Assembly (NCBI RefSeq): GCF_000760295.1
Contig: NZ_JNBA01000001.1
Span: 1-54,639, forward strand
From: Prochlorococcus sp. MIT 0701
GTDB taxonomy: Bacteria > Cyanobacteriota > Cyanobacteriia > PCC-6307 > Cyanobiaceae
Length of the DNA stretch: 54,639 nucleotides
Direction: 5' to 3'
Under the pieces are notes generated by a model. The model saw only the letters and a list, made by a program, of their open reading frames with translations, made no database searches and was not told where the DNA came from. The position numbers were made by a program, and so were the translations under genes. Below, piece after piece: positions 1-54,639 of the stretch. Each line of letters opens with the position of its first letter. Positions within the stretch are counted from its first letter, which is position 1.

Positions 1-2
1 AG

Positions 3-371
3 TTGCCCGAGGAGGAGGTGAAGGATCTGATGTGCCGTGCACGTCAGCCGGTGAGTTTGGAGATGAAGGTGGGAGATGGGGATGAAACGGAGTTGCTTGA
101 GTTGCTTGCCGGGGAAGAGGAGTTACCGAGTGAGCAGGTGGAAGTGGATTGCATGAAAGGCGATTTACGTAGCTTGCTAGAAAAGTTGCCCGAGCTGCAG
201 GGTCGTGTGCTGCGGATGCGATATGGGATAGACGGCGGAGAGCCAATGAACCTCACCGGGATTGCTAAGGCTTTAGGAATGAGTCGCGATCGAACTCGCC
301 GTTTGGAGAGGGAAGGCTTGGCATTGATGCGAACCTCCTCGTTTGAACTTGAGGCTTATATGGTGGTTTGA
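3..371 (+). CDS. RNA polymerase sigma-70 family factor, C-terminal part (truncated by window edge)
   Basis: This is the 3' end of a sigma factor; the reading frame is open to the left edge, so the true start lies outside the window. The last ~75 residues hold sigma region 4: LPELQGRVLRMRYGIDGG is the region 4.1 helix, and MNLTGIAKALGMSRDRTRRL is the region 4.2 helix-turn-helix that reads the -35 element. The sequence before it fits the end of region 3. The spacing is that of the RpoD-like group 1/2 factors common in cyanobacteria rather than ECF factors. A group 2 (alternative) factor is the likelier reading, because the region 4.2 recognition helix looks less canonical than that of a principal SigA. 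The exact paralogue cannot be named from the C-terminus alone. Confidence 0.85.
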   Translation: MPEEEVKDLMCRARQPVSLEMKVGDGDETELLELLAGEEELPSEQVEVDCMKGDLRSLLEKLPELQGRVLRMRYGIDGGEPMNLTGIAKALGMSRDRTRRLEREGLALMRTSSFELEAYMVV

Positions 372-412
372 GATTTGCCTTTTGGTTTTCTGAGAGTCGA
401 CAAACCAATCAA

Positions 413-461
413 AGTTTGATGAATTATTCCTAGAATTATTCCTAGAACAATTCATCAAACT
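413..461. terminator. 13-bp perfect inverted repeat between convergent genes
   Basis: The arms at 413-425 and 449-461 are perfectly complementary (core GTTTGATGAATT / AATTCATCAAAC) around a 23-base loop. The loop holds two near-copies of AATTATTCCTAG. It lies between the plus-strand sigma gene and the minus-strand kinase, which converge, so a two-way transcript end is the natural reading. There is no clear T-run after either arm, so termination is not certain. Confidence 0.4.
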
Positions 462-664
462 CTCATCAGTATCAGTTGCATATTCTCTTTACTTTTTCAG
501 TGCCTATTCAGCATGAGATGCATATCACCTAGTTGGAATATGGCTAAATCTCTGTGCCAGTCGATAGATAATTCTTGTAGAAGTAGACGTCGAATAATGG
601 CAGAGACTTGTATTGTTGAGTAGCTTCTTTTCTCTCTAGAGATTGTTATTCTTTATGCCCATGT

Positions 665-2359
665 TTAGGTGGTCCGTGGATTAAGGTTTTGCAACATGCC
701 ATTTGCGACCTTGCGAGGACTGAAGGTTCGCCGTAGCAGGCTCATTAAGGCCTTGATGTCAGATGCGCTTAAACGCTCATCTTTGATCAATGTCATCAGT
801 AGGCGGCTACGCAAAGTGGATCCATCTGGGCCAAGTAGCAGTTTTAGGCCTGCTCCTGCGACAGGGATTAGTTCTGCATCTGGTGCCACAGCGTCTTGGC
901 TTATCACTTTCAGCAAACTTTCAATTCGCTCCAGGCGTAGGTGCCCATTATTATCGAAAATCACCTCCATCAGTTTCTCTCGCATCTCCATTGAGTCTCC
1001 TGCTAGTAGACGTTTGGCCACATATGGGTAGGCAATTCCGATGATCTTGAACTCTGGATCTAGCCTTAATGCAAGACCTTCTTGACTAACAACAGCTCGG
1101 ATGATCAAGGCAAATCTCGCCGGGACTCTGAATGGGTAATCGAACATCAGTTCTGAGAAACGATCGGTGATTGCCTTGAAGTTGAAGGACTCCACCGATT
1201 CACCAAGAGAGCCACCAAGCACTTCTTCTAGTGCCGGTATGATTGATGTCAGATCACTTTTTAGACTAAGGAAACCCAGCTTTTGAAAGTCGTTAGCTAG
1301 AGCATTGAAATCGTTGTTAATTAGGTGAACTACTGCTCCGGTAAGAGTGAGACGATCGTCATCACTAATTGAATCCATCATGCCGAAATCGCAGTAGGCA
1401 AGATGACCCATCCTTTTACTTTGACCACTAAGGGCAAAAATGTTGCCTGGGTGAGGATCAGCATGGAAATAGCCGAACTCAAAAAGTTGCTGAAGCCCGC
1501 TGATGACGGCCGTCCTGATAAGTGCTGTTGGATTAAGAAGTTGGGCTTTTAATTCCTTGCGGTCTCGTAGTTTCGTGCCCTCGATCCAGCTTGTGGTTAA
1601 TACACGGCGGGATGACAGCAATCGCTCCACCCTCGGGACCGTCACCGTTGGGTCTTTGGCGAAAAGAGCCGCAAATCGTTCAGCATTGTTAGCTTCTTGT
1701 TCGTAATCAATCTCCTCAAATAGGCTGCGACCGAATTCATCAATGATGTTGCCTAGCCCAAATCCCAGGTTGAGCGGCAGTACTGGTGCTGACAGCACAC
1801 CGAGAAGGCGGATGATCACGAGATCGCGGCGCAAGATGAACGCCAGTTGAGGACGTTGTACTTTCACGGCTACCCATTGATTACCGTGTAGTCGAGCTTT
1901 GTAGACTTGGCCAAGGCTGGCTGCAGCAATTGGCTCACCAGGAAACTCTTCAAAGAGTTGACTAGCTGGAGCACCAAGATCTTCTGCCAACGTGGCGAGG
2001 GCCGTGGCATGGTTGAAGGCGGGCAGATTGTCTTGGAGGCTGGTGAGTTCCTCGAGCCATTCACGCTTGATTAGGTCTGGTCGGGTGGAAAGGGCTTGGC
2101 CCACCTTGATAAAGCAAGGCCCGAGGTTGGTGAGCGTGATGAGCAGTCTTTTTGCGAGCTTTTTTTGTTCGTCTTCGTCGTTGCTAGAGCCCTGAGATAG
2201 CACTGTCACCGCCAGTGTGATCAGTGAGGTGAGCACATGAATTAATCGAGGTATCCACACCCAGGGCCTGGCTAGCAACCAGAGCAGATCCTGATTCGCG
2301 TCGTAACGCATCGGGGCTTTGCGTGATGCTGAAGCGGACGATGGATTGGAGGTGTTCAA
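665..2359 (-). CDS. ABC1/AarF/UbiB family atypical kinase
   Basis: This 564-aa protein has the diagnostic features of the ABC1 (UbiB/ADCK) family. The N-terminal KVGQ motif is at residues 85-88, the Ala-rich loop PIAAASLGQVY at 143-153, the VAVKVQRP lysine strand at 163-170, the catalytic FHADPHPGN at 298-306 and the metal-binding DFG at 324-326. Members bind ATP and support quinone or prenyl-lipid metabolism; cyanobacterial and plastid members are linked to plastoquinone and tocopherol homeostasis. The hydrophobic stretch around residues 36-56 could be a membrane segment. The gene is divergent from the PLP decarboxylase gene (2413), with a 53-bp shared promoter region. The exact substrate cannot be read from sequence. 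Confidence 0.93.
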   Translation of the reverse strand: MNTSNPSSASASRKAPMRYDANQDLLWLLARPWVWIPRLIHVLTSLITLAVTVLSQGSSNDEDEQKKLAKRLLITLTNLGPCFIKVGQALSTRPDLIKREWLEELTSLQDNLPAFNHATALATLAEDLGAPASQLFEEFPGEPIAAASLGQVYKARLHGNQWVAVKVQRPQLAFILRRDLVIIRLLGVLSAPVLPLNLGFGLGNIIDEFGRSLFEEIDYEQEANNAERFAALFAKDPTVTVPRVERLLSSRRVLTTSWIEGTKLRDRKELKAQLLNPTALIRTAVISGLQQLFEFGYFHADPHPGNIFALSGQSKRMGHLAYCDFGMMDSISDDDRLTLTGAVVHLINNDFNALANDFQKLGFLSLKSDLTSIIPALEEVLGGSLGESVESFNFKAITDRFSELMFDYPFRVPARFALIIRAVVSQEGLALRLDPEFKIIGIAYPYVAKRLLAGDSMEMREKLMEVIFDNNGHLRLERIESLLKVISQDAVAPDAELIPVAGAGLKLLLGPDGSTLRSRLLMTLIKDERLSASDIKALMSLLRRTFSPRKVANGMLQNLNPRTT

Positions 2360-2412
2360 CAGACCGCACGGGCACGTTGATCATCAGACTTTAGAAACGG
2401 CGATTCACCTTC

Positions 2413-3813
2413 ATGGGCTTTCTTCCCCTGTTGACTCGCGACCGTGGTCGCAGCTTGCATCTCCCCGCTCATGGTCGTGGAGCTGGCTTGCCTGATGATC
2501 TTCGCGCAATGTTGCGCCATCGAGCTGGCATCTGGGATTTGCCGGAACTTCCTGAGTTGGGTGGGCCATTGATACAGCAGGGTGCGGTGGCTGAGAGTCA
2601 AAGGCAGGCAGCGATTGCTATTGGGGCTGAGCGGGGTTGGTATGGCGTCAATGGCGCGACAGGCCTCTTGCAGGCTGCTCTCTTGGCAATAGCAAGGCCT
2701 GGTCAGGCTGTGTTGATGCCTCGCAATGTCCATCGCAGCCTCATTCAGGCTTGTGTTTTGGGCGATCTCACGCCTGTCTTGTTTGACCTGCCTTTCATGG
2801 TTGATCGGGGTCATGTGTTTCCCCCTGATGGACCTTGGTTGCAGGACGTTTTGAATGAACTTCCCATCGCTGGTGTTGAGATCGCTGCAGCTGTGTTGGT
2901 GCATCCCACTTATCAGGGCTATGCGACGGATCTCAAGCCCATGGTTGTTGAGCTTCATGCTCGGGGTTGGCCGGTGTTAGTGGATGAGGCTCATGGTGCT
3001 CATTTCGCCAGTCGGGTGGATGCATCTTTGCCTGATTCTGCGATCACAGCAGGTGCTGACTTAATCGTCCACTCATTGCACAAATCTGCTGCAGGTTTGA
3101 CTCAGACGGCAGTGCTTTGGAGTCAAGGGGATCGCGTTGATCCCAAAGCTGTCGAGCGCAGTCTCGGCTGGTTGCAAACCACCAGTCCAAGCGCACTCTT
3201 GCTGGCTTCTTGTGAAGCGTCGCTGACTGACTTGTGCAAGCCTGCAGGCTTGCACAAGCTGAGAACGCGCCTCAAGGTTGCTCGCAAATTGGCGGTTCAA
3301 CTTCGTCAGTTGGGATTGCCTTTGCTTGAAAATCAGGATCCCTTGCGGCTGATCTTGCATACAGCTGCAGAGGGTATCAGCGGACTTGAAGCAGATGCTT
3401 GGCTGATGGCCAGGGGACTGGTGGGCGAACTTCCAGAACCAGGCTGCCTAACGTTCTGTCTTGGCTTGGCGCCCCAGCGTGGATTGGTCAGGCTGATGCA
3501 TCGTCGCTGGCGGGGACTCCTTGCGGCCCAAGGTAAGGGCCTACCCTTGCCAGCCTTTACGCCCCCGCCACTGCCGCGCATTACAGCACCAGCAATTGCT
3601 TGTGGCTTGGCTTGGCGCGCTCAAAGTCGGAGCGTCTCGATTGCTGATGCGGTAGGGAGAGTCGCGGCGGAGTTAATCTGTCCCTATCCTCCAGGGATTC
3701 CCTTGCTAGTGCCGGGTGAGAAGCTGGATCACAGGCGTGTGGACTGGCTTTTAGAGCAGCAGAACCTTTGGCCCGAGCAGATCGCTGGTACGGTAAAAGT
3801 TCTGGCCTTGTAA
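2413..3813 (+). CDS. Orn/Lys/Arg decarboxylase family PLP enzyme
   Basis: This 466-aa fold-type I PLP enzyme belongs to the Orn/Lys/Arg decarboxylase major-domain family. DEAHGAH at 191-197 carries the PLP-pyridine aspartate, and HSLHKS at 220-225 carries the Schiff-base lysine (K224). GVNGATGLLQ near 78-88 is the phosphate-binding region. It is much shorter than E. coli CadA or AdiA (about 715-755 aa) because it lacks the wing domain, which is usual for the Gram-positive and cyanobacterial type. The product is probably a polyamine or cadaverine precursor; arginine versus lysine cannot be told by eye. The cdsA start follows 13 bp after its stop, so the two are likely co-transcribed. Confidence 0.88.
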   Translation: MGFLPLLTRDRGRSLHLPAHGRGAGLPDDLRAMLRHRAGIWDLPELPELGGPLIQQGAVAESQRQAAIAIGAERGWYGVNGATGLLQAALLAIARPGQAVLMPRNVHRSLIQACVLGDLTPVLFDLPFMVDRGHVFPPDGPWLQDVLNELPIAGVEIAAAVLVHPTYQGYATDLKPMVVELHARGWPVLVDEAHGAHFASRVDASLPDSAITAGADLIVHSLHKSAAGLTQTAVLWSQGDRVDPKAVERSLGWLQTTSPSALLLASCEASLTDLCKPAGLHKLRTRLKVARKLAVQLRQLGLPLLENQDPLRLILHTAAEGISGLEADAWLMARGLVGELPEPGCLTFCLGLAPQRGLVRLMHRRWRGLLAAQGKGLPLPAFTPPPLPRITAPAIACGLAWRAQSRSVSIADAVGRVAAELICPYPPGIPLLVPGEKLDHRRVDWLLEQQNLWPEQIAGTVKVLAL

Positions 3814-3826
3814 GACCATCAATGGT

Positions 3827-4747
3827 GTGGGCGTGAGAGCAAAGGCCTTTCGATGGAGATTGGTTGCAGCCGGTTCTTCCAGCCAGCGGATTAGCAGTGG
3901 TCTGGCTGCCGGAGCGTTCGGTTTGGTGGTGGTGGCTTTAGGGGGGTGGTGGTTCACGGTTGGTTTGGGTGTGATCGTGCACCTTGCGTTGCTTGAGTTT
4001 TTCCGCATGGCGAAGTTCACCGGAATCAGGCCAGCGACGAAAACTACTCTTGTGGCCTGTCAGTTGTTGCTGATCAGTACACAGTGGGGAGTGGTTGGCG
4101 GGTTGCCATCGGATCTTGCTGCGGCAGTACTGCCTCTCTCTGGAGCAGCCATTTGCGGTTGGTTGTTGCTTCAGCCGATCACCGGCTCCATTGCCGATAT
4201 CGCTGCCTCGATCTTTGGGTTGTTTTACCTGGGGTTTTTACCCAGTCATTGGTTGCGATTGCGCAATTTGAGTGCTCTCGATCTTGCTCCTGGGCTGGGT
4301 CAGCTTCCTGGCTGGTGTGCAGGCTGGTTGACTTCTGGGATGGCGATCACTTTGGTGGCTTGCCTGATGATCGTCGCGAGTGATATTGGCTCTTATGAAT
4401 TAGGACGTCGTTTTGGACGCCTACCTTTATCTTCTATTTCTCCTGGCAAGACTGTGGAAGGTGCTGTCGGAGGTCTGTTTTGCGCAATGACGATAGGGGC
4501 AGTAGCCGGTGAGCTTTTGGCTTGGCCATTGGGTTTTTTGCTGGGCGTACTGCTTGGAGTTTTGGTTGCATTATTTGCTCTGGTTGGAGATCTGATCGAG
4601 TCGATGATGAAACGAGATGCGGGTCTTAAGGATTCTGGTGATGCGCTGCCTGGTCATGGCGGCATCCTTGATCGAATTGATAGCTATCTCTTCACTCCTG
4701 CAGTGGTGTATTACGCAGTAACGCTGATTTTGCCTGTCATGAGTTAA
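3827..4747 (+). CDS. cdsA: Phosphatidate cytidylyltransferase
   Basis: This makes CDP-diacylglycerol from phosphatidate and CTP, the branch point for phosphatidylglycerol synthesis; it is an integral membrane enzyme. The 306-aa product has many hydrophobic segments and ends with the complete CdsA signature at about 259-285: MKRDAGLKDSGD, then PGHGGILDRID, which includes the metal-binding aspartates. The start is taken as GTG at 3827; a nearby ATG at 3822 runs into a stop after four codons, and GTG at 3833 is the alternative. It follows the PLP decarboxylase gene closely on the same strand. Confidence 0.95.
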   Translation: MGVRAKAFRWRLVAAGSSSQRISSGLAAGAFGLVVVALGGWWFTVGLGVIVHLALLEFFRMAKFTGIRPATKTTLVACQLLLISTQWGVVGGLPSDLAAAVLPLSGAAICGWLLLQPITGSIADIAASIFGLFYLGFLPSHWLRLRNLSALDLAPGLGQLPGWCAGWLTSGMAITLVACLMIVASDIGSYELGRRFGRLPLSSISPGKTVEGAVGGLFCAMTIGAVAGELLAWPLGFLLGVLLGVLVALFALVGDLIESMMKRDAGLKDSGDALPGHGGILDRIDSYLFTPAVVYYAVTLILPVMS

Positions 4748-4752
4748 TGCGA

Positions 4753-5391
4753 TCAGGGTGTTACTGATGCGCGACCCTTGAGGTGAAGTTGTCCACCGTT
4801 CAGAACGGCTTCTTCAATGTGAATAGCCGGATCCATGGGTAGTGAAGCTTCTAAATCCACATCCTGGTGTCTAATCAGCACGGTTCCTTTATCCGCTCTG
4901 ATTAGAAAACGCCGTCTTGCCGGTTCTTGTTGACCAATCACTGGAGCCTGTAATTCCAAGGTGTCGTTGTTGATTTGAAGTCCGCCAAGAGGCGTTATGC
5001 CAATGAGCTCTTCTGCTAGCCAATCGCCAAGCCATCTCCATGGATCTGATAGCAGGACCTGATTGAGGTCTTTGTCCGTGATTGATACAGTGCCCTGAAG
5101 ATCGAAGCTTTGCTCGAGAGTCAAAGCCTGGACTGATTTGCCGAGGTTCATGTTCAGCCTGAGGGGGCCGCTTTTTAATTCGGCGTAATGCAATGGCAGG
5201 CCTTGAAAGATCACCTCCTTGGCCATGAGACTGACTCCTGAAAGACGACCTCTCAATAGTTCCAGAGCAGATCCGTGCAGTTCAAGCTTCAGTTCACCAA
5301 CGGCATCGCATTGTCGGCGGACCCAAATCTTTAGACCATTGGCGAGGAGTTGCAGGAAAGGGCCTGTACTGGTGGATGAAGAATCTCCCAT
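4753..5391 (-). CDS. DUF2993 (LmeA-like) phospholipid-domain protein
   Basis: This 212-aa protein has the DUF2993 pattern: an N-terminal amphipathic start, then alternating strands with LHGSALELLRGRLSGVSLMA and repeated beta strands ending in GGQLHLKGRA. The family is present in nearly all cyanobacteria and is related to mycobacterial LmeA; a lipid-binding role is suggested for LmeA, and the cyanobacterial role is unknown. It starts 2 bp after the stop of the alpha/beta hydrolase gene, so it is the last gene of the leftward run that includes the dehydrogenase and hydrolase. No signal peptide is evident. Confidence 0.85.
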   Translation of the reverse strand: MGDSSSTSTGPFLQLLANGLKIWVRRQCDAVGELKLELHGSALELLRGRLSGVSLMAKEVIFQGLPLHYAELKSGPLRLNMNLGKSVQALTLEQSFDLQGTVSITDKDLNQVLLSDPWRWLGDWLAEELIGITPLGGLQINNDTLELQAPVIGQQEPARRRFLIRADKGTVLIRHQDVDLEASLPMDPAIHIEEAVLNGGQLHLKGRASVTP

Positions 5392-5393
5392 GG

Positions 5394-6311
5394 CTAGGAA
5401 AAAGCTTGTAGCCAGCGTTGGGCGACAATCTTGGGATGGTCGAGGTGTGGTAAATGGCCGCAGTTGTCAAGTTCTTCCACATGAGACCCCAGCAGGGTGA
5501 GGGCTTCCCGTCTCTGAGGTCCATTCAGAATACGGTCGTTGGCACCCCAGATCACATGAAGTGGTTGCTGGGGTAGCGGTGTTCCGCAATTGGCGATTCC
5601 TCCACTGCGGGCAAAGGCAGCCAGTGAGCTCCTCCAGCCTGATACCTGTAGATGAAGGGAAGCGATTTGTTCCTCAGCATCTCCGACAGAGTTTTTGGGA
5701 TCAGCGAAGGCTTGTCGGCAGATGCTGCGTCGCACGGCTGGTTGACTAAGGATCCATGCGCCCAGTTGATCTAGGCCTGGAGGGATAGGTTTTGGCCGTC
5801 CTGTTAATCCTGCAGGCGAAAGTAAGAGCAAGCGGTTGATTTGTTTTGGATGACGTCGAGCAAGCTCCATGGCAATAGCACCTCCCATTGATGCTCCGAT
5901 GACTCCCACTGGAGAATTAGAGGGCAGATGGGCTAGTAGTTCATCGAGGTGACGGATGAGCGCCTCTTGTCCATAGTCAGCTTCAGGGGGACGGGGAGAG
6001 AAGCCAAAACCATACAAATCCGGAATCACAAGTTGATGGTGAGGGCTTAATAACGGCGCTAGGCGTCGGAATTCAAGGAAGCTGCTATCAAACCCATGCA
6101 GCAGCAGCACTGGAGCCCCCTCGCCAGTGATGGCTACTGGGTAGGACTCAGGCTCTGAGGTCGAGCATGGGACAAGCCCCGGTAAAGACCACCACTGAAC
6201 TTGATTGGCCAGGTCACGGGCTAATGGATCCAGAAGTTGTGGAGTGAGCTGACGTAAAAGGGCTTCTGAGGAGGTGATTGTTTGGGCTGCTATTCCAGTT
6301 TTGAGGTTCAA
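5394..6311 (-). CDS. Alpha/beta hydrolase
   Basis: This 305-aa protein has a typical alpha/beta hydrolase fold. VLLLHGFDSSFLEF (residues 68-81) is the oxyanion-hole HG motif, GASMGG (139-144) is the nucleophile elbow with Ser141, and NCGHLPHLDHP near residue 288 holds the catalytic histidine; an acidic residue in the ANDRIL region precedes it. The substrate is unknown. The N-terminus before residue 60 is not homologous to a recognised domain. Its start codon overlaps the stop of the upstream dehydrogenase gene by 4 bp (ATGA), showing translational coupling. Confidence 0.9.
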   Translation of the reverse strand: MNLKTGIAAQTITSSEALLRQLTPQLLDPLARDLANQVQWWSLPGLVPCSTSEPESYPVAITGEGAPVLLLHGFDSSFLEFRRLAPLLSPHHQLVIPDLYGFGFSPRPPEADYGQEALIRHLDELLAHLPSNSPVGVIGASMGGAIAMELARRHPKQINRLLLLSPAGLTGRPKPIPPGLDQLGAWILSQPAVRRSICRQAFADPKNSVGDAEEQIASLHLQVSGWRSSLAAFARSGGIANCGTPLPQQPLHVIWGANDRILNGPQRREALTLLGSHVEELDNCGHLPHLDHPKIVAQRWLQAFS

Positions 6312-7468
6312 GAGGCTGCTATTCGCTTGGTGACTATGGATTTGACAGGGACCGGGCTATTGCCGCTAGCACCGACGAGTGCTTCTAGTAGGGCGCTGGA
6401 GTTGACGGGAAACGGCAGTTGATGCAGGTCAGAGCCTTGTTGACAGGCAAATTGGCAGACTTCATGCAGTTCGATAAGACTCACGTTCGATAGGCCCAGA
6501 TCCTCAAGGTTTACAGGTAGATCAAGTCCTTTGAAGAATGGAATCAGCTGTCGCCTTGCTTGTCCGGCCAGTTGATGGCCCCCAATGATCTCCTCAAGTC
6601 GCAACTGTACGAGGATCCCGTAACCCACCTTTTCCCCATGAAGGGCCTCATGGCAGTCTTTTAATTGCGTCAGTGCGTTGTGCACTGCGTGGGCGGCGGC
6701 AGTACGGCAGCGAGAACCGCCAATTCCTCCGATCAGCCCTGCAGTCATTGCACAGGCTTCGGCAACCCTGATCCAGGCAAGGCTGTTTTGATTTTTCAGC
6801 GCTTCAGGCCCATCCAGCAGCAGCTGATCGCGCAAGACCCTTGCCATCTGCACAGCTTGTTGAATCAATCCATCGTTGCTGGAGCCACTGCTGATAGACG
6901 CTTCGTACCACTTGGCGATGGCATCTGCGATGCCGCTGGCGAGAGTCCGGGGAGGAGCCTGACGCACGAGACCATGATCAAAGATCATCAGTTGTGGGCA
7001 TCGAGCTAGAACTTCATCCCGTTGAAAAGCACCTGTTGATGAATAGATATTGGCGAGGGCGGTCCAACCGGCACAGGTTGCTGCACTAAGGGGAACTGTG
7101 ATGCATGGGATGCTCAGCCGGTGGGCCAGAAGCTTCCCGGCATCTAGCACCTTGCCCCCACCTGCGGCAATCACACCGTCGCAGGAGTTGTCCAAGGCAA
7201 GAGCATTGATCCGCTTGAGATCGATCTCGCAACAATCGTGCTTGAGCTCAGCAGAAACTGTGTTGAGTCCAAGGCTCTGGAGGTTGTTGAGTAATCCCTG
7301 GCGTAACTCAGCCGTGGCGTTGCTGCGACCAAGAAGTAAAGGTGAGCGGCAAATCGAGGCAATGAGTTGATGGCTTTCTTCCCACGCCCTTTCTCCCCTA
7401 ACAACCTTTGCGGGGGCAATGGAGTGAGAGCAGTGAGAGAACGCCTCAGGCAAATTATTTTTGTTCAT
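6308..7468 (-). CDS. Iron-containing alcohol dehydrogenase / glycerol dehydrogenase family protein
   Basis: This 386-aa protein matches the GldA-like branch of group III dehydrogenases. The NAD-binding segment GVIAAGGGKVLDAGKLLA is at about 98-115, followed by CITVPLSAATCAGWTALANIY (the PT.AGTG equivalent). The metal-site aspartate lies in SGIADAIAKWYEA near 184, and a histidine in HEALHGEKVGYG near 279. The exact substrate (glycerol, a sugar alcohol or another) cannot be fixed. It starts 15 bp after clpC and overlaps the hydrolase gene by 4 bp, so it is embedded in a leftward operon. Confidence 0.88.
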   Translation of the reverse strand: MNKNNLPEAFSHCSHSIAPAKVVRGERAWEESHQLIASICRSPLLLGRSNATAELRQGLLNNLQSLGLNTVSAELKHDCCEIDLKRINALALDNSCDGVIAAGGGKVLDAGKLLAHRLSIPCITVPLSAATCAGWTALANIYSSTGAFQRDEVLARCPQLMIFDHGLVRQAPPRTLASGIADAIAKWYEASISSGSSNDGLIQQAVQMARVLRDQLLLDGPEALKNQNSLAWIRVAEACAMTAGLIGGIGGSRCRTAAAHAVHNALTQLKDCHEALHGEKVGYGILVQLRLEEIIGGHQLAGQARRQLIPFFKGLDLPVNLEDLGLSNVSLIELHEVCQFACQQGSDLHQLPFPVNSSALLEALVGASGNSPVPVKSIVTKRIAAS

Positions 7469-7483
7469 TGATTTGGAGAGGTG

Positions 7484-10075
7484 TCAGACGCCTGCTCCAG
7501 CGAGTTCCGGTGTGGCGGTAGTTTTGCTGACATGGCGTACAACGATTTGCTTGTTGTCATCCACGTCCATCTCCGCAGCATCACCATCCTTGATGCGGCC
7601 AGTAAGTACTTCCTCGGCAAGACTGTCTTCCATGAGTCGCATGACAGCCCTTCGCAGCGGCCTCGCTCCATAAGAGGGGTTGTATCCCTCTTCTACTAGT
7701 CGCTCCTTGAATGCATCTGAAACAGTGAGAGTGATTCCTTTGTCTTGCATGCGAGAGAACACTTCTTTGAGCATGATCTCAGCGATTTCTTTCACCTCAT
7801 CTCTGCTGAGTTGGCGGAAGACGATAATTTCATCGAGACGATTCAGAAATTCAGGACGGAAGTATTGTTTTAGTTCTTCGTTGACCAGGGATTTGATTCG
7901 GTTGTATTGACTCTCTTCGGCATTCTCACCGGAGAATTCAAAGCCGAGTCCACCGCCTCCTTTCTCAATGACCTTTGAGCCGATATTTGAGGTCATGATG
8001 ATCAAGGTGTTCTTGAAGTCCACTGTTCTTCCTTTGGAGTCAGTTAGTCGACCGTCTTCGAGCAATTGGAGTAACAGGTTGAAAACATCTGGGTGTGCCT
8101 TCTCGATTTCGTCGAAGAGCACAACGGTATAAGGCCTACGCCGCACCGCTTCGGTGAGTTGCCCCCCTTCGTTGAACCCCACATAGCCAGGAGGAGAGCC
8201 GATCAGTTTGCTGACCGTATGCCGCTCCATGAATTCCGACATGTCTAGTCGGATCATGGCTTCTTCGCTACCAAAGAAGTAGGTGGCGAGAGCTTTGGTG
8301 AGTTCGGTTTTGCCGACTCCGGTTGGTCCCGAAAAGATGAAGCTGGCAATGGGGCGATTGGGGTTTTTGAGGCCCACCCTGGCTCGACGGATGGCTTTCG
8401 AGACCGCTTTGACAGCTTCGTCTTGGCCAATCAGCCTCTGGTGGAGGGTCTCCTCCATGTTCAGGAGCTTCACTGATTCACTTTCGGTGAGCTTCTGTAC
8501 AGGTACGCCGGTCCAAGCCGCAACGATGTTGGCAATGTCTTCTTCTGTCACCAAGGGAGTAGTGAGATGAGGCGTTGATGGTGCTGTTGTGTCTTTTTCA
8601 GGTTGAGGCGTTGGAGTCTCCTGGGTGGAATCTTCAGCAGTCGCGGCCTCGGTGGGCGATGACTCCTCGCTGTCTTGGCGACTGCTTTGAAGCAGAGTAC
8701 GGATCTTTTCTCTTAGCTCAACTTCTTTTTCACGCAATTCCCCGGCTTTGGCGAAGTCCTGATCACGAACGGCATCTTCTTTTTCCTTTTGAACCTTGCG
8801 TAATTCTTTGTCAACTTCTTTTGCCGCAGGTGGAAGTTTGGAGTTCAGCAAACGCACACGGCTGCCAGCTTCATCAATTAAGTCGATGGCCTTATCCGGC
8901 AGGAAGCGGTCGGAGATGTAGCGATCGCCTAGGTTTGCGGCGGCATCTAGGGCTTCGTCTGTAATTTTTAGACGGTGATGCTGTTCGTAGCGCTCCCTTA
9001 ACCCTTGCAGTATCTCAATGGTTTCAGCGATCGATGGCTCGCCAACCATGACCGGCTGAAATCGGCGTTCTAGGGCAGCATCCCGTTCGATATGTTTCCG
9101 ATATTCGTCAAGAGTGGTAGCACCAATGCACTGCAGTTCTCCTCTAGCTAGCGCTGGTTTGAGAATGTTGGCGGCATCGATTGCACCTTCTGCAGCACCT
9201 GCTCCAATCAGGGTGTGAACTTCATCGATGACCAGGATCACGTTGCCAGCGGATTTGATCTCTTCCATGATCTTTTTGAGCCGTTCTTCGAACTCTCCGC
9301 GGTATTTGGTTCCAGCAACTAGCAGGCCGATGTCGAGGGTGAGCACCCTCTTTTCTTCAAGGATGTCGGGAATATCTCCCTGTTGGATGCGTTGAGCGAG
9401 GCCTTCAGCAATTGCTGTTTTCCCAACTCCAGGCTCTCCAATCAGGACAGGGTTGTTCTTTGTGCGTCTCCCGAGGATCTGAATTACGCGTTCGATTTCA
9501 TTTTGTCGCCCGACAACAGGATCAAGCTTGGACTCGTTGGCTAGCTGGGTCAGGTTGCTGCCGAATTCATCGAGGGTGGCTGTCTTCGTTGAGCCTTTGC
9601 CTCCACCTCCGCCTGCAGTTACCTCGGCGGTTTCGCCGAGCATGCGGATCACTTGGGTGCGCACCTTTGCTAGGTCTACACCAAGGTTTTCGAGTACTCG
9701 GGCTGCTACACCCTCACCCTCTCGGATGAGACCAAGCAGTAAATGTTCTGTACCAATGTAATTGTGGCCCAGTTGTCGGGCTTCTTCTAGAGAGAGTTCC
9801 AGTACACGCTTTGCTCTGGGAGTGAAGGGAATTTCTACGGCGACGAAGCCTGAACCACGGCCAATGATCTTTTCAACTTCAACGCGGGCGTCTTTAAGGT
9901 TCACGCTCATTGACTTGAGCACCTTCGCTGCCACACCTGTGCCCTCACCGATCAATCCCAAAAGGATCTGCTCGGTGCCCACGAAATTATGACCAAGGCG
10001 CCGGGCCTCTTCCTGGGCCAGCATGATCACCTTGATGGCCTTCTCGGTAAACCGCTCGAACATGGTCCGGGGCAC
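7484..10075 (-). CDS. clpC: ATP-dependent Clp protease ATP-binding subunit ClpC
   Basis: This is the AAA+ unfoldase that feeds the Clp protease; in cyanobacteria it is essential and abundant. The 863-aa order is: double N-terminal Clp repeat (residues ~5-150, with two copies of the LGHN...TEH/TEQ motif), a first AAA module with GEPGVGKT, a middle UVR-like coiled coil ([20 protein letters not shown]), an acidic Pro/Thr-rich linker before the second module, and a second AAA module with GPTGVGKT. The family normally starts at [10 protein letters not shown], which is residue 5 here (10063), so the true start may be that ATG. rimI lies upstream on the same strand. Confidence 0.97.
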
Positions 10076-10238
10076 TTGAATCTATCTCTAACTTATCAGG
10101 GTTGGTGTTGGAATGTGAGCTGTTGGATTATTTGGCCTACTCCCTTTGCTGCAAGGGAATTAGTAGTTTCAATAGTAACAATGAAGTGGCTAAGATGTTT
10201 GTCTTCGTTGTATTTTCCGGACGGTAATCCGTACTTAT

Positions 10239-10724
10239 TTAAATCTTTTGTCTTGGTGCAGCCTTCCTCTCCAAGCTTCGCCACTGAATTAGAGCATCTT
10301 GGCCGTTGCTGTAATAGTGATGACGACATCCTGCTGTCTTGAATCCGCAGCTTTCGTAAAGCCCTATGGCCGCTGAATTGTTTCTGGCAACTTCGAGTGT
10401 GGCGTGGATGGCGCCGGTTAGTTGGCCTTGCTCGAGCAACTTTGATAACAGCAGACGGGCTAGGCCCTGTCTGCGATGTTGAGGATGTACTCCTATTGCG
10501 GTGAGATGAAGTTCGTCCACCACTAACCAGCCACAGGCCAAAGCCAGCAGTGTTGAAGACTTGAGCACTCCCATGCAGAGACTGCGGGAATTGATCAATT
10601 CCTGACTCCATTGCTGTTTGCTCCACAATCCATTGAGTGCGAGTTGATTCAGCTCCATGCACGCATTGATCTGTTCTGGCCCGAGATGGGTTACTTCAAT
10701 TGCTTCGATGTCGTGCTTAAACAT
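10239..10724 (-). CDS. rimI: Ribosomal protein alanine N-acetyltransferase (GNAT)
   Basis: This 161-aa GNAT acetyltransferase resembles RimI, which acetylates the N-terminus of ribosomal protein S18. The acetyl-CoA motif is HRRQGLARLLL near residues 81-91, and a terminal ARNNSAAIGLYESCGF is the motif B region that marks RimI-type enzymes. It is transcribed leftward toward clpC, with 163 bp between them. A short C-rich/G-rich hairpin (10731-10746) lies just upstream, in the divergent promoter region shared with lysA. Confidence 0.85.
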   Translation of the reverse strand: MFKHDIEAIEVTHLGPEQINACMELNQLALNGLWSKQQWSQELINSRSLCMGVLKSSTLLALACGWLVVDELHLTAIGVHPQHRRQGLARLLLSKLLEQGQLTGAIHATLEVARNNSAAIGLYESCGFKTAGCRHHYYSNGQDALIQWRSLERKAAPRQKI

Positions 10725-10730
10725 GCCTAA

Positions 10731-10746
10731 CCCCCTCCTTGGGGGG
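10731..10746. other. C5-loop-G6 hairpin in the rimI/lysA divergent promoter region
   Basis: CCCCC at 10731-10735 and GGGGGG at 10741-10746 flank TCCTT. It sits 6 bp upstream of the rimI start and 48 bp upstream of lysA. It could form a small hairpin in either transcript or be a protein site. No known riboswitch fits in this small space. Confidence 0.3.
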
Positions 10747-10793
10747 ACTGATCCCTACATTGATCCCTCTAACTAGTTTCCTCGTCCATTGCC

Positions 10794-12161
10794 ATGATTT
10801 CATCCAGCCCCTATGAGCCTGGGCGGGATCCCCTTAGCCCCAATTGCAACCTCGCGCCGATTACAGCCGAACTTGATGCGCAATCACGCTTGAGCGTAGG
10901 AGGCTGTCAACTGAGCGAATTGGCTGAGTGCTATGGCACCCCTCTCTATGTGCTTGATGAAGCCACTTTGAGGGCAGCTTGTCAGTCTTACCGTGGGGCA
11001 TTACAGCGTCACTATCCAGGTTCATCTCTTCCTATCTATGCCTCTAAGGCCAATAGCTCATTGATGATGAGCAGCCTGGTGGCTTCAGAAGGTTTTGGGC
11101 TTGATGTGGTCTCAGCAGGTGAGTTGCTTACCGCTTTGAAGGGAGGTGTCCCAGGCGATTGCATTGTGCTTCATGGCAACAACAAATCTGATGAGGAGCT
11201 GCTGCTTGCCTATCGCAATGGCGTCACAATCGTTGCTGATAATCAGCATGATCTTGATCGCCTCTCACAACTGGTGCCGGTTGGGGCAGATCCCGCAAAG
11301 TTGATGTTGCGTTTCACTCCGGGCATCGAATGCCATACCCATGAGTACATCCGCACCGGCCATCTTGATAGCAAGTTTGGTTTTGATCCAGATCAGCTTG
11401 AATCGGTTCTGAATCAGTTACTCGGCTGTCGTTGGGCACGGTTAACGGGACTCCACGCTCATATTGGATCGCAGATCTTTGAATTGGAACCTCATCAGGA
11501 TCTGGCAGATGTGATGGCTGGTGCTCTGCAACTGGCTAGGCGCCTGGGTCATCCAGTTGTGGATCTCAACGTTGGAGGAGGCCTAGGTGTCAGATATGTC
11601 AGCTCTGATGATCCACCTTCAATTGACAACTGGGTCAAGGTGGTTGCCGAGGCAGTGAATCAAGCCTGTCGTTCTCGCAACCTGGACTTGCCCCGGTTGA
11701 TGTGTGAGCCGGGTCGCTCTCTGGTCGCTGCTGCCGGAGTCACCCTTTATCGGGTCGGATCACGCAAGACCATCCCAGGGCTGCGCACCTATCTTTCTGT
11801 CGATGGAGGGATGAGTGATAACCCCCGCCCAATCACTTATCAATCTCTCTATACGGCTTGCCTTGCTGACCGCCCTTTGGCCTCGCCAGACGAGACGATC
11901 ACTCTGGTTGGCAAACATTGTGAATCTGGGGATGTTCTGCTTAAGGACCTTGCCTTGCCATATGCCAGCAGTGGAGAAGTCTTGGTCGTGTTTGCTACAG
12001 GGGCTTACAACGTCTCTATGAGTTCTAACTACAACCGCATCCCACGACCTGCAGCGGTACTTGTTCATTCAGGTCACTCGGAGTTGGTGCAGCGGCGGGA
12101 GCAGCCAGAAGATCTTCTGCGATATGACGTTATGCCGGAACGATTTGTAGCGTTAGGCTGA
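10794..12161 (+). CDS. lysA: Diaminopimelate decarboxylase
   Basis: This converts meso-diaminopimelate to lysine, the last step of lysine synthesis, with PLP. The 455-aa protein shows the fold-type III markers: YASKANSS with PLP Lys85, GLHAHIGSQ, the glycine-rich LNVGGGLGVRY phosphate loop, LMCEPGRSLV, and the second-subunit active-site CESGDVL. It is ~30 aa longer than many bacterial LysA enzymes at the N-terminus. It leads a tight rightward set: cdaA begins 17 bp after its stop. Confidence 0.96.
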   Translation: MISSSPYEPGRDPLSPNCNLAPITAELDAQSRLSVGGCQLSELAECYGTPLYVLDEATLRAACQSYRGALQRHYPGSSLPIYASKANSSLMMSSLVASEGFGLDVVSAGELLTALKGGVPGDCIVLHGNNKSDEELLLAYRNGVTIVADNQHDLDRLSQLVPVGADPAKLMLRFTPGIECHTHEYIRTGHLDSKFGFDPDQLESVLNQLLGCRWARLTGLHAHIGSQIFELEPHQDLADVMAGALQLARRLGHPVVDLNVGGGLGVRYVSSDDPPSIDNWVKVVAEAVNQACRSRNLDLPRLMCEPGRSLVAAAGVTLYRVGSRKTIPGLRTYLSVDGGMSDNPRPITYQSLYTACLADRPLASPDETITLVGKHCESGDVLLKDLALPYASSGEVLVVFATGAYNVSMSSNYNRIPRPAAVLVHSGHSELVQRREQPEDLLRYDVMPERFVALG

Positions 12162-12178
12162 GAAGGCAAGGCTGGGGA

Positions 12179-13066
12179 GTGGGAGTGAACTTGTGGGGGG
12201 TGGTAGATCCGCGCCTGCTCGATGTTTTGTTTGCTTCGGCCCTTGGCGTCTTGCTTTTTTCTAGGGTCAATGAGCGGCGCACCCTGTGGTTGTTGAGGGG
12301 TTACCTCTTTTTGGTTGCCTTGGCCTGGTTTGTGCAGCGCTTTGAAAATCTTCCGCTCACTTCAAAGTTGGTGGATGCGCTGGTTTTGGCTTGTTCTTTG
12401 TCATTAGCGATCCTTTGGCAGGGAGAACTGAGACGTCTGATGGAATTATTGGGAACAGGTCGCCTGGCTGTACTCCTCGGCAATCCTCAGAACGAGCTAC
12501 GGGGCACCGCCAGCACCGTTGCCCAGCTTACTGAGGCGGCTGGACGCTTGTCTCAGAGCCGCCGTGGAGCATTGGTTGTTGTTGATATGGGTAGTGATCT
12601 TCGTCCAGAAGACTTCCTTAACCCTGGTGTGCTGATCGATGCCCAGCTAAGTAGTGAGCTGCTGCTGAATCTTTTTGCATCTGATACGCCCCTCCATGAC
12701 GGGGCAGTACTTGTGAAGGGTAATCGGATCGTTTCTGCTGGTGTCATTCTGCCCCTCTCGCGGCAGGGCATCAGCCGTTATGGCACGAGACATTTAGCAG
12801 CCTTGGGGATAACAGAACGTTTTGACCGCTGTATTTGTGTGGTGGTTTCCGAAGAGACTGGAACATTGTCTCTTGCAAGCCAGGGCCGGCTTGAACGGCC
12901 CATCACCAGTAGTCGTCTGCAGGATTTGCTTAAGGAGTTGATCGGTTCCTCATTAGGAGCAACGGCGACGAAGGGGGCCTCTAGTCCAGTCAAAGCTTCG
13001 GCTGTTGCTACGCAAGCTTCATCCAGGCTTAGCGTGAGCAGCTCTAGCGAGGAACCACTCCCGTGA
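12179..13066 (+). CDS. cdaA: Diadenylate cyclase CdaA
   Basis: This is a membrane-bound cyclase making c-di-AMP from two ATP, a signal used for osmolyte and envelope control. The 295-aa product has N-terminal hydrophobic helices (about 12-95) and a DAC domain with [17 protein letters not shown] (the DGA motif) and GTRHLAALG (the RHR-type motif). The C-terminal ~50 residues are Ser/Ala-rich and probably disordered. The start is GTG 12179 or the in-frame GTG 12185. Its stop overlaps the uppS start by 4 bp, and it follows lysA, so envelope precursor genes surround it. Confidence 0.93.
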
Positions 13067-13860
13067 GCCGCCGTTCGGCCACTAGTTCAGGCCATCCAAA
13101 GGTCTGTGCATGTCCCTCGGGGCTTGATCCCTATCGGCTGCCTAACCATGTGGCTGTGATTATGGATGGGAATGGACGCTGGGCCAAGGCCAGGGGCCTG
13201 CCTAGGATGGTCGGCCATCGCGCTGGCGTAGAAGCTCTCAAGAGAACCCTTCGTCTTTGCAGTGACTGGGGCATTGGCGCTCTTACGGCTTATGCCTTTT
13301 CTACGGAGAATTGGTCCCGGCCTGGAGATGAGGTGAATTTCTTGATGACTCTGTTTGAGCGTGTGCTTCAGAGGGAGTTGGAGTCACTTGAGCGTGAAAA
13401 GGTACGGATTCGTTTCCTGGGAGACCTTGAGGGTCTCCCATTAGGTCTGCAGGAGTTGATCAGTGAGGCTACCGAGCTCACTGTTAGGAACAATGGCATT
13501 CACTTCAATGTTTGCACCAATTACGGTGGCCGACGTGAACTGGTTTTGGCGGCACAGAAACTTGCACAACGTGCTGCAAGAGGGGATCTTGATCCAACTT
13601 TGATTGATGAGAACAGTTTTGAGGCTGAGTTGCTCACGGCTGGTGAGGTTGATCCAGACCTTCTGATCCGCACCAGTGGTGAACGACGGATCAGTAATTT
13701 TCTGCTCTGGCAACTCGCCTATGCAGAAATTCACGTCACCGATGTGTGCTGGCCTGATTTTGATGAAGTAGCTTTGACACAGGCTCTTTTTGATTACCAG
13801 TCACGCTGTCGTCGTTTCGGCGGTTTGGATCCAATCGCAGCGAATCATCTGGGATCTTGA
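13063..13860 (+). CDS. uppS: Isoprenyl transferase (undecaprenyl diphosphate synthase type)
   Basis: This 265-aa cis-prenyltransferase builds the C55 lipid carrier for peptidoglycan from FPP and [19 protein letters not shown] near residues 30-45 holds the catalytic Asp35 and the glycine-tryptophan motif. [23 protein letters not shown] and the C-terminal [20 protein letters not shown] complete the family signatures. The GTG start overlaps the cdaA stop by 4 bp. The next gene, bioB, follows closely. Confidence 0.95.
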
Positions 13861-13880
13861 CCGTTGGCTTCAGTCGTTCC

Positions 13881-14888
13881 ATGACCGTGCTTACTGACAA
13901 GGCTCTGACCTTTGAACCTGTTGTTCATCGTTATGACTGGACATTGCATGAGGTGCGGGAACTATTAGAGCGACCACTTATGGATTTGCTCTGGCAGGCC
14001 CAGCTTGTGCATCGGAAGGCAAATCCTGGCTATCGGGTTCAGCTGGCTTCTTTGCTAAGCGTGAAGACGGGAGGATGCCAGGAGGATTGCGCTTATTGCC
14101 CCCAGTCCATGCACAACAGTAGTGATATTGAAGGGCAGCCCGATCTAGTGGTTCAGATCCAAACAGTGCTGGAGCGCGCACGGGCCGCCAAAGATGCTGG
14201 TGCGGATCGCTTCTGCATGGGATGGGCTTGGCGGGAGATCAGAGATGGTGCCCAGTTTGAAGCCATGCTTGCGATGGTGAGTGGTGTACGGGAGTTGGGA
14301 CTAGAGGCCTGTGTTACTGCCGGCATGCTGACTGAAAAGCAGGCTTCTCGGTTGGCAGATGCGGGATTGACTGCCTACAACCACAATCTCGACACCAGCC
14401 CTGAGTACTACGACCAGATCATCACAACGCGCACATATCAGGAGCGAATCGAAACCCTTCAGAAGGTTCGTTCAGCTGGCATCACTCTTTGCTGTGGGGG
14501 CATCATCGGTATGGGGGAATCAACGGTGGATCGAGCCTCTCTTCTTTGTGTACTAGCCAATATCAACCCTCATCCTGAGAGTGTTCCTATTAATGCTCTG
14601 GTGGCAGTGGAGGGCACGCCATTGCAGGACCTCCCTGCGGTGGATCCTTTAGAGATGGTGCGCATGGTTGCTACGGCGCGAATTCTGATGCCTCGCAGTC
14701 GTGTGCGTCTAAGCGCAGGGCGTGAGCAGCTTGGTCGAGAGGCTCAGATCCTTTGTCTCCAAGCGGGAGCTGATTCGATCTTTTACGGCGATAGTTTGCT
14801 AACTACCAGCAATCCTGATGTAAAAACTGATCGCGAACTTCTCTCTCAGGCAGGAGTTCATGCGAGTTGGGAGGAGGGTGACGAATGA
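13881..14888 (+). CDS. bioB: Biotin synthase
   Basis: This radical SAM enzyme inserts sulfur into dethiobiotin. The radical-SAM cluster motif CxxxCxxC is seen at residues 66, 70 and 73 ([13 protein letters not shown]). [19 protein letters not shown] holds the [2Fe-2S]-ligand arginine region. The ATG at 13881 is chosen; a TTG at 13857 overlapping the uppS stop would add 8 residues but has no support in family length. trhO overlaps the 3' end by 4 bp. Confidence 0.96.
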
Positions 14889-15817
14889 ATCTGCAAGATG
14901 ATCAGACCTCTGCAGATCTATTTCAGGTAGCGACTTTCTATTCCTTTACTTCTTGGCCTGAGGTCACTATTGCCTGCTTATTGCAGGATCTGCTGAGCAT
15001 TGGGGATGAACATCAACTGATGGGAACTGTGCTTTTAGCAGAGGAAGGGGTGAATGGAACGATTTGTGGATCGGTTGATGGTGTTAGCGCTTTGCTTGAG
15101 AGGTTAGAACGCGATTTAATCGAGGGTTTGTTTGAGCTGAAAATTAGCTGGGCGCCTGAGCAGGTTTTTCGTCGCTTCAAGGTTCGCCGGAAGGCAGAGA
15201 TTGTGACCATGGGTCTTGCCGGGCTGAATCCATCAAAGACGGTGGGGACTTATGTGGATGCTCATGAATGGAATGATCTAATTGATGATCCAGATACTCT
15301 CTTGATCGATACGCGAAATGACTATGAGATTGCGATTGGGGAATTTAAAGGAGCAATAAACCCCCAAACGAAGTGCTTCCGCGACTTTCCTGCTTGGGTT
15401 GAACAGCATTTGCGTTCAATGGTTAAAGCACAAAATTCAGCACGAATAGCCATGTATTGCACAGGAGGCATTCGCTGTGAGAAGGCTACGTCTTATCTGA
15501 TTGAGAAGGGCTTTACTAACGTCAATCATCTTCGTGGTGGCATCCTTCGTTATTTTGAGGAGGTATCTCAAGCTGAAAGTCGCTGGCAAGGAGAGTGTTT
15601 TGTTTTTGATCAACGTGTGGCTTTGAATCATAAGCTTTTACCTGGTGTTCATAGTCTTTGTCATGCCTGTGGAATGCCCCTCACCCCTGAGGATCAGACG
15701 ATGAACAGTTATGTGCCTGGTGTTCAGTGTCGCCACTGCGTGGATCAATTTAGTGATACGGACCGTATTCGTTTTGCTGAAAGACAACGGCAGATGGAAC
15801 ACAGTTCTAGGAAGTAG
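14885..15817 (+). CDS. trhO: tRNA uridine(34) hydroxylase, rhodanese-fold
   Basis: TrhO (YceA family) hydroxylates U34 in some tRNA anticodons using a rhodanese-like domain. The 310-aa protein has an N-terminal ferredoxin-like part with [11 protein letters not shown], then a rhodanese domain with [18 protein letters not shown] and the active-site loop [13 protein letters not shown] Cys-rich end ([16 protein letters not shown]) looks like a zinc-binding tail. It is the last gene of the overlapping lysA-cdaA-uppS-bioB-trhO run; no strong terminator follows at once, but a long hairpin sits ~310 bp on. Confidence 0.92.
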
Positions 15818-16129
15818 GTAACACAGCCATGAAGAAAGCTTGTCTGTATAGTTTTTTAGTTAGATATTGCCTAAGTTTAGGCCAAGAGCAGTTGAATATC
15901 TCCAAGCAGGCTTTCCAGTAATGTGACTCTTGTTGAAGTGAAGTTTTTTCTTTGAGTACTTTTACGAAGGTATGCTAGTTAAATGGTTGCTGCATTGACA
16001 GTTGTTTTTGTTCGAGCAATGAATCTTGCAATGTTGAATGAATCGCTTGCTTGCTTTGATTAGAGAAGTCTGGTCAGAGACTCAGTATTTTCCTGCCGGA
16101 ACATCTTCGTGGAAAAGCAAGTGGCTTGT

Positions 16130-16169
16130 ATAGCTCCAACTCTCATAGATTTCAGAGAGTTGGAGCTAT
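16130..16169. terminator. 15-bp perfect hairpin, two-way terminator candidate
   Basis: The arms at 16130-16144 and 16155-16169 are perfectly complementary (ATAGCTCCAACTCTC and its complement) with a 10-base loop. It lies between trhO (plus) and the minus-strand 16219-16668 gene, which converge, so it can end both transcripts. The plus-side tail is CTTCTGTT, only moderately T-rich. The 15818-16218 interval otherwise shows no gene. Confidence 0.6.
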
Positions 16170-16218
16170 CTTCTGTTAACTGATCTAATGGTGTAAATAA
16201 GAAGCCAATTTTGAGCCT

Positions 16219-16668
16219 TTAAACTTGATTTGGCCTCAGCTTAGCTCCAATTCTTTGATTGTTACCTCTGCCTTTGCGATGGCCATGCTTAAGGTTTGAT
16301 TGCATAGGCTCTAACCCCATGCTCTTTAGGGTGGTATTGATCTTTTTGCGGCGTTGCTCTTTTAAGGCTCTATGAGATTGCCGCCCTTTCTGCTTACAGT
16401 TTCGAAAAGCTTCTGGTGTTTGGGCAGCATTAATACAGTTGTGGGAATCGTTGATGATGGAAATCCGATTGTCTGCACTACTTAGTTCCCATTCTTTGCG
16501 GGTCTCAAACAGCTTCTGTTGCTGAGCTTCGCTAAGTTTGACCCCAAAACTTTGGCCACTTTTGTTGGCTTCAGCATCGTTGACGACAAAGGCTGAGCCA
16601 GCAAGGGCAAAACAAGGAATCAGCCAAAGGGCCTTGGAACGTATTGAAAAGTTCATCGAGAACTCCAA
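16219..16668 (-). CDS. Small secreted basic protein, unknown function
   Basis: This 149-aa protein has a clear signal peptide: basic MNFSIRSK, then hydrophobic ALWLIPCFALAGSAFVV and an AEA cleavage region near residue 35. The mature part is strongly basic and charged (RRKKIN, KHGHRKGRG) with two cysteines. A possible start is ATG 16656 (MNFSIRSK) rather than the upstream MEFSMN. It resembles small periplasmic Spy/CpxP-like helical proteins only in having a LSEAQQQKLFETRKEW start, which is suggestive, not proof. Confidence 0.7.
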   Translation of the reverse strand: MEFSMNFSIRSKALWLIPCFALAGSAFVVNDAEANKSGQSFGVKLSEAQQQKLFETRKEWELSSADNRISIINDSHNCINAAQTPEAFRNCKQKGRQSHRALKEQRRKKINTTLKSMGLEPMQSNLKHGHRKGRGNNQRIGAKLRPNQV

Positions 16669-16731
16669 AAGTTGACCTCTTTATCTTGCGCGGATGCACG
16701 TGGAAAAATCTGACTAGAAGCACTGCAAAGC

Positions 16732-16992
16732 ATGACTAAGTTTGACCGTGGTCTTCAGGTGGCCCTTTGCCCATATAGCGAGACAACAACACTTGTTGCG
16801 ATCAATGCTTTTTGGATTGCACTGTGGTCTGAGTGTTGGCAAGGATATTCAGGGGATCAGTACCGGTTAAGTACGATCGGCTTCGTTCTTTCATCTCTTT
16901 TGTTTCTTTGCTGGCAAGCAGACTATTTATGTCCATCTTTCAGTACCAGATACCTTTGCTACAACTTCAACCCTTCACCACACTTTGCTTAA
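16732..16992 (+). CDS. Possible small membrane protein (doubtful)
   Basis: An 86-aa open frame with a hydrophobic segment (LSTIGFVLSSLLFLCWQA) and several Trp and Cys. No family is recognised and no strong ribosome-binding site was seen. It lies between two divergent well-supported genes, so it may be chance coding. Confidence 0.25.
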   Translation: MTKFDRGLQVALCPYSETTTLVAINAFWIALWSECWQGYSGDQYRLSTIGFVLSSLLFLCWQADYLCPSFSTRYLCYNFNPSPHFA

Positions 16993-17019
16993 ATCCTATT
17001 TTTGGCTGAAACTATCGTC

Positions 17020-18252
17020 ATGCCAAGAAGTATGCCATGCCCTGATGACACGATGCCAGCACTCAGCTTTTGGGGGCGCTATCCCTACTTGAGAGTGTTA
17101 GTGGTTGTGTTATTGATGACTTCTCAACCATGCGCAATTTCAGCGCAGGCATCAACTTCGCCATCAGTGGCCCAATCAGGCTTGCGTCATTTAAGTGATC
17201 ACTTGCCGATTGTTGGTGTTTGGATGACTAATAGTCCGAGCCCTCTTTATTACAGCCGCAACTTGATGCATAAGGCTGTGAAAGATCTCTATAGCGCAGG
17301 CTTCACGGCGCTCTATCTCAATGTTTGGAGTAGGGGGTCCACCTTCCATCGCAGCAACTATGCCCCTGTAGAAGTGCCTCTTCAGAAAGCAGGCTTGGCT
17401 CTCGACCCTATTTGCACCCTGAGTAGAGAAGGTCATGCCCGCGGCATGAAGGTGGTGCCATGGTTTGAATACGGGCTGATGGAGCCAGATGATGCAGAGG
17501 TTGTCAAGCTCCATCCCGACTGGGTTCTTGCCAGGGCTGATGGCAACCCAGTTGTGAAGATGCATGGGAATCACAAGCGGGTTTGGCTTAATCCAGCCCA
17601 TCCAGAGGTTCGTGCGCGATTCATTGGCTTAGTGATTGAGGTCATGAAGCGCTGCAAGATGGATGGCGTTCAGCTTGATGATCATTTTGCTTGGCCGGTG
17701 CAGCTTGGTTATGACCCTTACACCGTGGCTCTTTATCAACAAGAAACTGGTTCCTCACCGCCCCGGGACTACAGCGACCGCTTTTGGATGCAATGGAGAA
17801 GGCGGAAACTTACCGGGTTGCTTAGAGAACTGAGGCAAGCATTGGGGAAGGAAAAGCTGCCTGTCAATATCAGCCTTGCCCCTGGGCCTTTCAGATTTGC
17901 TTACAACAATTGGCTTCAAGACTGGGAGCTTTGGACTGTAGGCAAATTGATAGACGAGTTGGTTGTGCAGAACTACGCCTACTCACTCAAGGGATTTGCG
18001 AAGGATCTCGACCAGCCGGCCTTACGCAAAGCACGTCAATGGGGTGTCCCTGTGCATATTGGCGTGCTGGCAGGATTCGGCAAACGCACCACGCCCATGC
18101 CGGTTTTGGTTGAAAAGGTTCGACTGGCAGCTGAGCGCGGCCATGGCGTGATTTATTTTTATTGGGAGGGGCTCTGGGGACAGCACGCTGGGATAGAGGG
18201 TGGAATTCAGCGCCTCAGACAGTTCAAGCAATTGCATGAGAAGAAAGAATAG
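17020..18252 (+). CDS. Family-10-like glycosylhydrolase (GHL10), secreted
   Basis: This ~410-aa protein belongs to the GHL10 (DUF187/YngK-like) group of putative carbohydrate hydrolases. After a hydrophobic leader (YLRVLVVVLLM) comes a TIM-barrel with GVWMTN, FTALYLNVWSRG, GMKVVPWFEYG, CKMDGVQLDDHFA and VIYFYWEGLWG. The acidic pair in QLDDH is the likely catalytic zone by family analogy. The substrate is unknown; a role on envelope or extracellular polysaccharide is inference. ATG 17020 is preferred over the TTG at 17002; ATG 17053 is another option. It converges with pepN; the stops are 8 bp apart. Confidence 0.85.
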   Translation: MPRSMPCPDDTMPALSFWGRYPYLRVLVVVLLMTSQPCAISAQASTSPSVAQSGLRHLSDHLPIVGVWMTNSPSPLYYSRNLMHKAVKDLYSAGFTALYLNVWSRGSTFHRSNYAPVEVPLQKAGLALDPICTLSREGHARGMKVVPWFEYGLMEPDDAEVVKLHPDWVLARADGNPVVKMHGNHKRVWLNPAHPEVRARFIGLVIEVMKRCKMDGVQLDDHFAWPVQLGYDPYTVALYQQETGSSPPRDYSDRFWMQWRRRKLTGLLRELRQALGKEKLPVNISLAPGPFRFAYNNWLQDWELWTVGKLIDELVVQNYAYSLKGFAKDLDQPALRKARQWGVPVHIGVLAGFGKRTTPMPVLVEKVRLAAERGHGVIYFYWEGLWGQHAGIEGGIQRLRQFKQLHEKKE

Positions 18253-18260
18253 GTTTGTTC

Positions 18261-20879
18261 CTAGTGCTCTGGCCGCATGAGCATTACCACTTCTCTGGTG
18301 TTTGCAGATAGCTCTGCACTGGCCAGTTGATCGATGGCCCGGTGCATCGCCTCTTTCCTTGATGGAGCATAAGTTTGCCAACGGCTGAACACTTTCACCA
18401 TTCGTGAAGCAGTGATTGGGTTGCGTTGATCAATGGCGATGAGCTGATCAGCCATGAAGTTGTAACCACTTCCATCAACAGAGTGAAATACAGGTGGATT
18501 TGAAGCGAGACCACCAAGGACAGCCCTTATCGCGTTGGGTGCCATTGGGTCAAAGCGGGGATGATCTAGTAACTGTTTTATTCGTTCAAGCCCATCTGAC
18601 CGTGGAGTGGATGCCTCCAGAGCAAACCAGGTATCTAGGATCACTGGCCGATCTTGCCAGCGCTCGTAAAAGCTTTTGAGAGCTTCGTCTCGCTCAGGAC
18701 ATTCAACGGGTTGTAGTGCCCGAAGGGCCGCTCGAGCCAAAGACATCGAGGGTCCGTTGACTGCTTCAAGTGCTTCCTTGCGAACTTCGCAATCACCAGC
18801 AGCAGCTAACCAGCTCCAGGTCAGTCCTGTGAGCATGCGTTCACCTTGTCCTGCTGGCCATTGAGCCCCCCAATTCAATCGACTGCGTTCAAGCAGATGT
18901 TGGAGCGGATCTGAGAGCTTGACTCCCAACCATGACTTGAGTGATTGATAGACCTGATAGAGCATCAATGGATCGGCGACATCCTGGGCGGCCTCCAGTT
19001 CAGCTAGTCCTGGCATGCCAAATAACATCGCCAGAAAAGAGGGATCACTTTCGCCTCCACTGGTGATCAGTTGATTTAGCGCTAGAGCTAAACGTTCTTC
19101 AAGTGGATTGTCAGCTTGTTTGCGAGCCCTTGCTAAAAGGATCTTTCTCCATAATCTCTGGCCTGCTTCCCATCGAGCAACGGGATCATCATCAAGAGCA
19201 AGTAGCTGCAACGATTCTTCGACTGAGACGTCCATCTGCAACGTGACCGGAGCTGAAAAACGACGAAATATCGATAGGGCAGGAGGCTTCGCTTGCCTAG
19301 GTAGATCACTTAGTGAGACGTTCTGTGTGTCTCGGTCCAAAACAACCAGTTTCTCCTCGCCGACTCGTCCATTTGGGCCGATCACGGCGAGGACCATCGG
19401 AATGACTAGAGGTTCTTTTGAGGGTTGACCAGGAGTTGGTGGTGTGAACTGGTTGACCTCAAGTGTGAGTGTTCCGACTTGAGAATCCCAGTGGCGTTTT
19501 ACGCATACTTGAGGAGTTCCGCTTTGGTGATACCAACGCTGAAATTGATCAAGATCAAAACCAAGTTTTTCCCCATTTGCGCAGGCTCCTTCAGCAATGG
19601 AGTGAATAAAATCGTCTGTAGTAGCTGCAGTGCCATCAAAACGCTGCACATATAACGCCATTCCTGCCATGAAGCGTTGCTGCCCAAGCAGGGTGTGAAG
19701 CATGCGGATTAACTCTGCACCTTTTTCATAAATAGTTGTGGTGTAGAAGTTATCAATTGCCTTGTATTCACTAGGCTTGACTGGATGAGATGTAGGGCCT
19801 GAATCTTCACGAAATTGGGTGTTTCGCAGCATTGATACATCCTCGATGCGTTTCACTGCTTCTGAATGCAGATCAGCTGTGAAGCTCTGATCCCGAAATA
19901 CAGTGAGACCTTCTTTTAGGGAGAGCTGAAACCAGTCCCTGCAGGTAATACGGTTGCCAGTCCAGTTATGAAAGTATTCATGAGCAACAACACTTTCGAT
20001 TCGTTCAAGCTCACCATCTGTGGCACATTCGGCATCAGCCAATACAAGTTTTGAGTTGAATATATTTAAGCTCTTATTTTCCATTGCGCCCATGTTGAAG
20101 TGACGCACTGCCACAATGTTATATTCATCAAGGTCGTATTCCAGCCCATAGATCTTTTCATCCCAGGCCATGGCTTTCTTCAGAGAATTCAAGGCGTGAG
20201 AGGTATAGGATTCGTCTCCGTTCTCAACATGCAAGCGCAATAGAACTGAGCGTCCAGATTTGGTTGTGAAATGAGCCTGAACTTCTTGAAGTGCTCCTGC
20301 AACCAAAGCAAAGAGATAGGCAGGCTTGGGATAGGGATCGTCCCAAATTGCCTCATGCCGCATTGGATCTTTAGCTAAAGGCCCTGTGCTAACAAGATTT
20401 CCGTTAGAGAGCAACACTGGATAGCGCGTCCGATTCGCCTCAATTCGTACTCGATAGCGACTGAGCACATCAGGACGATCGGGATGGAAGCAGATGCGAC
20501 GAAAGCCTTCTGCCTCGCATTGGCTTGTGAGCATGCTCTCGCTGGCATAAAGCCCTTCTAGTGAGGTGTTGTTGAAGGGATCAATTCGGCAGATGATCTT
20601 CAACTCAAAAGGATGAATTGGTGGCTGATGGAGAACTAACTCACGGCTCGATAGGCTGTAGGCATCCGTTGGTACAGAACTGCCGTTTATAACAATGGAG
20701 TCCAACTCCAGCTCTAACCCCTGAAGGACTAACGGAACTTTGGTTGTCAAGGCAGGCTCGATCTGCATGGAGCTGGAGATCACGATGTGCTGTTCTTCGA
20801 CAACAACATCCAGTTCAATGTTAGGAATCTGGAAGGGATATGGCCTGTAATCCGCTAATCGGGTGGTTGCTGTTGTCAT
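18261..20879 (-). CDS. pepN: Aminopeptidase N (M1 family)
   Basis: This is a zinc metallo-aminopeptidase that removes N-terminal residues from peptides. The 872-aa protein has the exopeptidase motif GAMEN at 264-268, the zinc motif HEYFH at 300-304 and the third ligand Glu323 (LKEGLTVF). Length and the long C-terminal helical domain are those of the bacterial PepN subfamily. It is transcribed toward the GHL10 gene, with an 8-bp gap between the converging stops. Confidence 0.97.
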   Translation of the reverse strand: MTTATTRLADYRPYPFQIPNIELDVVVEEQHIVISSSMQIEPALTTKVPLVLQGLELELDSIVINGSSVPTDAYSLSSRELVLHQPPIHPFELKIICRIDPFNNTSLEGLYASESMLTSQCEAEGFRRICFHPDRPDVLSRYRVRIEANRTRYPVLLSNGNLVSTGPLAKDPMRHEAIWDDPYPKPAYLFALVAGALQEVQAHFTTKSGRSVLLRLHVENGDESYTSHALNSLKKAMAWDEKIYGLEYDLDEYNIVAVRHFNMGAMENKSLNIFNSKLVLADAECATDGELERIESVVAHEYFHNWTGNRITCRDWFQLSLKEGLTVFRDQSFTADLHSEAVKRIEDVSMLRNTQFREDSGPTSHPVKPSEYKAIDNFYTTTIYEKGAELIRMLHTLLGQQRFMAGMALYVQRFDGTAATTDDFIHSIAEGACANGEKLGFDLDQFQRWYHQSGTPQVCVKRHWDSQVGTLTLEVNQFTPPTPGQPSKEPLVIPMVLAVIGPNGRVGEEKLVVLDRDTQNVSLSDLPRQAKPPALSIFRRFSAPVTLQMDVSVEESLQLLALDDDPVARWEAGQRLWRKILLARARKQADNPLEERLALALNQLITSGGESDPSFLAMLFGMPGLAELEAAQDVADPLMLYQVYQSLKSWLGVKLSDPLQHLLERSRLNWGAQWPAGQGERMLTGLTWSWLAAAGDCEVRKEALEAVNGPSMSLARAALRALQPVECPERDEALKSFYERWQDRPVILDTWFALEASTPRSDGLERIKQLLDHPRFDPMAPNAIRAVLGGLASNPPVFHSVDGSGYNFMADQLIAIDQRNPITASRMVKVFSRWQTYAPSRKEAMHRAIDQLASAELSANTREVVMLMRPEH

Positions 20880-21048
20880 GGGGGAGTGTTTGCTTGTAGA
20901 GATTTTTGAGTTTGAGCTTCCGCGCTAATTCCCTGATGACATCATTTGAGATGTGCTAGCCATACCGCGGAACAATTTCTGCTGCTGTCTTGTACTTCAA
21001 GTTCGTTCTGGCAACGACTGTCTTCTATGAAGATCTCTAGAAGATGGC

Positions 21049-22611
21049 TCAATTGGGCAGGGCCCAGGGGTTGATCCCTAAATCGGCACCGATGAGATGG
21101 GAGCAGGCAAAGCCACTAAAAGCAACTGCATTTAGGCCTTGGCCAGGGAAACAAGAGTCGCCGACGCAATAAAGCCCTTTGAGTCCAGTGCGGTTAAAGG
21201 GCATGGTGAGAAGGCCTGGTAAACGACTTGAGGGGATTGGCCCATAGCTACCCTGAAATCGTCCTAGGAAACGTCGATGGCTACGAGGAGTGCCCACCTC
21301 TCGGTGAACGATGGCTTGACTTAAGCCAGGCAGGATTTTTTCGAGTTTCCTGATTAGACGATCAGCATCAGCTTGCTTTTTGCTGTTGTAGGTCGCAGGG
21401 CTTAGGTCTTGCCATGCCTGCATTGAGGATGGTGTGAAGGCGTGGACGATGTGATGCCCCTCTGGCGCCAGGGATGGATCCAGGAGAGTGGGCATAGAGA
21501 CGAATGCGACACCCTGTTCACTCTCCATTTCATCCCAGCTTTCTAGGAGCAGATGGTGGCAGTGGCTGTTGGCTGGAATGGCCTCGTTACGAACCCCAAG
21601 GTGAAGAGAGAGGAAGGATGGCGAGGGCACATAGCGGCGTCGCCAGGTCTGCTCCGCTGCGGGTGTGTGTTCTGCATCCACCAGGGCCTGTTTGGACCCC
21701 TCACCGCTGAATGTGTCCCAGCGAGTGGCGTTGGAAATCACCCTCCGGGCGTGGATGATTTCTCCATTGGCTAGCTGTACACCAACAGCACGATTATCTT
21801 TCAGCACCACTCGTGTGACCCGTGCCTTGTAGCGGATCTCACCACCATGACGTTGCATGCCGTTGACGAGCTTTTGGGCTATCACACCAACGCCTCCTCT
21901 GGGGTAGTTGATGCCACCGGCATGGCGATCTGAAAACACCATGCCAGCATTGATCATCGGTGTGCGGTCGGCCGGCATCACTGACCAGCAGAAGCATTCA
22001 ATGTCGATGAACCGCAACAGTTCTGGGTCTTTGATGTGACGCCTGGCTACATCACCCACGTTGACGGGCAACCAGCGCGCAAGACCGAGACAGGCCAGGG
22101 GGGACTTGAAAAAAACTTTGGCCAGATAAGTAGGATCCTCGATCGATAGCAGTGGCATTGCATCCAGGCAGTTGAACACTTGCCAACAGATGTCGTAAAA
22201 GTGACGTATCCCCTTCGCTTCGTGTGGGAAGCGTGCGGTGAGATCAGCAATGAACTGCTCGTATTTCCGATCAACTGCGAGCTCTAATCCTCCAGGAAGG
22301 TGGTAGGCGAGTTGGGCGGGGTCTGGCAAGGTGTCACAGTGCTCTCCCACATCGGCCAAGGCTCGGGTGAGCAGGTTGGTGTATCCCTTCTCTCCGAACC
22401 CGAAGATCATTGATGCACCTACATCAAAGGTGTAGCCCTCTCGCTGGAATGAGCCGCTACTACCACCTGGGATTGTGTAGCTCTCCAGAACAAGAACCTT
22501 GGCACCTTTGACAGCCAGCTGACTGGCGGTGACCAGGCCGCCGATGCCCGAACCGATAACCACAGCATCCCAAGGCTGTGTTGCGTCTTTTTCGATGCGG
22601 ATAGGTTCCAT
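21049..22611 (-). CDS. crtISO: Carotenoid (prolycopene) isomerase
   Basis: This FAD-dependent isomerase converts poly-cis lycopene to all-trans lycopene in carotenoid synthesis. The 520-aa protein has the N-terminal dinucleotide-binding GSGIGG near residue 20-25 (VVIGSGIGGLVTASQLA), PGGSSGSFQREGYTFDVG, and a C-terminal FAD motif GLYCVGDSCFPGQGLNAVAFSG. These match CrtISO/CrtH rather than phytoene desaturase CrtI. trmFO lies 132 bp upstream on the same strand. Confidence 0.94.
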   Translation of the reverse strand: MEPIRIEKDATQPWDAVVIGSGIGGLVTASQLAVKGAKVLVLESYTIPGGSSGSFQREGYTFDVGASMIFGFGEKGYTNLLTRALADVGEHCDTLPDPAQLAYHLPGGLELAVDRKYEQFIADLTARFPHEAKGIRHFYDICWQVFNCLDAMPLLSIEDPTYLAKVFFKSPLACLGLARWLPVNVGDVARRHIKDPELLRFIDIECFCWSVMPADRTPMINAGMVFSDRHAGGINYPRGGVGVIAQKLVNGMQRHGGEIRYKARVTRVVLKDNRAVGVQLANGEIIHARRVISNATRWDTFSGEGSKQALVDAEHTPAAEQTWRRRYVPSPSFLSLHLGVRNEAIPANSHCHHLLLESWDEMESEQGVAFVSMPTLLDPSLAPEGHHIVHAFTPSSMQAWQDLSPATYNSKKQADADRLIRKLEKILPGLSQAIVHREVGTPRSHRRFLGRFQGSYGPIPSSRLPGLLTMPFNRTGLKGLYCVGDSCFPGQGLNAVAFSGFACSHLIGADLGINPWALPN

Positions 22612-22743
22612 GGCATGGTCTCAACAGCTTGACGCTAAGGGCTTGCATGCAACTCTGACCCCGTCCACTCTGACTGTGAAGTTTGCGGCAGCTGTCCTGG
22701 AGAGATTAAAGAATCAGTTTGATGCTTGCTCTGCTTGAGACGA

Positions 22744-24147
22744 TTATGAACTCCCTATCTGGATAGGGGCCTTACTCGTGCCCCATTCTTGCTGGGCTTC
22801 CTCAAGCATCGTGAGCGCCCTATCGCGGTAGGCACCGTAGCGTGCGCGTTTAGCGTGGATTCGCTCTGCAAGTTCTGGAAGAAGGCCGAAATTTGCGGGC
22901 ATCGGCTGGAACTCACCTTTGCGGCCCCTAAAGCAGTCGCTGTCGCTCACAAAGTGTGTAAGGGCACCGATCATTGTTGTGGAAGGAAGCGTAATGGTGT
23001 TGAGGCCCATTGCCAATCTCGCTGCATTGTTTCCAGCAAGCCAGCCTCCAGCTACTGCAGCGGTATAACCCTCTGTGCCGGTGATCTGTCCAGCAGCGAG
23101 GAGGTTGGATCGTTTGCTGAACTGCAGGGTTGGTTCAAGTAGCTGCGGGGCTTCGAGAAAGGTATTGCGGTGCATGACCCCAAAACGCACGAATTCAGCC
23201 TGGTGCAGGCCTGGAATCATTTTTAGGACTCGCTTTTGTTCGCTCCATTTGAGATTGGTCTGAAAGCCCACCAGATTCCAGAGACGACCCTCGTGATCTT
23301 CTTTGCGCAGTTGCACAACTGCATAAGCCCGCTTGGAGCGACGCACGTCTCGATCATTGAGATCGCCCCAACGGGGATCCCAGAGTCCGATTGGTTTGAG
23401 TGGGCCGTAGCGCATTGTGTCTTCGCCGCGGCGAGCAAGCTCTTCGATTGGTAGGCAGCCCTCGAAAAACTTGGCAGATTCCTTATCGAACTCTTTGAGT
23501 TCGGCTTGCTCAGCATTGAGCAGTGCCTCCCGAAAGGCAAGGTATTGCCCTTTGTCCATCGGGCAATTCATGTAGTCAGCGTCACCTTTGTCGTAGCGGC
23601 TTGCCCGAAATGCCAGCGTGAGATCGATACTTTCGCCTTCGACAATTGGACTGGCGGCATCAAAGAAGTGGCATTCGCTACGGCCGGTGAAGGTGCGTAG
23701 GTTTTCTGCAAGCAATTCACTGGTCAGAGGACCCGTTGCCAGCACAGTGATTTGTCCTTCACCTGGAAGGTGTTCCTGCTCGTGGCGCTCGATCGTGATT
23801 AGTGGATGGGCAGAGAGTTCTTTGGTAAGCGATGCACTAAATGAGGCCCTATTGACAGCTAGTGCACCACCAGCAGGTACGGCGTGGCTGTCGGCGGTGC
23901 GGATCACGATTGAGCCCAGACGGCGTAGCTCTTCCTTGAGTAGGCCGGCAGCACGATCGCTACTCAGAGCGCCAAAGCTATTACTGCAGACCAGCTCTGC
24001 GAATTCGCTGCTGTAGTGAGCCGGTGAGTGCTTGATCGGCCGCATCTCTATCAGCCTGACAGGCACGCCTGCTTGTGCTATTTGCCAAGCAGCTTCCGAA
24101 CCAGCCAGACCGGCTCCTATGACAAGCACAGTAGGGAGGGAACTCAA
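22744..24147 (-). CDS. trmFO: Methylenetetrahydrofolate-tRNA-(uracil-5-)-methyltransferase
   Basis: This FAD and folate-dependent enzyme makes ribothymidine at tRNA position 54. The 467-aa protein has N-terminal [19 protein letters not shown], then [23 protein letters not shown] with a catalytic cysteine, VLATGPLTS, and [13 protein letters not shown], all family markers. The C-terminal [20 protein letters not shown] is the FAD-domain end. psbY lies 74 bp upstream on the same strand. Confidence 0.96.
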
Positions 24148-24221
24148 GAGTTCAGGTCATTCGGCATTTGGCCTGAACTCGAGCCTAGGCAGTGGCCATT
24201 GGGGATGGCCATTGGGGATTT

Positions 24222-24338
24222 TTAGCCTTTGTTTTTGCTGACTAGCCCCAAGCCCTGTTGCCTTAAAGCAGCACCGCGGATGTTGATAAAGGCCCAGGTG
24301 GCGGCAAGTAAAATAGGGAGGAGAACGATGAGAATCAT
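24222..24338 (-). CDS. psbY: Photosystem II protein PsbY
   Basis: A 38-aa minus-strand frame reads MILIVLLPILLAATWAFINI and then a basic tail (RGAALRQQG...). The single transmembrane helix with LLPILLAATWAFINI and the following ALRQQ match small cyanobacterial PsbY, a peripheral one-helix subunit near cytochrome b559. It is too short for ordinary ORF cut-offs. A short doubled GGCCATTGGGGAT lies just downstream (24194-24218). Confidence 0.8.
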   Translation of the reverse strand: MILIVLLPILLAATWAFINIRGAALRQQGLGLVSKNKG

Positions 24339-24394
24339 GAGGGGGCTGATCGCTTAGTGGATTTTGCAGAGAACCGATTCTACGGACTTACATA

Positions 24395-24414
24395 AGGCCA
24401 AGCATGCTTGGCCT
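24395..24414. repeat. 20-bp perfect palindrome between psbY and tRNA-Lys
   Basis: AGGCCAAGCATGCTTGGCCT is its own reverse complement over all 20 bases. It lies 57 bp upstream of psbY and 150 bp upstream of the tRNA, which are transcribed away from each other, so it is better placed for a regulatory site than a terminator. No known factor is assigned. Confidence 0.55.
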
Positions 24415-24563
24415 CAGCAGCTGATCGAATTTTCATCAATCACTTTAGGTCCTTAATCTTCAGTTGATGCGGTGGCGGCATGGATACTTTGCCAAGGTGT
24501 CTTTTTTGCTCGATACGCTGCATGATAATTTTCATGCGTGCCTGAACGGCATGCCCAAAGGGC

Positions 24564-24635
24564 GGGTCGCTAGCTCAGCGGTAGAGCATTCGGCTTTTAA
24601 CCGACTGGTCCTGCGTTCGAATCGCAGGCGACCCA
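24564..24635 (+). tRNA. trnK: tRNA-Lys(TTT)
   Basis: This 72-base cloverleaf has the acceptor arm GGGTCGC/GCGACCC, a D loop with GCTCAGCGGTAGAGC, the anticodon loop CTTTTAA giving anticodon TTT between TTCGG and CCGAC-type stems, and the T loop GTTCGAATC. CCA is not encoded. A short AGTCAG...CTGACT stem before TGCTTTTTCTT downstream may be its terminator. A broken second copy lies about 970 bp to the right. Confidence 0.95.
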
Positions 24636-24827
24636 CTTCAGTCAGGCCAGTCAGTTTCGGCGAAAATGCCCTTGCTGACTTGCTTTTTCTTGCCCTGAAG
24701 AGCCATCAAAGACTTCGGAGGGCTTCGTTGGGAATCGGCTCATATCGCGCATTGCGATATGGACTTAGGCAGGGGATAGGAAGAATCAACCCTTAGCTTG
24801 AGGGGCAAAGTCGTATCAAAAGGAACA

Positions 24828-25025
24828 ATGGCGACAGCCGCTGAAAAACGTGAGGACATCAAAAGCAAGCTCCAGATCCTGCGCAAGGAATTGCGGGAGA
24901 TCCATTTGAAAGTGATGGAGGAAAGCACGATGCCCGAACCCGGCGAGGTGCGTGACTCGATGACCAAATTGGAAGAGCTGCTTGAAGTACTTGAACCCAA
25001 GTCAGCGAAGAAGTCGAAGAAGTAA
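24828..25025 (+). CDS. Small helical charged protein A (paralogue of 26075 gene)
   Basis: A 65-aa protein beginning MATAAEKREDIKSKLQ, preceded by AAAAGGAAC as a ribosome-binding site. It is strongly helical and charged, with MPEPGEV in the middle and a Lys-rich end (SAKKSKK). The gene at 26075 has the same plan (EKREEVKAKLQ, LPEPGDV, SARKSK), so the two are paralogues produced with the tRNA-Lys duplication. No function is recognised. Confidence 0.75.
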   Translation: MATAAEKREDIKSKLQILRKELREIHLKVMEESTMPEPGEVRDSMTKLEELLEVLEPKSAKKSKK

Positions 25026-25040
25026 AACTCATGACCTGAC

Positions 25041-25345
25041 ATTCCTGAGAGAATTTTCAAAGACCACTAGGAATTCGCCACTGTCTTCGTCATCTTCGAT
25101 GACCTAGCTACAGCTTTGCTTTATGCGTCGAGAGCTACTCGTGGATTCTCGATGAGGACTGGATCAGTTGAGTCGCATCTTCGAAGGTTCTTGCCACTTC
25201 TGCTTTGACTGGCTTGTCGGGGTCAATGGCTATTTCAACGTCATAGTCCTGGGAGTTGAGTCATTTGATTTTTTCGATCATCCTTGCCCCGTTTGTTGAT
25301 CCAGTTCTCGGCTCTTACTCACATCCACTCTGGTCTTTAGCTCCC
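25041..25345 (-). pseudogene. Decayed copy of the 25700-26041 gene
   Basis: This stretch is clearly similar in DNA to 25700-26010. Shared blocks include GACCACTAGGAATTCG, CTGTCTTCGTCATCTTCGA, GGCTTGTCGGGGTCAATGGC, and ATCCAGTTCTCGG. Small insertions, deletions and stops break the frame, so it is a dead duplicate. The intact copy encodes a 113-aa acidic protein. Confidence 0.75.
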
Positions 25346-25535
25346 CGGGATTGAGTGCCATATCCCAAGCCCCAAAATTTTGATAGGTTCAAATACCTGG
25401 CTTAAGCAGCTTCGGAATACCTAAGGCAACGGGATAAACCCCTTTGGTTGATGGGCAGGGGATCGCTTCGTGTAAATGGACGTGTAAGTTTTGTAATACT
25501 CTTTAGTTGTAGCAGTGCATCTCAGGGTTTTCATC

Positions 25536-25582
25536 CGGCTTTTTAAACCGGCTGGCTTTGCGTTCGAATCGCAGACGACCCA
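25536..25582 (+). pseudogene. tRNA-Lys 3' fragment (broken copy)
   Basis: GGCTTTTTAAACCGGCTGG then TTTGCGTTCGAATCGCAG and ACGACCCA resemble the 3' half of the intact tRNA-Lys at 24564-24635, including an exact 16-base T-arm match (TGCGTTCGAATCGCAG). The acceptor 5' half and D arm are missing. A 9-bp hairpin with a T-run follows (25605-25628). This is either a dead duplicate or an old attachment-site scar. Confidence 0.75.
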
Positions 25583-25604
25583 TCTCAATGACACCAAGGG
25601 TCTA

Positions 25605-25628
25605 GGGCCAAAAAGTTTTGGCCCTTTT
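25605..25628 (+). terminator. Terminator after the tRNA-Lys fragment
   Basis: GGGCCAAAA (25605-25613) and TTTTGGCCC (25616-25624) form a 9-bp stem followed directly by TTTT. It is positioned as a tRNA-gene terminator would be, and it has stayed intact although the tRNA copy has not. Confidence 0.6.
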
Positions 25629-25699
25629 GTGTTTGAACGGTGTGATGGTGGTTTTGTTGAGATTGTTTTGATCAGCTTGCAAAAACCGTGCGTGCCTAG

Positions 25700-26041
25700 T
25701 CACTCCTGAGCGACTTTCTTGAAGACCACTAGGAATTCGTCACTGTCTTCGTCATCTTCGACGACCCAGCTCCAGCTTGATGCGTCGATTGCTACGAGTG
25801 GATTTTCGATGAGGACTGGCTTGAGTTGCGTCGCCTCTTCGAAGGTTCTTGCCACTTCTTCTTTGATTGGCTTGTCGGGGTCAATGGCTATTTCAACGTC
25901 ATAGCCCAGGGAATAGCTTCTTTCGCCTTTTACCGACCCATGGTGGAGCTCGTTTTTCAATCCAGTTCTCGGTTCTAGTGGACAAATGCACTCTGTTGCG
26001 TATTTGTGCTCATGAGTGTTAGATGACACACTTTCCGACAA
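25700..26041 (-). CDS. Small acidic protein B, unknown function
   Basis: A 113-aa acidic protein with GYDVEIAIDPDKPIKEEVARTF, NPLVAIDASSWSWVVEDDEDSDEF and a KKVAQE end. No family is recognised. There is no in-frame ATG at the front; the start is TTG 26041 or GTG 26029. Its decayed duplicate is at 25041-25345, and it is divergent from the paralogue A' gene at 26075 with a 33-bp gap. Confidence 0.65.
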   Translation of the reverse strand: MSESVSSNTHEHKYATECICPLEPRTGLKNELHHGSVKGERSYSLGYDVEIAIDPDKPIKEEVARTFEEATQLKPVLIENPLVAIDASSWSWVVEDDEDSDEFLVVFKKVAQE

Positions 26042-26074
26042 AGTGCATAGGTCTTATCGAAACAGAGCTTTTCG

Positions 26075-26287
26075 ATGTCTACAGCGAGTGAGAAACGTGA
26101 AGAGGTCAAGGCCAAGCTTCAGGGCCTCCGCAAGGCCTTGCGGGTAATGCATGCAGGGGTGCTTGAAGAAACAGTGCTCCCTGAGCCTGGTGATGTTCGA
26201 GCTGCTATGGCCCAGTTGGAAGCTCTACTGGAACTGTTAGAAAGCAAGTCGGCTAGAAAATCCAAGGCGAAAGAGTCAGCCAAATGA
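26075..26287 (+). CDS. Small helical charged protein A' (paralogue of 24828 gene)
   Basis: A 70-aa helical protein: MSTASEKREEVKAKLQGLRK, LPEPGDVRAAMAQLEALLEL and a Lys/Ser-rich end. It is the sister of the 65-aa protein at 24828 and differs mainly in the middle and the tail. Function unknown. Both copies stay open, which suggests selection on each. Confidence 0.75.
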   Translation: MSTASEKREEVKAKLQGLRKALRVMHAGVLEETVLPEPGDVRAAMAQLEALLELLESKSARKSKAKESAK

Positions 26288-27796
26288 CCTATAGCTGTTT
26301 CTTGTCAATCCTCACTGTTATAGGCATGAGTTATGCGGAACTGTGCTCAGCTTTGAGTCTGGATCCACTTCGATAGATCTGATTGATTTGTTGAGCCTTA
26401 TTTGCATCTCTTTGCTGTGAGAATGATGCCCCAAGGTGATCCAATGGTTCCAGGGGCTTGTGTGGCCATTATTCCAGTTTATGGGGTTGGGTTTTCTGTA
26501 GTCATTGTCAAACAAGGAAAAATCTGGCGCTGACAGCAAATCAGAAGCTCTAGGGAGTGCAACGTAGATTTATGTTCTGCATTAGCAGTGATTCATACAT
26601 TAGAAAGAACCGTCTAAGGGCGGGACTGAGAAGATTACTTGCAACTGGGAATAGCCTGAAATTTCAATAGATTTCAAGGTCTTGCATACGCTTTATCTGT
26701 ATGGCTTTTGCCCTTAGATTTGGCATAATTAGTTCCTTGAATAAACTTTTTCTGCGTTGATCTTTGCGTAATGATTTAAGCTGTGGAAAAATATAACAAT
26801 TGACGATTAAAGATTTAAGCGCCTGCCATATATTGAGGTTAGCGGTGAGGTTTTTAGCAGTTGATCTTGTTGGCTTTGGCTTGGCTCGCTAAAGTACTAA
26901 ATAGCATGTCGGAAATCAATAATTAGCAGACTTCTAGGCTGCTTGATAGGCAAAGGCGAGAACTGGCTGGTTGGCAGGTGCTGAGCAGGACCCACCTTAA
27001 GAAAGCTTCTCTTTCTTGACATGAAAGATTATGAGCCGGCTCAAGATAAATTGTGAACTTGCTTTCAGTGCTATCTCAAATACCCTAATGACTGACAGTC
27101 AGAGTGAGCTTTCCAGGGGCCATTGCTGCGGATTGCAGAACCACTACTGCTCCCTTATCTCCTGCTGATAAATCCATGCTTATGGCTGTTGGTGTATCCA
27201 TCTCTAGTTTGAAGACTCAATGATCAAATACTGTGTTGCTCCTTCGCTCCCGATAGCTTTGGTTCTTCAGTTCAAAAGGATCTTTGCGATACGTGCCTCC
27301 GGTGTGTTGTTTAACTGATCATTGAGACTTATTGGATTAATGGAACTACCTGAAAATAATTTCGAGAGAGATACTCAAATAGTTTGCTCCGCGAGTAGTT
27401 TCTCTGCGGATTTTGCTAATCCATGCAAGATCAATATCAGCGTATAGGTGAAAATAATTTTAAGCAGGAGTGGTAGAAGAATGATGCGCTTGACTGCTAG
27501 AGATCTGAAGTCTTCGTAGCAATGCCTCAAAGGTTTACAAATTCCACTAAAAGTAAATGACTCCTCATGTTTTTTGGTATTCTAATCATGATCAAAGAGC
27601 AAAGCTTTTGCAGGAGATAATTTGCCTTGAGAAGGGGTTTTCAAAAGATCTCTCAAAGGGGAGACCTTGCATGCTTCTTGTTGAACCCATCATGTGAGCA
27701 AGATCACGCAGATGAGTGAGAGGAAGCAAGGCTTCTTCTACTTAATGAAACCAGGCTGGTAGACACCGGGCATAGAGCCCTCACTCTATCCAAAAG
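26288..27796. other. Gene-poor stretch, ~1.5 kb
   Basis: No well-supported gene is seen. Frames here are short or opposed by better ones. One 38-aa minus-strand frame (27085-27201) is listed separately as weak. The stretch looks AT-richer than the core region to its left. It could hold small RNAs or decayed genes, but I see no decisive mark of either. Confidence 0.5.
27085..27201 (-). CDS. Possible 38-aa peptide (weak)
   Basis: The frame reads MDTPTAISMDLSAGDKGAVV and so on to TVSH. It looks protein-like in composition, with no rare-residue clusters, but the ribosome-binding site is weak and nothing is recognised. It may be a fragment of a lost gene. Confidence 0.25.
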   Translation of the reverse strand: MDTPTAISMDLSAGDKGAVVVLQSAAMAPGKLTLTVSH

Positions 27797-28000
27797 ATGA
27801 AATCAAAGCTCGCCATCACATGCCTTTTGATGGCCATGGGAATATGCATTCAGGACCAATATCCCCAACAGATGAACGCTAATGCAGAGTCGCGCAGAGT
27901 TCTTTGTTCAAAGCAAATTGGCATCCCATTTGGCACCGACAACATGACCGATCTTCAGTGGGAGAAATTCGGACAATGCATTCGTGAATCTTTGTCCTGA
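27797..28000 (+). CDS. Small secreted protein, unknown function
   Basis: A 67-aa protein with a signal-peptide start (MKSKLAITCLLMAMGICI) and a short mature part holding two Cys (RVLCSKQIGIP...KFGQCIRES) suited to one disulfide. AAAAGATG gives only a weak ribosome site. Such tiny secreted two-Cys proteins are common in accessory parts of picocyanobacterial genomes. Function unknown. Confidence 0.55.
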   Translation: MKSKLAITCLLMAMGICIQDQYPQQMNANAESRRVLCSKQIGIPFGTDNMTDLQWEKFGQCIRESLS

Positions 28001-28298
28001 GAGTTGTTTGAACTGTGCTCTTTACCGCAAAGGAGTAGGGCTGATTCTTGGCCTAATTGCGCTTTGGTCTGTTGAGGAGGCTTAGCTTACGTTGAGAGAT
28101 CTCTTATGAGCCCCTCAGATTGATTTTATCAGCATCGTGTTTGGTTAGTTTCAAGTGGATGCGGATCTGGTTCCGTGATTCATTGCTAGCCCGTAAGCGA
28201 GTCTTGGTGCTTCTGAGCCCATCTTTTTGTTGAGACTTGGTTGCGATTTAGGGGATTTGTGGCGAGATTTGTGTAGTGGTGTACACCTCATTAAAGCA

Positions 28299-28480
28299 AT
28301 GGCTGTTCGCTCGCTTACTACAGTTACCCTTAATCGGGTCAAGGAAATCATTGATCGCGTAGCCACTGGGGAAGTAGTAAGTCTGGAGGAGAGAATAAAT
28401 TGCAGAAGTATGCAATTCACATTCCGTTTATTGCTGTCATGTTGAGCAAAGCCATTCGAAATCGACCGGAGCTTAAATGA
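28299..28480 (+). pseudogene. Frameshifted small gene
   Basis: The frame from ATG 28299 reads TVTLNRVKEIIDRVATGE, then VVSLEERI, and stops making sense at about 28404. From there the frame that continues naturally is the next one, reading LQKYAIHIPFIAVMLSKAIR and ending RPELK with a stop at 28478-28480. The joined product (~60 aa) resembles a small cyanobacterial helical protein with a (T/S)LEER(I/L) motif followed by KYA. One or two bases have been gained or lost near 28404, so the gene is broken unless it uses a frameshift. Confidence 0.5.
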
Positions 28481-28481
28481 A

Positions 28482-28607
28482 ATGCACTTATTGAACGAAG
28501 CGGGTGGACCAAGCACCCTGACTATTGCCGCAGTTGTGCTTGCTATCCTTACTTCAAGTTGGTTGTTTGGCGCATTGATAACTCTCCTCACCAAAGGTGA
28601 AAAATAA
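28482..28607 (+). CDS. 41-aa single-helix membrane protein
   Basis: The frame reads MHLLNEAGGPSTLTIAAVVL, continues as a single transmembrane helix (AILTSSWLFGALITLL) and ends with TKGEK. The ATG follows the stop of the broken gene by one base. It has the form of a small photosynthetic or Hli-like subunit, but it does not match any small subunit I know. A 10-bp hairpin follows at 28681-28702. Confidence 0.45.
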   Translation: MHLLNEAGGPSTLTIAAVVLAILTSSWLFGALITLLTKGEK

Positions 28608-28680
28608 CCTTGCTTGGTGAAATAAGGTGAGTGTTGAGAATAAATAATTCATACACTTTTTCTTGTCTTTGCCTAGTGAG

Positions 28681-28702
28681 AGTCCCTATTGGAATAGGGA
28701 CT
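28681..28702. terminator. 10-bp perfect hairpin
   Basis: AGTCCCTATT (28681-28690) and AATAGGGACT (28693-28702) are perfect complements with a 2-base centre, followed by AATATTGGTTTT. It may end the transcript of the 41-aa gene. The 28608-29532 interval holds no other convincing feature; a frame crossing this hairpin (28631-28849) was not accepted. Confidence 0.45.
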
Positions 28703-29532
28703 AATATTGGTTTTCTGATCATGTTTATTGACTTGATTATTTTTAAAAGAAACATCCAAGCAAAGGACCTGAATGGATCCCTTTGGCTTTCCCCTTGCTA
28801 TCCAAGAGATTTACCCCTTCACAACTATGCAGACAACTTTGTAACTTGAGTCCTCTTACTAGTAAGTCACTATGGCAAGATCGATTTTATATTGATCTTA
28901 GCTGATGAGCTGGAATTGTCCATCTCAGAATCTGAAGGGGTTTTCCTTGATGAGCTGAAAGCGGATGAATTGTTTTTATCTTTATTTAGCGAAAGATCCA
29001 CCATGAACTCTTTGAGGCTCATTAGCTTGGCTGTATTCAACAGGTTATTGAAGTGCCACTAGTGGATTTTTTCGGAATCAGATCAGATGTTTCTTTATAG
29101 CGTTGTCAAGACACGCATAGAAAGTGACTGATGACAAAAGCTGATTCTCAAACGATTGGGGAATCGATTTCCAGCGAGTGTTTGGCACCTCTGCAAAAGG
29201 TATGAACTGAATCTCTAGCAAAACACGCACCTTGTTTTCTCGACCTGCAAGACCTCATTCCTCAGGACTTGGTCTTGCCTGAACCATGGCAGGCTTTCTG
29301 AGTGGATTGTGCGATATGTGGCCATTAGCAAGACTTGCCCCTGCTTGGTAACAGAGTGTGCCAGTAAATTGACCGATAATAAGCAATTATACCTAAAAAA
29401 TCGATTATTTTAGTATAAATGCCTAGGTATTTTACGCCATTGAATCGCTGAAGTGGAGTGTTGTTACAGCTTCTAGGTGAATCCCTTAGTAAAGGTTCAT
29501 AATGCTGCTGGCGTTTCTCTTGCTCCGTTCTC

Positions 29533-30585
29533 GTGCAAACTTATGGAAATCCTAACCCCACCTATGGGTGGTGGGCAGGAAATGCTGGAACAGTAAATCG
29601 ATCAGGAAAATTCCTGGCAGCGCATATTGCCCACACAGGTTTGATGGCCTTCTGGGCAGGATCGTTCACCTTGTTTGAACTTTCCCGTTATGACCCCTCA
29701 ATCCCCATGGGCCATCAGCCTTTGGTTGCCCTCCCTCATCTGGCAACTCTTGGAATAGGAGTTGGTGATGGTGGCGTCATAACCGATACATACCCAATTG
29801 TTGTGACGGCAGTCCTGCACCTGGTTCTATCCATGGTTTATGCCGCAGGCGGACTGATGCACTCCCTCCTATTCAATGGAGACATTGGTCAAATGGGAGT
29901 TAAGTGGGCTAGAAAGTTTGACTTTAAGTGGGATGATCCCGACAAGCTGACTTTCATCCTTGGTCATCACCTATTCCTTTTAGGCCTTGGCAACGTTCAA
30001 TTTGTTGAATGGGCTAAGTACTATGGTCTTTACGACAATGCAGAAGGTGTAGTACGCACTGTTGTTCCAAACCTCAACATTGCGATGGTCTGGAATGCTC
30101 AGTTCAATTTCCTTTCAATTAATAGCTTGGAAGATGTGATGGGTGGCCATGCCTTCCTCGCATTGTTCATGATGACAGGTGGCCTTTGGCACATTGTTAC
30201 CAAGCAAGCTGGTGAATACACCACATTTAAAGGAAAAGGCATCCTTAGCGCTGAAGCTCAGTTGTCTTGGTGCCTTGCAGGTGTAGGTTGGATGGCTCTT
30301 GTTGCTGCTTTCTGGTGTGCAACAAATACAACCATTTATCCAGATACCTTCTTCGGTGAAGTTCTTGATCTTAAGTTCAGTATCTCCCCTTATTGGGTTG
30401 ACACTGCAAATCTTCCTGAAGGAACCTACACATCACGTGCTTGGCTGACCAACATCCACTACTACTTGGGATTCTTCTATATCCAAGGTCATCTGTGGCA
30501 TTCCCTCAGAGCTCTAGGATTTGATTTCAAGAGAGTTTCCAATGCAATCGGCAATGCCGACAGTGCAACAATTACTCTGAACTGA
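29533..30585 (+). CDS. pcb: Chlorophyll a/b-binding antenna protein Pcb
   Basis: This 350-aa protein is the CP43/IsiA-like divinyl-chlorophyll antenna that replaces phycobilisomes in Prochlorococcus. It begins MQTYGNPNPTYGWWAGNAG with a GTG start, then shows six hydrophobic helices bearing chlorophyll-ligand histidines (AAHIAHTGLMAFWAGS, LHLVLSMVYAAGGLMHSLL, GHHLFLLGLGN, GGHAFLALFMMTGGLWHI, NIHYYLGFFYIQGHLWHSLR). It lacks the large lumenal loop of true CP43, as Pcb does. Whether it is the constitutive PSII copy or an iron-stress PSI copy cannot be told here. A strong terminator follows. Confidence 0.95.
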   Translation: MQTYGNPNPTYGWWAGNAGTVNRSGKFLAAHIAHTGLMAFWAGSFTLFELSRYDPSIPMGHQPLVALPHLATLGIGVGDGGVITDTYPIVVTAVLHLVLSMVYAAGGLMHSLLFNGDIGQMGVKWARKFDFKWDDPDKLTFILGHHLFLLGLGNVQFVEWAKYYGLYDNAEGVVRTVVPNLNIAMVWNAQFNFLSINSLEDVMGGHAFLALFMMTGGLWHIVTKQAGEYTTFKGKGILSAEAQLSWCLAGVGWMALVAAFWCATNTTIYPDTFFGEVLDLKFSISPYWVDTANLPEGTYTSRAWLTNIHYYLGFFYIQGHLWHSLRALGFDFKRVSNAIGNADSATITLN

Positions 30586-30610
30586 TCTGTTCTCAGTAAT
30601 TCAATTAAAC

Positions 30611-30639
30611 CCTGCACGTAATGTGCAGGTTTTTTTTTG
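30611..30639 (+). terminator. Rho-independent terminator of pcb
   Basis: CCTGCAC (30611-30617), loop GTAAT, GTGCAGG (30623-30629), then nine T's. It is 25 bp after the pcb stop. This is a classic intrinsic terminator. The rest of 30640-30970 shows no gene. Confidence 0.9.
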
Positions 30640-30970
30640 TTTAAAAATAGTCTGATTGAATACTCCTTTCTACGTCTTTGCAGATTTCTTTAAGCTGATC
30701 TCAGCTATCTATCAAGAGCAGAACTAAATGGTCGCAAAGAAATACTAGCTATGGTTTTGCCAGACCCAGTTTTATGAATCGCTATACTCTCAAGCTAAAA
30801 AGAACACATCTAAGAAAAAGCATTTTCAAACGGGTTCTGTCAGATATCGGCATGAATATAGGATTGGACTCGTTTTATTGATTATGGCTTGATCTACCTT
30901 GCCTCTTCTTCTTATTGGTGTGGGCGTAACTTTATTTCCTTGTGGAGAGATGGCTTGATAATTTTTTGCC

Positions 30971-31001
30971 AAAAAAAACCCTGGACTTACTCCAGGGTTT
31001 T
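30971..31001 (-). terminator. Intrinsic terminator of the 31057-31335 gene
   Basis: AAACCCTGGA (30976-30985) and TCCAGGGTTT (30991-31000) flank CTTAC. On the minus strand the stem is followed by a run of eight T's, so it ends the leftward gene at 31057. The plus-strand tail is TTTTATT, so it might also act the other way. Confidence 0.85.
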
Positions 31002-31056
31002 ATTGGACCTATTTGAATTTTAAATTCATTAGGGCTTATCGTGGATTCTCTTGGTA

Positions 31057-31335
31057 TCAGGCACCACTGAAATTTAAAAGCCAGCCTAGCCCTAGGCATT
31101 TCCATTCTGCCGGGCAACTTGCAACGGATCCAATGCCATTGGGATCAGCATTTACGCCAAAGAACCAAAGGACCATTACAAATAAAGCAGGCCCACCAAG
31201 CAAAAGTGCATGAATGGCACCAACTTGTTGATCCTCTACACCACGCCACCAAATAATAGGTGGAGCCAGCCACCGCTGCATCCACTTGGGAGCACCGTCG
31301 AGTGGGTCAATTGGATCACCTACATTTCGTCCCAT
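31057..31335 (-). CDS. Single-helix membrane protein next to pcb, unknown function
   Basis: A 92-aa protein beginning MGRNVGDPIDPLDGAP, with WMQRWLAPPIIWWRGVEDQQ, a hydrophobic helix (LLLGGPALFVMVLWFFGV) and two Cys near the end. The Trp-rich, conserved-looking front and the good terminator show a real gene. It converges on pcb. Its style recalls small thylakoid proteins, but I cannot place it in a family. Confidence 0.65.
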   Translation of the reverse strand: MGRNVGDPIDPLDGAPKWMQRWLAPPIIWWRGVEDQQVGAIHALLLGGPALFVMVLWFFGVNADPNGIGSVASCPAEWKCLGLGWLLNFSGA

Positions 31336-31788
31336 AATTCCAGGGTTGAGCGAAGACCATATAGTTCTAGCATTTCTTGGGCGAATTAGAATTATCTGAT
31401 TGCAAAGTTGAAGTTACTCTTCATTGCTTGTGATGCTCCATCTGCAGGCCTAAATTTATCAGATTAATCTTGCTAGCAGGTTGGTGAGGCGCTGTTTATA
31501 AGCAATGCCATGGCATGTGCTTTTCTAGATGATTTGGATTGTTTTTTGATCGCAGCTCTGTGAGCGCATTTTTTTTCGATGGGGACTTTTGACAGAGAAT
31601 GAGCTAGCGAGGCAGGGTTCATTTTGGGTATTATTTTTTTTAGATTGACCGAGAAGGCTTCCTGCCTCACTACTTACAACCAATCGATTATGCGCATCTC
31701 ACCTAATGCCTTAAGCGTTTAGGGCTTATGGAACCAAACAGATTTCAAAATATGGTAGAAATGCTGCTTAAGGGTGGATTTTATAGTG

Positions 31789-31794
31789 TATAAT
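31789..31794 (+). promoter_or_regulatory. Possible -10 box for the 30-aa membrane gene
   Basis: TATAAT lies 25 bases before the ATG at 31820. No good -35 is seen at 17 bp upstream (GCTTAA). It is a plausible extended promoter only. Confidence 0.35.
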
Positions 31795-31819
31795 TAACCG
31801 GCTTTGCATTCTAATTCAA

Positions 31820-31912
31820 ATGATTCCTTCAGCTGCGATCCTTGGAGTCCTTGGCATTCTTGGTTTTGCTTTCTTCTTCTGGTTGGCCGTTAACGATCCA
31901 GCAGACGCCTGA
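31820..31912 (+). CDS. 30-aa single-helix membrane peptide, possible photosystem subunit
   Basis: The frame reads MIPSAAILGVLGILGFAFFF and ends WLAVNDPADA. It is one transmembrane helix with a short acidic tail, in the size and form of PsaM/PsbM/PsbT-like subunits, though it matches none I can name. TATAAT precedes it and a strong terminator follows 13 bp after the stop, which makes a real transcription unit likely. Confidence 0.65.
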   Translation: MIPSAAILGVLGILGFAFFFWLAVNDPADA

Positions 31913-31925
31913 ACATAAATTGCTG

Positions 31926-31961
31926 ATCGGGTAGAGCCTTTCTCTGCCCGATTTCTTTTTC
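31926..31961 (+). terminator. Intrinsic terminator of the 30-aa gene
   Basis: ATCGGGTAGAG (31926-31936) pairs with CTCTGCCCGAT (31942-31952), with one G-U pair, around CCTTT, and is followed by TTCTTTTTC. The rest of 31962-32536 has no supported gene. Confidence 0.85.
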
Positions 31962-32536
31962 ATTCTTCTAAGGTTTCTTGGAACACATCCATTGAGATCG
32001 AACTCTTCAATTCATTTTGACAAGTTGAGAAAATTTGATTCTCTCGCGATGTAGAAGGAGCTCTTATAGCTTTACTGCATCATGAGAGCACACAGAACTG
32101 TTCTGAAAGTTAGATACAGAACTATCTCAAGCAGTTCATGAATCAACACTATCTCAATATATAGCAATACATTCCTTTGAGGATTTGGTGTGTGAAAATC
32201 ACATCATTCCCTTGATTGGATCAACGAAAATGAACATTGATACCAAAAAACTTTTTTCTGATCAATTTCAGGTCTTTACCTTTTTAGAGCTTTGGTTGTC
32301 ATCAATGATTGAATTATGATTTGAACACAGAGTTAAGAGACGTCAGCGCTTGCGGATATGTTTAAGTAGGATACGAAGAGTACATTGAACGATTTTTTTG
32401 TAGCGACTTATGGGCAGCACCTTTGCTGTCTTTTGAATCTCAATTGCACCATTTATGATTGAGTCTTAGATCAGAATTACTTGCTTATTAATGACTAGAG
32501 ATTCACCTTGACACAGCATTGCTTTGGTTCTTTGGC

Positions 32537-33799
32537 ATGACCGTAAAGGCCCAAGAGACATCAAACTTACGTGTGATACTCGCTGGTCTCGTTGGCAACG
32601 TGATCGAATGGTATGACTTCGCTTTGTATGGATACTTTGCCAGCGTTATTGGGCAACAGTTCTTTCCCTCTAGTAATCCTTCAGTCTCTCTAATTGCTGC
32701 TTTCGGAGCGTTTGCTGTCGGCTTTCTAGTTCGTCCTTTCGGAGGGCTTTTGTTCGGACGTATTGCTGATTTGCTGGGACGAAAACAGGCGCTTATCCTT
32801 ACCTTGCTGGCGATGGCTATTCCAACAGTGCTGATGGCCTGTATGCCCAACTACAGCAGGATTGGCATAGCAGCTCCGATTATAATCGTTTTGTTGCGTA
32901 TTATCCAAGGATTATCAGTCGGCGGCGAGTACACAACATCAATTGTTTATCTCGTTGAGAATGCCCCTGATCAACGACGAGGCTTCTTTGCTATTTGGGG
33001 TCTATGGGGAGCAGTATTGGGAATCCTCTTGGCTTCTGCCATAGCCAGTTTGCTTGCCAATATTCTTGACCCTCAACAGCTAGACATCTGGGGTTGGAGA
33101 GTGCCTTTTGCACTCGGTTCACTTGTCGCATTAATAGGACTTTTAATACGACGTGGTCTTGTCACTGATGTATGTACTGAAGAGGCCATAGACCCAGTAC
33201 AACAGGTTTTCGGACAATACCGTATGCAGGTATTACGCTTGTTCTTGCTTAATATTGGTGGCGGTGTTGGCTTCTATGCAGCTTTTGTGTATGTTGTGAG
33301 TTACGTCAAGGAAATAGATATGGTGCCCGAACGAATAGCTCTGAATATAAATACAGTTTCTATGGCAATACTTTTAATACTTTATCCATTAACCGCTTGG
33401 CTTTCAGACCGCATTGGACGTAAGCCCTTGTTGGTCGCTGGTGGTGGCATGTTGATGTTTGGCTCGATTCCATTTTTTCAATTGATTCACACCACTGATC
33501 CTTTACGAATTTTCTTCGGGCAGCTTGGATTTGTGATTGCACTCGCAACTCTTTCCGGAGGATTAAATGTCGCGAATGTGGAGCTAATGCCTAAGTCGGT
33601 TCGATGTACCGGCCTGGCCTTTGCCTACAACACTTCTATGGGAATTTTTGGTGGCACAACACCCTTAATAGCGACCTGGTTGATTCAGGGAAGTGGAAAT
33701 CCAATTAGTCCTGCTTACTGGGTAGCGGGCAGTGCTTCGATCACTTTATTAACAAGTATCTTTTGGGTTAGAGAGACGAGACTTTCATGCCTGTCTTGA
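32537..33799 (+). CDS. MFS transporter, metabolite:H+ symporter (MHS) family
   Basis: A ~420-aa inner-membrane carrier with 12 predicted helices. GNVIEWYDFALYGYFASVIG, the loop RPFGGLLFGRIADLLGRKQAL (the G-x-x-x-D-x-x-G-R-K MFS motif), RIIQGLSVGGEYTTSIVYL and DRIGRKPLL place it in the MHS subfamily with ProP, KgtP and ShiA. The substrate could be an organic acid or osmolyte. ATG 32537 is chosen; TTG 32519 would add six residues. A carrier for organic acids is unusual cargo for this phototroph and may be acquired. Confidence 0.88.
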   Translation: MTVKAQETSNLRVILAGLVGNVIEWYDFALYGYFASVIGQQFFPSSNPSVSLIAAFGAFAVGFLVRPFGGLLFGRIADLLGRKQALILTLLAMAIPTVLMACMPNYSRIGIAAPIIIVLLRIIQGLSVGGEYTTSIVYLVENAPDQRRGFFAIWGLWGAVLGILLASAIASLLANILDPQQLDIWGWRVPFALGSLVALIGLLIRRGLVTDVCTEEAIDPVQQVFGQYRMQVLRLFLLNIGGGVGFYAAFVYVVSYVKEIDMVPERIALNINTVSMAILLILYPLTAWLSDRIGRKPLLVAGGGMLMFGSIPFFQLIHTTDPLRIFFGQLGFVIALATLSGGLNVANVELMPKSVRCTGLAFAYNTSMGIFGGTTPLIATWLIQGSGNPISPAYWVAGSASITLLTSIFWVRETRLSCLS

Positions 33800-34549
33800 A
33801 GATAGGAAAATGAAATCAAGCATCTCTATTCCCCAATTAAGGTTATTTACTAGCCCATCATTAACCTGAGGAGATACCCTCAAATTGTTTGTTTGTGTTC
33901 TATTGCTGACAGTACGCGGAAGGAGGGCTTGCCATAAGAGCAATTTGTTGCGTTATAAGTATTAGGCACCACAGCTCGGATTCGTTTAATATCGTCTGAT
34001 ACGGAACCAGCCATTCGTTAACGCCATGGACTTGTCAACAGTGCTTCTATGGGTTTCTCTCCCATTTGTATTGATAACGCTTTATTTTGGAACTAGAAAT
34101 GGATATTACGACAGTGATTTGTATGAGGGAGATGGATGCGCACATGATGTCCAGAGATAATACTCTTTCCATTGCTTGCTTTTATTAATAGTGAGATTCT
34201 CATAGTCTTCCTCATTTAGCCTGCATATAATCTATTCCAATCTTAAAACCTCAGAAATAAATGCTGAGATTCAAAACAATTAATGGATAGTTTCCGTTTA
34301 TATGGTCACCTCATGAAGGCTTCTCTTGTAGATATAATAATCAAGCTTTTTAGCTAAACTGATTCAAAAGGAGACCTTGAATTTAAATTTAGTTGATAAC
34401 CAATGGCTGATCTGGACTCTCTCTGGTATGAGTCTCGATTTGGGCGTAGTGCATTGCTTTGCCTAATCAATCTGTAAGTAGTTTATTGTAGTTTTAGCCT
34501 TTCTATTGAGGAATGCTTATTCTGTACAGATAGATAGTTGATTTCACAT
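33800..34549. other. Gene-poor stretch with one tiny gene
   Basis: Apart from the 44-aa frame at 34026-34160, the only other candidate is a 24-aa frame at 34403-34477 (MADLDSLWYESRFGRS...), which is too short to support alone. Confidence 0.4.
34026..34160 (+). CDS. 44-aa single-helix membrane protein
   Basis: The frame reads MDLSTVLLWVSLPFVLITLY, then FGTRNGYYDSDLYEGDG with one Cys near the end. It has an N-terminal transmembrane segment and a short acidic tail. This plan (helix plus GYYDSD...YEGDG) is typical of many tiny proteins in Prochlorococcus; no function is known. Confidence 0.5.
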   Translation: MDLSTVLLWVSLPFVLITLYFGTRNGYYDSDLYEGDGCAHDVQR

Positions 34550-35152
34550 TTATTCGTGGCCACCATTACAACTCATCACTTTTATCGGAAGATTAGCTTT
34601 ATTCATTCCATCACTATTGGAAGTAGATTCAATACATTCATTCTGTGATTTAGCCCAACGAGCGATCGGCTCAAGCCTTTCAGCAATCGGCTCAAGCCTT
34701 GAGACACCAACGACTAGGGCGATCGTGCTGATTGCCGCCATCACTGTGTAGGCGAGATCTTTGGCAATTTCACGGTTGTTGACTTTTCGACGCTCTGGCT
34801 GGACGAATTTTGGGGAAGCCTCAATTGCCTTCCAGTCAAATCGCGGTTGCGAGGTAGGGATTAGATCTGATTTGAGTTTTGTTTGCGAGTTAGATCTTGG
34901 CTGTGAGTCATGACTCGATTGAGAGGTGTGGATTGGATATGAAGAGGCAGGAATTGCTTGCATTTGAGGGATCTGGTAATCGTTGCTAGTCGTTGATTTA
35001 GACGCTTCTGATCGTGGCCTCCATCCTGCAATGGTGATCACCAGTGAGACAGCCGCGACAAATAAAGAGCGCAGGCTCTCCAAGGCATCGCGGAGCTCCA
35101 TCGCCAGGCGTCGTCGGTCTTCGAAAAAGTCCGGGGTTGTTTCTTTGGTCAT
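34550..35152 (-). CDS. Two-helix membrane protein of the C...CNGG family (long form)
   Basis: A 200-aa protein with an N-terminal helix (LRSLFVAAVSLVITIAGW), a long Ser/Gln/Thr-rich middle, and a second helix (AYTVMAAISTIALVVGVSRL) followed by LEPIARWAKSQNECIE and a terminal SCNGGHE. The second helix and the C...CNGG tail match those of the genes at 43516 and 47706. This long form has an additional N-terminal half with a membrane anchor. Function unknown. Confidence 0.65.
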   Translation of the reverse strand: MTKETTPDFFEDRRRLAMELRDALESLRSLFVAAVSLVITIAGWRPRSEASKSTTSNDYQIPQMQAIPASSYPIHTSQSSHDSQPRSNSQTKLKSDLIPTSQPRFDWKAIEASPKFVQPERRKVNNREIAKDLAYTVMAAISTIALVVGVSRLEPIAERLEPIARWAKSQNECIESTSNSDGMNKANLPIKVMSCNGGHE

Positions 35153-35775
35153 GCTTCCTTTTAGCTTATTTCAACCTTTGTGAGTAGTCGCTTTGAACGT
35201 CATTTTGTCTATTCAGGAAAAAATCTGGATTTCTTTAATTGTAAGACATAAGGATCTGAGTCTTTTCATTGCCACCCAGTTCTTTTGTCAAGACCTAAAA
35301 TCCTTACGATTTTGCTTCACAGATGCACCTGATAATGTAAGCTTTAGATCAATGATACTTGCTGATTGTTGCGTATCAACTCCGAAGTCAACCTGAACGA
35401 ATAGGCGCATTATTGAAATGATCTCCAAGGTATCCTTGTTCTCCCTTTGTCGGTGACCGTCATTATTTCTGTGATTCCAGAATGCATCTGGTAGAAATGG
35501 ATGGGTGCCCTCATCTCGATCTTTCGCTAATGCTGGTCCGGAGTGATCATGCTTATAGCAAGAAACGCGCCGTAGTACATCACCTTTAGTTCGATGCCCG
35601 ACGTTTTCGCTATTTTATAGAACTGGATCTCTCCCATCCTAGCTAGGGGGCCACCAGTCTGATTTGGAACATACAATCGTCCAGTATTCCCAATTGCGCT
35701 GGTGATACTGGATCGCCGATTACTCCGTTAATGCATTCACATATCAATTATAAACCGAATGTATTTAGGGGCCTC
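35153..35775. other. Gene-poor stretch
   Basis: A 67-aa frame at 35193-35396 has no good start and no recognisable content. I see no supported gene here. Confidence 0.4.
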
Positions 35776-35994
35776 ATGACCAAATCTTCAATCCGTCTTT
35801 CTCGACTGGTTTGTGCAGGCACGCTGTTCCCGAAGATGTCTTTAGCTCCAATGAGTGAAGAGTCATCGGTGATCTTCCTTGTTGATGGTTTGAAAAATTG
35901 CCATCACATAACTACAACAAATGAATCTTACCGAGATTTCGAATATCAGTTGCTTCTAGTCTGCTTGATGGGTGCAGAGCTGGTCAGGTTTTGA
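35776..35994 (+). CDS. Possible small protein (weak)
   Basis: From ATG 35776 the frame reads MTKSSIRLSRLVCAGTLFPK and continues for 72 aa, with three Cys. A longer frame begins at 35731. It is not recognised, lacks a good ribosome site, and could be chance. Confidence 0.25.
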   Translation: MTKSSIRLSRLVCAGTLFPKMSLAPMSEESSVIFLVDGLKNCHHITTTNESYRDFEYQLLLVCLMGAELVRF

Positions 35995-36243
35995 AGGTTA
36001 ATCTCCCCGACCATCGATAACCTGATTGTTTCAGAGTAGACTTGTATACAGATGCTAGTAGTAATTCCGCTTCGTTTAGCATCATGACAATGATTTAACT
36101 GTTTCATGGTTATCTGATATCCGAGGGATCAATAACCATCTAATTTTCAAAGTGTCAGCAGTTAATTTCTATAATTCTAGTATTCTTTTGACAATATTAC
36201 CATCCCTCTGAACAGTTGCATCGCCAACCTTTTTGGACAACGA

Positions 36244-36483
36244 ATGGAAATGATCAAACTCCTGACATCTGCCTTGGCTAAAACATTTGTTTTCGTCTGA
36301 TTGCTGATATCCGCAGCCGTAAAACATCATCATGACCATTATGTATGTGCTATCGGTTACCACTATGGTGGCGATGGTGTTTGTCGTCACAACGGGGTTT
36401 ATATCAGGGAAGACGGCATGAGCGTGGTTTGGAATACCGACCTGAACCCAGAGGAACTGTTGAGTTGTTTGATGGAGCGCTAA
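36244..36483 (+). pseudogene. Small secreted His/Cys protein broken by an in-frame stop
   Basis: The frame from ATG 36244 reads MEMIKLLTSALAKTFVFV, hits TGA at 36298-36300, and goes on without a shift as LLISAAVKHHHDHYVC, GGDGVCRHNGVYIREDGM and NPEELLSCLMER. The stop falls inside what is plainly one hydrophobic leader. If TGA were TGG, the product would be a 79-aa protein with a signal peptide, a His cluster and three Cys in the mature part. Either a recent nonsense change or unusual decoding; a pseudogene is the simpler reading. Confidence 0.5.
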
Positions 36484-36683
36484 GAGTTAAATTTCAATAG
36501 TTAGCTCTTAAGAAAGGTTAATGTCTTTCACTTGTAGTCCTTATTCATGCCTGCAATTGTGTCAATCATTATCAATTACTAGCTCATCATCCCTAGAGTT
36601 CTTTTGAGGCTCCTTGATGAAGTTGAATCTATAATGTTAAGCTTTTTAGTAAAATATTAATCCTTAAAATCTTAACGCTCTTG

Positions 36684-36923
36684 TTAATAGCGGAAGCGTT
36701 TAACTACTTTTGCTGGTTGATGGTTAGAACCCTCTTGATAGAGGATCCATTGGTTCGTTTCTATGTCATGATCACAGCCAAATTCAAGGCTTTCCTTGTA
36801 GGATTCCCATTTCATGAAGTGGCAGGCTTGGTCTGCTTCAAAGGCTGAACGGTAACTAGTGAAAAATAAAAAAAGCATCACCCCAGCGGCGAGAACAATA
36901 ATGGTAACGAAACCGACTTTCAT
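36684..36923 (-). CDS. Small membrane-anchored protein, unknown function
   Basis: A 79-aa protein with an N-terminal helix (MKVGFVTIIVLAAGVMLFLF), then a polar part with two Cys (DQACHFMKWES, LEFGCDHD) and a basic end (KVVKRFRY). The layout is an anchored periplasmic domain held by one disulfide. No family is recognised. Confidence 0.55.
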   Translation of the reverse strand: MKVGFVTIIVLAAGVMLFLFFTSYRSAFEADQACHFMKWESYKESLEFGCDHDIETNQWILYQEGSNHQPAKVVKRFRY

Positions 36924-37526
36924 GTTTGCTCTGATATGTGTCTTAAGTACAAGGATGATATTGGCACAGATGATGGTGAATTGGTTGAGCTGATGTTAGT
37001 TTTTGATATTAATCCAATCAACACTACCTTTGTTAGTCAAATGATAAATTTGCAACTCGATACTTGCTAGGAACAGCTTGCCTATTCCTGCTTCTGTCTG
37101 CGTGATTTTTGTATATAATGCCAAAAGTATTGGGCTGTTGGTTATAAGTCGACGCAGCTTTGTGTAGATAGTATCAGCAATCTGTTTCCTCCAATAAACT
37201 CTAGGTTAAGTTTACCTTCTCTAGAGGTGTCAGTCTTGTTAGCCCAGTTAGTCCCTTCAACTATCTCGATTAGAGATAAGTATTTTTGTCTTCGCGGAGT
37301 TAGCAACCATAACGATACGCCATTGTTTTTGGGATGATGATTTGATTGTCTCTACCACAGAATTACTGAGCTTCTTTTTTCGATAACAGACGGCCCTATC
37401 AACTGCAGAAATTGTGATTTAGAGGTTTCTGGCCCAGTGGATGAAACAGCCTTGGTGTCCTGCTCATCTACTTTCTCTCAAGCCTTCAATCCTTCGCATC
37501 TGCTATCGCTACGGGGCTTGTGTTGG
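36924..37526. other. Gene-poor stretch
   Basis: No supported frame on either strand. Short AT-rich hairpin-like segments are present but none has a clear tail. Confidence 0.4.
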
Positions 37527-37724
37527 TTATTGATGTAGATCATACCCCTGTATCAAATACCAGCCAATAAATCCAACTAAGTTCAGACCAATGACAAATG
37601 CCCAAACACGCCAAGGTTGATCCCTTGAGATTTTCACAATGCGATTCTCTTGAGATTCGCCATTATAACATTCTAGTCTTATTTGTTGTTCGAGAATGTA
37701 TGCATGCAGAAACTCGCTTCGCAT
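37527..37724 (-). CDS. Small membrane protein, unknown function
   Basis: A 65-aa protein: a polar front (with ECYNGESQENR), RDQPWRVW, then one helix (AFVIGLNLVGFIGWYLIQGY) and a short end. The helix after WRVW is of the type seen in small tail-anchored proteins. Function unknown. Confidence 0.45.
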   Translation of the reverse strand: MRSEFLHAYILEQQIRLECYNGESQENRIVKISRDQPWRVWAFVIGLNLVGFIGWYLIQGYDLHQ

Positions 37725-38100
37725 TCAATGCTATACGTATAGTCCCTTTATATTCAATCATCTATTCATTGTTATTAGTTTTTGCTACATAGTAAATCAT
37801 ATCAATAAAGTAAATTTATTATCTTTCTGATTGTCCCCACTGCTGTTTCAAGGGGGGCAATACTTTTCAGTTTAATTACAACGAGTATTCAAGGCCCACC
37901 TTTGTATTTGTCTCGACTAATTTCTAGGGGACCTCTCTAAGGATACGAAATCTTTTTTGATGGTAAGTCTGCCTGTTTCCAGTATGGAATGAACACTTTC
38001 GATAGCCTCATTCGTTATTAAGGTGACTATGCCAGTAATTTGGCCAGCCCTTTGATCATGGAAGCTATTAATCTGAATGTATCTATCCCTGGATTAGCAC
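37725..38100. other. Gene-poor stretch upstream of aspD
   Basis: No gene seen. The ATG at 38077 in the aspD frame meets a stop within seven codons, so it is not an aspD start. Confidence 0.4.
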
Positions 38101-39687
38101 GTGACCAGTCAGGATGAAAAACTCTACGAAGGCCTCAGCCCTTTTGAGCTCAAGAACAAGTTAATTGAACTGGCCTCTTCTAGAAACGAAAAGAGGATGC
38201 TTAATGCTGGACGAGGCAATCCAAATTGGGTCGCCTTAGAACCTAGATACGCTTTTTTTCAGCTAGGTCATTTTGCCTTAGCGGAGTCAGAACGACATCT
38301 GATTCGACCCGGGATTGGAACCATCCCGAATGGTGTTGGGATCGCTTCTCGATTTGATGATTTTCTCGTTAAACGCTCCCTAGAACCAGGGATTTCTCTG
38401 CTTAAGAAAAGTCTTGCGCTTGTGCAGGACGAGATGGATATTGACCCGGCTGATTTTTTACTTGAGATGGTCGATGGAATTCTGGGTGATCATTACCCCG
38501 TTCCTGATCGGATGCTTCGTTGTAGTGAACAGATCGTGCGTGACTACCTCGTAATGGAGATGGGGAGTGGTAAGCCTTCTATTGAGGCATTTGACCTCTT
38601 CGCTACCGAAGGTGGCACGGCTGCGATGAGTTATGTCTTTAATAGTTTGATTGAGAATAAGCTTTTGACCAAAGGAGACAAGATCGCATTGGGAACACCG
38701 ATCTTCTCTCCGTATATGGAGATTCCGCTTCTGAACGACTTCGAGCTTGTTGAAATAGAGCTTATGCAGGAGCAAGATCGTGGCTGGCAGTATTCACCCC
38801 AGCAGATTGAAAAACTCGCTGACCCTGATATAAAAGCTTTTTTTGTGGTAAATCCTTCTAATCCAACTTCAGTTGCTATACACCCGGAATCATTAAAAGC
38901 TATCCACAAGATGATTGCCACTCGACGTGCCGATCTTATCATTTTGACTGATGATGTTTACGGTACCTTTGTCAATGGGTTTCAATCCTTAGCAACTGTT
39001 GCCCCTACTAATACGATTCTCGTCTATTCCTATTCTAAATATTTTGGCGCTACTGGTTGGCGGTTAGGAGTTATAGGACTTGCTCAAAACAATATCTTCG
39101 ATACGGCAATTTCAGCACTTCCTAGGCCTGATCAGCAAGCTCTCTCGGATCGTTATCACAAAGTATTTCTAGACCCCAAAGAGGCAAAATTTATTGATCG
39201 TATGGTTTCCGATAGTCGTACCGTAGCACTTCACCATACTGCCGGACTATCAACCCCACAGCAGGTCTTTATGACATTGCTGTCTCTTTCTTGCCTAGTG
39301 GATACAGAGGGTAATTACAAGCAGAGTACACAGGATATTGTAACTAAAAGATTTCATGACTTGTATTCAGCTTTAGGTATTTCGAGCCCTGATATACCTC
39401 ATAATGCACATTATTACACCACGATTGATGTTCCTCGTCTTGCTTCTGAACGATATGGTAGTGATTTCTCAAAATGGATCGTAGAGAATCACGAACCGAT
39501 TGATTTTATATGGCGCTTAGCTGAGGAGAAGGGTATTGTTCTGATGGATGGAGGTGGATTCGATGCGCCAACAATGACTATTAGAATATCGTTGGCAAAT
39601 CTACCAGATCAAGACTATGTGAATATTGGAATGAGTATTGGAGATCTTTTAAGCAACTACCACGATCGGTGGAAGTCATCACTCTGA
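38101..39687 (+). CDS. aspD: Bifunctional aspartate aminotransferase / aspartate 4-decarboxylase
   Basis: This 528-aa fold-type I PLP enzyme matches the AspD/Asd family, which makes alanine and CO2 from aspartate and also transaminates it. It is longer than ordinary aspartate aminotransferase (~400 aa) and has the family inserts. NPSNPTS is at 251-257, DDVYGTF at 284-290, and the PLP lysine at K313 in SYSKYFGATGWRLG. The N-terminal LNAGRGNPNW segment is characteristic. The start is GTG 38101, with a weak ribosome site; ATG 38197 would cut into the family domain. It stands alone, with no partner aspartate:alanine antiporter nearby. Confidence 0.9.
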   Translation: MTSQDEKLYEGLSPFELKNKLIELASSRNEKRMLNAGRGNPNWVALEPRYAFFQLGHFALAESERHLIRPGIGTIPNGVGIASRFDDFLVKRSLEPGISLLKKSLALVQDEMDIDPADFLLEMVDGILGDHYPVPDRMLRCSEQIVRDYLVMEMGSGKPSIEAFDLFATEGGTAAMSYVFNSLIENKLLTKGDKIALGTPIFSPYMEIPLLNDFELVEIELMQEQDRGWQYSPQQIEKLADPDIKAFFVVNPSNPTSVAIHPESLKAIHKMIATRRADLIILTDDVYGTFVNGFQSLATVAPTNTILVYSYSKYFGATGWRLGVIGLAQNNIFDTAISALPRPDQQALSDRYHKVFLDPKEAKFIDRMVSDSRTVALHHTAGLSTPQQVFMTLLSLSCLVDTEGNYKQSTQDIVTKRFHDLYSALGISSPDIPHNAHYYTTIDVPRLASERYGSDFSKWIVENHEPIDFIWRLAEEKGIVLMDGGGFDAPTMTIRISLANLPDQDYVNIGMSIGDLLSNYHDRWKSSL

Positions 39688-40289
39688 AAGGTGACGAAGC
39701 TTTTACTCAAAACTATTCTATCTTTTGCTATTTAATTATCTTGAATTACCGCCTTGCTGATATTTTATTGTCTACTGCAGATGTTTTGTTGCCTTCCCTG
39801 CCACGAACTGACTTAAATGAATGCTTACCTAACAGGCTAATGGAATCATGCTTGTAGAGAATTTATAATTAGTACTATTGCCTTCGCATTGGGCCTTCAT
39901 TGCAGAGCTCTTTGAGTTTGGCTGACCTATCAGAGTAGTCCTGGACTTGTTGATATGCTCTAGCTATCGATTAATCTTGAGCTAAGTAGTCTTAGATCAT
40001 CTTTGTGCTCTTTTAGAGCTAGCTTTTGGAATATTGTTACTGTGGTTTGGCGCTAATCAGATCCCTCCCCGCCCTCACCTCATCGTAAACGCTTGGATGC
40101 AAGCAAACATCAGTTCGACATCTATAGGGAGCAAGCTTTCGGAGTGTTCTCTAATATCTGAGAAGAGGACGACTTGTCAGTTATAGATCCTGCTAAGATG
40201 AACTTATCAAGTCTTGATGATCTAAATCGGCGAGATCTCAATCTGTTCAGAGCTAATATTCTTCTATTTGTGTATGCTTTACAGCTTCA
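39688..40289. other. Gene-poor stretch after aspD
   Basis: The best frame here starts near 40174 and overlaps the 3' end of the 40290-40835 gene. Its first ~40 aa look protein-like but then run antisense to that gene. I do not call it a gene. Confidence 0.35.
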
Positions 40290-40835
40290 TCACCGCTTCC
40301 TTTGGAATAAGAACAATACCAACAACAGTGTTCCCCAGATTGGTAATAAATACAGAGCGGTGAAAAGCCCCATTATGAAAATAGTGCAGGCAACAATCAG
40401 AGCGGCTCCGATTCCAGCCCAAAGTAACCAGCGACGCACCCTTTTCGGCCATACTTGCCCGGTCAGTCGATCCAGCTGATCCTGTAGCTCCCTCCGCTCC
40501 TGAGTCATTTCCAGCAGACGGGTCTGATGCCAGGAGACTGAGTTGCGAGCTGATGATTCAACGATCTTTTTCTGCACACCCCCCAAGAAATCTGAGGAGC
40601 CAGAGAACATTGAGCGCACACTGACCGCTTGAGCTTGAATGAGTGCTCGGCTGGTTTCGCCGATTTGCCGCTCGAGGCTCTCTAGTCGAGCTTGCAAAGA
40701 CTGAATTGGGTCAGCATTGCGTGAAAGGTCGATCCGTTGCAGGGCGACGACTTTTTTAGGTCTGCTAAAAATCCCTTGAATGAGGCGCAAATGGTTAGTT
40801 CCAGGCCTTTGCATTATGGGTGTGCTCGGCAACAC
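40290..40835 (-). CDS. Coiled-coil membrane protein, unknown function
   Basis: A 181-aa protein: an N-terminal basic part (LRLIQGIFSRPKKVVALQRI), a long coiled coil (LQARLESLERQIGETSRA and TQERRELQDQLDRLTGQ), then two C-terminal helices (LWAGIGAALIVACTIFIMGL, LYLLPIWGTLLLVLFLF). ATG 40814 (MQRPG) may be the true start. The N-terminal motif is echoed at 41418-41621. Confidence 0.6.
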   Translation of the reverse strand: MLPSTPIMQRPGTNHLRLIQGIFSRPKKVVALQRIDLSRNADPIQSLQARLESLERQIGETSRALIQAQAVSVRSMFSGSSDFLGGVQKKIVESSARNSVSWHQTRLLEMTQERRELQDQLDRLTGQVWPKRVRRWLLWAGIGAALIVACTIFIMGLFTALYLLPIWGTLLLVLFLFQRKR

Positions 40836-41136
40836 GTTCCTATCGCTATGCCCCTATCGTCCTCATCTGGTCGGGTGCTTTAGCCATGGATGTGTTGAAT
40901 CTGCCTTAGTCGGCTTTGAGCGCATGCTTTTTTATAACCCGTCCAGCCCGCCAAAACACCATCGGTGGTGCCTGGGGGGGTGTAAACACTCCAGCGCATC
41001 CACTCATGACGTTCGTTTTGCTACTGACTAAAACTTAATTAGAGCCAAGGGCAGGGTGATGGATGGAGAGGTCGGTCCTGTATGGCTTTAGGGGCCTACT
41101 TTGTGGGCCCCCGCTTAAAACGGTTGGAGTTAAGCA

Positions 41137-41394
41137 ATGGCAATCCAAAGCTCAGATAATGAACTAAAACCAAGAAAATCAGGTTGTTATTCAACAAACT
41201 ATTCCCTTAAAGCTGACTACCGTGAGATTCGTCATCTGGATTTGAAAAAACGCCTTGGGGTATTGCTCTAATGACGTGAACGTATGGAGCGTGAATTAGA
41301 AGCAATTAAGGCAGCCTTGAGCACATTGGAAGATCAGATGCAGAAAAATGTAGCCTATGAGCAGCTTTCTATCTGCGATCAATCACCTTCTTAA
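41137..41394 (+). pseudogene. Small gene interrupted by TAA TGA
   Basis: ATG 41137 opens a 44-aa frame (MAIQSSDNELKPRK... ending REIRHLDLKKRLGVLL) that stops at TAA TGA (41269-41274). The same frame then resumes with CGT GAA CGT and ATG 41284, reading MERELEAIKAALSTLEDQMQ to a stop at 41394. Both halves are helical and charged and look like one protein. The two stops in a row suggest a decayed or split gene; two separate genes cannot be excluded. Confidence 0.4.
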
Positions 41395-41417
41395 ATGCTA
41401 TGGCTCTGTTGTTATTT

Positions 41418-41621
41418 CTATGAATTTAGACTTAAGAACAAGTTCTTGAGCTTGTCGGCTGAGATTGGTATTTTTTCTGCATACCTTTGGAAGGCTCTTG
41501 GTAAGATGGCATAAAAGAATTTATTCTGAGCTGAGTAAATAAGCCTTTTCCCATTGGCCTTCCTGTCAAGGTCGATCCTTTTGAGGGTAGGCCTAATGAA
41601 GACACCGTTGGATGGTATCAT
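41418..41621 (-). CDS. Possible diverged paralogue of the 40290 gene's N-terminus
   Basis: The 67-aa frame begins MIPSNGVFIRPTLKRIDLDR. The GIFSRP...LQRIDLSR of the 40290-40835 protein matches GVFIRP...LKRIDLDR here. The coiled coil and helices of the longer protein are absent, so this is a shortened or decaying relative. Confidence 0.35.
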   Translation of the reverse strand: MIPSNGVFIRPTLKRIDLDRKANGKRLIYSAQNKFFYAILPRAFQRYAEKIPISADKLKNLFLSLNS

Positions 41622-41822
41622 TCAGTTGATCGTTGATCTTCATTAGACGTTTTCATATGTCTTCTTTGAGATTAACTCTCTAAGATATCATTCTCTTTTT
41701 TCATTGTAGTAATGCAATGATGCCTAGGGCAGGTTGTTGCTTTTTAATGTTTTTGTTTAGATAAATAGCTAAAGTCATTTTCTCTGCGGCTTAGTTTCTC
41801 CATCACTCCTTTAACAACTTGG

Positions 41823-42056
41823 TTAGGACCATTCGTCGAAGTAGTCCTGATCCGCTAGGGAGTCCTGCTGATCGGCTTGAATTTTGCCCTCTGCTCGATC
41901 TAGTGAGCTCAAGGATTTCTCCACATAGGTCATTACGTAAGCAGCTCGCTTTTGTTGGTAATGCATGTGACGCAGGGTACGAGTCAACTCATGCCGTCGA
42001 ACGCGTCGCCACTGATGCATGAATCGATCGAGAAATGTTGGACGGCGACGGCTCAT
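41823..42056 (-). CDS. Small basic helical protein, unknown function
   Basis: A 77-aa protein: MSRRRPTFLDRFMHQWRR, then TRTLRHMHYQQKRAAYV and an acidic end (DQDYFDEWS). Basic front and acidic tail. A frame on the other strand covers the same DNA but is less protein-like. Function unknown. Confidence 0.5.
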   Translation of the reverse strand: MSRRRPTFLDRFMHQWRRVRRHELTRTLRHMHYQQKRAAYVMTYVEKSLSSLDRAEGKIQADQQDSLADQDYFDEWS

Positions 42057-42378
42057 CGATCTAGTCGCTTCCTAGAGCACATTGTATTCAGTTTTCTTGG
42101 TGCAGTGAAGAATGCTGCAAGATCATTCGCTGCTAGTTGCAGACGGGTAATGACAGAGCTCCCATTGCTGGTCTTGATGATGCACCCTCTGGTGCTCTAG
42201 CGACCACAAGGGTGATGAGCAGAGTGAGCTTGTGCCGCCCTCCTATGACCAGGTTGTGATCTGTTTGGTGGTGATGTAAGCAGTACTGCTCAATACTGCT
42301 CAAATTCAGGCTCATCAGGATGTGAAGCTGCTCAACTTCGAGGCTTCACAACATCAGTAAGGTTTGAGGCTTGCACAT
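42057..42378. other. Gene-poor stretch
   Basis: No supported gene is seen on either strand. Confidence 0.35.
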
Positions 42379-42516
42379 ATGCGTCGAAGAACCTTGCCTG
42401 TGGAGTTTCACGGAAGACTTATATGGGAGTGCAGTGAAGTCGCAGCAGTGGATCCAATGCTTGCAACTGCTTTAGACAGGCTTGTAGTACTAGGGACGTC
42501 AATCAGCTCCAGCTGA
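42379..42516 (+). CDS. Possible 45-aa protein overlapping osmC 3' end
   Basis: The frame reads MRRRTLPVEFHGRLIWECSE, then DPMLATALDRLVVLG to a Ser-rich end. It looks protein-like, but it converges on the OsmC gene and overlaps it by 14 bp. Function unknown. Confidence 0.35.
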   Translation: MRRRTLPVEFHGRLIWECSEVAAVDPMLATALDRLVVLGTSISSS

Positions 42517-42904
42517 AGTCCATTGCGATACCTTCTTCGAGGCTCCGTTTTACCGGGCAGGTATCAACCACCCTTTGAAGCAGCTGTACCTGTTCATCGC
42601 TCAGTTCAGGCGGCATGGCAATTCGAAGTTTCAGGGCTTCGATACTGCGCGGGCCTTCACTGGTCATGATCTTCTCGACCTCAACTGCTGCACCCTCGAT
42701 GTTCCAGCCCTTGCGTCGGGCAGTGATGCCCATCACGGTGAGCACGCAGGTACCAAGAGCTGTTGCGACTAGGTCTGTAGGCGAGAAGGCCTCGCCCTTA
42801 CCTTCGTGATCGATAGGGGCATCGGTGGTAAGACGATCCCCAGAGGGGTTATGTAGGGCTTCACAGCGCAGATTGCCCTTGTAGCAACAGGAAATTGTGG
42901 TCAT
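42503..42904 (-). CDS. OsmC family protein
   Basis: A 133-aa OsmC/Ohr-fold protein. GEAFSPTDLVATALGTCVLT holds the first redox cysteine, and DTCPVKRSLEEG near the end the second. OsmC proteins reduce organic hydroperoxides with a two-cysteine site, and this pair is intact. The family also includes YhfA-type members, so the exact substrate is open. It is the best-conserved gene in this part of the window. Confidence 0.9.
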   Translation of the reverse strand: MTTISCCYKGNLRCEALHNPSGDRLTTDAPIDHEGKGEAFSPTDLVATALGTCVLTVMGITARRKGWNIEGAAVEVEKIMTSEGPRSIEALKLRIAMPPELSDEQVQLLQRVVDTCPVKRSLEEGIAMDFSWS

Positions 42905-43173
42905 CGCAATTCACCTCTGAACTGATTTGCTATGCAGAGATTCTGCTACTAGATGTTTTTTCGAATCTCATCGAACAAAAAATCAAAGGCCCCAGTAGCC
43001 TCCAAAGACTGATTAAACTCCCGATCACATCAAGGTTGATCTGATCTGACCATCTTGGACTCAACCTCAAGCAATCCTAATCTCTATTGCGTTAACTGCT
43101 TTAGGCCTACTAACTAGAGATGGATCAATACAAATCAGGCTTTTGCAAAGGCCCATCCAAATAGCCTGTTGGT

Positions 43174-43512
43174 ATGGAAAAGAAAAAACAAGCGCAGACT
43201 TCAGCTCCAGATCAAAACCACCCCCTCTATGCGAGTGATCGTGATCGAGTTGATGCTCTCTTAGGGCACAAGGGTCATCCCAACGAAGACCAGCTCACCA
43301 CGGCAGCGATGCTTCTCAACCGTTACGACGGTTTCCCAGGTGCGATGGACTTGCAGGAAGATCTGACAAAGGTGGTTAAGAGTTGGGGGCTTGACCGTGA
43401 AGCCCTTAATGCCAAGACCAGAGCGATCTGGTCCAGTGGTTGGCGACCAGGCAGTGCCACTTCTGGGGATGATGTTGGCTCAGGAGCCGATGTCGTTGAC
43501 AAGGAGGCCTGA
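43174..43512 (+). CDS. DUF3288 family protein
   Basis: A 112-aa protein of the cyanobacterial DUF3288 family: HPLYASDRDRVDALL, LNRYDGFPGAMDLQEDL, KVVKSWGLDREALNAKTRAI. The family is widespread in cyanobacteria, function unknown. The next gene begins within 3 bp of its stop, so the two are coupled. Confidence 0.85.
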   Translation: MEKKKQAQTSAPDQNHPLYASDRDRVDALLGHKGHPNEDQLTTAAMLLNRYDGFPGAMDLQEDLTKVVKSWGLDREALNAKTRAIWSSGWRPGSATSGDDVGSGADVVDKEA

Positions 43513-43515
43513 TTG

Positions 43516-43836
43516 GTGCCACTCAAGGTTGATACTGCTAGTGATGTTTCCCTTGCATCGATGAGTGCCCCCTACCAGGAAGGAAAGAAACTGCCCCTAC
43601 GCGAAATGGTTAGAGCCCATGCTTTTCCCGTCTTGGCTGCTTTAAGTACTATCAGCATCATTGTGATCGCCTGGTCGCTTATTCCAATCTCTAGACAGGC
43701 AGCCCGCTGGAACGGATGTTTTGAGGAATCCTTACGCTGGCAACGTAGGGACTTCCCAAAGGAGTCCATACCGATTTCGAAGTTGTGGGCGACTCGCTAC
43801 TGCAATGGTGGTTCACTACCAATGCCAAGGAAGTAA
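43516..43836 (+). CDS. Single-helix membrane protein of the C...CNGG family
   Basis: A ~106-aa protein with a helix (FPVLAALSTISIIVIAWSLI) followed by PISRQAARWNGCFEESLRW and a C-terminal ATRYCNGGSLPMPRK. AAGGAGG at 43501-43507 is a strong ribosome-binding site placed for the GTG at 43516 (TTG 43513 is possible). The alternative ATG 43561 would lose the VSLASM segment also seen in the 47706 paralogue, so the early start is preferred. Function unknown. Confidence 0.7.
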   Translation: MPLKVDTASDVSLASMSAPYQEGKKLPLREMVRAHAFPVLAALSTISIIVIAWSLIPISRQAARWNGCFEESLRWQRRDFPKESIPISKLWATRYCNGGSLPMPRK

Positions 43837-44404
43837 ACGCAATCTCACTGTTTATGGCTTAAGTTGCAGGAATTGAGCGTGCCTCTTTAGTTGGGGAGAT
43901 TGCTTTGGATGTGATCGTCACAACTCGCGAGGGAGCATCAGCCAGGATCTTTTTTTGTTGCTTTAATCATATATTATGAAATGATTTTAGGGCTATTCCT
44001 AATCCTGGCTGTTTGAAGGATGCATGCAGAGGGCGTGTAGATTTTAGTGGCTCTGTTTTGTGAAGAAGGAATGATTGCTGCAGAATAAATAAAGTTAGTC
44101 ACTCGGCTGATTTAAGCTTGTAGTTGTTTTGGTAACAGATTCTGTTCGTCTAAGATTTGTTTTAATGGGTTGACATCGGCCTCTAATCTTTATTTTTGCA
44201 ATTAAAATCTATGGAGGCATAAGAATCATCTAAGTTGATGCATAGGTCTATTGCTATGGTTGTTTAAGTTTCCTTGTTCTGTAGTAAAGGTCAGATCATG
44301 CATCGTCTATACCCCTTTTGATTAGATGCTGCCTTTTGGTCAGTCTTAGTATTTAGCGCAGCAGGCACATCACCTTTCTGATCCGGAAAGGATCAACCTT
44401 TGAG
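43837..44404. other. Gene-poor stretch
   Basis: No supported gene on either strand; the DNA is visibly AT-rich. Confidence 0.4.
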
Positions 44405-44698
44405 TTAGATCAGGCCTTCAATAATCGAGAGAGTGGTGCCTGAGGAATTGGACAAGCGGAGCTTCATGACTTCTTGGTACTCAGGAGCTTCATAAGCCTT
44501 TTGAGCATCTTGTTTAGAAGGGAACTCGATGATTACTCCCAATTGTCCACCGAGGCCTTCACGGATATCAGATTCTAAGTCTTTAGCAATGATGCGGCCG
44601 CCTACTGAATTAATCCAAGGCACAACTGCTTTTGCATATTCAGCAAAGCCTTCAGGGTTCGTAACGGTGCTATTGATAAGCCAGTAACCCTTAGCCAT
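44405..44698 (-). CDS. DUF1330 family protein
   Basis: A 97-aa ferredoxin-like-fold protein of the DUF1330 family (dimeric alpha-beta barrel). It shows the family order: KGYWLINSTVTNPEGFAEYA, GGRIIAKD, GVIIEFPSKQDAQKAYEAPEY. Function in most members is unknown. It stands alone with no operon partner. Confidence 0.85.
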   Translation of the reverse strand: MAKGYWLINSTVTNPEGFAEYAKAVVPWINSVGGRIIAKDLESDIREGLGGQLGVIIEFPSKQDAQKAYEAPEYQEVMKLRLSNSSGTTLSIIEGLI

Positions 44699-44933
44699 GA
44701 AGCATTTTGCAAATCAGAGCGAGTATTGCATATCATTGCTCTTCATCTATTTGCGATCAGGGGAGTTGCTTGACTTGGCTTCTCTGAGAGGAGATGGCGT
44801 ATGATTTCTTATCGTGGGGGGGCAGCACTCAACTTTTTAATAGGCATGAGTTTTACATAGATTTTAGGGGGAAAGTCTTAGCCATCAAGAGAATCTTTAG
44901 AGCTCTGCTTGGGTCTAAATTGAGTGAGTTCCT

Positions 44934-45089
44934 TTGACTAGTTATTCTAATCCAAGTAACGTTACTTTTTCTGGCGATGGTGTGATAGATGCCATCAATG
45001 AACAATACAGACTTTTGAGTCTATTTGATCCGAGTCTCTATGAGCATCATGCAATACTGGATGAAGTTATTAGATCATGGTTTAGTTAA
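44934..45089 (+). CDS. Possible 51-aa protein (weak)
   Basis: A frame with a TTG start reads TSYSNPSNVTFSGDG, VIDAINEQYRLLSLF and ends HHAILDEVIRSWFS. It looks protein-like and not repetitive, but has no ATG and no clear ribosome site. It could be the remnant of a longer gene. Confidence 0.25.
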   Translation: MTSYSNPSNVTFSGDGVIDAINEQYRLLSLFDPSLYEHHAILDEVIRSWFS

Positions 45090-45153
45090 GGTGAGCTTTT
45101 AAGTGTTTACTTGCTTGCAATTATTGTGATTTTGTATTGGCTTTTCTTACCCT

Positions 45154-45447
45154 CTAGCCAGCTGCCACCATTGAAGATAAGAATTCCGGGATGGGCAGCC
45201 TAGCCATGAGCGAAGAAAGAAGATCCATATTGAACTTGTGGACTGCTGGAATGGTGCGATCCAGAATAAAAATAGCCAGGTAGGGAATGTTCATCGCGAT
45301 TTGCCAACGCCATTTGAAGGTCAGGACCCCCCACGCCTTTTTGGCGTAAGCCTTTTGGGGATCAGTAAGGCGTTCCCATCTCTGATTTCCAAAAGCGGTG
45401 ATACGTTCCTTCAGAGAGGCTTCAGACAGTGAACCTGTTGACTGCAT
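45154..45447 (-). CDS. Small membrane-associated protein, unknown function
   Basis: A 97-aa protein: a polar front (SEASLKERITAFGNQRWERL), then AWGVLTFKWRWQIAMNIPYL with a hydrophobic stretch, and an end with SSLMARLPIPEFLSSM. The KWRWQIAMNIPYLAIFILDRT segment suggests membrane attachment. No family is recognised. Confidence 0.55.
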   Translation of the reverse strand: MQSTGSLSEASLKERITAFGNQRWERLTDPQKAYAKKAWGVLTFKWRWQIAMNIPYLAIFILDRTIPAVHKFNMDLLSSLMARLPIPEFLSSMVAAG

Positions 45448-45580
45448 TTCATGTCCTGAGATGGAGGCCTTTATAGCATATAGGGGTTTTTACCCATTCC
45501 TGATGGGTCTTGGCTGCCGATTCACAGCGATGTTGTTCAAGCAGATTCACGGCTAGAATTGTTGCCTGATTCAATCAAGC

Positions 45581-45784
45581 TTGCTTGTGCCTGATCTTTC
45601 AAATGGCTTAGATCCCTTCTCTCCTTGGGGTATCGCACTTTTGACTTTTGGCGTTGTCTTTACCTTTTGTATTCCGTTCTTTTTGATTAAAAGTGATGAT
45701 TTTAACCCAGATAAAAGCAGCAAAGCCTATCAGGATGAGATGAGAGCAAAAAAGATAGCCAGTCTCTATCCGAAAAAACCTTAG
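45581..45784 (+). CDS. Small membrane protein, unknown function
   Basis: A 67-aa protein (TTG 45581 or GTG 45587 start) with one helix (WGIALLTFGVVFTFCIPFFL) and a Lys-rich tail (SSKAYQDEMRAKKIASLYPK). The plan is one helix and a basic cytoplasmic tail. Function unknown. Confidence 0.5.
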   Translation: MLVPDLSNGLDPFSPWGIALLTFGVVFTFCIPFFLIKSDDFNPDKSSKAYQDEMRAKKIASLYPKKP

Positions 45785-46835
45785 CCCAAGAGATATCCTC
45801 TATAAGTACCAATGTAATTCTGCTCTGTAACAGTATTGATAGGGCTTACTCACTCATGCTTTGCCATAAGATGCTATTCAAAAGTATTATTCAAAAGTAT
45901 TGATTATTTTGCCCCTCTAGTTCGTCTGTTAGGCAGATTTGCTGATTAATTGAAAACCCCACTTGTTTTGGAAGATCATATTTTAAGTGCTAAGTATTTT
46001 AATCTGACAAATGCTTAGATATCAATAGGCCGGCAACCTTTTTTCTTCCAGTTATTGATAGGTGTAGCAGCTAGAGTTTTCAGATGATAGAAATTAGCTC
46101 AGTATTGATGGCATGGCTATCTATAGGGATTTGAACTCTTCACGTGCCTTACATCGATCAAGGAATTTATTCCAAGCCTTTGGCCACCTCCAGCGAACGA
46201 TTAGAGCCAAATAGAAGAGGTAGGCCATCCCTTCCACGGGATGCTTGATTGTCGATAAGAGAGATAGTGCCTGTTCGACTGGCGAGGCCATGGCTTACGG
46301 AGTTCGATACCCATGATTAGGCAGGAAACTCTTGGTTGTGTCTGAACTGTTTCTAACCGTCGTAGCTTTTGGTGGTTTTCCGTTGCGGTGCTCATAGGCT
46401 CTGCTCGACTCGCCTCTTGTTGCACCCAGTGCTATCCATCTGTCCAGCCATGGATTGGTTCGTCTCAGACCGAATTTTGCTAAACAGATGATTCCCCTGG
46501 CGATCTTCCCCTGCCCCTGCCCCTGCCAGACGCACTGATAGCAAAAGCTCCTTGAATAGTGCCTTGCTAGCACTTCCTCTGATCAGCTTGATTGCCTCTC
46601 ATGCTGTTCTTCAAATGCTTTGACGAGTTTCTGCTTATTTTCTTTTAAAAGCCTACCTTCTGATTGCATTTCAATGCTTGATAAACAGCGTTGATGGTTT
46701 TGATGGCTTTCTACCTGTCCAGCACCTATCTTGAGGGGGCATGCTCTTTACAGGCAAGGTTCTCAAGTTGTTCGTTTTGATCAACTGTTGAACCAGCGAT
46801 CTCTGGCTAGAAGGGAGGTGTATTCATCGAGGCCT
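45785..46835. other. Gene-poor stretch with short repeats
   Basis: No supported gene. Frames at 46201-46573 are not protein-like; one is built from a tandem CCCCTG repeat (46508-46528). A direct repeat ATTCAAAAGTATT occurs twice near 45873-45900. These are simple-sequence features only. Confidence 0.4.
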
Positions 46836-47012
46836 ATGACTAGTATTATCAGATGCCGATACTGTGGAATGCCCATATCGTCGACATATGAATGGGAGGT
46901 CGAGGCGCTGATTGCTGGTGGGAGTTGCCTGGAGTGCGTGGAGCGAATTGAAAAAGGAGACCTTATTATTGAACGACGCATCAGCATTCCTAAAGATCAG
47001 TGTGATGACTAG
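46836..47012 (+). CDS. Small zinc-ribbon-like protein
   Basis: A 58-aa protein from ATG 46836: CRYCGMPISSTYEWEV and then GGSCLECVERIEKGD. The two CxxC pairs, spaced ~29 residues, are those of a zinc ribbon or knuckle. An earlier frame from 46731 adds residues that do not look coding. Function unknown. Confidence 0.5.
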   Translation: MTSIIRCRYCGMPISSTYEWEVEALIAGGSCLECVERIEKGDLIIERRISIPKDQCDD

Positions 47013-47202
47013 CGGCCAAAGAGCTATTCAAGATCTTCAGTCTTGACAGTGTGTTCTTCGAGGCCTAGCCCGTTTCGATCGCTTGTAGTGGTTGGAGAAT
47101 GGGGTGTATAGGCTTAATGAATGATTTTTGTTTAGACCTGTTTTGATTAATAATAAGTCTTTACTATTCCTCTCGATATTTGTAGCGGGATTGCTTGCTG
47201 CT

Positions 47203-47619
47203 CTAATCCTTAGTTAATCTAGAGAATAGAGTGTCAACTCTTTTTCTATTGACCCCTAGGTCTGAAACTCCTACTCTTGATGCGGAGCGAACTTGGATAA
47301 TACCTTTGCTTGGTATTTGCAAGATCTCTAGGTCGTCTGGAAAACGAAAGATTAAACTTCTGACTACTGCATGCCAATAATTGTCAGTTTGTTCAATTGC
47401 TTTCGTCCTTGGCAGATGAGATGCAACGTCTACAATTTGTTCATGCATCTCTTTGACGTTGTTGAATTCCCATTCAACAAGCACACAGTTCGTGTTAACT
47501 GCACATTCGGATAACGTTCCTTCTCCAGTGAATGCCATGGCAGGATTACTGTGAATGGCGATGAGCGTTATGAAAAGGCAAGGAAGCAGACAGTATGCTA
47601 TACGTTTCATAGAAATCAT
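47203..47619 (-). CDS. DUF1499 family secreted protein
   Basis: A 138-aa protein with a signal peptide (MKRIAYCLLPCLFITLIAIH, cleavage near AMA) and a DUF1499 domain: a Cys-containing front (SECAVNTNCVLVEWEF), YWHAVVRSLIFRFPDDLEIL and the closing IIQVRSASRVGVSDLGVNRKRV. DUF1499 is common in marine bacteria and cyanobacteria; function unknown. Its start is 86 bp from the divergent 47706 gene. Confidence 0.82.
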   Translation of the reverse strand: MISMKRIAYCLLPCLFITLIAIHSNPAMAFTGEGTLSECAVNTNCVLVEWEFNNVKEMHEQIVDVASHLPRTKAIEQTDNYWHAVVRSLIFRFPDDLEILQIPSKGIIQVRSASRVGVSDLGVNRKRVDTLFSRLTKD

Positions 47620-47705
47620 TTAACAGAGCAGAAACCTACGGGTTGTAAGCTGTTGTCTAGCCATATTTTAAGTATATAACTTTATCCGATGTCTCGATTA
47701 GAGCA

Positions 47706-48047
47706 ATGAGTGATAGTTGGCATCCACCGATGACCGTTCAAAAACCTGTCTCAGACAACGTCTCTGCATCGATGCAAGACCCCGACCGTAAAGGACAGAA
47801 CCTCAATCCGATTGAAGGGTTTGGATCTCACTCATATGTAGTTTTGGCTACTTTATGTACTGTTAGCTTTATCGTGATTGCCTGGTCACTTGTTCCAATC
47901 TCCAGGCAGGCAGCCCGATGGAATGGATGTTTTCAAGAGTCCTTTCGTTGGGACCGCAGGACTTTCCCAACGGATCCACAGTTGGTTTCGAAGTTGTGGG
48001 CAACTCGCTACTGCAATGGTGGATCACTATCAATGCCTAGGGAGTAG
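47706..48047 (+). CDS. Single-helix membrane protein of the C...CNGG family
   Basis: A 113-aa paralogue of the 43516 gene: a polar front with VSDNVSASM, a helix (YVVLATLCTVSFIVIAWSLV), PISRQAARWNGCFQESFRWD, and the ending ATRYCNGGSLSMPRE. The helix-proximal and C-terminal parts are nearly identical to the 43516 protein, while the N-terminal parts diverge. Function unknown. Confidence 0.75.
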   Translation: MSDSWHPPMTVQKPVSDNVSASMQDPDRKGQNLNPIEGFGSHSYVVLATLCTVSFIVIAWSLVPISRQAARWNGCFQESFRWDRRTFPTDPQLVSKLWATRYCNGGSLSMPRE

Positions 48048-48119
48048 TTGCTGCTGACTTAGATGCAGAGTCACCATGGTTGCACTCAGCCTCGATTTCT
48101 TTTGAGGTGCTCTCATGGA

Positions 48120-48590
48120 TCAAATTAATTGCGGATGTGCAGGATCACCTTTGAATGGACCGACCACTTGGGATGTGATCCATCCTCCATAGAACTGTCC
48201 GGGTTGGGGGATCACTGTCTCTCCATTGACGCTGCAATGATCCATGCGTCCGGGGTATAGCGCATACCAGCCCGTAAGGGCCCTGAATGTTGGGGTGGGA
48301 TCTGGATACGACCAGATTGCTCCCTCGAGACGTTTGTCTGAGATCACCAGATCCCAGTAGTTGGCGATTCCCTTCCATTCGCAGAAACTGCTGCGTCGAC
48401 TGCGTATCAGTAGATCCTTCCGCATCGCCTTTGGAGGAAGATAGTAGGTGGGCGGATGGAATGTCTCCAGCACACGCAGGCAGTCATGCGTTTCACAGAT
48501 ACGCGTACCGAGGGCCTCCACAATGACGTGGTCATAGCAGGCCACAAGAGCTGGCGGACGTGGGTACTCAGCAACAATTTCAAGGCTCAT
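48120..48590 (-). CDS. DUF427 family protein
   Basis: A 156-aa protein with the DUF427 domain: ETHDCLRVLETFHPPTYYLP, SFCEWKGIANYWDL, and ALTGWYALYPGRMD. The family is small, compact, and of unknown function. It stands alone before the island. Confidence 0.88.
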   Translation of the reverse strand: MSLEIVAEYPRPPALVACYDHVIVEALGTRICETHDCLRVLETFHPPTYYLPPKAMRKDLLIRSRRSSFCEWKGIANYWDLVISDKRLEGAIWSYPDPTPTFRALTGWYALYPGRMDHCSVNGETVIPQPGQFYGGWITSQVVGPFKGDPAHPQLI

Positions 48591-48941
48591 CAGCTCTCCG
48601 TTGGGATAGTTACTTTCAGGGGGTGGGTGATGACATTTGAGCCGGGTGGCACATACCAGAGATATCGCGGACTGGCCTTTTGCAAAAGGGTTAAAGCCCA
48701 GACCTTTTAAGCAGAGAATTGGTTCGTCGCAAGGATGACGCCAGAAGCTGTCAAATGATTAGCGTTCGAGACTCTCTAGCAGTAGGTGCCAACCTAGGGC
48801 GGAGGCTTCAGCGGCGAAGCTTTCTCTTTCTTCGCACAAGCAGGATGACTAGTTCAAAAGCGTTGTAATGACTAGGTTCTCATTTTAGGATCCCTGCTAA
48901 ACTGGCATTAAACTAGCAAGCCATCAAGGTGGTAGGTAGTT
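48591..48941. other. Non-coding junction before the integrase
   Basis: No gene is supported. No recognisable tRNA is present that could be the attachment site for the integrase. This is the left boundary of the AT-rich island. Confidence 0.4.
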
Positions 48942-50381
48942 ATGCCTAGCGTGATCATCAAAGAGAAGGTCCTAGACGGAAGAGGTGAGGTTGTTGCTTA
49001 TAAGCATCAGCCAAGTATTTATGTGTATAGAGAGTGGATAAAGGAGCGTCGAGCATACAGAAGCAAGAGATTAGAAGGTGCTAGGAACATAGAAGATGCA
49101 AAAACGCTAGCATTAGAGGTAGCATTTCAGTTTGCTGGTAAAACTACATCTGCAAATAAGAAAGAACAAGATGCAATAGATAGAACTCTAAAGACACAGG
49201 CAATAGAGAAGGCAATTGAGTCTTATCTTAACTATCAAAAGAAAAGAGCAGAAAGTGATATTATCAAACGTGCAACCTATGAACACAAGGAAGTAACGCT
49301 AAGAAAGCATCTATTAAACTACTTACAAGAAGAAGGCATAACTAAGACAAGGCAGATTAATGAGATGACATTCCAAAACTACTTGATATACCGTAAAGGA
49401 ATGAAGAAGCTAACGTGGAAAGCTGAAATAGTGATAATTAAGGATTTTCTATCTAACTGGTTGTTGAAACATAGGTTGATTGAACCTGAGGTCGTAGCAG
49501 ACAAGAACCTCTTCCCAACAATTAAGATACGTCAGGATGACTTAATGGCTAATCCTGCTATAAATGCAGACGATTGGACTGTTATCAATAAGGAAATCAG
49601 AGCATGGGTATCACATGGTGCTTCACATCCCAATCATCGGGTGCACCTATGGAGAACATTGTTTTGGCATTACACACTCATAGCTAAAAACACAGGTGCA
49701 AGAGGGGAGGAATTACGAAAGCTACGATGGAAAGATGTTGAGATAAGGGATGTTGGAAGAATCTCAGCTAGGAAAAAGCAGGAAGAGATAGAAGAATTAG
49801 AGGCAGAAGGCATTGAGGTTATTGATGACGGTAACGATGATAACTATGCTTGGGCTACTAATCCAGAAGCATTAGGTCGTGAAGAAAGATTGATAGCTTA
49901 TGTAAATGTCACATCTGGCAAAACAGGACAATCAAGGGAAATACCTACCAGCATAGGATATGCTTTTATCAGGTGGCGTGATTATCTAAACCAATATTAT
50001 GAGCAGCATAAGTTTAATAAGCAGGTGTCTGGTAATGATTTGGTATTTGGGAACGTCAATAATGATGGTAAAGAATACAACAAGAAATCATATGTTATAA
50101 GTTGGGCTACTATTAGAAGTAATGCAGAAGACAGGTTAAAGGGACACAAATTCAGCAATCACAACTACACTCTATATTCACTACGTTCTACATTCGTCGA
50201 GAATAAACTACTAGAAGGCTGCGACCTGTTTCTATTATCAAGAATATGTGGTCATGATGCAAAAGTGTTGCTTAAACATTACGAACGTCTGGACATTAGG
50301 GAGCGAGCAGAAGAATTGACGGCTTTACCATTTGGCAAAACTAAGAAACAAGATATAAAGGTTGAACTGTTTAGCAATTAA
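48942..50381 (+). CDS. Tyrosine recombinase / integrase
   Basis: A 479-aa phage-type tyrosine recombinase. It has an N-terminal DNA-binding half and a catalytic half with R254 (TGARGEELRKLRWKDV), a lysine in SGKTGQSREIP (K327), the YSLRST box with R415, GHDA (H438) and the nucleophile tyrosine in HYERL (Y447). It carries Tyr in place of the first His of the H-x-x-R box, as seen in many phage integrases. The DNA is much richer in A than the core genes, consistent with recent transfer. It is longer than most such enzymes (~350-400 aa). Confidence 0.92.
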   Translation: MPSVIIKEKVLDGRGEVVAYKHQPSIYVYREWIKERRAYRSKRLEGARNIEDAKTLALEVAFQFAGKTTSANKKEQDAIDRTLKTQAIEKAIESYLNYQKKRAESDIIKRATYEHKEVTLRKHLLNYLQEEGITKTRQINEMTFQNYLIYRKGMKKLTWKAEIVIIKDFLSNWLLKHRLIEPEVVADKNLFPTIKIRQDDLMANPAINADDWTVINKEIRAWVSHGASHPNHRVHLWRTLFWHYTLIAKNTGARGEELRKLRWKDVEIRDVGRISARKKQEEIEELEAEGIEVIDDGNDDNYAWATNPEALGREERLIAYVNVTSGKTGQSREIPTSIGYAFIRWRDYLNQYYEQHKFNKQVSGNDLVFGNVNNDGKEYNKKSYVISWATIRSNAEDRLKGHKFSNHNYTLYSLRSTFVENKLLEGCDLFLLSRICGHDAKVLLKHYERLDIRERAEELTALPFGKTKKQDIKVELFSN

Positions 50382-50652
50382 TTCACTCTCATAACTGCAA
50401 CCCATACACCAATACACCTAAAAGCACGCAGAAATGCAGGTTTTTAGGGTCTTTTTGTGAAGATATGCATCATTAAAGGTGTCTATAGGCTTCCAATGGG
50501 TTATTATGTGCTTGGTCAGGCTATCGAGACCCTCTAGCCTTCACCAAAGCATTTCAAATTAATCAATAACCGCCATTAGAAGTAAGCTTTTCTATTGGAT
50601 CATACCCAACTAATGGCTTTGGCTTCTACTGAGGAAGCCCTTTAAACCCACC
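50382..50652. other. Non-coding stretch after the integrase
   Basis: A short hairpin-like AGCACGCAGAAATGCAGG with TTTTTAGGG is present near 50420-50450 and may end the integrase transcript. No gene is seen. Confidence 0.35.
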
Positions 50653-50859
50653 ATGTCATCAACACACACCCATTCACCTAAGCAAGTAATCAACGAAGCA
50701 AGTACTAAAGCAGCAATCATCGAGGCAGCTAAAGAATTCATCTCACTCCAAGATGAGCAGCTCTCAAGTAAAGCCAAATTGATACAAGCACTACAGGAGG
50801 AAAAGCAGGCATTGACTTATGTCCTGATTGCCACTTCATCATTCGGGTTTCTCTTCTGA
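50653..50859 (+). CDS. Small coiled protein, unknown function
   Basis: A 68-aa protein: polar helix (KAAIIEAAKEFISLQDEQLS), LIQALQEEKQALTYVLI and a hydrophobic end. It could be a tail-anchored coiled-coil protein. It lies in the integrase island and is not recognised. Confidence 0.5.
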   Translation: MSSTHTHSPKQVINEASTKAAIIEAAKEFISLQDEQLSSKAKLIQALQEEKQALTYVLIATSSFGFLF

Positions 50860-51091
50860 AATTACTTATCAGTCGTAAGGCTGGTATTTTTTTTGTGAAT
50901 GGATCAATCAATAAAGATTAGCTCTTGATTATGTTCAATTGATAGCTACATTATGCATATATGCCCTCCAAAGGCCTCTAGAAGGCTCTGTAATCGTCCT
51001 TAAACCACCTCAAGGATCCAATCCCACCAAAGCACCGCAAGGACGTGGTACAAGGGCATGCAGAGTCCACTAACAAAAGCAATAACAACCT

Positions 51092-52207
51092 ATGAAAAAC
51101 AACCCTATAGATAAGAATAGACAAAAGTTTAATAAGAGCACCAGTGCACTAAGTAATTGGCCATTCAGAGCAGCCCGTAAAGATGTAAGTAAGCATCCAG
51201 TAATGAAATCAAAGGAAGCTTGCTCTAATCGGATGGTTACTATGTTCAGTCAGCAGGAGGAGTTGATAGTTGTAGGACTGTCAAATCATCTCCAATGCGA
51301 CAAACGTGAAGCCTTACGTGTTGCTCTCCATGAACTGTGCTTGGACCCAAAGGCTGCTCTAGATAAATGCTATGTATATGCTAAATCAACCAGCAAAGAG
51401 CAAGGGCATACAAGTCGTGATAGGAAAGGCACGCTATCTCTACCTAAAGCAGAGAAGGAACTAGCACAGAAAACTGCTAAACAATTAGAGATTACAGATA
51501 AGGAATTAATTAGACTAGCTGTTATAACGGTAAGCTTGGGTCTAAATGATGATTCAATCAAACTAACCAATACCAAAAACGTAAGTGAACTAAAGGTGAT
51601 GAGGGATTGGTCTAGATCTAACCCAAACAAGGAATCTAGTATTAAGCCATTACTAATTGCTCAGCAAAAGGGAATAGAAAAGGCGGAGCAAGAGCGAGAT
51701 GAGAGACGCAGGGACACTGAAATCAGAAACAAAAACATAAGAGAGTACCTTAAATGTAATCCTGGCTTGAGCTGGGAAGCAGCTAGAATAGATTTAGAAG
51801 AAGGATTAGATCAGCATGACGCACTAGAACAACTTATAAGTCAAGAGGTAGAGAAAGAGTCACTTAATAAACTTGAGGAGAAGATACTACGTTATCAATT
51901 AAGCGGCTGGGATCTAACAGATGAAGAAGCGAGGCAAGCAGCTGAAATTGAACTAAAAGAAGAGACACCTTTGACTGAGGAGGAGACTGAGCAGCTAGAA
52001 AGAGAGTTAGAAGAGATGTTGATGGAAAAACATGAGTACGAAAAGAATAAACCTGCCAAAAGTAATCGTAAAATACCTCACCCACTTAAATACAAAGGAA
52101 GGTCTATGGATGAGCAGTTAAAGGATATAGATGAGAGAAGAGAGGAGATCATAAAAGCTCAACTACGTAGATACCGGATAGAAGGATTCTTTGACGACCT
52201 GCTCTGA
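51092..52207 (+). CDS. Island protein with two ribbon-helix-helix-like segments and a coiled coil
   Basis: A 371-aa protein. Residues ~49-85 (TMFSQQEELIVVGLSNHLQC, DKREALRVALHELCLD) and ~113-150 (TLSLPKAEKELAQKTAKQLE, TDKELIRLAVITVSLG) each look like a beta-strand and two helices, the ribbon-helix-helix plan of CopG/Arc repressors. A long charged coiled coil and a basic C-terminus (PHPLKYKGRS...) follow. It may be a DNA-binding or partition/regulatory protein of the element. No homologue is named. Confidence 0.65.
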   Translation: MKNNPIDKNRQKFNKSTSALSNWPFRAARKDVSKHPVMKSKEACSNRMVTMFSQQEELIVVGLSNHLQCDKREALRVALHELCLDPKAALDKCYVYAKSTSKEQGHTSRDRKGTLSLPKAEKELAQKTAKQLEITDKELIRLAVITVSLGLNDDSIKLTNTKNVSELKVMRDWSRSNPNKESSIKPLLIAQQKGIEKAEQERDERRRDTEIRNKNIREYLKCNPGLSWEAARIDLEEGLDQHDALEQLISQEVEKESLNKLEEKILRYQLSGWDLTDEEARQAAEIELKEETPLTEEETEQLERELEEMLMEKHEYEKNKPAKSNRKIPHPLKYKGRSMDEQLKDIDERREEIIKAQLRRYRIEGFFDDLL

Positions 52208-52235
52208 GAAGCATTGCTATTACTGAAATTATGCT

Positions 52236-52263
52236 CACACCTCTCTACTACGTAGTAGGAGAG
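52236..52263. repeat. Palindrome CTACTACGTAGTAG in a weak larger inverted repeat
   Basis: CTACTACGTAGTAG is a perfect 14-bp palindrome flanked by CTCT and GAGAG. It lies just after the 51092 gene and before the small gene at 52283, so it may be an operator or a stem-loop in the mRNA leader. Confidence 0.4.
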
Positions 52264-52282
52264 ACAAACATTTCAAACTCAC

Positions 52283-52465
52283 ATGCAAAATCACTCAACA
52301 GAATTAGCTAGAGATCTTGTCTGTCAAACACTTTTAGACCGTCTTATCGTAATGGATAAGATGATTGAAGAGGCTGAACTTCACGACAATCAGACAAAGA
52401 TACGACAAATCTATCTTCTACAAAACAAAACACTCAACAGACTAGAAAGAGTAGTAGCGACATAA
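52283..52465 (+). CDS. Small helical island protein
   Basis: A 60-aa charged, helical protein (LARDLVCQTLLDRLIVMDKM, IEEAELHDNQTKIRQIYLLQ). It is likely co-transcribed with the 51092 gene. Not recognised. Confidence 0.5.
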   Translation: MQNHSTELARDLVCQTLLDRLIVMDKMIEEAELHDNQTKIRQIYLLQNKTLNRLERVVAT

Positions 52466-52714
52466 GACACAAAACTACTGTTAGCTTAATTTACCTATGG
52501 GTTGGCGAACGAACGAAGTTCGAGAGCACCCATCTTTCAATTACTTCTAACTAACTACTCCAATGAAGTAGTAAAGAAGACATAAGGGTTAGCTTAGACT
52601 CCGCTCCACTTCGTTCCGCTCCGTGTTGCGTTAGCAGTAATAACCAAGTATGTCTAAAGGTACAGCGTTAACTGTTAGACCAATGGTATGAATGTCTTTA
52701 AAAGCTCTACCTCC

Positions 52715-52771
52715 AACACCTTAGGGTGTTATTGCTTTTAGCAGGTCTGGTTAGGGTGGAGCCAGACTTGC
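52715..52771 (+). terminator. Two hairpins closing the island operon
   Basis: AACACC/GGTGTT (52715-52730) is followed by ATTGCTTTT, and a 10-bp stem GCAGGTCTGG / CCAGACTTGC with one G-U pair spans 52741-52771. Both lie after the last plus-strand gene of the island and before the minus-strand precursor array. The 52466-52714 stretch has no gene but has a purine/pyrimidine-biased segment (CTCCGCTCC repeats). Confidence 0.5.
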
Positions 52772-52847
52772 TATTTCTTAGATCAAACTAGTAGGGAAAG
52801 GAATCCACAGCTAGTAGATGGTAAGAAGAACATTGATAGTTCTTTAT

Positions 52848-52925
52848 AGGTATCGGATGTCGTTTTAAGCGAATATGGAAGTGGTTAAAGAAATAAAAAG
52901 CCCCTGCATTATCAGGGGCTTTGCG
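52848..52925 (-). repeat. Array spacer repeat, copy 1, with terminator
   Basis: AGGTATCGGATGTCGTTTTAAG...GGTTAAAGAAATAAAAAG leads into the stem AAAGCCCCTG (52897-52906) / CAGGGGCTTT (52913-52922). On the minus strand the stem is followed by TTTTTATTT, an intrinsic terminator. Similar units lie at 53522, 53985 and 54513. This copy ends the array at its left. Confidence 0.85.
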
Positions 52926-52931
52926 TGTGTT

Positions 52932-53117
52932 TTAGGCTGGTGCGGTCACCTGAGGTTGTAGACCCTCACATCCTATGACTCCCAGCCTCCCTATTGTAGT
53001 CATATATTTCCGCGTCGCCCATGGGATTCCAGGCCAATTGTTCCACCAGCCTCCAGATACTTCTGATAGTTCAGCTGTAGTCAGCTCTTGATCTAGCAGT
53101 TCAGTGTTGTTGTAGTC
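52932..53117 (-). pseudogene. Second double-glycine precursor copy without a start codon
   Basis: Reading the minus strand from 53117, the frame gives DYNNTELLDQ, ELTTAELSEVSGG, then a different core (WWNNWPGIPWATRKY...GVIGCEGLQ...) to a stop at 52932. The 82-bp start is a nearly exact copy of the one in the 53117-53296 gene (one base differs), but offset by 161 bp and so in another frame. No ATG/GTG/TTG lies in frame before the upstream stop at 53160-53162. It is either a fused remnant or is reached by frameshift from the first gene. Confidence 0.6.
53036..53117. repeat. 82-bp tandem repeat, copy 2
   Basis: This is 81/82 identical to 53197-53278 (one G/T difference), with a 161-bp period. 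It covers the leader end, the double-glycine site and the first residues of the core. Confidence 0.95.
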
Positions 53118-53296
53118 TAGGTTCGTGACTGGTTTGTAGTCAAACCGCTCAGATCCCAGTTAAAGAGTGCTTTGGTGAACCTGGAAGATCTATTATAATT
53201 GTTCCACCAGCCTCCAGATACTTCTGATAGTTCAGCTGTAGTCAGCTCTTGATCGAGCAGTTCAGTGTTGTTGTAGTCAGTGTTGATAGTAGTCAT
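53117..53296 (-). CDS. 59-aa double-glycine leader peptide precursor
   Basis: This frame falls just under a 60-aa cut-off. It reads MTTINTDYNNTELLDQ, then ELTTAELSEVSGG, then a core WWNNYNRSSRFTKALF... of about 30 residues with no Cys and ends QSRT. The leader is short and has the LS-x-(V)-SGG end of C39-peptidase-processed (class II/microcin-like) peptides, unlike the long Nif11 leaders to the right. The core is Asn/Ser/Thr/Trp-rich. The stop falls inside the duplicated leader copy. It sits in the array, so it may be a different precursor class or the product of recombination. Confidence 0.6.
   Translation of the reverse strand: MTTINTDYNNTELLDQELTTAELSEVSGGWWNNYNRSSRFTKALFNWDLSGLTTNQSRT
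53197..53278. repeat. 82-bp tandem repeat, copy 1
   Basis: Leader half of the 59-aa precursor; see the copy at 53036-53117. The near-identity points to recent duplication. Confidence 0.95.
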
Positions 53297-53299
53297 TGT

Positions 53300-53520
53300 T
53301 TTAAAGGTGATAAGTGTGTGAGTTGTGTTGGGTTGTTTCCCCTCGACTCCTACAAGATCTCAGCCTTTCTGGTGATCTCCACTACACAGCTCTGGTGTAG
53401 ACCCCAAGAGGTTCTGGTGAGCTTCTGGTGAACTGCTCAGATCCCAGTAAGAGACTTAACTGCAGACACCAAAGCCATTAAAAAACCTCGCTCGTGGCGG
53501 GGCTAAGTATTAATTATTGC
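53300..53520. other. Decayed precursor-like DNA
   Basis: No open frame of use is found. TTCTGGTGA-type units recur (around 53359, 53410 and 53420), and CTCAGATCCCAGT also appears at 53149, inside the intact precursor. A minus-strand terminator (53479-53502, stem CCTCGC/GCGGGG with a T-run) lies here. It looks like the remains of one or more cassettes. Confidence 0.5.
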
Positions 53521-53521
53521 C

Positions 53522-53597
53522 AGGTATTGGAGGCTGATTGATGGGCTTTTGGGGTGATTGAAGAAATAAAAAGCCCCTGCTAATGCAAGGGCTTTGA
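53522..53597 (-). repeat. Array spacer repeat, copy 2, with terminator
   Basis: AGGTATTGGAGGCTG... then GAAGAAATAAAAAGCCCC leads into a stem AAAGCCCCTGC/GCAAGGGCTTT (53570-53595) with one mismatch. On the minus strand it ends the transcript of the 53612-53944 gene, 17 bp from its stop. Confidence 0.85.
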
Positions 53598-53611
53598 GTG
53601 TGTAGGCTGTG

Positions 53612-53944
53612 TCATGCTGAAGGTATATTTTTCGTCGCGTAATTGCATTGGTTCGCATACCAGCCTGCCCCACAGACAATCCGACCATCATCAGCAACAG
53701 CAGAACAAATTGGCGCAGCAGTACACTTGTTTGTGCGGTACACCCAGCCTGCCCCAGCCACAGCTTCCAGCTCTAATTCAGACAGATTTTGTTGGCGATC
53801 AGAGTTTAGGTCTTCTGTGGTAATCGTGAACCCAGCAGCCTTTGCAATAGCAACAACATCAGCTCCTTCTGCTTTGAGCTGTTCCTGCAGTGAAGTATCG
53901 CCTTGAACTTTGGCAATGAATGCCTTGAGTTGATCTTCGCTCAT
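53612..53944 (-). CDS. procA: Nif11-leader (prochlorosin-type) precursor, four-Cys core
   Basis: A 110-aa precursor. Residues 1-60 are the Nif11-like leader (MSEDQLKAFIAKVQ, TSLQEQLKAEGADVVAIAKA, TITTEDLNS) ending ELEAVAGAG, the (G/A)G processing region. The core after ~residue 66 is WVYRTNKC...TAAPICSAVADDG...IVCGAGWYANQCNYATK, with Cys 74, 80, 91 and 100 and Thr/Ser 71, 75, 81, 104 and 109. Class II lanthipeptide formation by a single ProcM is established in Prochlorococcus; here only the precursor is present. Four Cys against five Ser/Thr allows up to four thioether rings. GAGW recurs inside the core. ATG start. Confidence 0.85.
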   Translation of the reverse strand: MSEDQLKAFIAKVQGDTSLQEQLKAEGADVVAIAKAAGFTITTEDLNSDRQQNLSELELEAVAGAGWVYRTNKCTAAPICSAVADDGRIVCGAGWYANQCNYATKNIPSA

Positions 53945-53984
53945 TGGTTTAGAGATTGGTTGTTGTTTGTAAGTTTAAAGTACT

Positions 53985-54053
53985 AGGTATCAAATGTCGT
54001 TTTGAGCAAATTTTGAGGCGTTTAAAGAAATAAAAAACCCCCTGAGGGCTTTG
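53985..54053 (-). repeat. Array spacer repeat, copy 3, with shortened terminator
   Basis: AGGTATCAAATGTCG...TTTAAAGAAATAAAAAA leads into a shortened stem (AAACCCC / GGGCTTT) with a mismatch. It lies before the 54078 gene's stop on the minus strand. The loop has lost several bases relative to the other copies. Confidence 0.75.
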
Positions 54054-54077
54054 CGTGTGTAGCCTGTGGGTTGTTAT

Positions 54078-54362
54078 TCAACATAACCTTATGTTTTTAA
54101 GTGGGCCTGACCTACCTGTATAGTTTGGCCCGCACCTTCCTATTTTAAAAGGGGACATCGTCAAAAATATTCCGCCGCTAGCGGATTCCAGCTCTTCATC
54201 AGACAGGTCTTGGCTTTGAGAGTTTAGGTCTTCTGTGGTAATCGTGAACCCAGCAGCCTTAGCAATAGCTACAACATCAGCGCCTTCTGCCTTGAGCTGT
54301 TCCTGCAGTGAAGTATCGGCTTGAACTTTGGCAATGAATGCCTTGAGTTGATCTTCTGACAC
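54078..54362 (-). CDS. procA: Nif11-leader (prochlorosin-type) precursor, two-Cys core
   Basis: A 94-aa precursor with a GTG start. Its leader is ~95% identical at the DNA level to that of the 53612 gene, including MSEDQLKAFIAKVQADT and AIAKAAGFTITTEDLNS. It ends DEELESASGG, so the core starts at Ile65: IFLTMSPFKIGRCGPNYTG...SGPLKNIRLC, with Cys 77 and 94 and Thr/Ser 68, 70, 82 and 85. Two rings are possible. Core and leader have separate histories: the leader is conserved, the core is unrelated to its neighbour's. Confidence 0.9.
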   Translation of the reverse strand: MSEDQLKAFIAKVQADTSLQEQLKAEGADVVAIAKAAGFTITTEDLNSQSQDLSDEELESASGGIFLTMSPFKIGRCGPNYTGRSGPLKNIRLC

Positions 54363-54512
54363 TTACTTTTAGTGGCTTTTATTATTATACCATCGCCCTT
54401 TATTTCTGTCTATTGTTATCAATATAATTTATAGATTTGAGGAGCCAATGTGATATTGATTGGTTAAGGATGCTCTCTAATATTAATTCAGTATGTGCAA
54501 GTCAGTGGTGCC

Positions 54513-54590
54513 AGGTATCGGATGGCGTTTTAAGCGAATAGGGAAGTCGTTGAAGAAATAAAAAGCCCCCGCGATTGCAGGGGCTTTGAG
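54513..54590 (-). repeat. Array spacer repeat, copy 4, with terminator
   Basis: AGGTATCGGATGGCG...GAATAGGGAAG...GAAGAAATAAAAAGCCCCC leads into a stem AAAGCCCCCGC/GCAGGGGCTTT (54562-54587). As the other copies sit 3' of minus-strand precursors, another precursor gene is expected to the right of 54600, cut by the window edge. Confidence 0.85.
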
Positions 54591-54639
54591 TATGTAGGTT
54601 TGGGGAGTGGTCGTAACGATCTTTTCTGCTCATCTCCCT

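What the first reader, a model, noticed from the sequence alone, without database searches (positions are those of the whole stretch)
52932..53296. Hidden 59-aa double-glycine precursor with a frame-shifted duplicate leader
A frame just under the usual size cut-off encodes a short-leader SGG precursor. A 161-bp tandem copy (81/82 identical) repeats leader end and cleavage site in another frame, followed by a different core with no start codon. The stop of the first gene is made by the copy. This could be a fresh fusion of two cassettes, a decayed gene, or a way to make two cores from one start by frameshift. Precursors of this leader type are not the known Nif11 prochlorosins.
Basis: seen in the sequence. 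Interest (0 to 1): 0.85.

Follow-up and report, generated by a model that had tools for sequence, protein, structure and literature searches.

The report
Secreted-peptide gene with decapitated twin
This is a real, short gene for a small secreted peptide from a marine cyanobacterium, one of about twenty sister genes sharing one on-switch and one export tag; the second copy beside it is most likely a damaged leftover that lost its own switch and start, not a way to make two peptides at once.

Summary
The 59-aa ORF is a genuine precursor gene. The genome holds about 23 paralogues with the same leader and hypervariable cores; relatives occur in four genomes of another genus. The leader is under protein-level selection (pN/pS 0.12). 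Gene 1 carries an intact 4-box (TCACCAG) promoter: 20 exact sites in this genome, 0 in the reversed-pattern control. Elsewhere that promoter also precedes Nif11 and other GG-leader precursors. The copy is most likely a decapitated tandem gene. A piece of the promoter's upstream flank (19-nt exact match) now encodes the end of core 1, while the promoter boxes, 5'UTR and start codon of the second gene are missing. No slippery heptamer exists, so programmed frameshifting is unsupported. Two sister genes carry decayed, out-of-frame leader ends directly behind their cores, which also supply the stop codon, so the window looks like a fresh stage of core replacement (inferred). Closest named families: CCRG-2 RiPPs and class IIb double-glycine bacteriocins; the window gene falls below their cut-offs, several paralogues pass. 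The peptide's function is untested.

The parts
53370..53431 (-). Four (T)CACCA(G) promoter boxes: 53431-53426, 53420-53415, 53397-53393, 53374-53370 (spacing 11/22/23 bp)
   Evidence: Genome pattern search: 20 exact plus one 1-mismatch family site, 0 in reversed control; conserved over 87 aligned sites in six genomes
53297..53369 (-). Conserved downstream promoter/5'UTR segment leading to the ATG
   Evidence: Paralogue alignment
53117..53296 (-). Gene 1: 59-aa double-glycine precursor
   Evidence: family of paralogues
53210..53296 (-). Leader (29 aa) ending L-12, E-8, L-7, V-4, G-2, G-1
   Evidence: Sequence; pN/pS 0.12 for codons 5-18 against members in G270
53120..53209 (-). Core 1 (30 aa, no Cys); stop TAG at 53117-53119
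53143..53166 (-). Remnant of the family promoter's upstream flank inside core 1 (AACTGGGATCTGAGCGGTT at 53143-53161 exact to the C7 promoter flank)
   Evidence: (D5)
53118..53144 (-). Probable degenerate start region of the second gene (TTGACTAC...; longer than the intact leader start, so out of frame)
   Evidence: Alignment; inference
53036..53117 (-). Copy 2: leader codons 7-29 plus first core codons, -1 frame, no start codon
52932..53035 (-). 'Core 2' frame, running into 3' flank shared with sister genes, where it is non-coding (52932-52986 is 85% identical to C23)
52845..52932 (-). Repeated terminator module (hairpin 52897-52922 then T-rich tail), 88/88 identical behind the C23 gene and also found behind Nif11 genes

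Best explanation
Gene 1 is an ordinary-looking, probably expressed member of a paralogous short-leader double-glycine precursor family. Inferred action: a DNA-binding regulator (OmpR/PhoB-like by box geometry) reads the four boxes, a 59-aa precursor is made, and a C39 peptidase-transporter cuts after Gly29 and exports a 30-aa peptide. Copy 2 is the remains of a second tandem family gene that lost its promoter boxes, 5'UTR and start codon in rearrangement that joined it to gene 1. It is now untranslated 3' sequence of gene 1; its first base completes gene 1's stop, and a piece of its promoter flank became the end of core 1. The locus looks like a fresh case of core replacement through the conserved leader. 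Shown: the family, leader selection, promoter conservation, promoter remnant, missing start, leader fossils in sisters. Inferred: the recombination path, cleavage, export and regulator.
For: About 23 leader paralogues in the genome and relatives in G270, G259, G168/Synechococcus sp. UW105, G276. Leader codons 5-18 pN/pS 0.12 between G000 and G270. Intact 4-box promoter on gene 1; 20 exact sites, 0 control; absent in front of copy 2. 19-nt exact promoter-flank match inside core 1. No start in copy 2 and no slippery site. Out-of-frame leader-end fossils right after the cores of C23 and C45 at p<=0.001, overlapping their stop codons, followed by a 3' flank related to that of copy 2. Complete C39 export system on C36.
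Against: No transcript, ribosome or peptide data were available. Core 1 has no homologue, so its function cannot be tested by conservation. The promoter remnant implies more than one rearrangement step. The assembly is a draft whose contigs often end inside this family, so local misassembly is not fully excluded.
Confidence: 0.72

Rival explanations
1. Programmed -1 frameshifting near 53117 joins gene 1 to copy 2, giving one precursor with two GG sites and two cores.
For: The copy is in the -1 frame and both frames overlap without stops from 53159 to 53117.
Against: No XXXYYYZ heptamer and no homopolymer of 5 or more in the region; the core-2 frame extends into flank that is non-coding in sisters; no relative with this arrangement was found.
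Confidence: 0.03
2. The whole locus is functionally dead: gene 1's core was scrambled by the fusion and yields no functional peptide, though it may still be transcribed.
For: The end of core 1 is promoter-flank DNA; core 1 has no relative; other members have lost ATG (ATT at C23, CTG at C37).
Against: Promoter, UTR, ATG, leader and GG site are all intact with consensus boxes; cores in this family are normally unrelated to each other.
Confidence: 0.3
3. Assembly artefact: two distinct family loci collapsed into a chimera.
For: Draft of 53 contigs; C1, C7, C11, C23, C36, C40, C45 end in or near family members.
Against: An 82-bp repeat is short for current assemblers (general knowledge); flanks on both sides are a coherent cassette; sisters C23 and C45 show leader fossils in the same place.
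Confidence: 0.08
4. Copy 2 is an independent gene started from a non-standard codon (CTG 53159 or ACG 53126).
For: Open frame from 53159 to 52934; CTG and ATT stand at the start position in two paralogues.
Against: It lacks the family promoter, UTR and start context; those two paralogues keep promoter and UTR.
Confidence: 0.04

Closest known systems
CCRG-2 family RiPP (NCBIfam NF033456; picocyanobacterial peptides cited in PMC8120280)
   Same: Short leader ending in ELT.DQL..I.GG, small precursors in many copies, picocyanobacteria; several paralogues of this family pass the cut-off (C7 27.0 bits, several in G270)
   Different: The window gene itself is not reported by that model; longer leader with the block NTDYNNTELLDQEL; the shared 4-box promoter is not described in the sources I could read
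Class IIb bacteriocin, lactobin A/cerein 7B (TIGR03949) and bacteriocin leader (TIGR01847)
   Same: Classic GG leader; two paralogues with Gly-rich hydrophobic cores pass TIGR03949 (26.9 and 25.9 vs 21.5)
   Different: Window gene just misses (20.2 vs 21.5; 14.9 vs 15.7); its core is polar and aromatic
Prochlorosins (Nif11/N11P leader, LanM-modified)
   Same: Conserved leader with hypervariable cores, scattered paralogues, GG cleavage; Nif11 genes are next door in the window
   Different: No Nif11 domain; core 1 has no Cys, so no lanthionine ring is possible
Cyanobacterial double-glycine precursors of Wang et al. 2011 (PMC3140520)
   Same: Group-V-like export machinery (cyclic-nucleotide-domain protein, ABC, HlyD, short C39-ABC) in this genome
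   Different: That survey screened regions around the clusters; these precursors lie on other contigs than the C36 transporter

Membership tests
Double-glycine leader peptides (C39/PCAT substrates) | L-12, E-8, L-7, V/I-4, G-2, G-1 pattern at the leader end | tested here: met
   L18, E22, L23, V26, G28, G29 in the window gene; conserved in paralogues
Double-glycine leader peptides (C39/PCAT substrates) | C39 peptidase-transporter in the same genome | tested here: met
   Three C39 loci; the C36 one is TIGR03796 at 1036.9 bits, over cut-off, with HlyD and cyc_nuc_ocin neighbours
Double-glycine leader peptides (C39/PCAT substrates) | Cleavage and export demonstrated | not testable with these tools
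   Needs biochemistry or mass spectrometry
CCRG-2 RiPP (NF033456) | Curated model score of 24 bits or more | tested here: not met
   Window gene not listed; paralogue C7 27.0 bits and several G270 members pass
Class IIb bacteriocin (TIGR03949) | Curated model score of 21.5 bits or more | tested here: not met
   20.2 bits; two paralogues pass
Class IIc bacteriocin (PF10439) | Gathering score 27.1 | tested here: not met
   13.5 bits
Prochlorosin / Nif11 precursor | Nif11 leader domain (PF07862 / TIGR03798) | tested here: not met
   No hit for the window gene; neighbours at 53612-53944 and 54078-54362 hit strongly
Prochlorosin / Nif11 precursor | Cys plus Ser/Thr in the core for lanthionine rings | tested here: not met
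   Core 1 has no Cys
Programmed -1 ribosomal frameshift | Slippery XXXYYYZ heptamer in the overlap | tested here: not met
   None in the 365 bp

The most novel reading that the evidence does not exclude
New peptide cores are built by recombination in the invariant leader: DNA is joined behind the leader and in front of an older, out-of-frame leader copy, which supplies the stop codon and then decays. The window is a fresh case, C23 and C45 are older ones, and promoter DNA itself can be recruited as core sequence. The family works inside a larger secreted-peptide regulon defined by a 4-box promoter that spans several leader types, including Nif11.
Probability: 0.35. Interest if true: 0.8.

Novelty: new variant of a known kind. 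Interest (0 to 1): 0.55.

Why it matters
How hypervariable cores arise behind near-invariant leaders is an open question for picocyanobacterial peptides. This locus and its sisters show physical traces of the process (leader fossils that also provide the stop codon, promoter DNA turned into core). The shared promoter gives a sequence handle for finding secreted-peptide genes that size cut-offs miss and for identifying the regulator of peptides whose function is unknown.

Tried and rejected
Viral contigs: no relative by protein or DNA pattern. The first promoter pattern had a wrong spacer (15 instead of 17) and found nothing; corrected. Frameshift: no heptamer, no runs. A first fossil-leader scan with loose gap costs gave weak extra hits; the stricter dinucleotide-shuffle version kept the window, C23, C45, the UW105-type gene (G168 C5) and C18; C18 is discounted because the match is a neighbouring short precursor's own leader. 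A possible 5'UTR hairpin (GGGGG..CCCCC) was aligned but not tested for pairing and is not claimed. The CCRG source paper is not held. The sigma-70 scan found no convincing promoter for gene 1.

Full report
Observation. The minus-strand ORF 53296-53117 encodes 59 aa with a leader ending ELTTAELSEVSGG. An 82-bp stretch inside it (53197-53278) is repeated at 53036-53117 with one mismatch, spaced 161 bp. The copy is in the -1 frame, and that frame has no ATG, GTG or TTG between its upstream stop (53162) and the GG site. The stop TAG of gene 1 takes its last base from the copy.

It is a family. The same leader occurs at 22 places in the genome at E<=1, and about 23 counting truncated ends and the second copy. 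Leaders are nearly identical (MT.FNTDYNNTELLDQEL..), cores mostly unrelated. Relatives occur in four genomes of another genus of the same family: G270 (17 matches), G259, G168 and G276; one such locus is from Synechococcus sp. UW105. Only 14 of 400 genomes of the family match at all, so the distribution is patchy. Leader codons 5-18 have pN/pS 0.12 between 14 G000 and 12 G270 members, so the leader is selected as protein. One pair of adjacent genes keeps its cores across the two genera (core pN/pS 0.12-0.14 and 0.36); the first of them passes the class IIb bacteriocin cut-off. The window's core has no relative.

The promoter. Paralogues share about 130 bp upstream of ATG with four (T)CACCA(G) boxes spaced 11, 22 and 23 bp. 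The pattern TCACCAN5TCACCAN17CACCA gives 20 exact hits and one 1-mismatch family site in this genome, none in the reversed control. All 21 precede family genes, some truncated at contig ends, except one that precedes a 555-aa subtilase on C37. In six genomes 87 sites were aligned. In G276 and others the same promoter precedes Nif11 precursors, other GG-leader precursors and small proteins that look Sec-exported by eye. In the close relative G001 there are only 1-2-mismatch hits, near control level. Two repeats 11 bp apart recall OmpR/PhoB-type sites; that is inference.

Copy 2. It lacks boxes, UTR and ATG. Between the two leaders, core 1 contains AACTGGGATCTGAGCGGTT, an exact 19-nt match to the DNA immediately upstream of box 1 in the C7 member and a near match in many others. 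It is followed by TTGACTAC.., which aligns to a degenerate leader start with extra bases. The simplest reading is a second tandem gene whose promoter boxes and UTR were deleted. Downstream, the 'core 2' frame enters sequence that is 3' flank, after the stop, in the C23 and C45 sisters, then a terminator module 88/88 identical to that behind the C23 gene.

Leader fossils. In a scan of 36 members with 1000 dinucleotide shuffles each, five reach p<=0.001: the window, C23, C45, the UW105-type gene and C18; the next is 0.01 and the rest are 0.18 or above. C18 is the leader of a neighbouring precursor and is discounted. In C23 and C45 the fossil overlaps the stop codon of the gene before it, as in the window. 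C23 and C45 share the fossil and flank but differ in core. This suggests repeated replacement of the core between a kept leader and an older leader. The mechanism is inferred.

Frameshift. No XXXYYYZ heptamer and no run of five identical bases exists in the 365 bp. I see no support for it.

How it works. Expression from the 4-box promoter, recognition of the leader by a C39 peptidase-transporter, cleavage after Gly29 and export. The C36 locus encodes a complete candidate system (cyclic-nucleotide-domain protein, ABC, HlyD, C39-ABC). No link between this transporter and these precursors was tested.

Known context. Double-glycine precursors in cyanobacteria were surveyed by Wang et al. (PMC3140520). 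CCRG-2 peptides are cited in PMC8120280; prochlorosins are surveyed in PMC10783134. I found no paper in the held library that describes this leader block or promoter, but the library lacks most subscription journals, including the CCRG source paper.

Noticed in passing
G000:C37, L083:3615-5417 (-): A 555-aa subtilase (Peptidase_S8, 4.5e-20) sits under the same 4-box promoter and 5'UTR as the precursors, beside a CTG-start family member. It could be a co-regulated maturation or secreted protease.
   Followed up: partly
G276, G259, G168, G155, G270 (L163-L206): The 4-box promoter precedes Nif11 precursors, several GG-leader types and small proteins with apparent Sec signals: a secreted-peptide regulon. 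The regulator is unknown.
   Followed up: partly
window 52848-52930, 53521-53603, 53985-54067, 54513-54595: A repeated terminator module of about 83 bp stands behind both Nif11 and short-leader genes, with 16 matches in the genome.
   Followed up: partly
L081:12554 and 12023; L062:1984 and 1439: A conserved adjacent pair of precursors (Gly-rich hydrophobic core plus cationic amphipathic-looking core) across two genera; looks like a two-peptide bacteriocin.
   Followed up: partly
window 48942-50381 and 51092-52207; L079:1436-4081: A phage-integrase-family gene and a 371-aa protein of unknown family lie next to the precursors. The latter has a 34%-identical counterpart on C7 beside another integrase, LanM and a family precursor: island-like setting.
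   Followed up: partly
window 53612-53944: The neighbouring 110-aa Nif11 precursor reads VAGAG where GG is expected at the leader end.
   Followed up: no
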